This document shows, piece after piece, positions 1 through 41,862 of a stretch of DNA of 41,862 bases. Where the stretch lies: contig JAPHTA010000185.1 of NCBI GenBank assembly GCA_026196475.1, positions 1 through 41,862 of the forward strand, written 5' to 3'. The stretch is from Sedimenticola sp. (GTDB lineage Bacteria > Pseudomonadota > Gammaproteobacteria > Chromatiales > Chromatiaceae). The translations under genes and the position numbers were made by a program. The notes under the pieces are model-generated. The model searched no databases, was not told the origin of the DNA, and saw nothing but the letters and a program-made list of their open reading frames with translations. Numbering within the stretch: position 1 is the first letter of the stretch; the number at the start of each line of letters is the position of its first letter.

Positions 1-10
1 ATTCTGAAAA

Positions 11-28
11 GAAACACCTTTGTGTTTC
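11..28. other. 7-bp perfect hairpin
   Basis: GAAACAC and GTGTTTC form a perfect 7-bp stem around the loop CTTT. A 10-bp palindrome (GATCTAGATC, 31-40) follows directly. No T-run follows on the + strand, so this may be the end of a gene to the left or part of the promoter region of the gene at 92. The role is not determined. Confidence 0.4.
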
Positions 29-91
29 GGGATCTAGATCAAAATGCTATATTTTACGTTAGAGAAAAAGAGGACAGGAGTTCCAAAAATC

Positions 92-385
92 ATGAAACCA
101 TTCACCGCGCTAATGCTGGTTGCCGCTCTCTCCTCGACACCCGCGCTCTCATCAGCCGACGTACTCCTGATTGACGCCATCGAGGAGGCACCCGTAAACA
201 GCAGCGAGGGCCTGCCAAGACCTCGACCCGGGCAGACCATGGACAGTGTCCGTGCCAGCTTCGGCGTTCCCGAACAGGAGCTGCCCTGGGTTGGCGAACC
301 CCCCATCACCCGCTGGATCTACCCCGGCTTCACCGTCTATTTCGAGCACGAATTCGTCATTAACACCGTGGTCCACCGTCAATAA
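92..385 (+). CDS. Small secreted protein, BamE/SmpA-like
   Basis: A 97-residue protein. Residues 1-20 form a typical Sec signal peptide (MKPF, a hydrophobic stretch ending near SSA), so the mature product should be periplasmic. There is no lipobox cysteine. The mature part reads GQTMDSVRASFGVP, then PPITRWIYPGF and VYFEHEFVINTVV. This resembles the short BamE/SmpA-like fold, in which G-x-T-x-x-x-V-x-x-x-F-G-x-P opens the domain; the family assignment is inference. The start at 92 is preferred over an upstream in-frame ATG at 44 because GGAG (77-80) precedes it and the signal peptide then begins at residue 1. The gene ends 45 bases before aguA on the same strand. The precise role is unknown. 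Confidence 0.7.
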   Translation: MKPFTALMLVAALSSTPALSSADVLLIDAIEEAPVNSSEGLPRPRPGQTMDSVRASFGVPEQELPWVGEPPITRWIYPGFTVYFEHEFVINTVVHRQ

Positions 386-430
386 CGGGAAATCCGGTCC
401 GCCATATCGGCGCCTGCAGGTAACACGTCC

Positions 431-1498
431 TTGAACACCACCCCAACGCTCCCGGCCGAATGGGCTGACCAGTCCGCCGTCATGCTGACCTGGCCTCACC
501 CGGGTAGCGACTGGGATGATCAGCTGGAAGAGGTCGAGCAGCTCTACCTGGAGATCAGTCACCACATCACCCGTCGCCAGGCACTCCTGGTGGTCTGTCA
601 CAGCGAGTCCCACTACCGACGCACCGCCGACAGGATGAAGGCCGCGAAGATCCGTGGAGAGCGGGTCCACTTCGCCATTGCACCCTCAAACGACAGCTGG
701 GCAAGAGACCACGGACCTCTTACCGTGCTCGGGCCTGGAGGTCCACAGCTGCTGGACTTCCAGTTCAACGGATGGGGAGCCAAGTACCCCTACGAACTGG
801 ACAACCTGATCAGCCCGACCCTGTTCAAGAGCGGTATCTTCGGAAACACCACCGGGCGCTCGGTTGCCCTGGTACTGGAGGGTGGCGCCCTGGAAACCGA
901 TGGCCAGGGAACCCTGCTGGCAACCCGCAGCTCCATTCTCGACAAGCGGCGCAACCCGGCCCTGAACCAGCAGCAGGTGGAGTCCCAGCTCGCCTCCCAG
1001 CTCGGTTTCAGGCGTTTTCTATGGCTGGCGCACGGCCATCTGAGCGGCGATGACACCGACGGACATATCGATACCCTGGTACGCTTCGCCGATCCGGCCA
1101 CCCTGATTCATGTCACGGCACAGCCCGACGATCCGGATTTTCCAGAGCTGGAGGCGATGGTCAGCGAACTGAAGGCATTTCGCCAGGCCGATGGAGAACC
1201 CTATCGACTGCTCGCCCTTCCTCCACCTCCCGCCTGCCTTGGAGACAACGGGGAACGTCTGCCCGCCAGCTACGCCAATTTCCTGATTATCAACGACGCG
1301 GTTTTGTTGCCGGTCTACGGCGGGCCCGGCGATGCACAGGCGCAGGAGGTCCTGCAACAGGCCTTTCCCGGTCGCGAGATCATACCGGTAAACTGCCTTC
1401 CCCTGATCCGGCAACACGGCAGCCTCCACTGCATTACCATGCAGTTTCCCGCCCAGCTCCGCCTGCACAGGAGCGAGTCCGTCAGGGCGGCTGGATGA
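431..1498 (+). CDS. aguA: Agmatine deiminase
   Basis: A 355-residue cytoplasmic enzyme of the agmatine deiminase/PPAD family. It hydrolyses agmatine to N-carbamoylputrescine and ammonia. The N-terminus LPAEWADQSAVMLTWPH is characteristic. The guanidine-modifying active-site elements are present: NDSWARDHGP at 87-96, DGHID at 210-214 with the catalytic His212, and the nucleophile Cys334 in GSLHC. LEGGALETDG is also typical. The length fits the family (about 350). The start is TTG at 431, because the conserved N-terminal block would be lost from the ATG at 482. Position 79 bases upstream of aguB makes this the first of two steps from agmatine to putrescine. A peptidyl-arginine deiminase role is unlikely given this neighbour. 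Confidence 0.93.
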   Translation: MNTTPTLPAEWADQSAVMLTWPHPGSDWDDQLEEVEQLYLEISHHITRRQALLVVCHSESHYRRTADRMKAAKIRGERVHFAIAPSNDSWARDHGPLTVLGPGGPQLLDFQFNGWGAKYPYELDNLISPTLFKSGIFGNTTGRSVALVLEGGALETDGQGTLLATRSSILDKRRNPALNQQQVESQLASQLGFRRFLWLAHGHLSGDDTDGHIDTLVRFADPATLIHVTAQPDDPDFPELEAMVSELKAFRQADGEPYRLLALPPPPACLGDNGERLPASYANFLIINDAVLLPVYGGPGDAQAQEVLQQAFPGREIIPVNCLPLIRQHGSLHCITMQFPAQLRLHRSESVRAAG

Positions 1499-1577
1499 CG
1501 CTTGAGCCAAGCACTACAATCCTGTTAAATCGAGTCCATCTCCCCCTTTCCACCAAGTAGCGCCCGGGTATATAACC

Positions 1578-2483
1578 ATGCCGTCAAGCAACCCGTCATC
1601 GATCAAGCTGGCCCTGATCCAGCACTCCTGCAATGAGCAGAGAGAACAGAACCTGAAACTGATTGAACAGCGATTGCGCAGTGCCGCCGACCAGGGGGCG
1701 GAGCTGGTTCTGCTGCAGGAACTGCACAACAGCCGTTACTTCTGCCAGACCGAAGAGACCCGTTTTTTCGACCTTGCAGAGAGCATTCCAGGTCCCTCCA
1801 CGGAGCTTTTCAGCGCCCTGGCTGCCGAACTGGAGCTGGTGATCGTAACCTCCCTGTTTGAAAAACGGGCAGCGGGCATCTACCACAATACTGCTGTGGT
1901 GTTCGATGCCGATGGCCGGCTGGCGGGGAAGTACCGCAAGATGCATATCCCGGACGATCCCGGTTTTTACGAAAAGTTCTACTTCACCCCTGGCGACCTG
2001 GGTTTCACCCCGATCGACACCCGGGTGGGACGCCTTGGCGTCCTGGTATGCTGGGACCAGTGGTACCCCGAGGCGGCCCGTCTTATGACCCTGGCCGGGG
2101 CCGAGCTGCTACTCTACCCCACGGCAATAGGCTGGGACCCGGCTGATGACCCGGCCGAGCAGCAGCGTCAGCTGGATGCCTGGACAACGGTACAACGGGG
2201 CCATGCAGTAGCCAACGGGCTGCCGCTGGCGGCCTGCAACCGGACTGGAACAGAGCCTGATCCGAGCCGGCAGACAGAGGGGATTCACTTCTGGGGACGC
2301 TCCTTCATCTGCGGACCACAGGGGGAGATGCTTGCCCGGGCCGGCGAAGATGAAGAGATCCTGCTGGCGGATATCGACCTGCGGAGGGGTGAAGCGGTGC
2401 GTCGTATCTGGCCATTTCTCAGGGATCGCAGGATCGAGGCATTCGGTGACCTGAAGCGCCGCTATATTGACCAGGAGTCCTGA
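1578..2483 (+). CDS. aguB: N-carbamoylputrescine amidase
   Basis: A 301-residue member of the nitrilase/carbon-nitrogen hydrolase superfamily. It converts N-carbamoylputrescine to putrescine, CO2 and ammonia, completing the route begun by AguA just upstream. The Glu-Lys-Cys triad is visible: Glu48 in LQELH, Lys121 in KYRKMHIPDD, and Cys158 in LVCWDQWYPEAAR. The blocks FYEKFYFTPGD and ELLLYPTAIGW are typical of plant-type and bacterial AguB. Length is normal. The ATG at 1578 has only a weak ribosome site, so translation may depend on the upstream gene. No arginine decarboxylase or agmatine transporter is in the window, so the source of agmatine is not shown. Confidence 0.93.
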   Translation: MPSSNPSSIKLALIQHSCNEQREQNLKLIEQRLRSAADQGAELVLLQELHNSRYFCQTEETRFFDLAESIPGPSTELFSALAAELELVIVTSLFEKRAAGIYHNTAVVFDADGRLAGKYRKMHIPDDPGFYEKFYFTPGDLGFTPIDTRVGRLGVLVCWDQWYPEAARLMTLAGAELLLYPTAIGWDPADDPAEQQRQLDAWTTVQRGHAVANGLPLAACNRTGTEPDPSRQTEGIHFWGRSFICGPQGEMLARAGEDEEILLADIDLRRGEAVRRIWPFLRDRRIEAFGDLKRRYIDQES

Positions 2484-2496
2484 ATCGCAGGGTAAA

Positions 2497-2512
2497 CCGT
2501 CCCTGGTGACGG
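2497..2512. terminator. Short hairpin between convergent genes
   Basis: CCGTC and GACGG form a 5-bp stem with a 6-base loop, 14 bases past aguB and before the convergent gene ending at 2541. AAA flanks both sides but there is no long T-run. It is a weak candidate for a two-way terminator. Confidence 0.3.
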
Positions 2513-2540
2513 AAACTTCTCCGGGGTCCGGATGGAGGGG

Positions 2541-2831
2541 TTACTCCTTCCCTTTCTTGTCGCGGCCAGCGGTCAGGTCAAAGGGTACCACGGTGGATGA
2601 GGGCTGCTGATCCGTGTAATAGGGTTTTGGCGCCGTTTCACCAGCCGCCTCCCCCAGTTCACGCTCGCGGGCGGTAATCAGCCCCAGGCAGACCCGGATA
2701 TCCTGAATCGTTGTCTCGCTCAACGGATGCTGCATGCCAGGGGGCGGCGTGGTATCCCGGATAACCGAAGTTAATACCTTGCGCATGGCCTGCAGGATCT
2801 CGCGATCCTTCTCGATATCGGTAGTGATAAT
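2541..2831 (-). CDS. Small conserved-looking protein downstream of prkB-like gene
   Basis: I do not recognise the family. The first ATG is at 2786 and gives 81 residues. However, the frame is open upstream to the stop of the prkB-like gene and reads like natural protein (TTDIEKDREILQAM before the ATG). A strong GGAGGAGG (2843-2836) lies just before 2831. Initiation at ATT (2831) or ATC (2828) would give 95-96 residues, and ATT overlaps the upstream stop by one base (TGATT), as TGATG does in coupled genes. The protein is hydrophilic. It has an N-terminal helix (EKDREILQAMRKVL), a central PPPGMQHPLSETTIQDIR and ITARERELGEAAGE segment, and a basic tail. No signal peptide or membrane helix is seen. 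Tight linkage suggests it works with the PRK-like protein. Confidence 0.65.
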   Translation of the reverse strand: MITTDIEKDREILQAMRKVLTSVIRDTTPPPGMQHPLSETTIQDIRVCLGLITARERELGEAAGETAPKPYYTDQQPSSTVVPFDLTAGRDKKGKE

Positions 2832-3709
2832 CAGGCCTCCTCCGGTTGTAGACGCCGTTCCATCATGGCATGTACCAGCGGGTTCAACAACTGTTCCATG
2901 GCGAACTCCATCTTGCCTCCGGGAACCACCAGGCAGTTACGTCGTGACATGAAGGCGCCGGGTATTCGTTTCAGCAGGTAGGCAAAATCGTGCTCTTTCG
3001 GCTCCTTGAAACTGATCACTACCATGCTCTCGTCACTCTCCGGCAGATCGCGCGCCTCGAATGGATTCGAGGTGTCCACCAGCGGAATACGCTGGAAATT
3101 GATGTCCGTGTTGGTGAACTGGGGGGTGATGTAATGAACGTAATCGTGCAGGCGATGCTGAATAACCGACCGGACCTCGTCCAGGGTATAGCCCCGGTTA
3201 CGGATGTCGGTATGGATCTTCTGAATCCACTCCAGGTTGACGATTGGTGCAACCCCCAGTACCAGGTCGGCATAGCGGGCAAGGTCCGCATCATCACCGC
3301 TGTAGGCACCGTGCAACCCCTGGTAGACCAGAAGGTCGAGCCCCTCGGGTAGCGGCTCCCAGGGTGTAAAGGTACCCACCGGCTGTGAGAACGCCTGCGC
3401 CTGCTCCTCGGTGTGCAGGTAGTGCCGGTAGCGTCCGCTCCCCTTCTCGGAGAATTCCCTGAACAGTTTCTCCAGGAGGTCAAGCCGGTTCCCTTCCGGA
3501 CCGAAGTGGCTGAGAAAGTGCCCATCGGCGCAGGCCTGTTCCACCTGTCGTGCCATCTCGTCCCGCTCGTAGCGGTGGAAGGCACTGCCATCGATCACCA
3601 GGTGGTTGATCTTCTCCCGCCAGGCGATATGACTGAAGACGTCACTCACCTTGGCCGAGCCGGAGCCGGAGGATCCGGTGATCACAATGATGGGATGTTT
3701 ACTGGACAT
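2831..3709 (-). CDS. PrkB-type phosphoribulokinase homologue with altered active site
   Basis: A 292-residue protein that aligns along its whole length with class I phosphoribulokinases, most closely the E. coli PrkB type (HFLSHFGPEGN, YLHTEEQA, VGTFTPWEPLPE, IVNLEWIQKI, YITPQFTNTDINFQR, VDTSNPF, LVVPGGKM). The expected function is ATP-dependent phosphorylation of ribulose 5-phosphate. Three active-site features are changed. The P-loop reads GSSGSGSAKV instead of GSSGAGTTT. The catalytic Asp of EGDSFHR is Ser42 (DGSAFHR). The Walker-B-like Glu of YEGLHG is Gln130 (YQGLHG). The HR pair (45-46) is kept. I infer low or no PRK activity, so it may be a regulatory pseudoenzyme or act on another substrate. 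The start at 3709 fits the family; a longer ORF from ATG 3757 adds 16 unsupported residues. It is followed without a gap by the small gene ending at 2541. Confidence 0.85.
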   Translation of the reverse strand: MSSKHPIIVITGSSGSGSAKVSDVFSHIAWREKINHLVIDGSAFHRYERDEMARQVEQACADGHFLSHFGPEGNRLDLLEKLFREFSEKGSGRYRHYLHTEEQAQAFSQPVGTFTPWEPLPEGLDLLVYQGLHGAYSGDDADLARYADLVLGVAPIVNLEWIQKIHTDIRNRGYTLDEVRSVIQHRLHDYVHYITPQFTNTDINFQRIPLVDTSNPFEARDLPESDESMVVISFKEPKEHDFAYLLKRIPGAFMSRRNCLVVPGGKMEFAMEQLLNPLVHAMMERRLQPEEA

Positions 3710-3836
3710 GGCCGCAACCGTAATACAACCCCAATACCGTTGCAATCGAAGCAGCATTCAATTTTTCTTATAGAACCTGCGGCCCATCCTTATAAGTATC
3801 ATCCTGTTTTACCTGAAATTTTCTGAATTCAACCGG

Positions 3837-5309
3837 TTATTCAAGTCGCCCCAGGGTGGCCACGAGAAGATCCCAGAAGCGTTGTACGGAAACGATGTGC
3901 AAACGCTCATCCGGCGAATGCGGATTACGGATGGTGGGTCCCAGGGAGGCCATTTCCAGAGCGGGGTAACGACTCCCGATGACACCGCACTCAAGCCCGG
4001 CGTGAATCGCGCCGGTCCGCAGTGACGTACCGAAAAGAGCCCTGTAGGCATCTCCCAGCAGGTACAACAGGCGGGAATCCGGGTTCGGCTGCCAACCTGG
4101 ATAGTGACCGTCAATCCGGCTCTCCGCCCCGGCAAGCCGGAACAGCGAGCGAAGCTCCGCACAGAGTGCATCCCGCGCGCTGTCCAGCGAGCTGCGCACC
4201 AGGCACCGGATCTCCATACGCCCTTCGGCTATCCGCACCACCGATAGATTGGTCGAGGTCTCCACCAGGTCCGGCATGTCGGCGCTCATCCGCTGCACAC
4301 CACTGGGGCAGGCGTTGATGGCGTCCAGCAGCCGCCCCTGCAGAGTCTCCGGAAGGAGCGCGCCAGCCACCTCCCCTGCCCTCAGGGAGATCTTCATCTC
4401 CGGCTCGGTTGTGGAATACTCGTGACGGATCTGTCCGGCGAGTCTTTCGATCAGCGAATTGAAGCGGGGGACAAGTTCCCGCTCCAGCATCACTCTGGCA
4501 ACCGCCTCCCGTGGAATCGCGTTGCGCATGTTGCCCCCACTGAATTCGCCCAGGCGGAACGCCACCTGTTCCCCGGCCAGGTTCAGCAGCCGTGCCAGAA
4601 GCCGGTTGGCATTGCCCCTTCCCCGATGGATATCAAGGCCGGAGTGTCCGCCGGACAGCCCTCCGACTTCCAGGATCAGTGTCTCTAGCTCCGGGGCGGG
4701 TGATTGCGGCTCGTAGTCCAGTTCGCTGGTCACGTTGGCACCGCCTGCACAACCTATACAGACCAGCCCCTCCTCCTCGGAATCGAGATTAAGAAGGATT
4801 TCACCGCGCAGAAGATCCGGGGACAAGCCCTTGGCGCCGGTCATGCCATCCTCCTCGTTGCTGGTGAACAACACCTCCAGCGGACCGTGTTTCAGTTTCT
4901 GCCCTTCCAGCACTGCCAATGCAGCCGCCACGCCGATACCGTTGTCGGCACCCAGGGTGGTGCCCGAGGCGGTGACCCAATCATGGTCGATACGGGCCTG
5001 GATCGGGTCACGGGTAAAATCGTGCCGGGTGCTGCTGTTCGCCTGCGGCACCATGTCCAGGTGTCCTTGCAGTATCACCCCCGGCGCCCCCTCCATCCCA
5101 GGTGAGGCCGATTTGCGAATCAGGATGTTGTCGTGAGGATCACGTATGAATTCAAGCGCCAGGGATTGTGCAATACTGATAACATGCTCTTGAATCGCCG
5201 CTTCGTGATGGGACGGCCGGGGAATCCGGGTGAGCTGCAGGAAGTGTTTCCAGACCGGCAGTGGCTTCAACCCGGCGATGGGGTTATTCGAGAGTGATAT
5301 GTCTTTCAC
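3837..5309 (-). CDS. pepD: Aminoacyl-histidine dipeptidase (peptidase D)
   Basis: A 490-residue di-zinc peptidase of family M20 (PepD/carnosinase-like). It cleaves Xaa-His and other dipeptides in the cytoplasm. Visible metal and catalytic residues are His83 and Asp85 (QGHLDMV), Asp122 (LGADNGIG), Glu152-Glu153 (TSNEEDGMTGA), Asp176 (LNLDSEEEG), and a C-terminal HAGLECG that carries the last His ligand. The N-terminal PLPVWKHFLQLTRIPRPSHHE is typical of PepD. Length matches E. coli PepD (about 485). The gene stands alone on the minus strand and is divergent from the DUF364 gene across 105 bases. The 5' sequence shows no clear operator. Confidence 0.93.
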   Translation of the reverse strand: MKDISLSNNPIAGLKPLPVWKHFLQLTRIPRPSHHEAAIQEHVISIAQSLALEFIRDPHDNILIRKSASPGMEGAPGVILQGHLDMVPQANSSTRHDFTRDPIQARIDHDWVTASGTTLGADNGIGVAAALAVLEGQKLKHGPLEVLFTSNEEDGMTGAKGLSPDLLRGEILLNLDSEEEGLVCIGCAGGANVTSELDYEPQSPAPELETLILEVGGLSGGHSGLDIHRGRGNANRLLARLLNLAGEQVAFRLGEFSGGNMRNAIPREAVARVMLERELVPRFNSLIERLAGQIRHEYSTTEPEMKISLRAGEVAGALLPETLQGRLLDAINACPSGVQRMSADMPDLVETSTNLSVVRIAEGRMEIRCLVRSSLDSARDALCAELRSLFRLAGAESRIDGHYPGWQPNPDSRLLYLLGDAYRALFGTSLRTGAIHAGLECGVIGSRYPALEMASLGPTIRNPHSPDERLHIVSVQRFWDLLVATLGRLE

Positions 5310-5414
5310 CTGCCTGGCTCCTGTATTTAGAAAATGTCGTCGGGCATTGATAAGCGGCTATCGGTTACCGGGCGCACGCACGGTTCCACTATTCCCGGTT
5401 TTCAGGAAGAGTAC

Positions 5415-6293
5415 ATGACATCCCTGTTATCTGAACAGCATGACCTGGTCCGCCTGATCGAGCGGCGATTGAGATTACCAGCGCTGGATTCAATCCTGCT
5501 ACCGCCGGAATCCCCCTCAGACGAGATGAAGGACAACTTCGGTTTTGTCCTGTTGCAAGACGGCAGCGTCGGACCCTTTTACACCAGCCTGGAGGGCACC
5601 AGGGAGTGGATCGAACAGCATCAGGAAGACTGGTCCGGCCAGTCGCCGTCCAGGCTCGCCCTGCAGATGGATGGCCTGCATATTCCCCGTAGCGCGGTGG
5701 CGCTGGGGGCATTCAATGCGATCAGCCAGCACCTGATGCACCGTTCAGGCTATGATCCCTCTCTTGTCGAGGGAAGGGCGGATAGCGAGCCGCAGGGTGA
5801 ACACATTGGTTTGGTCGGATTCTTCAGGCCGCTGATCGAGCGCTACCTGGCCAGGGGCTTGCGAGTTACCGTGATTGAAAAGAATCCGGCGCGGGTACCA
5901 CCGGAACTCGGGCTCTCGGTACACACCTCACCGGATGCGCTGGCCGATTGCGACTATGTCCTGTGCACCGCATCAACCCTGATCAACAACACCCTGGAGT
6001 CGATCATCCATTCTGTCAGGGAGCCCGGTGTGATCAACCTTATCGGGCCCAGTGCCAGTGGCCTGCCGGATGCGCTTTTCAGACGTGGTATCCGTTCCAG
6101 CGGGGGGATACTTTTTCACCAGCCGGACCAGCTGAAGGCGGCCCTGGCCAGCGGTGAAGCCTGGGGTAAAGCGGGTCAAAAGTACCAGCTGCACGTGACC
6201 GAGTACCCGGGTATAGATCTATTGCTGGAGCGAATCGACTCCAGGCAGGACAACACGACCAGCAACCAGGCCCAACCAGGCGACGGGTATTGA
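5415..6293 (+). CDS. DUF364 (putative heavy-metal chelation) domain protein
   Basis: A 292-residue protein. The C-terminal half matches the DUF364 Rossmann-like domain: IGLVGFFRPLIERYLARG, then VTVIEKNP, then CTASTLINNTLESI and INLIGPSASGLPDALFRRGI. The N-terminal half carries VGPFYTSLEGTREWI, reminiscent of the DUF4213 region usually found before it. Structural members of DUF364 are enolase-N-like plus Rossmann proteins, suspected to act on metal-chelating small molecules. No substrate can be named here. The ATG at 5415 follows AGGAAGAG at a good distance, so it is preferred to an in-frame ATG at 5334 that would extend the protein by 27 residues without family support. The only close neighbour on this strand is the universal stress gene. 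Confidence 0.75.
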   Translation: MTSLLSEQHDLVRLIERRLRLPALDSILLPPESPSDEMKDNFGFVLLQDGSVGPFYTSLEGTREWIEQHQEDWSGQSPSRLALQMDGLHIPRSAVALGAFNAISQHLMHRSGYDPSLVEGRADSEPQGEHIGLVGFFRPLIERYLARGLRVTVIEKNPARVPPELGLSVHTSPDALADCDYVLCTASTLINNTLESIIHSVREPGVINLIGPSASGLPDALFRRGIRSSGGILFHQPDQLKAALASGEAWGKAGQKYQLHVTEYPGIDLLLERIDSRQDNTTSNQAQPGDGY

Positions 6294-6351
6294 GCAGTCC
6301 ACCAGATCCGGCCTATGCTACCAAGTCAAACCCGAAACAGGAGATGAAACC

Positions 6352-7179
6352 ATGAGCAGTCGACAATCTGTCGGATACCACAGCATCGTGGCCGCCATAT
6401 CTCCGGACCAGGCGGGACAGCCAGCGGCAATACGCGCCGCCAACGTGGCGGCCAAACTGCAGAGCCAGGTAACCCTGGCCCATATAGCCAGTCTGTCCCA
6501 GCCCGCTAACGAATCACTCGGCACCGCGCGCCATCTGATGAACCGGCTCTCCACTGAGCACCCCGAGATCACGCTGCTGAAGAGCACCCGCGGCAACTGG
6601 CTGGACATGGTCCAGCTCTCGGACGAGGTCAGCGGCGACCTGATCGTGCTCGACACCCCGGTCCACGATCAACTGGTTCCCCTGTTGAGGGAGCATGAGG
6701 ATGACCACTGCGACCATGGTGAGTGCGACGTCCTGGTTATCGGCAGGCAGCAGTCGGAGGACGACGCCGCAACCGATTACGCCCACATACTGGTCGCCGC
6801 GGATCTTACGGACCAGGGGCTGATGACCCTATACAAGGCGGTACGAATGGCAAAGCGGTACACCGCCAGGCTGACCCTGCTGAACGTGGTCGAGCAGGGC
6901 CTGACCGACAGCGAGGAGGCGCTGCAGTCGGCCATTGAACTCCGACAGCGCGGACTGGAGGCCTGCACATCGGTTATTGAAGGGCTCAAGGTCGAAACCC
7001 GGGTGACAACCGCCGAAACCGGTGTCGATCAGGCCGTAGCCGACTATGCCGCCAGCCAGGACTGCGACCTCATCGTTATCGGGTCGCACAAGTTCAAGGG
7101 CCTGTGCGTGCTGCTCGGGAACACCACCGCCGGGGTGATTGGCGGGGCTGGTATAGACGCGTTGGTGGTACACGAATAG
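6352..7179 (+). CDS. Tandem universal stress protein (UspA family)
   Basis: A 275-residue cytoplasmic protein with two Usp domains. The first (about 1-130) is worn, with YHSIVAAIS, ANVAAKLQSQVTLAHI and GDLIVLDTP. The second (about 140-275) is better kept: YAHILVAADLTDQGLMTLYKAVRMAKR, then LTLLNVVE, DLIVIGSHKF and GLCVLLGNTTAGVIGGAGIDALVV. The G-x2-G-x9-G-[ST] ATP signature of UspA-FG types is recognisable only in part (GSHKFKGLCVLLGNTTAGV). The RBS AGGAG lies ahead of the ATG at 6352. Usp proteins of this kind are usually induced in stationary phase or under respiratory stress; the client is unknown. Confidence 0.85.
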   Translation: MSSRQSVGYHSIVAAISPDQAGQPAAIRAANVAAKLQSQVTLAHIASLSQPANESLGTARHLMNRLSTEHPEITLLKSTRGNWLDMVQLSDEVSGDLIVLDTPVHDQLVPLLREHEDDHCDHGECDVLVIGRQQSEDDAATDYAHILVAADLTDQGLMTLYKAVRMAKRYTARLTLLNVVEQGLTDSEEALQSAIELRQRGLEACTSVIEGLKVETRVTTAETGVDQAVADYAASQDCDLIVIGSHKFKGLCVLLGNTTAGVIGGAGIDALVVHE

Positions 7180-7225
7180 GATTTTACTGCTGTCAGTCGT
7201 TTTTACATCGAGTATCGTCGCATCC

Positions 7226-7411
7226 CGGGGGAGGCATCCTATGCGCTTGATTCAAAAGCGTGAAGATGCAACTGGAACACAACTTGCTGTCCCGTCTGTA
7301 CAGTTACCGCAGACGGTGGTCCGGTATGCGTTTCATCCCAACAATCCTGTTTTGCACGCTTTTGACAACCTCACTGCCCGGCTACTCCGGGGATTCGCTG
7401 GTGCCTGGTGA
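7226..7411 (+). other. Strong ribosome site and 56-codon ORF overlapping the transglycosylase start
   Basis: GGGGGAGG (7227-7234) sits six bases before an ATG at 7241 that opens a 56-residue frame ending at TGA 7409-7411. This frame differs from that of the lytic transglycosylase, whose 5' end it overlaps. The peptide (MRLIQKREDATGTQ at its start) has no recognisable features. It may be a leader ORF that couples translation, or chance. Confidence 0.3.
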
Positions 7412-8138
7412 AAATCTGCTTGAACAGGCGCTCCGTCATGAGCATGGTCGTGGTGTAAAACAGGATTTCCACAAGGCATTCAGACTCTACTGCCTGGCCG
7501 TGGAACAGGGCCACAGCGACGCCTACTACCACCTGGGCTGGATGTACTTCAACCAGCGCGGGGTGGAGCGGAATCCGGCACGCGCCGCCTGGTGGTTCGC
7601 CCTTGCTGCCGCTGCCGGGGATGATCATGCCGGAAGGATGCTGCAGCTGCTGGATGGCATTGAGCCCGCCCCGGACCGGGACTGCAGCCTGCTGAGCAAA
7701 GATGAGCCATCCCGGCAGGAGATCGAGTCCTGGGTACGGCGATGGGCACCCAGCTACGGCCTGGATCCGGCACTGGTACTGGCCGTGATCGCAGCGGAAT
7801 CGGCATTCGACCCCAGGGCACACTCCGGCAAGGACGCGCGGGGTCTGATGCAGTTGATTCCGGCAACCGCGAGACGCTTCGGCGTGCAGGAGATATGGGA
7901 TCCGGTGCAGAATATGCGTGGCGGAATGGCCTACCTGAAGTGGCTGCTGCAGCGCTTTGACGGGGAGGTAAAACTGGCCCTGGCCGCCTATAACGCGGGC
8001 GAGGGGGCGGTGGAGAATTACCAGGGTGTGCCACCCTATCGGGAGACGCGTAACTACGTGAAGCGAATCGCCCGCCTGTATCCCAGGCAACGACATCCGG
8101 TTGAAGAGGGCCCCCTGCTCAGCGCAGGCGGCTCCTGA
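7326..8138 (+). CDS. Secreted Sel1-repeat/SLT lytic transglycosylase
   Basis: From the ATG at 7326 the protein has 270 residues and begins with a Sec signal peptide (MRFIPTILFCTLLTTSL). Two Sel1-like helical repeats follow (AFRLYCLAVEQGHSDAYYHLGWMY and AAWWFALAAAAGDDHAGRM). The C-terminus is a Slt/MltE-type domain: VIAAESAFDPRAHSGKDARG with the catalytic Glu, then GLMQLIPATARRFGV, then LALAAYNAGEGAVENYQGVPPYRETRNYV. It should cleave murein between MurNAc and GlcNAc in the periplasm, leaving 1,6-anhydro ends. The frame is open to a GTG at 7260 (292 residues), but that start would put 22 charged residues ahead of the signal peptide. The Sel1 part probably mediates protein contacts. Confidence 0.88.
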   Translation: MRFIPTILFCTLLTTSLPGYSGDSLVPGENLLEQALRHEHGRGVKQDFHKAFRLYCLAVEQGHSDAYYHLGWMYFNQRGVERNPARAAWWFALAAAAGDDHAGRMLQLLDGIEPAPDRDCSLLSKDEPSRQEIESWVRRWAPSYGLDPALVLAVIAAESAFDPRAHSGKDARGLMQLIPATARRFGVQEIWDPVQNMRGGMAYLKWLLQRFDGEVKLALAAYNAGEGAVENYQGVPPYRETRNYVKRIARLYPRQRHPVEEGPLLSAGGS

Positions 8139-8143
8139 GCTGG

Positions 8144-8611
8144 TCAGACTCCATCAAGCGGCAGTGCCGTTGTCCCCTTCTGCCGACTCAGCACAAAGCT
8201 GGTGTTAACCGAACGGATGCCGGCAAGCTTGAGCAGTTGCCCGCTCAGCAACAGCTCGTAGTCGTCCATGCTCCGGCTGACCACCTTCAACAGGTAGTCA
8301 TAACTGCCACTCATGGAGCAGCACTCGAGGATCTGCGGCGTCTCCTCGACGAACCTGGCGAAGGTGTGCAGCGTCTCCTGGTTGTGGTGTTCCAGGGAGA
8401 CCAGGGCGTAAGCGAGAACATTCAGCCCGACCGAGGCCGGATCCAGAAGGGTGACCCGGGAACGGATCACCCCGGCCTCCTGCAGGCGTTTGACCCGCCG
8501 CCAACAGGGAGACGGTGAAAGCCCCACCCGCTCTGCCAATTCACTGTTGGTCAGGCAGGCATCCTGCTGCAGGAGGGTGAGGATTTTTTTATCCAGTCTG
8601 TCCAGTTCCAT
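8144..8611 (-). CDS. Lrp/AsnC family transcriptional regulator
   Basis: A 155-residue DNA-binding regulator. The N-terminal winged HTH begins LDRLDKKILTLLQQDAC, with LTNSELAERVGLSPSPCWRRVKRLQEAGVI as the HTH and recognition helix. The C-terminal RAM/AsnC ligand-binding domain has ILECCSMSGSYDYLLKVVSRSMDDYE and IRSVNTSFVLSRQKGTTALPL, as in Lrp itself. Length is normal. The frame extends upstream to 8899 but family alignment fixes the start at ATG 8611. It is divergent from the pterin dehydratase gene, so it may control that gene and aromatic or branched amino acid metabolism in response to an amino acid. That link rests on position only. Confidence 0.9.
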   Translation of the reverse strand: MELDRLDKKILTLLQQDACLTNSELAERVGLSPSPCWRRVKRLQEAGVIRSRVTLLDPASVGLNVLAYALVSLEHHNQETLHTFARFVEETPQILECCSMSGSYDYLLKVVSRSMDDYELLLSGQLLKLAGIRSVNTSFVLSRQKGTTALPLDGV

Positions 8612-8759
8612 ATCCGTATCTAACCTGTACGTCCTGCGCCGCGCAAGCGAATTCGTAACAACCGCAACCATTATCCAGCGGTGGCCCGGCATACAACGCC
8701 TTGCAGGTCTAGTATTAAGGTGATTCAGCAGTTCTCTTTCAGACCAAGCGAGGTAACCG

Positions 8760-9122
8760 ATGAATACAGAAACCACGCCCCTCTCTTCACGCCACTGCCG
8801 GGCCTGCAGCGAGGGTACACCTCCGTTTTCCCGTACCCGCAGCGAGGCGCTGCTGGCCCGCATAGAGGACGGGTGGCAACTGGACGAGTCAGCCCACACG
8901 CTAGAGCGGGAGTTTCGCTTCGGTAACTACTACCAGACCCTGGCCTTCGTCAACGCGGTAGCCTGGATCGCCCATGCCGAAGACCACCACCCGGACCTGG
9001 AGGTCAGTTACAACCGTTGCCGGGTCCGATTCAGTACCCACAGCATAGGCGGTCTATCGGAGAACGACTTCATCTGTGCGGCAAGAGTGGACGCCCTGGA
9101 ACCCGGATCGGCCCCTGTTTGA
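8760..9122 (+). CDS. phhB: Pterin-4a-carbinolamine dehydratase
   Basis: A 120-residue enzyme that dehydrates 4a-hydroxytetrahydrobiopterin, regenerating the pterin cofactor of aromatic amino acid hydroxylases. The signature is clear: AEDHHPDLEVSYNRCRVRF, followed by STHSIGGLSENDF. These contain the paired histidines and the downstream Trp/His-Asp positions of the PCD active site. The N-terminal CRAC segment (SSRHCRACSEGTPP) is common in proteobacterial PhhB. No phenylalanine hydroxylase lies in the window, so the partner is elsewhere, or the protein serves molybdopterin or other pterins. Expression may be controlled by the divergent Lrp-type regulator 148 bases away. Confidence 0.92.
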   Translation: MNTETTPLSSRHCRACSEGTPPFSRTRSEALLARIEDGWQLDESAHTLEREFRFGNYYQTLAFVNAVAWIAHAEDHHPDLEVSYNRCRVRFSTHSIGGLSENDFICAARVDALEPGSAPV

Positions 9123-9223
9123 CCCGGGATAAAAGGTGCTATACCAGCCATACCGGTTTCTGATTGCCACCCCATGTTAGTGTTTGCTAATATTTTACCG
9201 GTATCCCAGCAGAGTAACCGCAG

Positions 9224-10147
9224 ATGCCCTATCCCACAGCTCGAACCAACCAGCCCGAATCTCCATTCGACCCGGATAACGAGCAACAGTACCAGGCCTG
9301 GCGCAAGCAGAAACTGGACCACTATCCACAGTCGATCGAAGAACTGGTGGTCGAGGTGAAGGATCCGCGCAACCTCTCCCGCGCCGAGTTCGAGGCGATC
9401 CTGCAGCGACTGCAGAAGGCCAACATGGCAATCTACATCAGCGCAACCGGGAGCGATCCCGATCCGGAGATTCCGCTCGCACTGGGTCGCCGTTTCGGCG
9501 CCCGGCGCCTGAACCACAACTGGCTCTCCGACGATACCGGCCTGACCTCGCTCAAGGTGGCTACCGATGGCGTGCGCAAGCACTACATCCCCTACTCCAA
9601 CCGGCCGATCAAATGGCACACCGATGGCTACTACAACCGACCGGACGAGCAGATCCACTCATTGTTACTGCACTGTGTGCAAAGTGCAGGCAGCGGCGGT
9701 GAGAACGCTCTGCTGGATCACGAGATCGCCTACCTGCTGCTGCGTGACCGGAATCCCGACTACATCCCCGCCCTGATGGGATCGGAGGTGATGACCATCC
9801 CCCCCCGCATGAGCCAGGACAAGATCGCCCGCCGTGAAGAGCGCGGACCGGTCTTCTCGATTCTGCCGGACGGGAATCTGCACATGCGCTACACCATTCG
9901 CACGCGCCACGTGATCTGGTCCGACGACCCGGGCACCCAGGCCGCGCTGCAGGCACTGGGCGAGATCCTGCATGGCGACTCGCCCTTCATCTTTCGTGGA
10001 CGACTGGAGCCCGGAATGGGCCTGATCAGCAACAATATCCTGCATGACCGGACCGGATTCAGTGATAACCAGCAGGGAGTTCGTCACCTCTACCGGGCCC
10101 GTTACTACGACCGCCTGGCCCACACCGGGGTGGAGCTCTACACCTAG
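9224..10147 (+). CDS. TauD/TfdA-like Fe(II)/2-oxoglutarate dioxygenase
   Basis: A 307-residue protein with the double-stranded beta-helix dioxygenase pattern. The metal motif H-x-D is in IKWHTDGYYN, the distal His is in NILHDRTGF, and the 2-oxoglutarate-binding Arg is in RHLYRARYYDR. Spacing between the two His (about 120 residues) fits the TauD clan. The N-terminal 60 residues are a charged helical extension. It probably hydroxylates a small organic acid; the substrate cannot be read from the sequence. No signal peptide is present. Its last four bases overlap the end of the convergent DUF3179 gene. No sulfonate or taurine transport genes are near, which argues against a taurine role. Confidence 0.78.
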   Translation: MPYPTARTNQPESPFDPDNEQQYQAWRKQKLDHYPQSIEELVVEVKDPRNLSRAEFEAILQRLQKANMAIYISATGSDPDPEIPLALGRRFGARRLNHNWLSDDTGLTSLKVATDGVRKHYIPYSNRPIKWHTDGYYNRPDEQIHSLLLHCVQSAGSGGENALLDHEIAYLLLRDRNPDYIPALMGSEVMTIPPRMSQDKIARREERGPVFSILPDGNLHMRYTIRTRHVIWSDDPGTQAALQALGEILHGDSPFIFRGRLEPGMGLISNNILHDRTGFSDNQQGVRHLYRARYYDRLAHTGVELYT

Positions 10148-11085
10148 GGGTGATAAACCTCGGTCTCCGGATGGAAAGCGTACCAGGCGAACCAGAAAGA
10201 GCGGATCACCGGCAACTCATTCCCCTGCCGGTCAAGGATACGCAGGCTGCCCGTTGACGGGTTGAAGCGGAGATCAAGATGCTCGCCGGCAAACCGGTCT
10301 GCGGCCCCGGGCCCGGCCATGCTCAACCGGGAAACCGGGTATGCCTTGAACTGTCCGGCAATCTCGAGGCCGTATACCAGCTCCTTGGGGTGAAACCGGG
10401 GGTCACGCCTGCTGACCGGGAAGTAGACGCCCTCGCTGTCCTGGTAGCCGGCGTAGGGATCACGATCGTAATCCCGCTGGTAGCCTGTCTCCCGTGACAG
10501 TACCCGGGTGTCCGGATAGAGCCGTTGCCACTCCTCCCAAGAGGTCACCATCATGGGCAGCACCTTCAGTTCGCTGCCACGCATCTGTCCGCTGATAGCC
10601 CGGGCCAGAAGCTGCGACCAGAGAGACTCCGTTTTTCGATCATACAACAGCACATCGCTGTTATAGAGCAGACCAGAGACACCGAACTCAAGTGTGTTCC
10701 CCTCTACCCGGGCGGAGAAGGCGACACCACTGCCGCACAACGGGCAGTAGGTAATCACCACCGGCTCGCCCGCTATCCTGTCATTGACGATCTCGTGCCA
10801 GTTCATAATAGCGATCGGGTAGGCCTTCGCCTCCCCGTCCCGAACAAGCCCCAGCACCGGATCCCCCGCTTCCGGTATCCCCTTTTCGTCAACCTCCAGG
10901 AATCGCGGCCTGTCTATCGACGGAATCCCGTCCCGGGGTGGACCACCGGAGTGGATCTCATCCACCGGAACCAGGGTACGGGTCGGATCAAGGGTAAAGT
11001 CCCCCACGGTCACCGCGGCCGAGATCAACGGCAGCCAGAGCATGAGTACGGGCAGATAGCGAATGGATTTGCTGTATCGATTCAT
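10144..11085 (-). CDS. Secreted DUF3179 domain protein
   Basis: A 313-residue protein with an N-terminal signal sequence (YLPVLMLWLPLISAA), so it is exported. The body matches DUF3179: IPSIDRPRF, then AYPIAIMNWHEIVND, then VVITYCPLCGSGVAF with a CxxC pair, SGLLYNSDVLLYDR, ESLWSQLLARAISG, and RLYPDTRVLSRETGY. The CPLC pair and conserved His and Trp suggest a metal or redox site, but the function of DUF3179 is not established. It ends tail-to-tail with the dioxygenase, overlapping it by four bases. There is no close gene upstream on the same strand, so it is probably transcribed alone. Confidence 0.85.
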   Translation of the reverse strand: MNRYSKSIRYLPVLMLWLPLISAAVTVGDFTLDPTRTLVPVDEIHSGGPPRDGIPSIDRPRFLEVDEKGIPEAGDPVLGLVRDGEAKAYPIAIMNWHEIVNDRIAGEPVVITYCPLCGSGVAFSARVEGNTLEFGVSGLLYNSDVLLYDRKTESLWSQLLARAISGQMRGSELKVLPMMVTSWEEWQRLYPDTRVLSRETGYQRDYDRDPYAGYQDSEGVYFPVSRRDPRFHPKELVYGLEIAGQFKAYPVSRLSMAGPGAADRFAGEHLDLRFNPSTGSLRILDRQGNELPVIRSFWFAWYAFHPETEVYHP

Positions 11086-11204
11086 ATCATTACCTCCCTC
11101 TCCCGGAACCCGTGGATCAAAAACAGCGGGGTATTTTCGGCGGTATATTGATACAGACCGGTTTCGTCAAGGAACCGTTTCAGGCCCCGCTTCCCCCAAC
11201 TCCC

Positions 11205-12683
11205 TCAATCGCCGGACCAGAACAGGCGATCGCAGAGCGCTTTCAGGTGCCGGATTCCGGGCTCGATCCGCTCCTCCTCGATTCCACTGTAACCGAACAG
11301 GAGACCAAGGCGGGGCGGGGACGAGTCGAGATAGAGACTGGAGACCGGGTAGATCCCGAGACCTTCGCTGGCAGCCTGCGTTACCAGGTCCCGCTCCCGG
11401 CCGGCCAGTGCCTCATCCCGGAACCAGAGCAGGAAATGCAGTCCGGCGTTGATACCCTGCAGCTCGATCCGTTCTGAAAAATGGCTCTGCAGTGCCTCGA
11501 TCAGACGCTGGCGCCGCTGCTGGTAGCGCTTGCCCATCCGCCGCAGATGCCGGTCATACTCACCACTGCGGATAAATTCGGCCAGTACCCTCTGCTGGTG
11601 GCTGTTGGTCTGCCGGTCCGAGAGCCAGCGCAGGGCGACGAAAGGCTCGATCAGTGGCCGGGGCAAAATCACGTAACCGATCCTCAATGACGGGAACAGC
11701 ACCTTGGAAAAGGTTCCCACGTAGAGTGTCCTCAGGCCCCGGTCAAGCCCCTGCAGAGAGGCGATGGGCCGCCCCTGGTAGCGAAACTCGCCATCATAGT
11801 CATCCTCCACGATATAGCTCTGGTTCCGTTGCGCCCATTCCAGGAGCGCCACCCGACGGGAAAGCGACAGGATGGCACCGGTCGGAAACTGGTGTGACGG
11901 GGTGACATAGAGCAGCGCCGGCTGCGCCACATGCTCCGGGAGGCAGCTGGTATCGACACCCTCCACATCCACCGGCAGGGGGTGAAGCCCGGCCCCGGCC
12001 GTCTCGAAACAGGCCCGGGAACCAAGGTATCCCGGCTCCTCCAGGTAGACCCGGGTTTCCGGCCGGATCAACAGTCGGGCCACCAGGTCCAGAGCCTGCT
12101 GCGATCCGTTCACGATGCAGACCTGGTCCGCATCACAGTGGCACCCCCTGCCGCTACGTGCATGGCCCGCGATCAGCTCTCTCAGCTCCGGGTCACCCCG
12201 GGGGTCCTCATACTGCAACAGCGAACGGTCAAAAAGGCGGCTGTTGAGTCTTTTCCAGAGTGTCACCGTGCGTTGGTCGATCGACACCTCTCCGTAGCGG
12301 AAATCGTACTTCAGGTGCTGCTCACGCTGTCCGGAGCAACGCCGACGCCACTGCTGCAATGCGATCCCCGCCTGTTCCGAGAGCCGTCGTTCCGGTAGCT
12401 GTTCGGGCGTCATGGTCACCCTCTCCTGCAACGACTCCAGGCCGGATTCAGGCAGTGCACAGACCCGGGTAGCGTCACCCACGCGACCACTGATGTAGCC
12501 TTCGGATTTGAGCTGGTCGTAGGCCAGGAGGACGACGTTCCGGGAGACACCCAGCGACTGGGCCAGAACCCGGCTGGCGGGCAGCCGGGCATCTTCACCC
12601 AGTTCACCGGCCAGTATCATCCGCTTCAGGGAACGATATATCTGTCGGTAGCGCGCCCCTCGCCCATCCAGGTGCAGCAGCAT
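11205..12683 (-). CDS. MocR-type GntR/aminotransferase regulator (PdxR-like)
   Basis: A 492-residue regulator. The N-terminal GntR winged helix is at about 10-75 (RQIYRSLKRMILAGEL, LPASRVLAQSLGVSRNVVLLAYDQLKSEGYI). A long linker leads to a fold-type I aminotransferase domain (about 125-485): NGSQQALDLVARLLI, EEPGYLG, YVTPSHQFPTGAILSLSRR, IVEDDYDGEFRY, and VGTFSKVLFPSLRIGYVI, with the PLP-binding Lys in the last. Such proteins sense PLP or an amine. It is divergent from a PNPOx-like flavoprotein across 105 bases that hold direct repeats of the TGGACC type, a common MocR arrangement. I infer that it controls that gene. Confidence 0.92.
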   Translation of the reverse strand: MLLHLDGRGARYRQIYRSLKRMILAGELGEDARLPASRVLAQSLGVSRNVVLLAYDQLKSEGYISGRVGDATRVCALPESGLESLQERVTMTPEQLPERRLSEQAGIALQQWRRRCSGQREQHLKYDFRYGEVSIDQRTVTLWKRLNSRLFDRSLLQYEDPRGDPELRELIAGHARSGRGCHCDADQVCIVNGSQQALDLVARLLIRPETRVYLEEPGYLGSRACFETAGAGLHPLPVDVEGVDTSCLPEHVAQPALLYVTPSHQFPTGAILSLSRRVALLEWAQRNQSYIVEDDYDGEFRYQGRPIASLQGLDRGLRTLYVGTFSKVLFPSLRIGYVILPRPLIEPFVALRWLSDRQTNSHQQRVLAEFIRSGEYDRHLRRMGKRYQQRRQRLIEALQSHFSERIELQGINAGLHFLLWFRDEALAGRERDLVTQAASEGLGIYPVSSLYLDSSPPRLGLLFGYSGIEEERIEPGIRHLKALCDRLFWSGD

Positions 12684-12720
12684 ACAGCCTCCATAATTGG
12701 CTCTAGTGAATCAGCTGACA

Positions 12721-12739
12721 ATGGATCTTTTTATGGACC
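12721..12739. promoter_or_regulatory. Candidate MocR operator (direct repeats)
   Basis: ATGGATC (12721-12727) and ATGGACC (12733-12739) are near-identical direct repeats 12 bases apart, between the divergent MocR and PNPOx-like genes. A related TTGGCTC lies just to the left (12697-12703). MocR/PdxR proteins are known to bind direct repeats of this general kind. The assignment is inference. Confidence 0.45.
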
Positions 12740-12788
12740 CATTCATAGACGATGATAGACCAGCAACGCAGCTGAGGAGAACCACGGG

Positions 12789-13400
12789 ATGAGTAACAGA
12801 ACAAACCGGAGTGAACTGAAAAGGCACAGTGAAAGAGGCCACTACGACCGGGAGACCATCTACCGGATTCTGGACCAGGGGATGATCTGTCACGTCTCCT
12901 TCAGCCTGGACGGGCAGCCCTACGTCATCCCGATGGCCTACGCACGCAGTGGCGATGGGTTGATCCTTCACGGCTCACCCCACTCGCGCCTGCTGCAAAG
13001 TATCGCCGACGGCATTCCGGTGTGCGTCGCTGTCACCCACCTGGATGGGCTGGTGCTGGCACGCTCAACCTTCCACCACTCCCTCAACTTCCGCTCCGTC
13101 GTCGCCTTCGGGCGAGCGCGCCCGATTACCCGGCCGGAAGAGAAACAGCAGGCCCTGGTTGAATTGACCGAGCACCTGGCCCCGGGCCGTTGCGCAGTCG
13201 CCCGTGCCGCCACCGATGCCGAGGTAAAGGCCACCAGCGTGGTACGTTTTGAAATCGAGGAGGCATCGGCCAAGAGCCGCAGTGGCCCACCCAAAGACAA
13301 CCCGGCGGACATGCAGCTGGAGGTCTGGGCGGGAGTGGTCCCGTTGCGGATCGAACGCGGGGAACCGGTGCCGGCACCCGACCTGAAAGCGGGTGTGTAA
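12789..13400 (+). CDS. PNPOx-like split-barrel flavin-binding protein (NimA-like)
   Basis: A 203-residue protein of the pyridoxamine 5'-phosphate oxidase-like superfamily, of the flavin-nucleotide-binding/NimA type. Family marks are DRETIYRILDQGMICHVSFSLDGQPYVIPMAY, GLILHGSPHSRLLQS, HLDGLVLARSTFHHSLNFRSVVAFGRAR, and a C-terminal VWAGVVPLRI. Members bind FMN, F420 or heme and often act as small-molecule reductases; the substrate is unknown. GAGG lies ahead of the ATG at 12789. The divergent MocR regulator is the likely controller. It is not the housekeeping PdxH, which has a different C-terminal signature. Confidence 0.85.
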   Translation: MSNRTNRSELKRHSERGHYDRETIYRILDQGMICHVSFSLDGQPYVIPMAYARSGDGLILHGSPHSRLLQSIADGIPVCVAVTHLDGLVLARSTFHHSLNFRSVVAFGRARPITRPEEKQQALVELTEHLAPGRCAVARAATDAEVKATSVVRFEIEEASAKSRSGPPKDNPADMQLEVWAGVVPLRIERGEPVPAPDLKAGV

Positions 13401-13410
13401 CTGTTACAGT

Positions 13411-13444
13411 CGGGAGACCGAGGCGGCGACAGGATCGTCTCCCG
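13411..13444. terminator. Hairpin between convergent genes
   Basis: CGGGAGAC (13411-13418) and GTCTCCCG (13437-13444) form a perfect 8-bp stem with an 18-base loop. It lies between the stop of the PNPOx-like gene and the stop of the convergent nitroreductase gene. A T-rich bit (TTGTT) follows on the + strand, so it could terminate the + gene and perhaps both. Confidence 0.5.
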
Positions 13445-13457
13445 TTGTTCGCCAGTA

Positions 13458-14132
13458 CTACCTGAAAATGGCGATCTGCTGCAGGCTCTTTTTCTCAATC
13501 GCCGGCACCGTGGTCCCCGGTTCCGGATAGCCAACCACCAGGATCAGGGTCGGGGTCTCGTTTTTCGGCCGCCCCAGAATGCGGTTTAGAAAACGCATCG
13601 GGCTCGGCGTATGGGTCAGGCTGGCCAGTCCGGCGTTATGAATGGCTGTTATCAGTATCCCGGTAGCGATTCCCACGGAATCACGCACGTAGTAGTGCTT
13701 GATCTTTTTGCCCTGTGCATCGATGCCGTAGTTCTCGCTGAAGATCACGATCAGGTACGGCGCCCGTTCCAGAAAAGGCTTCTGCGCATCGGTTGCCAGG
13801 GGTTTCAGGGCATCCAGCCACTCTTCGGACGCACCGCCCTGGTAGAAGGCCCGCTCCTCTTCCTCCGCAGCCAGACGTATCTGTTTTTTCAGATCGGGAT
13901 CGCTGACCACGATGAACTTCCAAGGCTGCTGGTTAGCGCCACTGGGTGCGCGCCCGGCAGCCAGCAGGCAGGATTCGATCACCCGCCGGTCAACCGGCCG
14001 GTCAGAGAAGGTGCGCACCGTGCGGCGCCGCTTCATCTGCTCCAGAAAGCGGTCTGCACGTTGCCTCATCTCCGCTTCGGGATACTCGACGAACTGATCG
14101 AGCGGAACCGGCTGATACTGATCTTCACTCAT
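13458..14132 (-). CDS. Iodotyrosine deiodinase-like nitroreductase-family flavoprotein
   Basis: A 224-residue FMN enzyme of the nitroreductase superfamily. Family marks are [13 protein letters not shown] (FMN phosphate contact), [21 protein letters not shown], and a C-terminal half strikingly like animal [63 protein letters not shown]. The three lid residues that bind the substrate zwitterion in IYD (Glu, Tyr four later, Lys 21 after Tyr) are present as Glu93, Tyr97 and Lys118. It may therefore remove halogen from halotyrosines, using NAD(P)H-reduced FMN. One base separates it from the upstream HDOD gene, so they are co-transcribed. BluB is less likely because the lid matches IYD. Confidence 0.85.
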
Positions 14133-14133
14133 C

Positions 14134-15114
14134 TCAAAGCACCAGCTCCGTCAGGTGATCGTAGAGTGCAATAATCGGTGCCACCACCGCCTCTGCCTGC
14201 AAGGAACCGGAATCCCCCTTCGGCCCACCTGACAGGTGGAAATTCGCCAACCGGTCCGCCTGTCGCAGCAGCATCACCTCTTCGCTGGCGTCCTCTACCT
14301 TGTGGTGGGTGATGGTGAGATTGACCAGTTTCCGGGGAAACGACCAGCTATCTAGAAGCCGTCCACCAAGAATCGCGTGGTTGATGCCCAGTCTCTCCTC
14401 CTCCAGACTGCACAATTCATCCCCGAAGGTGTGCTGGTGGACGATCTCCGAGTACTCCACCGGCATCTGCTGAAGCAGCAGCAGCTTTCCGATATCGTGG
14501 ATCAAACCGGCGATGAAAAGATCACCCGGAGAGGCCAGCCCCCTGGCCTCAGCCAGTTTTCGGCAGGCACAGGCGGTAAACAACGAGTGGCGCCAGAAAC
14601 TGTTCATGTCGATCAGTTCGGGGCTGATGCCGAAAAAGAGGCTCTTCACCTCTGTGGATATCAACAGGGCCCAGAGATCGAATGGCCCCACCCGGAGGAT
14701 CGCATCGGCCACCTGGGTCACCTTCCGGGAGGAGCCGTAGTAGGCGGAGTTGCCAAGTTGCAGCGCCCGAGTGGTCAGTCCCGGATCGGTCTCCAGCAGC
14801 TGGATCATTCTCTCGATTCCCGCTGTCTCCGACTCCAGCTCCTGGTAGATCTCGATCAGGACATGGGGCAGTGAGGGTAGCTTGGCATTGCGGATCAGCC
14901 AGCCAGGCAGATCCCCTTGACGCGGACTTCCCGCCTTGGTTTCCGCCAGCGTACGCACATCCCGCGCCCCCTGGTCCCAGGCATCCACCGAGTCATCGCA
15001 AAATGAGCAGATACCAAGTCCGGTGGCGGTATCGGAACGCAACCAGTGCATCCCTCCCTTGTCGATCGAAGAGGCTATATAGCGATGTGTTCTGCCACAA
15101 CTGATGCAAATCAT
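14134..15114 (-). CDS. Zinc-ribbon HDOD domain protein
   Basis: A 326-residue protein from the ATG at 15114. Two cysteine pairs at the N-terminus (MICISC, residues 3 and 6; GICSFC, 36 and 39) look like a zinc ribbon. The HDOD domain (about 90-290) follows: [101 protein letters not shown]. An HD pair is kept in LIHDIGK, although HDOD proteins are generally thought not to be phosphodiesterases. They act in signalling, motility or stress control. The frame is open to a TTG at 15144, but MICISC is the better start. It is co-transcribed with the deiodinase-like gene one base downstream. Confidence 0.85.
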
Positions 15115-15493
15115 TCTGAACCTGCGGACGGCCGAATCGACCAAGACGAATCTACCTGGGAAAGCCGATTATTTGTACGAAATTGTCTATAGCATACAAG
15201 CATATAGAGAATAAACATAGTCTTTTGCATTAACCTGGATGGCGATCATGCCATGGTGACCGGCTCTGTATACCGGAGCATGACAACCGCCGCCACATTC
15301 CTCGTCCGATCGCTCCAGGGGCAAACTCTGTCCTCTTTACCGATTTGCGAGAAACTTTCTTTCTCAAACGACACTATAACCGAGTATTTTGCAAGGATAT
15401 TCCCCGGACCTGGTCCTAGACTTTGTTATATCGCAACAACGCGCCACATGGTCGCCCCCGGGGCGACCATCCTGAAGACCAGAGGGCAGCGAC
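15115..15493. other. Divergent promoter region, HDOD gene versus 2-oxoacid dehydrogenase operon
   Basis: No gene is supported in these 379 bases, which are richer in A and T than the neighbours. They must hold the promoters of both flanking genes. A TTATAT that could be a -10 element lies at 15425-15430, followed by the palindrome at 15448-15470. Other short inverted repeats (CCGG-rich, near 15260-15275) are present. An 83-codon ORF on the + strand here looks like chance. Confidence 0.6.
15448..15470. promoter_or_regulatory. Perfect 23-bp palindrome before the E1 gene
   Basis: Arms of 11 bases (ATGGTCGCCCC and GGGGCGACCAT) flank a single central C, 23 bases before the E1 start codon. It would fold into a very stable hairpin in the 5' leader or serve as a dimeric operator. 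The sequence match is exact; the role is inference. Confidence 0.55.
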
Positions 15494-17608
15494 ATGAAGG
15501 CTAATCCACAGATCAACCCGATCGCCCCAGCCGGTGAACCGGAACGGTCCAGGGTGGCCGACTGGAAGCGGATTGCTTACCAGTTGCTGGTTTCCCGGGC
15601 CATGGACCGGCTCGAGGAGCAGACCCTGGTACCCGGCAAGGAGGTTCTCTACCAGTTTTCCGCCCGTGGCCACGACATGGCCCAGATAATTCTTGGCAGC
15701 CAGCTGACAGGAACCCGGGATGGGGTTGCCGGTTACTACCGCTCACGCCCCCTGATGCTCTCGCTCGGACTCTCTCTTGAGGATGCCCTGGCCGGACCAT
15801 TGATGCGAGCCGGTGGCTACAGCGACGGTCGGGATATCGGCGTGGTACACAATCTACCCAAACTGGATGGCCCCTGTGGCCTGCCCATGAGCGGCGGCGT
15901 GGGTGCCCAGTACACGCCTGTCGCCGGCTGGGCCCAGGCGATTCAGTACCATCAGCGGGTACTGAAGGATGAGCGCTACCGGGGGGCCGTTGCCGTGGCC
16001 CACGGCGGAGAGGCCTCCACCGCCACCAGCGGATTCTGGTCGGCTCTCAATATTGCCACCACCCTGCAGCTGCCGATGCTGTTCTACATCGAGGACAACG
16101 GATACGGCATCTCCGTACCCTCCGACAGGCAGACACCGGGCGGAAACATCGCCGACAACCTGGCTGCATTCGGCAACCTGGAAATCCTCGACGGGGACGG
16201 AACCGATCCGGCCCAGTGCGAAGGACTGGTCGGCCGGGCCCTGCAGCATCTGCGCGCCGACCGGGGACCGGTCCTGCTGCGTCTCCAGGTGCCGCGTCTC
16301 TCCGGTCACTCCGCACAGGACACCCAGGCCTACAAAAGCGAACAGGAGATACGCCTGGAACAGGCCCGGGACCCGCTGCCGAGGCTGAAATCCTACCTGC
16401 TCGACGATCGCCTGACGGAACAGCAGTGGGACGAGCTGCAGGCCAGTGCGGAGAACGCGGTAAACGAGGCGCTGGTGCAGGCACGGGCGCGATCCCAACC
16501 GGAACCGGAAGCGGTCCGGCGTCACGTCTTCTGCGAAACCGGGCAGGACGGAATGCCGGAACTCCAGGTCCAGGGGGGACTCGCGCCCCTGGGTATCAAG
16601 CTGCCAGCGGGTTGCCCCCAGGTACAGCCAGAGGGTTCCCGCATCAACATGGTCAGCGCGATTCGTCGTACCCTGGATTTCGAGTTGCTGAGCAACCGGC
16701 GGATGCTGCTGTTTGGCGAGGACGTGGCCGCTAAAGGGGGTGTTCATGCTGTGACCCAGGGACTGGCCGGGAAATACGGGCCGGAAAGGGTCTTTGATAC
16801 CAGCCTCTCGGAAGAGGGCATTGTCGGTCGTTCCATCGGCCTGGCCCTGGCCGGCCTGTTGCCGGTCCCGGAGATCCAGTTCAGAAAGTACGCCGACCCG
16901 GCCGAGGAGCAGCTCAACGATATCGGTACCCTGCGCTGGCGAACCCACAACCGTTGCGCCGCTCCGATGGTGGTGAGAATCGCCGGTGGATTCTTCAAGT
17001 GCGGCGACCCCTGGCACAGCCAGTGCCAGGAGGTGAAATGGGCCCATGCCATCGGTTGGCAGGTGGTAATGCCATCCAACGCAGAGGATGCGGTGGGCCT
17101 GCTGCGTAGTGCACTGCGCAGCAACAATCCGACCATATTTTTCGAACACCGCTCACTGCTGGACGACGCCTGGGCACGCCGACCCTACCCCGGAGACGAT
17201 TTCGTTGTGCCACTCGGCAACGCCACCACCCTGCTGCCCGGCCGCGACCTGACCCTGGTAACCTGGGGCGCCATGGTGCCGCGTTGCGAAATGGCGGCGA
17301 AGGCGTTTCCGGACCGGGTGGAGCTGATCGACCTGCGTAGCATCGTGCCCTGGGACCGGGAGTGTGTCCTGGCCTCGGTGGCCAGGACCGGTCGCTGCCT
17401 GATCGTGCATGAAGACAACCTGACCGCCGGGTTTGGTGCCGAGATTGCGGCCACTCTGGGCGACCGGGCCTTCTTCGAGCTGGATGCGCCGATCCGGCGC
17501 CTGGCCATGCCGGACATTCCCAGCCCGCACAGTCCGCTGCTGCTGAACAGTGTACTGCCGGGAGAGGAGTCGATACGGCAGACCATTAGTGAACTGCTGG
17601 AGGTGTAG
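15494..17608 (+). CDS. Fused alpha-beta E1 of a 2-oxoacid dehydrogenase complex
   Basis: A 704-residue protein joining both chains of the thiamine-diphosphate E1 of the branched-chain 2-oxoacid or pyruvate type. The alpha part (about 1-370) has RAMDRLEEQ, FSARGHDMAQIILGSQL, YYRSRPLMLSLGLS and a ThDP/Mg motif, here GGEASTATSGFWSALN followed by EDNGYGISVP. This motif has GEA where GDG or GEG is usual. The beta part (from about 383) has INMVSAIRRTLDFEL, LFGEDVAAKGGVH, DTSLSEEGIVGRSIGLALAG, GDPWHSQCQEVKWAH and LIDLRSIVPWD. The E1 decarboxylates the 2-oxoacid and loads the acyl group onto E2, which is encoded three bases downstream. Fused E1 chains of this kind are known in other bacteria. The substrate is not certain; branched-chain 2-oxoacids are my first guess. 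Confidence 0.9.
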   Translation: MKANPQINPIAPAGEPERSRVADWKRIAYQLLVSRAMDRLEEQTLVPGKEVLYQFSARGHDMAQIILGSQLTGTRDGVAGYYRSRPLMLSLGLSLEDALAGPLMRAGGYSDGRDIGVVHNLPKLDGPCGLPMSGGVGAQYTPVAGWAQAIQYHQRVLKDERYRGAVAVAHGGEASTATSGFWSALNIATTLQLPMLFYIEDNGYGISVPSDRQTPGGNIADNLAAFGNLEILDGDGTDPAQCEGLVGRALQHLRADRGPVLLRLQVPRLSGHSAQDTQAYKSEQEIRLEQARDPLPRLKSYLLDDRLTEQQWDELQASAENAVNEALVQARARSQPEPEAVRRHVFCETGQDGMPELQVQGGLAPLGIKLPAGCPQVQPEGSRINMVSAIRRTLDFELLSNRRMLLFGEDVAAKGGVHAVTQGLAGKYGPERVFDTSLSEEGIVGRSIGLALAGLLPVPEIQFRKYADPAEEQLNDIGTLRWRTHNRCAAPMVVRIAGGFFKCGDPWHSQCQEVKWAHAIGWQVVMPSNAEDAVGLLRSALRSNNPTIFFEHRSLLDDAWARRPYPGDDFVVPLGNATTLLPGRDLTLVTWGAMVPRCEMAAKAFPDRVELIDLRSIVPWDRECVLASVARTGRCLIVHEDNLTAGFGAEIAATLGDRAFFELDAPIRRLAMPDIPSPHSPLLLNSVLPGEESIRQTISELLEV

Positions 17609-17611
17609 ACG

Positions 17612-18853
17612 ATGTCACGGCAGGTGGATATTGTGGTACCCGCGTCCGAGCAGCAGGGCACGTCACACGTAGTGGCCAACTGGCTTGTACAGCCCGGCGA
17701 AAAGGTCCAGGCAGATGCTCCACTGGTGGACCTGGAGACCGACAAGGTGATGGTAGAGGTGGCGGCTCCCGCCAGCGGCATCCTGAAGACGGTCTGCAAG
17801 CAGCCGGGAGACACGGTCGAGCCCGGTACCCTGCTGGGAAGAATTGAATGCGACGGAGAGAGCACGCTCACGACCACCCCGGCAGCTCAGGCAACACCGG
17901 ATCCGGCACCAAACACCCCGGCCAGGCAGATCGAGAGAGCACTGCTCAGTCCGGCTGTCAGGCGCCTGGTGAAACAGCACCGGATCGATCTCGGGCAGAT
18001 CAGCGGCAGCGGCAAGCGGGGCCGCGTTACCAAGCAGGATGTCCTGGCCTATCTGCAACAAAGCGCAGAGGGTGAAAAAGCCAGGCCGCTGGCCGGGCTA
18101 CAGGAGCAGGACAGACCGACCCCGGTAGCGACCGCAAGCTCGACCCACATCCCCCATGACAACATGCGACGCAAGATCGCCCAGCGGATGAGCGACAGCC
18201 TGTTGCACACCGCCCCCCACGTCACCAGTATCTTCGAGGCTGACCTGAGCGCCATTATGCAGCACCGCAAGCGGCACCGGGAGTCATTTCGGGAACAGGG
18301 GGTATCCCTTACTCTCACCGCCTATTTCGTCTCTGCGGCGGCCAGGGCACTGCAGTGGGAACCGAAGGTGAACAGCCGATTTCATGCAGACAGCCTGGAG
18401 CTGTTCAGCGAAATCAACATCGGGATCGGCACGGCCCTGGAGGGCCAGGGGCTGATTGTGCCGGTCATCCAGCAGGCCCAGAAGCGGAACCTGCTGGGCA
18501 TCGCCGCGGAGCTGCAGCGCCTGACCGAGTCGGCTCGCACCGGAAGGCTCTCCCCGGCAGACCTGCAGGGGGGCACCTTCACCATCTCCAATCACGGTGT
18601 CAGTGGCAGCCTGGTTGCCACACCCATCATTATCAACCAGCCGCAGTCAGCGATACTGGGAGTCGGAAAGATCGAAAAGCGCGCAGTCGTCAGGGAGTTG
18701 GAGGGAGATGATGTAATCGCTGTCCGGCCTATGGCCTATATCACCCTGACCATTGATCACCGGGCCCTGGACGCCTACCAGGCCAACCGTTTTCTCGGCC
18801 GCTTCGTGGAGGTACTGGAGCAGTGGAATAGCGGGCAGGAGGACAACGACTGA
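17612..18853 (+). CDS. Dihydrolipoamide acyltransferase (E2) of the 2-oxoacid dehydrogenase complex
   Basis: A 413-residue E2 core protein. A single lipoyl domain (1-80) has Lys45 in DLETDKVMVEVAAP as the lipoylated residue. A peripheral subunit-binding domain at about 108-150 reads LLSPAVRRLVKQHRIDLGQI, then GRVTKQDVLAYL. The catalytic acyltransferase domain (about 175-410) has MRRKIAQRMSDSL, LTLTAYFVSAAARALQ, INIGIGTALEGQGLIVPVI, GGTFTISNHGVSGS, and ITLTIDHRALDAYQANRF. The catalytic His is His383. The usual HRxxDG is HRALDA here, with Ala388 for Gly. It starts three bases after E1. No E3 follows, so a shared lipoamide dehydrogenase encoded elsewhere is needed. Confidence 0.93.
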   Translation: MSRQVDIVVPASEQQGTSHVVANWLVQPGEKVQADAPLVDLETDKVMVEVAAPASGILKTVCKQPGDTVEPGTLLGRIECDGESTLTTTPAAQATPDPAPNTPARQIERALLSPAVRRLVKQHRIDLGQISGSGKRGRVTKQDVLAYLQQSAEGEKARPLAGLQEQDRPTPVATASSTHIPHDNMRRKIAQRMSDSLLHTAPHVTSIFEADLSAIMQHRKRHRESFREQGVSLTLTAYFVSAAARALQWEPKVNSRFHADSLELFSEINIGIGTALEGQGLIVPVIQQAQKRNLLGIAAELQRLTESARTGRLSPADLQGGTFTISNHGVSGSLVATPIIINQPQSAILGVGKIEKRAVVRELEGDDVIAVRPMAYITLTIDHRALDAYQANRFLGRFVEVLEQWNSGQEDND

Positions 18854-18859
18854 TGTCGG

Positions 18860-18889
18860 AGCGGGAGCCCGGCCAGCCCGGGTCCCGCT
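18860..18889. terminator. Strong two-part hairpin terminator
   Basis: AGCGGGA pairs with TCCCGCT (7 bp) and, after a one-base bulge, CCCGG pairs with CCGGG around the loop CCAGC. It lies just past the E2 stop and before the stop of the convergent gene, so it can end transcription from the left. There is no long T-run. Confidence 0.55.
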
Positions 18890-18909
18890 GCACCGTTTCG
18901 GAATTCCTG

Positions 18910-19293
18910 TCAGCGGCAGATGCCGAATGGAATGGCAATCATGACGTACTCGTTGTCGCCGTATCGGAAGGTGGTCCAGGCCTCGTCGTCCCGCAATGCG
19001 CTCTTCACCAGGCGGATTGCCTGCTGGTGTTTCGGATCAACCACCTCACCCTCCCCGTCCACCAGGTAGGCCTCGAAGTGCATTGGGCAGGCATTGACGT
19101 AAAGGGTGGCAAGCAACTGGCTGGGGGTACCGCTGTCGCTGCCTTCCAGAAAGTCTACCGGTTCCCAGCAGCTGTCCGGGATCTGCACCGCTGCCTTGTC
19201 TGGATCAGCCGTTGTATCGTTCTGTGCGACGGGGAGAGGGGAGATAACCGGGCCGCCCTGGTTGGCGACAGTCAAACTCATGCGTGCAGGCAT
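18910..19293 (-). CDS. Hypothetical protein, 127 residues
   Basis: I do not recognise this protein. From the ATG at 19293 (GGAG nine bases ahead) it has 127 residues; the frame is open to 19362 but lacks a better start. It begins MPARMSLTVANQGG and has no signal peptide or membrane helix. The C-terminal two-thirds look like a compact alpha-beta domain: DSCWEPVDFLEG, LLATLYVNACPMHFEAYLVD, VVDPKHQQAIRLVKSAL, AWTTFRYGDNEYVMIAIPFGIC. Three cysteines (SCW, ACP, GIC) might bind a metal. It is divergent from the Crp/Fnr regulator across about 200 bases and convergent with the E2 gene. Coding is likely from its length and composition, but its job is unknown. Confidence 0.6.
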   Translation of the reverse strand: MPARMSLTVANQGGPVISPLPVAQNDTTADPDKAAVQIPDSCWEPVDFLEGSDSGTPSQLLATLYVNACPMHFEAYLVDGEGEVVDPKHQQAIRLVKSALRDDEAWTTFRYGDNEYVMIAIPFGICR

Positions 19294-19496
19294 AACACAG
19301 TGCTCCGTAGTATTTACCCAGAAAGGCGGCGCTTTGTGGCGGCTGCCGCAGCAAGCCGTCAAAGGCCGGCCTGTTTCCTCTATTTCATTGTTTTTATTTA
19401 AAAATACTTCTTATACAAGCAACTACAGCTTACATACATCCAATCCCTTGTGTTCTGGTATCATAGCAACAGGCCCTGCCATTTTCTGTCATTGAG

Positions 19497-20189
19497 ATGA
19501 CATTTCAAGCCATGCAAACCCTCGATCAGTTTGTTGAAGACAGCCCCTGGATGAGTCACCTGACCACGGCCCAGAAAACCCTGGTCAGGGGGACACTCTA
19601 CGAAAAAGAGTACCAGGCGGGAGACGTGATCTGTCGCAAGGGTTCGATGGCTGTTGAGTGGGTGGGAATAATAGAGGGACTGGCCAAGATCTCCTGCGAA
19701 TCCCATACCGGGAAACAGATCTCCTTTATCACCGGGATCCCCTCCGGCAGCTGGTTCGGCGAGGGCTCGTTGCTGAAACGGGAGTCACGCCGCTATGATA
19801 TCGTCGCCCTGCGCAAGTCACGTATCGCCTTCATGCCGGAGAAGACCTTCTTCGCCCTGCTCGAAGAGAGCATCAACTTTAACCGCTTCCTGCTGAACCA
19901 CTTCAACGAGCGTCTCGGCCAGTTTATCGGGTACATGGAGTATGACCGATTTCTATCGCCCGAGGCACGCGTGGCACGATCTCTCGCCTCCATGTTCAAC
20001 CACGAACTCTACCCGGGTATGCACTACCGCCTGGAGATATCCCAGGAGGAGCTGGGCAATCTTTCCGGGATCTCCCGGCAGCGGGTCAACCAGGCGTTGC
20101 ATGTTTTGCAGTCGGAGAAGATCGTCGACGTCAAGTACGGTGCCATCACCATCCTGGATATCGAAGCCCTGAAGTCATTCGAGACCTGA
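19497..20189 (+). CDS. Crp/Fnr family transcriptional regulator
   Basis: A 230-residue regulator. The N-terminal cyclic-nucleotide-binding-like beta barrel (about 20-120) has YQAGDVICRKGSMAVEWVGIIEGLAKI, then GIPSGSWFGEGSLLKRESRRYDIVAL. The dimer helix is FNRFLLNHFNERLGQFIGYM. The C-terminal HTH at 170-215 reads ISQEELGNLSGISRQRVNQALHVLQSEKIVDV. The four N-terminal cysteines of FNR are absent, so it is not an oxygen-sensing iron-sulfur FNR. An in-frame ATG at 19512 is an alternative start; neither has a strong ribosome site. It may act on the divergent 127-residue gene or on fadH, which converges five bases away; this is only positional. Confidence 0.88.
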   Translation: MTFQAMQTLDQFVEDSPWMSHLTTAQKTLVRGTLYEKEYQAGDVICRKGSMAVEWVGIIEGLAKISCESHTGKQISFITGIPSGSWFGEGSLLKRESRRYDIVALRKSRIAFMPEKTFFALLEESINFNRFLLNHFNERLGQFIGYMEYDRFLSPEARVARSLASMFNHELYPGMHYRLEISQEELGNLSGISRQRVNQALHVLQSEKIVDVKYGAITILDIEALKSFET

Positions 20190-20193
20190 ACCA

Positions 20194-22332
<2,139 letters not shown>

Positions 22333-22660
22333 ATGAAACGCATCACCCTGCCCTGTTTCGATTCCGCCTTCTCATCTGGAATCGCCGGCATACCCGGTCT
22401 CTTTTCTCTGGACGGAATCACCTGGAGCCGGACACACCGTATGCGGTCGAGTCCCGGTTCCAGGTTCGCTGGTCCCCACCACCGACGAGCCCCATGGTCT
22501 CTCTCCTGTTACGCAGGTTTGAGGCCGGCAAACACTACCTGGAATCAACCGCTTTGCCTATCGAATGGATTGCCCAACTGGTCGGCTACCAGGACAGGAT
22601 GTTTTTCCTGGAGCTGTTCAAGCGCAGGATGGGCCTTTACACCTCGGCCCTATCGCAACC
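22333..22660 (+). pseudogene. Decayed AraC-family (DJ-1/GATase1-type) regulator
   Basis: Pieces of one regulator are still legible in two frames. From ATG 22333, MKRITLPCFDSAFSSGIAGI and PGLFSLDGITWSRTH resemble the N-terminus of GlxA/FtrA-like AraC proteins (MK-x-x-x-x-x-x-F-D-x-x-x-x-x-x-x-G-x-x-x-x-F). The match then moves to the frame of 22494: SRFQVRW, LLRRFEAGKHYLESTALPIE, WIAQLVGYQDRMFFLELFKR and RMGLYTSAL, the end of an AraC HTH domain. Most of the DJ-1-like domain and the first HTH are missing, including about 16 codons between LLRRF and EAGKHYLEST. The frame runs on into antisense of the DUF1631 gene. It was probably the regulator of the adjacent fadH. Confidence 0.7.
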
Positions 22661-22688
22661 GGCTCAGACTATCGCCGGACAGCGACAC

Positions 22689-24923
22689 TCAATCCGGGCG
22701 CAGGAGCCTGTAAATCCGGTTCAGGGCATGGTCCACGAACGGGAACCTGTTTGGCGCAACCATGCGCGCAGACCCCACCATCAACTTTCGTATCAGGTCG
22801 TGGGTGGGCAGTATGAATGCCTTGTGGCCAAAACGGTCGATGAACATGTGATTGTTGGTAATCGGGCTGTACCAGGAGAGCTTGACCCGCGCGACCTCCC
22901 CGCCATCGGTATCAAATTCGAACCAAGTTCCAATCCGGGTCTGCTTCACTGTCTCAAGGACTCTTTTCTCCTCCCCGCTCAACCCCGATTCACTGCCGGA
23001 GCGCCGGGAACCGCGGGCAACCTGGATTGGAGTGCGCTGATCAGTCTCCTCCGGCACAGGCCCTTCCTGCAGCCGTTCGATCAACCCCAGCAGCGCCCTG
23101 TACTGCGGGTGGTTGGTATTACCCATGAACTCGAGACCGACCTCGATATTCCTCCTTAGCGAGGGCAGTTCCCGCGCCATCCAGGCGCGCGTCCCGGCGT
23201 CCCGGTAGCCGTTGTTGATGCGGATGATGCCGCGGATCACCGTCAATACATTGCTCCACTCACGCTGCTGTTCGATCTCGGGATCGCGCAACAGCATCAG
23301 TATCATGTAGTTTTTCCATAGCGAGTAGAGAAACTCCTTGAACGGCGGAAAGAATGCGCTGCCGTAGCAAAGCTCGTTTAACACCTCATCCGAATGGGCG
23401 CGGGCATACTCCAGGCGATCCTTGCCACGGGTCGCCTCCTTGGTGCGTTCCTCGAGAATCCGGGTTCGCTGCTCCAGCGATTGAACCTGCTGCAGAAAAG
23501 TCTCGTACTGATTCTCGAACAGGGCCAGGTCATCCCTAAATTCAGCCATGATCTTCTGAATCATCTTCTGCATCACGTTGTAGATGCCGGCCTGCAGGTT
23601 ATTCTCATCGACCCACCGACGACCGGCATCCACAACCAGGTTGAGCAGTTTTCTCGCAATGTGTTCCGGTTCGGTCAGAAACGCCTGATCGATAACCGCG
23701 ACCTTCAGGTACGGTGTATGGAGGTGGCAGATCAGGGTCTTGGTCAGGCTGGCCAGGTCCGGATCGTCCAGGATATGTTCGAACAGCAGCCCCACCAGCT
23801 CAATGGTGTCAAGGTCGGCCGTCGGTATCGTATTGGTGTCAAGCTCCTGGTAGATCTTTTCACGCTCGTCGGTTATCCGCTGTTTCAGAACCGGAGTCAC
23901 GTGTGCGTCCTTTCCGGCCGCGGACAAGCCTTCCCTGTCAGCCTCTTCATAGATCGACAGGTCGATCCGTTCCGGGAGTCCCACCTGATTCATGGCGGCG
24001 ACCATCTGCGGCCGGCTCCTCAGCTGATCCAGGTTGCCACCCGGCACGTACTCCGGATGATCCTTGAATCTTGGATCCAGCCTCCTCCGTTCGGTCAGCA
24101 GCGACAGGATGGCGTCAAATACCTCCTGTCCTACTGCGAAATCCTCGTTGGTGAGCGGCTCCTGCCTTGCCGAAGGGTTTTCGGTCGTTGACAGCCCCCT
24201 CTCCTTTTCCGCCGCCGGGTCGCTGGTATCCGTTGTGGAGGCGCGTTGGTTGAGATCCAGAATGGGGGCCAGATTGGGGTAGATACCGGCTTCGGAGAGT
24301 ATCCGGTTCAACTCCGGATAGAGGGCCTCCGTTTTCGCGACCAGGTTGCGTTCGAACAGCATGAAGAGGATCAGCAACAACTTCTGTTCCAACGGAAACT
24401 GGTTCGCGACGGTCTGAAACGCAGTGGCAATATGGGCCGGACTGGCCGGGATGTCCTGCTCCACCGGCTTTTTTCCCCGCCGCATGACCGCCAGCCTCTG
24501 CCCCAACTGGTATAGATGCTGGTGACTGTTGTTCCTGGCCTTGGTGATCATCGACTGGATCGCAATGTGCACCTCCAGATCGTCGTCCTCCACGATACCT
24601 ATCTGGTCCGGCGTATCAGTCTCAATGACCGGCCGTGGGTAGTGTATTGGCCGGCCGGCCATGAAGCGGTTGAATCCATCCCTGATGATGCCCAGATACT
24701 CATCCGTCACCAGTGACTGCCGCTTTTTGACCTCGGTGATGGCATCAAAAAAGAGCACCTGGGCATTATCATTCTCCGCCTTGCTGGCAAAGTCGATCAT
24801 CACCGGCTCCACCTTGGTGAACATCTCATCCAGGTGCTGTTGCAGAAAGTCGAGCGTGAAGGACTCGCAGGTGTCCAGCAGGGGCTGGTACCTGGCTGTA
24901 ACCGGATGTGCTTTTTCAACCAT
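22689..24923 (-). CDS. DUF1631 family protein
   Basis: A 744-residue cytoplasmic protein of DUF1631, a large helical family common in beta- and gammaproteobacteria. Typical parts are the N-terminal FFDAITEVKKRQSLVTDEYLGIIRDGFNRF, the central PYLKVAVIDQAFLTEPEHIARKLLNLV, DAGRRWVDENN, and the C-terminal RIGTWFEFDTDGGEVARVKLSWYSPITNNHMFID. That last block looks like a PilZ-type beta barrel, so c-di-GMP or protein binding is possible, but no RxxxR/DxSxxG ligand motif is evident. Old annotations as thymidine phosphorylase have no support here. It lies 72 bases after the AAA-OmpA gene on the same strand, so the two probably form an operon. Confidence 0.88.
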   Translation of the reverse strand: MVEKAHPVTARYQPLLDTCESFTLDFLQQHLDEMFTKVEPVMIDFASKAENDNAQVLFFDAITEVKKRQSLVTDEYLGIIRDGFNRFMAGRPIHYPRPVIETDTPDQIGIVEDDDLEVHIAIQSMITKARNNSHQHLYQLGQRLAVMRRGKKPVEQDIPASPAHIATAFQTVANQFPLEQKLLLILFMLFERNLVAKTEALYPELNRILSEAGIYPNLAPILDLNQRASTTDTSDPAAEKERGLSTTENPSARQEPLTNEDFAVGQEVFDAILSLLTERRRLDPRFKDHPEYVPGGNLDQLRSRPQMVAAMNQVGLPERIDLSIYEEADREGLSAAGKDAHVTPVLKQRITDEREKIYQELDTNTIPTADLDTIELVGLLFEHILDDPDLASLTKTLICHLHTPYLKVAVIDQAFLTEPEHIARKLLNLVVDAGRRWVDENNLQAGIYNVMQKMIQKIMAEFRDDLALFENQYETFLQQVQSLEQRTRILEERTKEATRGKDRLEYARAHSDEVLNELCYGSAFFPPFKEFLYSLWKNYMILMLLRDPEIEQQREWSNVLTVIRGIIRINNGYRDAGTRAWMARELPSLRRNIEVGLEFMGNTNHPQYRALLGLIERLQEGPVPEETDQRTPIQVARGSRRSGSESGLSGEEKRVLETVKQTRIGTWFEFDTDGGEVARVKLSWYSPITNNHMFIDRFGHKAFILPTHDLIRKLMVGSARMVAPNRFPFVDHALNRIYRLLRPD

Positions 24924-24995
24924 GGTCAGGTCGAGGTCCCAAACAGCGAATGCACGGCCAGGCCAGCGAGGTAGGGAAGATTCATCGCGTTCAAC

Positions 24996-27542
24996 TCACT
25001 CGCTTTCGTGCAGCAGGTCGATCGTTACCTGCCGTTGTGACTGTTCCGACCGGGTGCCGGGTGTGTCTCCCTCCTCCGGCCCGGAATATACGCCGCGACC
25101 CTCGACCCGCAACCGCCCGGCACCGATCTTCTTCTCCCGCAGGTAGTCGGCCACCACCCGTGCCCGCTTGAACGAAAGGGCCAGGTTGTATTCCGGATCT
25201 CCCGTGCTGTCGGCGTAGCCGACGATATGGGCCACCGCATCCGGGTCGTTGGCCATCCGCCGGATAATCCGTTCGAGCTTTTGCCTGTCGCCGGCGGACA
25301 TTTCACTGCTGTCGCTACCGAAAAAGAGCCTGAGGGTCGCCTCTCCGGCGGAAGGGTTCAGGATTTCAGAAGTTTTTTTTTGCTCAGCAGGGTTGGACTC
25401 CCGGCCGGCGGTAACCACCGAAGCAAAGCGTGTGGAGTTCTCTTCCTCGTTCACCGCCTCCAGCACCTGTTCTTCCATATCCGGCGAAACCTCACCGGCC
25501 TGTTCGCCTGATGTCTGCTCCGAAGAAGGCAATGGTCTTCCGGTTTCCGGCGGGGATGTACCCACGTTATTGCCCGTATCAGCATCGGCCTGATGAATCA
25601 ATCCGGGTGTGGCAAGTGGATCTGCCAAAGCAGTTTCCCCATCCCCCCCGGATTGCAGGATCGGGACCGTAACCGCAGTGGATGCCGACTTGGCCCCGTC
25701 TTCGGGTTGCGGGAATGATTCAGGACTGGAGACTTGTGCTTGCTCGGGCTGCGCCGGGCTCACTTTTTTTTTTGCCGCCGCCTGGTCGGAGGCCGCGGTG
25801 GTCAACATCAGCTCTGCATGTGTCACCGGGGAGTCGACGAGCGCATCCTCATCCAGGGTCTCGACCTGCGGGGGCTCCAGGTTTTCACCCCGACTCTCAG
25901 ATTCAACCGGACTCGCCGCTGAGTGCTCCCCCGGGACTGGCGATACGGCGCCGCTTTCCTGCTCCCGGCTGGAGCTCTTTCTCTCAACAGCCGTTGCATC
26001 AGAGGTGTCCGCCTCTTCAGTTCCCGGTTCGGATTCGCTGGCCGATTCCGTGCCCAGGTAGCGCGAAACCCTCTCCTCAAGATAGCTGATCTCACCTTGC
26101 AGGATCTGCGGCCGAATCATGTAGATGGCAACAAGAACAACGCCAAGGATGAGTGCGAAGATGAATGCCAGTCCCAGTATGCCTCGCTTTCTGCTGCCCC
26201 CAGGCTGGGCGCTGACACCGGCCTGGTACTCACTATAGTACCGGGTGGCTGACCGCTGCGCCTGGCGCTGTCGCTGGGCATTGGCAAAGCGATCGCCATA
26301 ACCGTTTTCACCGCCGGAAGCCGGGGACGGCTTCTGAATCGGGATTGGTTCCGAAGAACCCTCCATAGAGTCATCCAGGGAGAAGTAGTTCTGCTGGATC
26401 ACGTCCCCGGAGCCATTTTCAGTTTTTGCCTGGGCGTTGGATTCCTCGCGCCTCACCTCATCTTCAAGGGAGATCACGCGAAAGGAGTCCTCTTCCAACC
26501 CGGGATGCTCCCCCGCTGCCGGGGAGGTCGGCCCCTCCTCCACCTGTTCAACGGATTCCGTCTCATCCCCGCTTGACGGGTTCCCGCCCGACAGATCGGA
26601 GTTCTGAGCCGGGTCTTCCGGCACCATCTGGACCACGCTTTCGCTCGCGCCCTCCGCCCGTTGCGACTCGCTTTCCTCCTCCTCATCATCCATCAGGGGG
26701 GGGAGCTGTCCCTTGAAACCGACCGGTGCCAGCTGCTCGTGCTGCAGTTCATCCACCACGGTGCGTACATCCGATGCCCGAATGCGGTGTTTCTCCTCCA
26801 CGCTGCCGTGCAGCAGGAACCGACTGCAGATCAGATTGATGCGCCGGGGAACGCCCTTGCTGAACTGGTAAACCAGCGGGTAGACACCTTCATCGATGAC
26901 AGGGTCGTCCTTCCAACCGACCCGATCCAGGCGATGGCGCACGTAGGCCTTGGTATCCTCCTCGTTGAGCGACTCCAGGTGGCAGGCCGCGACCAGGCGC
27001 TGGTGAACCTGCTCCATGCTCGGCTTCTGCACCAGGTCACGCAGATTCTCCTGACCAACGAGAAAGATCTGCAGCAGTGGCTGATTATTGAGTTGCAGGT
27101 TGGTGAGCAGTCTCAGCTCCTCAAGGGCCGACGCGGAAAGATCCTGTGCCTCGTCGATGATCAGCAGGGCGCGGGTTCCCTCCTCGTGGTGCCGTTTCAA
27201 CCTGACCGACAGCCCCTGCAGCACGACCGCCTTGTTGGGTGCATCCACGTCCAGTCCAAAGTTGCAGGAGACCAGGCGCAGCAGGTCGTCAGCTTCCAGC
27301 TGGGTGCTGACGATGGTGGCTACCACTATCCTTGACTGGGCGAGTCCATCGACAAGGTCGTTTACCAGGGTGGTCTTCCCGGTGCCCGGTTTTCCGGTGA
27401 CCATGACGAAGCCTTCCGCCCTGTGGATGGCGTACTGCATGTAGGCCTTGGCCTTGGCATAGCTCTTGTGGGTAAAACAGAAGCGATGGTCCGGACTCAG
27501 GCGAAACGGCTCAGCCTTGAAGTTGTAAAAAGATTCATACAT
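24996..27542 (-). CDS. ExeA-like AAA ATPase fused to a membrane helix and OmpA domain
   Basis: An 848-residue protein. Residues 1-275 are an ExeA/GspA-type AAA ATPase: MYESFYNFKAEPFRLSPD, Walker A GKPGTGKT at 50-57, Walker B LLIIDEAQDL with Asp130-Glu131, FLVGQENLR, and FSKGVPRRINLICSRFLL. A charged, Glu/Ser-rich linker (about 285-450) leads to one transmembrane helix (about 453-475, GLAFIFALILGVVLVAIYM). A second low-complexity linker, about 260 residues, precedes an OmpA-like peptidoglycan-binding domain (about 735-845): LRLFFGSDSSEMSAGDRQKL, HIVGYADSTGDPEYNLALSF, KRARVVADYLREKKIGAGRL. The ATPase is thus cytoplasmic and the OmpA part periplasmic. GspA has the same layout with a different murein-binding domain. 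It is divergent from a short paralogue and leads into the DUF1631 gene. Confidence 0.9.
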   Translation of the reverse strand: MYESFYNFKAEPFRLSPDHRFCFTHKSYAKAKAYMQYAIHRAEGFVMVTGKPGTGKTTLVNDLVDGLAQSRIVVATIVSTQLEADDLLRLVSCNFGLDVDAPNKAVVLQGLSVRLKRHHEEGTRALLIIDEAQDLSASALEELRLLTNLQLNNQPLLQIFLVGQENLRDLVQKPSMEQVHQRLVAACHLESLNEEDTKAYVRHRLDRVGWKDDPVIDEGVYPLVYQFSKGVPRRINLICSRFLLHGSVEEKHRIRASDVRTVVDELQHEQLAPVGFKGQLPPLMDDEEEESESQRAEGASESVVQMVPEDPAQNSDLSGGNPSSGDETESVEQVEEGPTSPAAGEHPGLEEDSFRVISLEDEVRREESNAQAKTENGSGDVIQQNYFSLDDSMEGSSEPIPIQKPSPASGGENGYGDRFANAQRQRQAQRSATRYYSEYQAGVSAQPGGSRKRGILGLAFIFALILGVVLVAIYMIRPQILQGEISYLEERVSRYLGTESASESEPGTEEADTSDATAVERKSSSREQESGAVSPVPGEHSAASPVESESRGENLEPPQVETLDEDALVDSPVTHAELMLTTAASDQAAAKKKVSPAQPEQAQVSSPESFPQPEDGAKSASTAVTVPILQSGGDGETALADPLATPGLIHQADADTGNNVGTSPPETGRPLPSSEQTSGEQAGEVSPDMEEQVLEAVNEEENSTRFASVVTAGRESNPAEQKKTSEILNPSAGEATLRLFFGSDSSEMSAGDRQKLERIIRRMANDPDAVAHIVGYADSTGDPEYNLALSFKRARVVADYLREKKIGAGRLRVEGRGVYSGPEEGDTPGTRSEQSQRQVTIDLLHESE

Positions 27543-28067
27543 ACGACGCGGTCAATCCTTTGTTTGACAATACCCGGGGCCTGGACTCCGGAGGCTGCAG
27601 AACCCCAACTTTCCGGTACAACGCCGGGTTGGCACCGTGTAATCCCGCCGGATCATTTTCTGACACGCAACCGGGCAATCAGCCTGCCCACCCTGGATAG
27701 CCGGCAGTCGGTAACCAAACCGGGCGCGCGCTGCGTGTCATCTGACAGACTATTGGACATTTATCATGGAACGTTGCAATTGGAGGTATGTTACCAGCAT
27801 TCTCCTGGCTAATGAAAGATAACCGGAAAGATCATCCATACCCGGCTGCACGAGAGATTCCGGCTGGAATACCTGCCTGTCTAAGGACACGAAACCTGCA
27901 CCTCAACAGCATGTTATGCGATACTGAACTACGAAGCAGAGATCAGGATCACAGGGATATTTCTGCAGTGGGGCAAAGCACCGGGAGACTTGGAGAAAAC
28001 TGTTCTCATCTCAAGCCAGCGCCGCCACTCGACACAGGGAGGGTCGTCAGGACCAATCCGGAAACTT
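27543..28067. other. Divergent spacer between the two ATPase genes
   Basis: This 525-base region must contain the promoters for the AAA-OmpA gene (left) and the short ATPase (right). TTTGACA near 27561-27567 on the + strand is a possible -35 element without a clear -10. I see no convincing gene: the open frames (for example 27788-28144) do not resemble proteins. No strong hairpin was found. Confidence 0.5.
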
Positions 28068-28925
28068 ATGTACGAACATTACTACAAACTGCAGCACGAC
28101 CCGTTTCGACTGAGTCCGGGCAACCGCCCTGCATTCCGGCATGAAAGTTTCAATCACGCCAAGACCTACATGCTGTTCGCGCTGCGGAAGGGTGAGGGGG
28201 TTGTCCTCGTAACCGGTCGTCCCGGCACCGGCAAGACCGCATTGCTGAGAGAGTTTATCGACGCAGTCAAGGGAGAACAGGTCGTTACCGCTGACCTGGT
28301 TTCAACCCAGTTGCAGGCGGAAGACCTGATGCGCATGATTGCGTTCAGTTTCGGCATAGAGAAGTTGACCGGGGACGAATCTTCTGTTTTCAACGAGTTG
28401 CAGATGTTGTTGACCGGGATGCACAATTTCGGACGACGGCCGCTGTTGATTATCGATGAGGCACAGAACCTGGAAATCCGTTCATTGCGCAAAATCGAAC
28501 GCCTTGTCGAACTGCGCTGGAAGGATCACCCATTGGTGCAGATATTCCTGATCGGACGGGAAAACCTGCGTGAGAAGCTACTTGGCCACCAGCTGGAGAA
28601 GCTTTATCGGCAGATTAATGCGGTAATCTGCCTTGAACCCCTGAGCGAGGAACAGACCGCACCCTATGTGAGACATAGGCTGAAGCAGGTGGGATGGCAG
28701 GACAATCCGCGACTGGACGATGATATCTTTCCGGTCATTTTCAATTACAGTCATGGTATTCCCAGGCTGATCAACCACATCTGCAGCCAGTTGCTGCTCC
28801 TGGGCATGAGCGAGAACAAGCATCAACTGGGTATCGGAGATATCAACAGGGTGGTACTGGAGATGAGCAGCGATCGGACACTACCCATTCCATTGGTATC
28901 GGATCAGCAGTTCACACCGCGCTGA
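28068..28925 (+). CDS. ExeA/XrtA-associated-type AAA ATPase
   Basis: A 285-residue ATPase, paralogous to the N-terminal domain of the divergent AAA-OmpA protein: both begin MYE-x-x-Y and PFRLSP and carry the Walker A at 50-57 (GRPGTGKT). Walker B is LLIIDEAQNL, followed by FLIGRENLREKLLG, and YSHGIPRLINHICSQLLLLG. Residues after 260 are short and hydrophilic; there is no membrane helix. It resembles the ATPase found in exosortase/PEP-CTERM exopolysaccharide loci (TIGR03015 type), which fits the prsK/prsR genes nearby. The ATG at 28068 is chosen because the family begins there; the frame extends to 27990 without support. It ends 86 bases before the convergent tviB-like gene. Confidence 0.88.
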   Translation: MYEHYYKLQHDPFRLSPGNRPAFRHESFNHAKTYMLFALRKGEGVVLVTGRPGTGKTALLREFIDAVKGEQVVTADLVSTQLQAEDLMRMIAFSFGIEKLTGDESSVFNELQMLLTGMHNFGRRPLLIIDEAQNLEIRSLRKIERLVELRWKDHPLVQIFLIGRENLREKLLGHQLEKLYRQINAVICLEPLSEEQTAPYVRHRLKQVGWQDNPRLDDDIFPVIFNYSHGIPRLINHICSQLLLLGMSENKHQLGIGDINRVVLEMSSDRTLPIPLVSDQQFTPR

Positions 28926-28958
28926 AACCGGTCGCGAACAGTTGTGGCTGGGTGGAGA

Positions 28959-28989
28959 ACGGGAGGGGCGCCGTCGGCGCCCCTCCCGT
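28959..28989. terminator. Strong bidirectional hairpin
   Basis: ACGGGAGGGGCGCC and GGCGCCCCTCCCGT form a perfect 14-bp stem around a GTC loop. It sits between the convergent stops of the short ATPase (28925) and the tviB-like gene (29011) and should block transcription from both sides. There is no T-run on either strand, so it may work by structure alone or with Rho. Confidence 0.7.
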
Positions 28990-29010
28990 CAAGTTGTGCG
29001 TCTGGCAGGG

Positions 29011-30324
29011 TCAGAGTCGCCAGGGGTCGATACCGGCCTCTGAAAACAGTTTCCGATCGAGTTTCGATTTCACATCGACCAGTACCGCCCCCTCATCCAT
29101 GATCCCGGTAAAATCGGAAACGCCAAGCGTCTGGTAGCGGTCATGAGCCACTGCCATGATGACCGCCTTCGCCTTCGGCAGCCCATCCCAGGGCTTCAAC
29201 TCCACGCCGTACTCGTGCATGGCCTCTTCCGGGTCAGCCATCGGGTCGGTGACATGCACCTGGCAGTTGTAGCTCTTCAACTCCTCGATGATGTCGATCA
29301 CCCTGGAGTTTCGCAGGTCGGGACAGTTCTCCTTGAAGGTCAGTCCCATGATGACCACCTCGGCCCCGTTGATACCGTGGCCTGCCTGGATCATTCTCTT
29401 GACCGTCTGTTCGGCAATATACTTGCCCATGCCGTCGTTGGTCTTCCGACCCGCCAGTATCACCTGGGGATGATACCCGACAGCCTCCGCCTTGTAGGTC
29501 AGATAGTAGGGGTCCACACCGATGCAGTGCCCGCCCACCAGCCCGGGACGAAACGGGAGAAAGTTCCACTTGGTGCCGGCTGCCTCCAGCACATCGACCG
29601 TGTCGATGTCCATCTTGTGGAAGATCATGGCCAGTTCGTTCATCAAGGCGATATTCAGATCGCGCTGGGTGTTCTCGATAACCTTGGCCGCTTCCGCCAC
29701 CTTGATGGTGGACGCGCGACAGACCCCGGCAGTTACCACGCTCTCGTAGAGTTCGGCAACCAGCGCCTGGGTTGCCGGAGTATCTCCAGAGACCACCTTG
29801 ACGATTGTCTCCAGCCGGTTCTCCTTGTCCCCGGGATTGATTCTCTCGGGAGAGTAACCAATATAGAATCCGCGGCTCCGATCTCCCTCGTCAACTCCTT
29901 CACGGCCGGCCCACTGCATCCCGGAATACTCCTCGATAATCGGCACACAAACCTCTTCGGTACATCCCGGATAGACAGTGGACTCGAAAATGATGGTCGC
30001 GCCCGGTTTCAGATTGGCGGCAACGGTCTTGCAGGCACCGATTACCGGACCCAGGTCCGGCTTTCGCGCATGATCAATCGGCGTCGGCACAGCCACCACA
30101 ACCATCGATGCCTCCGAGAGCCGCGCCGGGTCATCCGTATACTCGAGATGTCCAGCCCGCACCAGGTCACCTGGTTCCACCTCTCCACTGGGATCGAATC
30201 CATTGCGATAGTGCTCCAGTTTTCGCCTGTCGAGATCAAAACCGACGGTCGCACGCTGTTTACCAAAAGCGACCGCCAACGGCAGTCCGACATACCCGAG
30301 ACCAACGACTGCAATCTTTTCCAT
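29011..30324 (-). CDS. tviB: UDP-N-acetylhexosamine 6-dehydrogenase (TviB/WbpO-like)
   Basis: A 437-residue nucleotide-sugar dehydrogenase. It should oxidise UDP-GlcNAc or UDP-GalNAc to the uronic acid, using two NAD+. The N-terminal Rossmann motif is VVGLGYVGLPLAVAFG; then come AVPTPIDHARKPDLGPV, ESTVYPGCTEEVCVPIIE, YIGYSPERINPGDKE, and the catalytic Cys267 in LVGGHCIGVDPYYLTYKA. MGLTFKENCPDLRNSRV leads the C-terminal domain. The match is closest to the TviB/WbpO type rather than UDP-glucose dehydrogenase. A 142-base spacer with two hairpins separates it from the epimerase gene upstream. Together they feed acidic amino sugars into an extracellular polysaccharide. Which UDP-sugar is used is not settled by the sequence. 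Confidence 0.88.
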   Translation of the reverse strand: MEKIAVVGLGYVGLPLAVAFGKQRATVGFDLDRRKLEHYRNGFDPSGEVEPGDLVRAGHLEYTDDPARLSEASMVVVAVPTPIDHARKPDLGPVIGACKTVAANLKPGATIIFESTVYPGCTEEVCVPIIEEYSGMQWAGREGVDEGDRSRGFYIGYSPERINPGDKENRLETIVKVVSGDTPATQALVAELYESVVTAGVCRASTIKVAEAAKVIENTQRDLNIALMNELAMIFHKMDIDTVDVLEAAGTKWNFLPFRPGLVGGHCIGVDPYYLTYKAEAVGYHPQVILAGRKTNDGMGKYIAEQTVKRMIQAGHGINGAEVVIMGLTFKENCPDLRNSRVIDIIEELKSYNCQVHVTDPMADPEEAMHEYGVELKPWDGLPKAKAVIMAVAHDRYQTLGVSDFTGIMDEGAVLVDVKSKLDRKLFSEAGIDPWRL

Positions 30325-30347
30325 TCTTTAATTCCTGATTGTTATCC

Positions 30348-30368
30348 GCCGGCCCTGCCTGGGCCGGC
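30348..30368. terminator. Hairpin between tviC-like and tviB-like genes
   Basis: GCCGGCCC and GGGCCGGC form a perfect 8-bp stem with loop TGCCT. A second, 5-bp hairpin (ACGCC/GGCGT, 30408-30422) lies nearby. They lie after the epimerase stop and before the dehydrogenase start, so they may give partial termination, processing or mRNA protection within the pair. Confidence 0.5.
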
Positions 30369-30466
30369 CCGGTTAGTGATAGCGTCCTGATTTCCCGCAC
30401 GGAGGCAACGCCAGGAAGGCGTCCGCGGATAGTTTCCGGTTACAGACACAGCAAACTGCTCGCCAC

Positions 30467-31504
30467 TCAATCGCCCGCCTCGAACTCGCTTACGAACCAG
30501 TCCACGGTTTCATCCAGTCCCTGCTGCAGAGTATGAGTGGGCGCATAGCCCAAAAGGTTCTCCGCCTTCGATATGTCGGCCAGCGAGTGGCGTACATCTC
30601 CAGGACGGAAGTCCGCATATTCGGGCTCTCGTGCCGCCACCCGTTCATCTCGAACTGCGAGACGGGAGCGAATCTCCCGGTAGAGTTCGTTTAGCGTGGT
30701 ACGGGTGCCAACCGCGACGTTGTAGACCTGGTTGACCGCGTCAGGATTGTTACTGGTAGCTGCCAGCAGGTTCATCTGCACGGTGTTGTCGATAAAGCAG
30801 AAGTCCCGCGAGGTCTCCCCATCCCCGTTTATCCGGCAGTTCCGGCCTCGATACAGCTCCTCAATCCAGCGCGGAATCACGGCGGCGTAGGCCCCCTTGG
30901 GATCCTGCCGTGGACCAAACACGTTAAAATATCTCAGGCCGATTGACTCCAAACCGTAGGTTCTGGCGAATACATCGGCATAGAGTTCATTAACGTACTT
31001 GGTTACCGCATAGGGGGACAGCGGGCGTCCTATCCGGTCTTCCTGCTTGGGCAGACCCGGATGATCTCCATAGGTGGATGAGGATGCCGCATAGATAAAA
31101 CGCCTGACACCGGCATCCCTTGCCGCAACCAGCATATTCAGAAATCCGCTGCTGTTGGTTTCATTGGTGGAAATCGGATCGTTGATTGAGCGCGGGACAC
31201 TTCCAAGTGCCGCCTGGTGAAGTACGTAATCGACACCCTCGGCAGCCTTGGAACACTGTCCGAGATCCCTGATATCCGACTCGTGGAAGATGAAGCGTCC
31301 CCATTGCTCGCCGGTCACCCGCGCCCGCACCTTTTCCAGATTGTGACGGTGTCCCGTGGCAAAATTGTCCATGCCAACCACATCCTGGCCGAGCTTTAAC
31401 AGGGTCTCCAGCAGGTTGGAACCTATGAAGCCCGCCACCCCGGTAACCAGCCAGCTTTTCGGCTCGGTCTGAAGTGCTTCCCTTGCCTTCCCGTAATCTG
31501 ACAT
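30467..31504 (-). CDS. tviC: UDP-N-acetylglucosamine 4-epimerase (TviC/WbpP-like)
   Basis: A 345-residue NAD-dependent epimerase of the extended SDR family. The NAD site is [19 protein letters not shown], followed by [56 protein letters not shown], and the catalytic Tyr and Lys in [32 protein letters not shown] is typical of WbpP/TviC, which interconvert UDP-GlcNAc and UDP-GalNAc and their uronic acids. GAGG lies ahead of the ATG at 31504; the frame is open to a GTG at 31546. The gene is followed by the tviB-like dehydrogenase and faces away from prsK. Confidence 0.88.
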
Positions 31505-31838
31505 CGCGTAAACTACCTCTTCGCTCCCGTTCTGGCTACACTGCACCCCGTTCCCTATTCCGAAGGGGCAGGCGGACCATCAAAGCACCTGGACCCACCA
31601 AGCCATTAATTATGCGGCAGATTGTACTTTCAATCGGTGTATACGGCCAGTCCATTGACGTTTGTCACCTGAAGTCTCCACAAATACCAGCAAGGGAATT
31701 AAATGCTTTGGGATCCTCTCCTCTCGGGCCAACGATCCTGTTTCAAAAAAGGCAGGCACGACGTTACAATCGAATCCAGGGTTCAGGGTGTTCACCCCCT
31801 GGCCAACTCCAGAAACAGAATAACAAGGGATTGACCCG
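31505..31838. promoter_or_regulatory. Divergent region between tviC-like and prsK
   Basis: These 334 bases hold no supported gene. They separate the sugar-nucleotide genes from prsK, and both promoters should be here. Near 31750-31765 there is an imperfect sigma-54-like stretch (GGCACG, then TTAC), but its spacing is one base short and the -12 GC is missing, so I do not call it. AAGGGA (31826-31831) is the ribosome site of prsK. Confidence 0.4.
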
Positions 31839-33923
31839 TTGAGCGTCGGATTTTTCAGCTACCTGTTCGCCTTTATCGCCTACACGGCATTGACCGCGCT
31901 GCTGATTACCGCCTGGCGGGGACGATCGCTGGGCAGGTTGCTGATTCTGGCCAGCACTCTTTCAGCGCTCTGGGCTGGTGTTTCCGCACTGTCAGCCCTG
32001 GCAGTGATCACCTTCCCCGGCATTCTCCAACTGCTTGAACTGGGGCGCGATACCTTCTGGTGCCTGTTCCTGCTGCGGAGCGTACACGCAAATCAAGGAA
32101 AGGAGACGCGATCGGGGCTGTCGAGGCTCTCGCCAATAACCCTCTTCTCCCTGTTTCTCGCTGTAGCCAGTGTTATTACCGTTTTCACCCCGTTGCTCGC
32201 TATCCTGAAATCAGACAGCAGCCTGATCAACCGGGATGCAACCCTGGGAATATGGGTCATTTTCAACATCATCGGCCTGCTGTTGCTGGAGCAGTTTTTC
32301 AGGAACTCCTCATCGGACCAGCGCTGGGCGATCAAGCATCTATGCATCGCTGTCGGGTCAATATTCGCCTATGACTTCTTCATGTTTGCCGATGCTCTGC
32401 TGTTTAAGCAGCTCAACCCCTCGCTCTGGAACGCCCGCGGACTGGTCAATGGCCTGATGGTGCCACTGATAGCGATTTCCATCGCACGCAACCCCAAGTG
32501 GTCACTTGATATTTACGTATCCCGGAACGTGGTGTTCCAGTCCTTCACCCTGATGGGTGCAGGCATCTACCTTCTGGTCATGGCATCTGCTGGCTACTAC
32601 ATCCGTTTCTACGGCGGGTCCTGGGGCTCCACACTACAGATCGCCTTTCTCAGCGCAACCGGTGCCCTGCTCCTGATCATCCTGTTCTCGGGTGCCATTC
32701 GGGCCAAGATCCGGGTCTTTCTCAGCAAGCACTTCTTCAATTACAAATACGATTACCGCGAGGAGTGGCTACGTTTTACCCAGACCCTGTCCGAGGGGGA
32801 CGAGGAGGTTCCGATACGGATTATCAGGGCGATCTCAACACTGGTGGACAGTGCCGGTGGAGTGCTATGGATACGACAAGACGATGGCCGTTACGAATTC
32901 AACAGTTGTCTGAATATGCCGGAACCGGGCTCGTCGGTAACCCAGGAGAACGATCCACTCTGTCAGTTTATTGAAACAAACCAGTGGCTGATCGACCTGG
33001 ACGAGTACCAAAGCAATCCCGATATATACACCGGGTTGATACTGCCCGACTGGATCCAGTCAATTGACGATGCCTGGCTGGTTTCGCCGCTGTTGTTCCG
33101 AACCCGGGTATTCGGGTTCATCGTGATCACCCACTCGAAGTCACAGAAGGCAATAAACTGGGAGGACCGGGACCTTTTAAAGATGGCCGGCCAGCAGGCA
33201 GCCAGCCAGCTGGCACAACACCTGTCAGAGAAGGCGCTTACCCAGGCACGCCAGTTCGAAGCCTTCAACAGGCTCTCTGCCTACGTGGTACACGACCTGA
33301 AAAATATTCTTGCCCAGCAGTCACTGATCGTGTCCAACGCGGAAAAGCACAAACACAAGCCGGAGTTTGTCGACGATGTGATCAACACGGTGAGGAACTC
33401 GGTTGAACGCATGACCCGGCTGATGGAGCAGATGAAAAGTGGTATGCGGGGTAACAGCTCGCAACAGATAAATCTGGTTAAACTTCTACAGGAGATCATC
33501 CTGGCCCATGCCTCTGGCAACCCCGCCCCAACCCTGGAGACAGATTCAGAAACAGTTCATGTCTCGGCGGACCGTGAACAACTGGCCACGGTATTTGGCC
33601 ACATCGTGCAAAATGCCCAGGACGCCACACCCAATCAGGGTCGTGTTACTATCAGTCTCATAAAGAGAAATGACATTGTAGTGGTTGAGATCGAGGATAC
33701 CGGTTCCGGCATGGACCAGGCGTTTATCCAGAAGCGACTTTTCAATCCCTTCGATTCAACCAAAGGTCTGACCGGCATGGGCATCGGCGTCTTCGAGAGT
33801 CGGGAGTATATCCGCAGTCTGGGCGGTGAAATCAGCGTGAAAAGCACCCCGGGACAGGGCTCGACTTTCCGTATAACCTTGTCCAGCACACCGGAGACCG
33901 AGGCAACCCCGGACGGGGCCTGA
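31839..33923 (+). CDS. prsK: PEP-CTERM/XrtA system sensor histidine kinase PrsK
   Basis: A 694-residue membrane kinase. Roughly eight transmembrane helices occupy the first 290 residues (MSVGFFSYLFAFIAYTALTA; FSLFLAVASVITVFTPLLAI; LGIWVIFNIIGLLLLEQFF). A GAF-like region follows (about 330-465), then the H-box AYVVHDLKNILAQQ with His485, the N-box HIVQNAQDA, and the G-boxes EDTGSGMDQAF and GMGIGVFESREYI. This is the layout of PrsK, the kinase of exosortase loci. The start is TTG at 31839, eight bases after AAGGGA. It is followed after 22 bases by prsR, its expected response regulator. The signal sensed is not known. Confidence 0.9.
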   Translation: MSVGFFSYLFAFIAYTALTALLITAWRGRSLGRLLILASTLSALWAGVSALSALAVITFPGILQLLELGRDTFWCLFLLRSVHANQGKETRSGLSRLSPITLFSLFLAVASVITVFTPLLAILKSDSSLINRDATLGIWVIFNIIGLLLLEQFFRNSSSDQRWAIKHLCIAVGSIFAYDFFMFADALLFKQLNPSLWNARGLVNGLMVPLIAISIARNPKWSLDIYVSRNVVFQSFTLMGAGIYLLVMASAGYYIRFYGGSWGSTLQIAFLSATGALLLIILFSGAIRAKIRVFLSKHFFNYKYDYREEWLRFTQTLSEGDEEVPIRIIRAISTLVDSAGGVLWIRQDDGRYEFNSCLNMPEPGSSVTQENDPLCQFIETNQWLIDLDEYQSNPDIYTGLILPDWIQSIDDAWLVSPLLFRTRVFGFIVITHSKSQKAINWEDRDLLKMAGQQAASQLAQHLSEKALTQARQFEAFNRLSAYVVHDLKNILAQQSLIVSNAEKHKHKPEFVDDVINTVRNSVERMTRLMEQMKSGMRGNSSQQINLVKLLQEIILAHASGNPAPTLETDSETVHVSADREQLATVFGHIVQNAQDATPNQGRVTISLIKRNDIVVVEIEDTGSGMDQAFIQKRLFNPFDSTKGLTGMGIGVFESREYIRSLGGEISVKSTPGQGSTFRITLSSTPETEATPDGA

Positions 33924-33945
33924 GCACGAAACAGTGAGGTAGCTT

Positions 33946-35301
33946 GTGACCGATTTGAGTAGACACCTGTTAATCGTTGAAGACGATGTCGGCCTGCAGA
34001 GCCAGCTGAAATGGTGTTTTGATGATTACGAAGTGCTGATCGCCGGTGACCGGGCTGAGGCTATTACGCAGCTCAGACGGCACCAGCCGGTAGTGGTAAC
34101 ACTCGACTTGGGACTGCCACCGGATCCGGGCGGTGTCAGCGAAGGGCTGGCAACCCTGGAAGAGATTCTCACAATTGCCCCGGGCACCAAGGTAATCGTG
34201 GTTACCGGAGACAATGACCGTACCAATGCGGTCAAGGCCATTGCCATGGGCGCCTACGACTTCTGCCAGAAACCGGTGGAACCGGAAATTCTTTCACTGA
34301 TAGTCGATCGTGCATGCCATGTGCATGACCTGGAGCAGGAAAACCTGAAGCTTCAACAATCCAGGGACAGCACACCGCTGAACGGGATCATTGCCACCAG
34401 TCCGGAGATGCTCAAGGTGTGCAGGACGGTGGAAAAGATCGCCCCGTCGGATATTACAACCCTGCTGCTGGGGGCAAGTGGCACCGGAAAGGAGCTGTTC
34501 GCCCAGGCCCTGCACGATCTCAGTCCGAGAAAGGAGAAACGACTGGTAGCGATCAACTGCGCGGCGATCCCGGCCAACCTCCTGGAGAGTGAGCTTTTCG
34601 GATATGAAAAGGGGGCATTCACCGGTGCTGCAAAGCAGACCAAGGGAAAAATCGAGTATGCCAATGGCGGTACCCTGTTCCTGGACGAGATCGGCGATCT
34701 GCCGATCGATCTTCAGGCCAAACTCCTGAGGTTCCTGCAGGAACGCAAGCTTGAGCGAATAGGCGGGCGGGAGGAGATTGCAATTGATGCCAGGGTGATC
34801 TGCGCCACCCACCAGGATATACAGGGCCTTATCGCAGAAGGAAATTTTCGGGAAGACCTCTACTACCGTATCAGCGAAGTGACTATCAAGATCCCACCAC
34901 TAAGGGATCGCGAGGGTGACGCCCTGGTTTTGGCCAAGGCGTTCCTGGAGCGGTTCAGCAAAGAGTACGGACGCCAGGTCACCGGTTTCGACAAAAACGC
35001 CATCCTTGCAATCGAGCAGTACGATTGGCCGGGGAACGTGAGGGAGATCGAGAGCCGGGTAAAGAGAGCCGTCATCATGGCCGAGGAGGCTTTGATAACG
35101 CAGGAGGACCTGGAGCTTGATAGCGCCGATGAAGAGGCCCTGCCCCTGAACCTGAAACAGGTACGCGGAGAAGCGGAACGTCGTGCCATTCTTCGGGCGC
35201 TGAATCACGCCGACAACAATATTTCCGACACTGCCAAGATACTTGGCGTTACCCGGCCGACCCTGTATAGCCTGATGGAAAAATACGCCATCAAACCATA
35301 G
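33946..35301 (+). CDS. prsR: PEP-CTERM-box response regulator PrsR (sigma-54 activator)
   Basis: A 451-residue NtrC-type activator. The receiver domain (1-125) has LLIVEDDVGL, the phospho-acceptor Asp54 in TLDLGLPPDPG, VVTGDND and AYDFCQKPVE. The AAA+ domain (about 145-380) has GASGTGKELFAQALHDLS, the sigma-54 contact loop ELFGYEKGAFTGAAKQTKG, and LFLDEIGDLPIDLQAKLLRFLQ. The C-terminal Fis-type HTH is NISDTAKILGVTRPTLYSLM. Phosphorylated by PrsK, it should drive RpoN-dependent promoters of exopolysaccharide and PEP-CTERM genes. The start is GTG at 33946 behind GAGG. It ends 39 bases before the convergent glycosyltransferase. Confidence 0.92.
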   Translation: MTDLSRHLLIVEDDVGLQSQLKWCFDDYEVLIAGDRAEAITQLRRHQPVVVTLDLGLPPDPGGVSEGLATLEEILTIAPGTKVIVVTGDNDRTNAVKAIAMGAYDFCQKPVEPEILSLIVDRACHVHDLEQENLKLQQSRDSTPLNGIIATSPEMLKVCRTVEKIAPSDITTLLLGASGTGKELFAQALHDLSPRKEKRLVAINCAAIPANLLESELFGYEKGAFTGAAKQTKGKIEYANGGTLFLDEIGDLPIDLQAKLLRFLQERKLERIGGREEIAIDARVICATHQDIQGLIAEGNFREDLYYRISEVTIKIPPLRDREGDALVLAKAFLERFSKEYGRQVTGFDKNAILAIEQYDWPGNVREIESRVKRAVIMAEEALITQEDLELDSADEEALPLNLKQVRGEAERRAILRALNHADNNISDTAKILGVTRPTLYSLMEKYAIKP

Positions 35302-35302
35302 A

Positions 35303-35318
35303 CCGGGTGTTACCCCGG
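35303..35318. terminator. Small hairpin after prsR
   Basis: CCGGG and CCCGG form a 5-bp stem around TGTTAC in the 38-base gap between the convergent prsR and glycosyltransferase genes. It is weak and has no T-run. Confidence 0.3.
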
Positions 35319-35339
35319 CAAGCCACTTCCCGGCCCTGT

Positions 35340-36878
35340 TTAGCGGACCCCCTTCTTGAAAAGGACAATTTCGGCGGTCTGGACCAGGATATAGAAGTCG
35401 AACAGGATGCCGTGATTCTTTACGTAGTAGAGGTCGTACTGCAGCTTCTCCATGGAGTCCTTCTTGGAGGCACCGTACGGGTAGCAGACCTGGGCCCAAC
35501 CTGCCAGGCCCGGGGTTACCCTGTGTCGTTCCTTGTAGAGCGCGTTGATCCTGCAGAGTTTCTCCACGAACTCCGGTCGCTCCGGCCTTGGGCCGACCAG
35601 GCTCATATCATTAACGAAGATGTTCCACAACTGGGGCAGTTCATCAAGCCTGTACTTACGGATGAATGACCCGACCCGGGTCACCCTGTTGTCATCCTTT
35701 TGCGCCCAACGGGCTATTCCATCCTGCTCTGCATCGGTGCGCATACTGCGAAACTTGTAGAGGTTGAAACAGCGTCCGTCACGGCCGACCCGGGATTGCC
35801 GGTACAATACAGGCCCTCTACCCTTGCTCTCGACAAGTATGGCCAGCGCCGTAAGCGCCATCAGTGGGGCGCAGAGCAGCAGCATCAGGGTGCTGATACC
35901 GATATCAAAAGTCCGCTTGGCGGCGGCCCGTAAAATATTTCTCTTGAATCCGTCTGCGTAGATCAACCAACTCGGCTGAATCAGGTCAAGGCGTATCTTC
36001 TCTGTCTCCCGCTCGAAAAAATCGAGCAGGTCGGTAATCGAGACACCGCTCATCCGGCAATCGATGAGACCATCGAGTGGCAGTTTGCGCCGACGGTCAT
36101 CCGGCGCGATGATGATCTCGTCTATATGGTGCTGAATGGCAAAGTTTCTGATGTCGCCATCTATGCTGAGGAGTTTGTGCTTGCCTACATGAACCGTCTC
36201 CTCGCTGGACGTTCTGACGAAACCGACAAGTTCGAATCCCCGTTGGTCGGTCTTACGCCGCAAACGGTCGATGGATGCCGCGCGGTTACCCGCGCCAATT
36301 ACCAGGACGCGCCGTTGCAGTACATTACCGTCGACAAACTTGTAGAAATAGATTCTGAGCAGAATCGAGTATATGAAGGCGATCAAAACGAACTGTGCCA
36401 CGAACACAGGTTGCCGGTTGATAACCGGGTACAGGGAGTTGAGCGCCATGATGGCTACAAAGCCCGTGCCGAATGCAACCGCCAGCTTTATCAAAGAGCC
36501 CTTGATGCCTTCCCGTTGCCGCGTGTCGTAGAGTCCCATGGAGGTAATTGCAATGGAGAGCATCAAACCGGCAAACGCGGCCTGCGCCCAGGCATATCCC
36601 TCCGATACGGGAATTTCCCCGGGATACAATAGCGGCATTACGAACAGGAAGGCGCAGACAAACGAGAAATACTCCACTCCTGCAAGCAGCAAAAACTGGG
36701 CATGAAAAAAGTGGCCGAACAGCCTGACTTTTCCTCTCAGGGAGTGAAACCTGGAGAAAACATTCATATCGCTTGCGGTAACCGCGTCAGGCGGGCAGGC
36801 CGGAACGTCGGGTTGCGAGTTTTTATTCTCATTATTGAACCGCACCAGTGATACAGGTGAACTTCCTTGAGCGCCCAT
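35340..36878 (-). CDS. XrtA/PEP-CTERM-type priming sugar transferase (EpsB/TIGR03013-like)
   Basis: A 512-residue membrane enzyme of the polyprenyl glycosylphosphotransferase family. Four to five transmembrane helices (about 55-185) are followed by a nucleotide-binding-like domain (VLVIGAGNRAASIDRL, IDEIIIAPDDRR) and a further helix. The catalytic bacterial sugar transferase domain (from about 310) has KRTFDIGISTLMLLLCAPLM, GPVLYRQSRVGRDGR, FNLYKFRSMRTDAEQDG, and RKYRLDELPQLWNIFVNDMS followed by LVGPRPERPEF. It should move a sugar-1-phosphate onto undecaprenyl phosphate to start exopolysaccharide repeats. GGGAG precedes the ATG at 36878; this gives about 37 residues more than usual, and ATG 36767 is the alternative. 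It is convergent with prsR, as part of the same locus. Confidence 0.88.
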   Translation of the reverse strand: MGAQGSSPVSLVRFNNENKNSQPDVPACPPDAVTASDMNVFSRFHSLRGKVRLFGHFFHAQFLLLAGVEYFSFVCAFLFVMPLLYPGEIPVSEGYAWAQAAFAGLMLSIAITSMGLYDTRQREGIKGSLIKLAVAFGTGFVAIMALNSLYPVINRQPVFVAQFVLIAFIYSILLRIYFYKFVDGNVLQRRVLVIGAGNRAASIDRLRRKTDQRGFELVGFVRTSSEETVHVGKHKLLSIDGDIRNFAIQHHIDEIIIAPDDRRRKLPLDGLIDCRMSGVSITDLLDFFERETEKIRLDLIQPSWLIYADGFKRNILRAAAKRTFDIGISTLMLLLCAPLMALTALAILVESKGRGPVLYRQSRVGRDGRCFNLYKFRSMRTDAEQDGIARWAQKDDNRVTRVGSFIRKYRLDELPQLWNIFVNDMSLVGPRPERPEFVEKLCRINALYKERHRVTPGLAGWAQVCYPYGASKKDSMEKLQYDLYYVKNHGILFDFYILVQTAEIVLFKKGVR

Positions 36879-37274
36879 ACGATCTCCCTTATCCCCGTGT
36901 ATTATCCACCTTGCCTTGCAGGAAGATTTTATCGCAGGTTTATTTCATTGGTATTCAGGAAATGTCAACGAACGTAAAACCACTTCCTCCCATCTCAGCG
37001 ACCCGGGATGGGATATCTTTAACCTTAATCAAGATTTTAACCCTATCCGAGGGGGTTGCCTAGAGCACCCGGGGAACGCACTTCCCGTATTGAGGGATAA
37101 GAGGACTAAAATGCCATTGATATAGAATAGGCTAATTCTCAAGTGCCACGCTAGCCGGGTCGGTAGACTTCTATCCTGCCCCGAGCTGTTATTACCCGGG
37201 ACCGGTTCCCTCCCAGTCCCCGGATCTTGTCCTGACCGCCATCAAGACCGTGGCCCGGTAGTGGAAATGCGGGG
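36879..37274. promoter_or_regulatory. Spacer upstream of the glycosyltransferase
   Basis: These 396 bases have no supported gene. On the minus strand a TTGACA (36968-36963) lies about 85 bases before the glycosyltransferase start, with a weak AAATAA at 17 bases, a possible sigma-70 promoter. TGGCAC on the minus strand (37148-37143) resembles a sigma-54 -24 element but has no fitting -12. A 71-codon + strand ORF (36848-37063) does not look real. Confidence 0.3.
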
Positions 37275-37706
37275 TCACTCCCGCTTGAGTTGCAGCGTTG
37301 CCGGTTTGGCAGGCCTGTCGCTGGAGATGCAGTTATGGAGCACCTGCTTCAGGTTTCCGATGGCAGGCTCCGCGATTTCCGCCGGAGTGGCCGGCACGGC
37401 AACATCACCCGGTGGTTCCAGTCGAAATACTTCCGCTTTATTGTCAATCAATACGGCAACATAGACCCCACTCAACGCCCTTACATAGGGTTCCCCCCGG
37501 GCGGTAATCCGATACTCGAAATCAGTATCAGGACAGTCGGAGGCCGGGACACCTGATGCGGTCTCCTCAAGCACGACAGTGGGATCAGCTCCTTCCCGCA
37601 ACTGCCGGGTCAGCTGGTCCTCCGGCTGTAAAATGGTGCCAATCAGCTGCGGAATCAACACGGCCAGAAGCACCGTGAACGCGAAAAAGTACAGTGCGAT
37701 TCTCAT
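37275..37706 (-). CDS. Hypothetical membrane-anchored protein
   Basis: I do not recognise the family. From the ATG at 37706 the protein has 143 residues. An N-terminal transmembrane or uncleaved signal helix (ALYFFAFTVLLAVLIPQLIG) is followed by a hydrophilic domain likely to sit in the periplasm: QPEDQLTRQLREGADPTVVL, DTDFEYRITARGEPYVRAL, VAVLIDNKAEVFRLEPP, AIGNLKQVLHNC. Two cysteines (SDCPD and HNCIS) could form a disulfide. The longer frame to 37766 adds 20 residues that spoil the N-terminal helix. A sigma-54-like element ends about 38 bases upstream, so PrsR control is possible. It lies between exopolysaccharide and cobalamin genes. Confidence 0.6.
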   Translation of the reverse strand: MRIALYFFAFTVLLAVLIPQLIGTILQPEDQLTRQLREGADPTVVLEETASGVPASDCPDTDFEYRITARGEPYVRALSGVYVAVLIDNKAEVFRLEPPGDVAVPATPAEIAEPAIGNLKQVLHNCISSDRPAKPATLQLKRE

Positions 37707-37742
37707 GCTTTCCGGAACCCATGATATGCCCAGTCCACCCCC

Positions 37743-37758
37743 GGAAAGGGAAGTGCCA
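37743..37758 (-). promoter_or_regulatory. Sigma-54-like promoter candidate
   Basis: On the minus strand TGGCAC, five bases, then TTTCC matches the -24 element exactly and keeps the C of the -12 GC, with correct spacing (GG-N10-TC). Predicted transcription would begin about 26 bases before the ATG at 37706. The G to T change at -13 weakens the call. The nearby sigma-54 activator PrsR gives it some support. Confidence 0.35.
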
Positions 37759-37766
37759 GGCAGCAC

Positions 37767-38347
37767 AGTCCAGTAATGCAGTTCCTGAGCCTGGGTAGAT
37801 TGTGATAGAAAAAATACATTACATTAAAGACCGGTCCTACATGTGGATAGGTTTTTTCCTACATGATTCTTGTCAAGCCTGAGACGCCTGTTTTTTATTT
37901 TTAATTTTAGCCTGCAAAATTCACGCCACTCACTTATCTCCATGTATTATAAGTGTTAATATATTTTCTCTTTCTGGATACGTAAAATTTTCCGACATCC
38001 AAAGCACCGGAGATGCAAGAACTCAACCGACCGGAGGATCGCGAACCGACTCCGGCAGCGGAGTCTCTCTCCCGCTGAATAGCCTGACAACTGCAATCGC
38101 AACCCCGCGCTCGCTTATATACTCTCTTGCTAAATGTGTCGCGAAAGCGATGATGCCATCCTTCATCTCCGCACCAGCTAGCGGGGCAGTTACTGACCGC
38201 ACCGATTCTGTATTCGGAATCCACTTGTGCCTGGCGGCAACAATTGCCGCTCGACCGGCAAAACCGGGGCGCGAACCTCCCACGGAATAAATCATTCCGG
38301 CTTCTTCAAGAGCCTATCAGCTAGAGCGGTCATCTTGAGGGCAAGGA
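37767..38347. other. AT-rich spacer with direct repeats
   Basis: A 581-base region whose first half (37800-37990) is much richer in A and T than the rest of the window. TCCTACATG occurs twice (37835-37843 and 37857-37865), 22 bases apart, about two helix turns, as for a regulator site. A T-run (TTTTTTATTTTT, near 37890) could end transcription. The second half has a minus-strand ORF of 90 codons (38023-38295) with no recognisable features; I doubt that it is a gene. Confidence 0.45.
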
Positions 38348-39085
38348 TCAGGAGGCCAGGGCCGCGACAACCATCACAACAGCCTCGGTCAACTCACACA
38401 GAGCACCGGCCGCATCGCCCGTCAGGCCGCCTATACGCCGCATCAGTACTCTGCGCCAGAGCAGAAACAGGAGGCCCGCTACGATTACAAGCCCCCCGCC
38501 AAGCGCACCCCAGATCAGCAAAGAAGACAATGCCACAGCAAGCAACAGCAGGCGCGCCCTGTTCACCGGCAGGCTCTCCGCCAACACCGCGCCCAGTCCT
38601 CCAGGTCTTACGTAGGGAATGAACAGGAATGCGGCAACCAGGGACGTCCGCCCCAGCATGGGTACCAGCAACAGTAATGTCCATTCGCCTCGCTGGAGGA
38701 GGGTTTGTAAAGCTGCCAGCTTTATAAGCAGCAACAGGACCACCACGCTGACCGCTATCGGCCCGCAAGTGGGATCCTTCATCAACTGAAGGGTTCGCAG
38801 CCTGTCACCCTGGCCACCGATCCAGGCATCGGCAACGTCCGCCAGGCCATCAATATGCAATCCCCCGGTAATCCCGGCCCAGAGAGCGAGGATCAGGGTG
38901 GCCTGCAGGAACGGCTCACCATCCCGGGTCAGATAGGCCAGAAGCAGCATCAGCAGACCGATCAGCAGACCCACCAGCGGATAGTAGATAATGCTGGCAC
39001 CGGAATCGGCATCGGCCGGTTGCCGACGCAAATTCACGGGCAACCGGGTCAGGAACTGCAGAGCAATCAGGAGAGGGAACGGCAT
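38348..39085 (-). CDS. cobS: Adenosylcobinamide-GDP ribazoletransferase (cobalamin synthase)
   Basis: A 245-residue polytopic membrane enzyme. It joins adenosylcobinamide-GDP and alpha-ribazole(-phosphate) in the last stage of B12 assembly. The N-terminal LLIALQFLTRLPVN, YYPLVGLLIG and the signature GGLHIDGLADVADAW with its acidic residues identify CobS/CobV. LQLMKDPTCGPIAVSVVVLL and LVPMLGRTSLVAAFL are further family blocks. Length is normal (about 247 in E. coli). It is the last gene of the minus-strand set cobU-cobT-cobC-cobS, 52 bases after cobC. Confidence 0.93.
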   Translation of the reverse strand: MPFPLLIALQFLTRLPVNLRRQPADADSGASIIYYPLVGLLIGLLMLLLAYLTRDGEPFLQATLILALWAGITGGLHIDGLADVADAWIGGQGDRLRTLQLMKDPTCGPIAVSVVVLLLLIKLAALQTLLQRGEWTLLLLVPMLGRTSLVAAFLFIPYVRPGGLGAVLAESLPVNRARLLLLAVALSSLLIWGALGGGLVIVAGLLFLLWRRVLMRRIGGLTGDAAGALCELTEAVVMVVAALAS

Positions 39086-39137
39086 CGGCTACGGGCCCCG
39101 ATACATGACCCTGCCGGGTCCCGATCGAATATGGATT

Positions 39138-39773
39138 TCAGTTGCCACTGGTGCCATTCCCGTTGAGTATGCCGCAATGGAAGGTGAGACGCGCCGTACC
39201 CCCCTCCACGCAGATACGACTGATGCCGGCATAGGGCAGGTCAAGCTTGAACAGGTTACGCGTCGGCATGCCCAGGACCTTTCCGATTATCAACCGGTTG
39301 ACACCACCATGGGCAACCAGGAGAACATGCCGCCCGACATACCTGATCGTCAGGTCCTGCCAGGCCGACTCGACCCGCGCCTGAAACAGCGACATCGGCT
39401 CACCCCCGGGAGGCGCATTTGCGATCGGGTCCTCCCAGAAGCGTGCCAGCTCCAGCGGTTTTTTTTCCGCCAGGCTTGCCGGTGACTCACCCTCCCACTC
39501 CCCAAACCCGATCTCCTTGAGCCTTTCGTCCACCTCCATCGGCAGGTTGTCGCGACCGGCCAGCTCCTCGGCGAAAGCGCGACAGCGATTCATCGGGGAT
39601 GAGACAACCACATCCCAGGGTCTCGGGTAGGGAATGGCCTGACGCATCTGCCGCCAGCCATTCTCGCTCAGCGGGTCATCCTTCCATCCCCTGAACCTTA
39701 CCCCCCCTTCGGGTTCACCATGCCGGAGCAGGTCGACGGTGGTCGTGGCCGGCTTGTGTTGCGTCTCGTTCAT
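39138..39773 (-). CDS. cobC: Histidine phosphatase, probable alpha-ribazole phosphatase
   Basis: A 211-residue member of the phosphoglycerate mutase-like histidine phosphatases. The phospho-His motif is [42 protein letters not shown], and the second catalytic His in [19 protein letters not shown] follow. In this operon it should remove the phosphate from alpha-ribazole 5'-phosphate or adenosylcobalamin 5'-phosphate. Its start overlaps the cobT stop by four bases (ATGA), so the two are translationally coupled. Assignment to CobC rests mostly on the operon; the family alone is broad. Confidence 0.85.
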
Positions 39774-40822
39774 CCGCCTGCCACGCCAGCATCGGCAAAG
39801 GTAGCCATTCGATTGTGCAGGGCACAGGCGTGGCGCAACAGGGAGACGGCGCTGGCAGCACCACTCCCCTCTCCGAGCCGCATGCCCAGGTCCAGCAGTG
39901 GTCTCGCTTCAAGTGTCTCCAATAGCAATCGATGGCCGGGTTCAGCGGACCGGTGCGAGAATAGCAACCAGTCTTTGACAGCAGGCTTGCACATGACCGC
40001 GACCATGGCCGCGACAGTGGCAATATAGCCATCCACCAGGGCCGGCAACCCACGCTGGGCGCAGCGAATATAGGCGCCGGCAAGGGCGGCAATCTCGAAA
40101 CCACCCAGGCGGCGGAGCGCCTCCAGGGGACGACCCCGCAGGTCGCCATCACAGCGCGCCAGAGCCTGCTGAATAACGGCCACTTTGTGCGACACCCCTT
40201 CCCTGTCGAGCCCGGTTCCCGGCCCCGCCATCAGTTGCGGCTCGATACCGGTCAGCGCACAGCCAACCGCCGTCGCCGCGGTGGTGTTGCCAATGCCCAT
40301 CTCGCCACCGATGAACAGGTGCATGGATTTCGTGACCGCCCGTTCCACGGCATCGCGTCCGGCCACCATTGCCAACCCCAGCTGGCCGGCAGTCATGGCA
40401 TCCTCATGCTGCAGGTTTGCAGTTCCGGGTCCGGCACGCTGACTGACAACCCCGTCAAGTTTGCCAGGCACCTCAACAGTGCCCACGTCGACCACTTCCA
40501 GAACCGCGCCCAGCTCTCCGGCCAGAACGCTGATCGCCGCCCCACCAGCACAGAAGTTGGCAATCATCTGGACCGTTACCGCCTGGGGAAAGGCTGAGAC
40601 TCCGGATGCCGCCACGCCATGGTCGGCGGCAAAAACGCTTATCTGCACCCTGTCTGCAGCCGGCTGGTCACAACCCTGCAGACCCGACAACTTCACCGCC
40701 ATGCTCTCAAGCCGCCCAAGCGAACCCTCAGGTTTGGTCAGCTGGCCCTGTCTTATCAGGGCCCTCTCCTCCATCACCGGGTCACTCTCTTTTGCCGGCT
40801 CGTCCAACCATTCTCTACTCAA
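39770..40822 (-). CDS. cobT: Nicotinate-nucleotide-dimethylbenzimidazole phosphoribosyltransferase
   Basis: A 350-residue cytoplasmic enzyme. It makes alpha-ribazole 5'-phosphate from nicotinate mononucleotide and 5,6-dimethylbenzimidazole. Family blocks are [73 protein letters not shown], and the end [20 protein letters not shown], where the catalytic Glu lies. Length is normal. It starts 19 bases after the cobU stop and overlaps cobC. The lower base is not shown: no bluB or bza genes lie in the window. Confidence 0.94.
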
Positions 40823-40841
40823 CGTATCTCCCCTTCGATTT

Positions 40842-41369
40842 TCACAACCTGTCCCCTTTCAGTGTCAACGGGAGACCGGCGACGGTCAGAACGACCCGGT
40901 CAACCAGTGCTGCCACCCGTTGCTGCATCCAGCCTGACTCATCCTGAAAACGCCTGGACAGGGCGCCCATGGGTACGATGCCCATCCCAACCTCATTGGC
41001 GACCAGGATCAGGTCACACTCAATATCGGGCAGCAGGTTTAGCAGCGCCTCACTCTCGGATTCAAAATGTGCTGCATCATCTGAAAGGAGTAGATTGGAC
41101 AGCCAGAGTGTCAGGCAATCCACAATCAGGCAGCGTCCATCCGCCTGGTACCGCTGCAGGGCCCTGGCCAGGTGCAAGGGCTCCTCCACCAGCAGCCACT
41201 GCGCAGGTCGACGCTGCCGGTGTTGCTCTATTCTCAGGCCCATCTCGGGATCATCAGCGTGCCAGCCGGCGGTAGCGACATAGACCACTTCTCCCCCCGA
41301 CTCGCACGCCAATCGCTCGGCCAAGCGGCTTTTGCCGGAGCGCGCACCTCCCAGAATCAGCTGTTGCAC
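40842..41369 (-). CDS. cobU: Adenosylcobinamide kinase/guanylyltransferase
   Basis: A 175-residue bifunctional enzyme. It phosphorylates adenosylcobinamide and then forms adenosylcobinamide-GDP. The P-loop is [31 protein letters not shown], the GMP-accepting His in [22 protein letters not shown], and [10 protein letters not shown] follow. The start is GTG at 41369. It heads the cobU-cobT-cobC-cobS operon. No B12-box riboswitch could be recognised upstream. Confidence 0.93.
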
Positions 41370-41786
41370 GGTAAGTATCCAGAACAGAAAAAGGGGTTAT
41401 TATGGCGCCGCAACAATCGAACGTAAACGCAACCGGCGACTATTTTCGTTCGCCATCAGGGACAGTGGAGTGAACTTTCCCCTGCAGAAGCTTTCAGGCC
41501 AACCAACACGGTGCTGGCCTTCGAATATCCTTACTCTTGATCCAGGGCAAGCTTTCTCTCTCCACAGCTTAGCGGGGGGCCTTTCAATAGAGCAGGATTC
41601 GGATATACTCACGATTGCTTTTATTAATCCGTCTATTCGAGTAATTTATCTTGGGGCAGTCGCAATATCGATCACCAGTGGATCGTATGGAGTCAGGATC
41701 GTCAGTCGGGGGTTAGAAGCGCTTAAATAATCCTTTAGCCCGGACGATCGTTTTATTATGTTTGAATAAAAATATCGAGGGGAGAG
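41370..41786. promoter_or_regulatory. Divergent spacer between cobU and the edge gene
   Basis: These 417 bases grow AT-rich to the right. They must hold the cobU promoter (minus) and the promoter of the gene at 41787 (plus). TTTATT and AATAAA form an inverted repeat at about 41753-41769. Long frames here on both strands (for example 41332-41730 on +) lack any protein-like pattern. No cobalamin riboswitch core was recognised. Confidence 0.4.
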
Positions 41787-41862
41787 ATGAGTCTTAGCCA
41801 TTTAATACCACCCATTTTTGGAATAATCGGCCTGTTTGTGGCGTTCCGCATCTACAAACTGG
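41787..41862 (+). CDS. hppA: Start of probable membrane pyrophosphatase (cut by window edge)
   Basis: Only 25 codons are present. The ATG at 41787 follows a strong GAGGGGAGAG. The sequence begins MSLSHLIPPIFGIIGLFVAF, then RIYKL, an immediate transmembrane helix. The pattern IPPIFGIIGLxVAFxIY is like the first helix of H+/Na+-translocating membrane pyrophosphatases (HppA), which couple PPi hydrolysis to ion pumping. So little is visible that another polytopic protein remains possible. Confidence 0.5.
   Translation, partial: MSLSHLIPPIFGIIGLFVAFRIYKL

Follow-up and report, generated by a model that had tools for sequence, protein, structure and literature searches.

A conserved candidate pseudo-phosphoribulokinase in a lineage of CO2-fixing Gammaproteobacteria

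In phosphoribulokinase (PRK), a conserved Asp has been described as the catalytic base and a P-loop has been described as well, both in the numbering of the plant enzyme, and R. sphaeroides PRK has been described as octameric (PMC9978339). PrkB of E. coli carries the motifs EGDSFHR, YEGLHG and GSSGAGTTT, all of them intact, as an earlier note on the DNA studied here had stated. A third described system, the GAPDH-CP12-PRK complex, resembles the locus reported below only in the idea of a PRK regulator. We take Asp42 to be the R. sphaeroides counterpart of the plant catalytic-base Asp, and the roles of Glu131, Arg168, the sugar-phosphate residues and the allosteric arginines are likewise assumed here.

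In this study, we examined a PRK-like gene in a stretch of 41,862 nucleotides from Sedimenticola sp. (contig JAPHTA010000185.1; here called the window). The open reading frame at positions 2831..3709 is real and its coordinates are right; it runs from 3709 to 2831 on the minus strand, which the earlier note had not stated, with an ATG at 3709 and a TGA stop codon at 2833-2831, and encodes 292 amino acids. The product, here named pseudo-PRK, matches Pfam PF00485 (166 bits, cut-off 22) and the curated NCBIfam model NF011997 (412 bits, cut-off 362) over its whole length, and the closest solved structure is 1A7J, the PRK of R. sphaeroides (E value 2.6e-87). An AlphaFold2 model built from 34 sequences (the window and named loci) had a mean pLDDT of 89.8 and a pTM of 0.87, and a Foldseek search with this model again ranked 1A7J first (TM scores 0.88/0.92, 46% identity in the alignment), so the PRK fold is predicted to be retained. 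By both sequence models and the predicted fold, pseudo-PRK belongs to the bacterial-type PRK sequence family, and no other domain was found in the protein using Pfam.

While pseudo-PRK is homologous over its whole length to R. sphaeroides PRK, E. coli PrkB and the NF011997 family and shares with them most sugar-phosphate residues and Asp169, it differs from the R. sphaeroides enzyme in lacking Asp42, Glu131, Arg168 and the Walker-A Ser/Thr19. The altered P-loop, GSSGSGSAK (residues 12-20, positions 3650..3676, minus strand), aligns with GSSGAGTST of R. sphaeroides PRK and deviates from GSSGAGT[ST]T at Ser16, Ser18, Ala19 and Lys20. In the altered catalytic-base loop, DGSAFHR (residues 40-46, 3572..3592, minus strand), Ser42 (3584-3586) replaces and aligns with Asp42, and in YQGLHG (residues 129-134, 3308..3325, minus strand), Gln130 (3320-3322) takes the place of Glu131. 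A further loss that the earlier note had missed is the replacement of Arg168 by Thr167 (3206..3211, minus strand), next to an Asp that is kept (Asp168 here, Asp169 in R. sphaeroides). The matches to family and fold and the alignment with R. sphaeroides PRK bear out what the note had read from the letters, namely well-kept PRK fold blocks together with a changed P-loop, Asp and Glu.

For comparison, we used 156 intact PRK rows, in which Asp42, Glu131, Thr18 and Arg168 were each present without exception (156/156). These rows exclude the three degenerate groups described below (A, B and C), duplicates, 1A7J and five further rows, i.e., L116 with Glu42 and four truncated or split ones (L223, the two pieces of L216, and L047); some genes entered twice via two routes, and the rows are thus not equal to independent genes. 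Ninety alignment columns are at least 95% identical in the intact rows, of which the majority of the clade containing pseudo-PRK (group A, see below) retains 78. In the remaining 12, namely columns 16, 18, 29, 40, 42, 43, 87, 104, 131, 168, 186 and 188, the clade majority differs; seven of them fall into catalytic motifs, compared to 27 of all 90 (p 0.028, with a motif set that was drawn post hoc).

We then analyzed the distribution of pseudo-PRK. Orthologs with matching losses at the same locus were found in eight of the nine genomes of the genus (G000 to G008); the other seven copies share 79 to 81% identity with that of the window, and two of them have Gly instead of Ser42. In the ninth genome, G008, the locus is unassembled: pepD (C42:2-1312) and aguB (C81:17820-18023 of 18025) reach contig ends. 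A loss of the gene in G008 was considered and rejected, since the contigs end inside both flanking genes. Further members exist at other loci in two other genera (G023, 68% identity; G018, 65%), and the clade is patchy there: among the matches listed, it occurs in one of three genomes of g11 (G018) and in one of two of g16 (G023), the other of which is 84% complete. Beyond these ten members, the best identity among the matches listed was 56% in the 210 genomes of the family, which are also the order-wide set. The ten sequences form one clade with a support of 100/99 in a careful tree of 70 rows and of 99 in a quick tree of 177 rows.

In a sample of the class, 225 of 369 genomes matched the clade profile. 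Among the best 30 of these 225 matches, the locus of the window was the sole altered one, and the other 29 had Asp42 and Glu131. Among the 80 named loci listed, at least two were altered, L099 (Sedimenticola sp. isolate N3M-Bin_8) and L116. The latter, a PRK from a Sulfuricella metagenome-assembled genome (L116:6001-6861), has Glu for Asp42, keeps Glu131 and shows an odd P-loop, GASGAGTEPV.

Within the ten-member clade, column 42 holds Ser (eight members) or Gly (two), column 131 Gln (nine) or Lys (one), and Arg168 is lost in all ten. Column 19, which is Ser or Thr in all 156 intact rows, is occupied by Asn (six members), Ala, Trp, His or Tyr (one each), and column 20 by Lys or Arg. In contrast, His45, Arg49, Tyr98, His100 and His134 are invariant (10/10), as are Lys165, Asp169 (both 10/10), Arg173, Arg187 and Arg257. 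Lys53 and Arg234, which are presumably part of substrate or effector sites, are lost in most members. Of the features by which we recognized an active PRK, pseudo-PRK lacks Asp42, Glu131 and the P-loop GSSGAGT[ST][TS], and the clade retains Asp169 together with Lys165. Judged from these residues, the nucleotide and phosphoryl-transfer side appears to be dismantled, while the sugar-phosphate side appears to be mostly kept. ATP binding seems disfavored because position 19 of the P-loop is Ala, Asn, Trp, His or Tyr. Pseudo-PRK is therefore very probably devoid of normal PRK activity, as far as its residues tell.

To assess selection, Nei-Gojobori omega was determined for the eight genus members, with a finite dS in 17 of 28 pairs. 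The median for pseudo-PRK was 0.057; the nearest pair gave 0.071 (dN 0.011, dS 0.149) and the eight nearest pairs ranged from 0.056 to 0.108. For the canonical PRKs, compared in seven of these genomes, the median was 0.030 (21/21 pairs), and for the second intact PRK it was 0.047 (20/28 pairs); many dS values are near saturation, which leaves the medians rough. Pseudo-PRK evolves faster than its intact paralogs (median dN 0.128 versus 0.044 and 0.059), and its frame is open in all ten clade members. Hence, pseudo-PRK is under purifying selection in the genus, slightly weaker than that on the intact paralogs. Loss of catalytic residues and purifying selection thus coincide in this clade, as in a pseudoenzyme, and the host lineage of CO2-fixing Gammaproteobacteria keeps by selection a PRK paralog that is probably dead.

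The genome of the window contains two further PRKs, one on C175 with intact motifs and a canonical one whose two pieces lie at contig ends of C312 and C259 and jointly show intact motifs. These PRKs (L046; L048 plus L047) belong to the same family as pseudo-PRK but, unlike it, have an intact P-loop, Asp42 and Glu131. Three PRKs were counted in each of G001 to G007 and two in G008, and all ten clade genomes encode a PRK with intact P-loop, Asp42 and Glu131. Nine second PRK copies were fetched from G018, the group B genomes and G119, and all nine were intact. All ten clade genomes also had a match to the RuBisCO large subunit (only fragments in G005 and G007), and a RuBisCO gene is located about 5 kb away from the canonical PRK in G004. 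However, co-occurrence with an intact PRK says little about a partnership, because 192 of the 210 family genomes match PRK. The CP12-like partner that had been suggested earlier is not supported: CP12 (PF02672) had no match in the pseudo-PRK protein, and a search of 14 genomes, with Synechococcus as a positive control that matched, gave none either.

As a whole, we give even weight to the explanation that preferably accounts for these data, namely a maintained dead PRK paralog with a regulatory function. Pseudo-PRK would fail to phosphorylate ribulose 5-phosphate and would probably not bind MgATP, yet could still bind pentose phosphate. It may act on the active PRK, most likely either as a subunit of its octamer in a mixed assembly or as a sensor of ribulose 5-phosphate; the octameric state of the bacterial PRK from R. 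sphaeroides offers a route to such a mixed assembly. With less certainty, this action might tune the supply of RuBP. The regulatory partnership itself is a possible mechanism to which we attach slightly less than even weight. The earlier note had proposed that the gene is selected for a different function, such as that of a pseudoenzyme, and the shared losses, the purifying selection and the normal PRK in all ten clade genomes support this. Its suggested checks gave the same picture: the clade shares Ser/Gly42 and Gln/Lys131 (support 100/99), an intact PRK accompanies each member, and the lone decaying copy named as a refutation was not what we found, as the relatives share the losses at a median omega of 0.057.

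In the genus, pepD, pseudo-PRK and a small gene are encoded in this order on one strand, with aguB and aguA on the other. The aminoacyl-histidine dipeptidase gene pepD (3837..5309, minus strand) is the upstream neighbor and is conserved in the genus. The intergenic stretch between pepD and pseudo-PRK (3710..3836) is conserved over eight species and possibly represents a control region of its own; its alignment has a mean column identity of 80%, gene ends included. A simple scan of this stretch gave no match to the sigma-70 consensus. A TATTAC box is located nine or ten bases upstream of the ATG, and as there is no clear Shine-Dalgarno sequence, a leaderless start of pseudo-PRK is possible. On the plus strand, positions 431-2483 harbor a pair of genes for agmatine deiminase and N-carbamoylputrescine amidase (putrescine synthesis), both under NCBIfam equivalog cut-offs. 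No cbb genes were found beside pseudo-PRK, whose neighbors are pepD, the small gene and the agmatine genes, and PADLOC gave no match that would point to a role in defense.

An operon reading was rejected, as the neighbors scanned outside the genus are unrelated and the context therefore gives no function: phosphate transport and methionine sulfoxide reductase genes in G018, a polysaccharide deacetylase gene in G023, genes for a metal ATPase and a sigma factor (G013) or PPK2 and a lipid A acyltransferase (G122) in group B, and RapA and patatin genes in G186 of group C. The lack of cbb neighbors and the conserved upstream region would also fit a stand-alone sensor or binder of pentose phosphates with a target other than PRK, for example a regulator of transcription or of another enzyme, as would the mostly invariant sugar-phosphate residues. 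We consider this alternative unlikely, given that the protein has no additional domain and that an intact PRK is present in all ten genomes, the latter being a weak point in view of the 192 of 210 matching family genomes.

Pseudo-PRK might also be active as a kinase that relies on a different substrate or catalytic base, in a re-used fold whose altered residues form a new active site. The retained fold and sugar-phosphate residues and the fairly consistent replacements (Ser in eight and Gly in two members at column 42, Gln in nine of ten at column 131) are in line with this, but position 19 takes five different residues in ten proteins, including Trp, Tyr and His, unlike a conserved nucleotide site, and the catalytic-base acid is lost. 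We regard such a kinase as distinctly improbable, and the changed substrate put forward earlier is likewise disfavored by the loss of both the catalytic base and the Walker-A hydroxyl. A slow but normal PRK in which other residues replace Asp42 and Glu131 would explain why the NF011997 cut-off is passed and Asp169 and Lys165 are kept; it is very unlikely in light of the missing Asp, described as the catalytic base for the plant enzyme (PMC9978339), in addition to the loss of Arg168 and the Walker-A hydroxyl. A pseudogene on its way out, which the loss of several key residues could suggest, is hardly credible with an open frame in 10/10 members, omega values of 0.056 to 0.108 in the eight nearest pairs and a locus kept across the genus.

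Based on their sequences, two further groups of apparently degenerate PRKs, on separate branches, exist in the same GTDB family. Group B (L020, L022 and L209-L213; seven genomes from two genera) has Ser42 and Arg131, keeps Ser19 and has Ser instead of Thr18. Group C, of which seven members from three genera were fetched (L024, L217-L221 and L228), mostly has Asn42 and Asp131, with about 28 residues inserted and both His45 and His100 replaced; one member has Asp42 with Lys131, and one keeps Glu131. The catalytic positions of both groups are changed as in pseudo-PRK, but the replacements differ and the P-loop Ser/Thr19 is kept. An intact PRK was present alongside in 7/7 group B and 6/7 group C genomes, with none found in G187 (84% complete). 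Groups A and B are sisters with a support of 86/91, which was not starred; a single clade of A, B and C was not rejected (AU p 0.279), and the tree contains three state changes at residue 42. For the regulatory reading, these groups allow a more specific version, which we put forward tentatively and consider rather doubtful: a dedicated nucleotide-blind PRK subunit that binds ribulose 5-phosphate, joins the octamer and sets its activity, and that arose two or three times in the family.

Pseudo-PRK is a conserved candidate PRK pseudoenzyme that the current curated model names an ordinary PRK. All five degenerate copies tested (that of the window, two more of group A, one of B and one of C) pass the curated NCBI model "phosphoribulokinase". 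Since the Calvin cycle is commonly marked by PRK, degenerate copies that pass the model mislead both annotations and copy counts. If pseudo-PRK indeed regulates PRK, this would represent a way to control how much RuBP is supplied in chemoautotrophs for which the CP12 search gave no match. Judged by title and opening of the abstract, none of the PMC matches listed, a scope without bioRxiv preprints and without the majority of subscription journals, describes an inactive PRK paralog.

Two bases after the stop codon of pseudo-PRK, a small conserved gene of 95 amino acids follows (2541..2828, minus strand). Its product has no match in Pfam, NCBIfam or PADLOC, and of the 55 genomes searched, 33 contain the gene, the genome of the window included. 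At 12 loci outside the genus (2.5 to 3.3 kb each), it adjoins pepD twice, aguB once and PRK never (0/12), and it was therefore rejected as a functional partner; since it occurs without PRK at these loci, its adjacency in the genus looks as if pseudo-PRK had been inserted next to an older gene. The small gene probably starts with ATC (2828-2826), with the internal ATG of a conserved MRKVL motif as the alternative. This likely ATC start lies 14 codons ahead of MRKVL and is preceded by GGAG at a distance of eight bases in 8/8 genomes of the genus, and in five other genera with a readable start, an ATG occupies this position or lies one codon closer.
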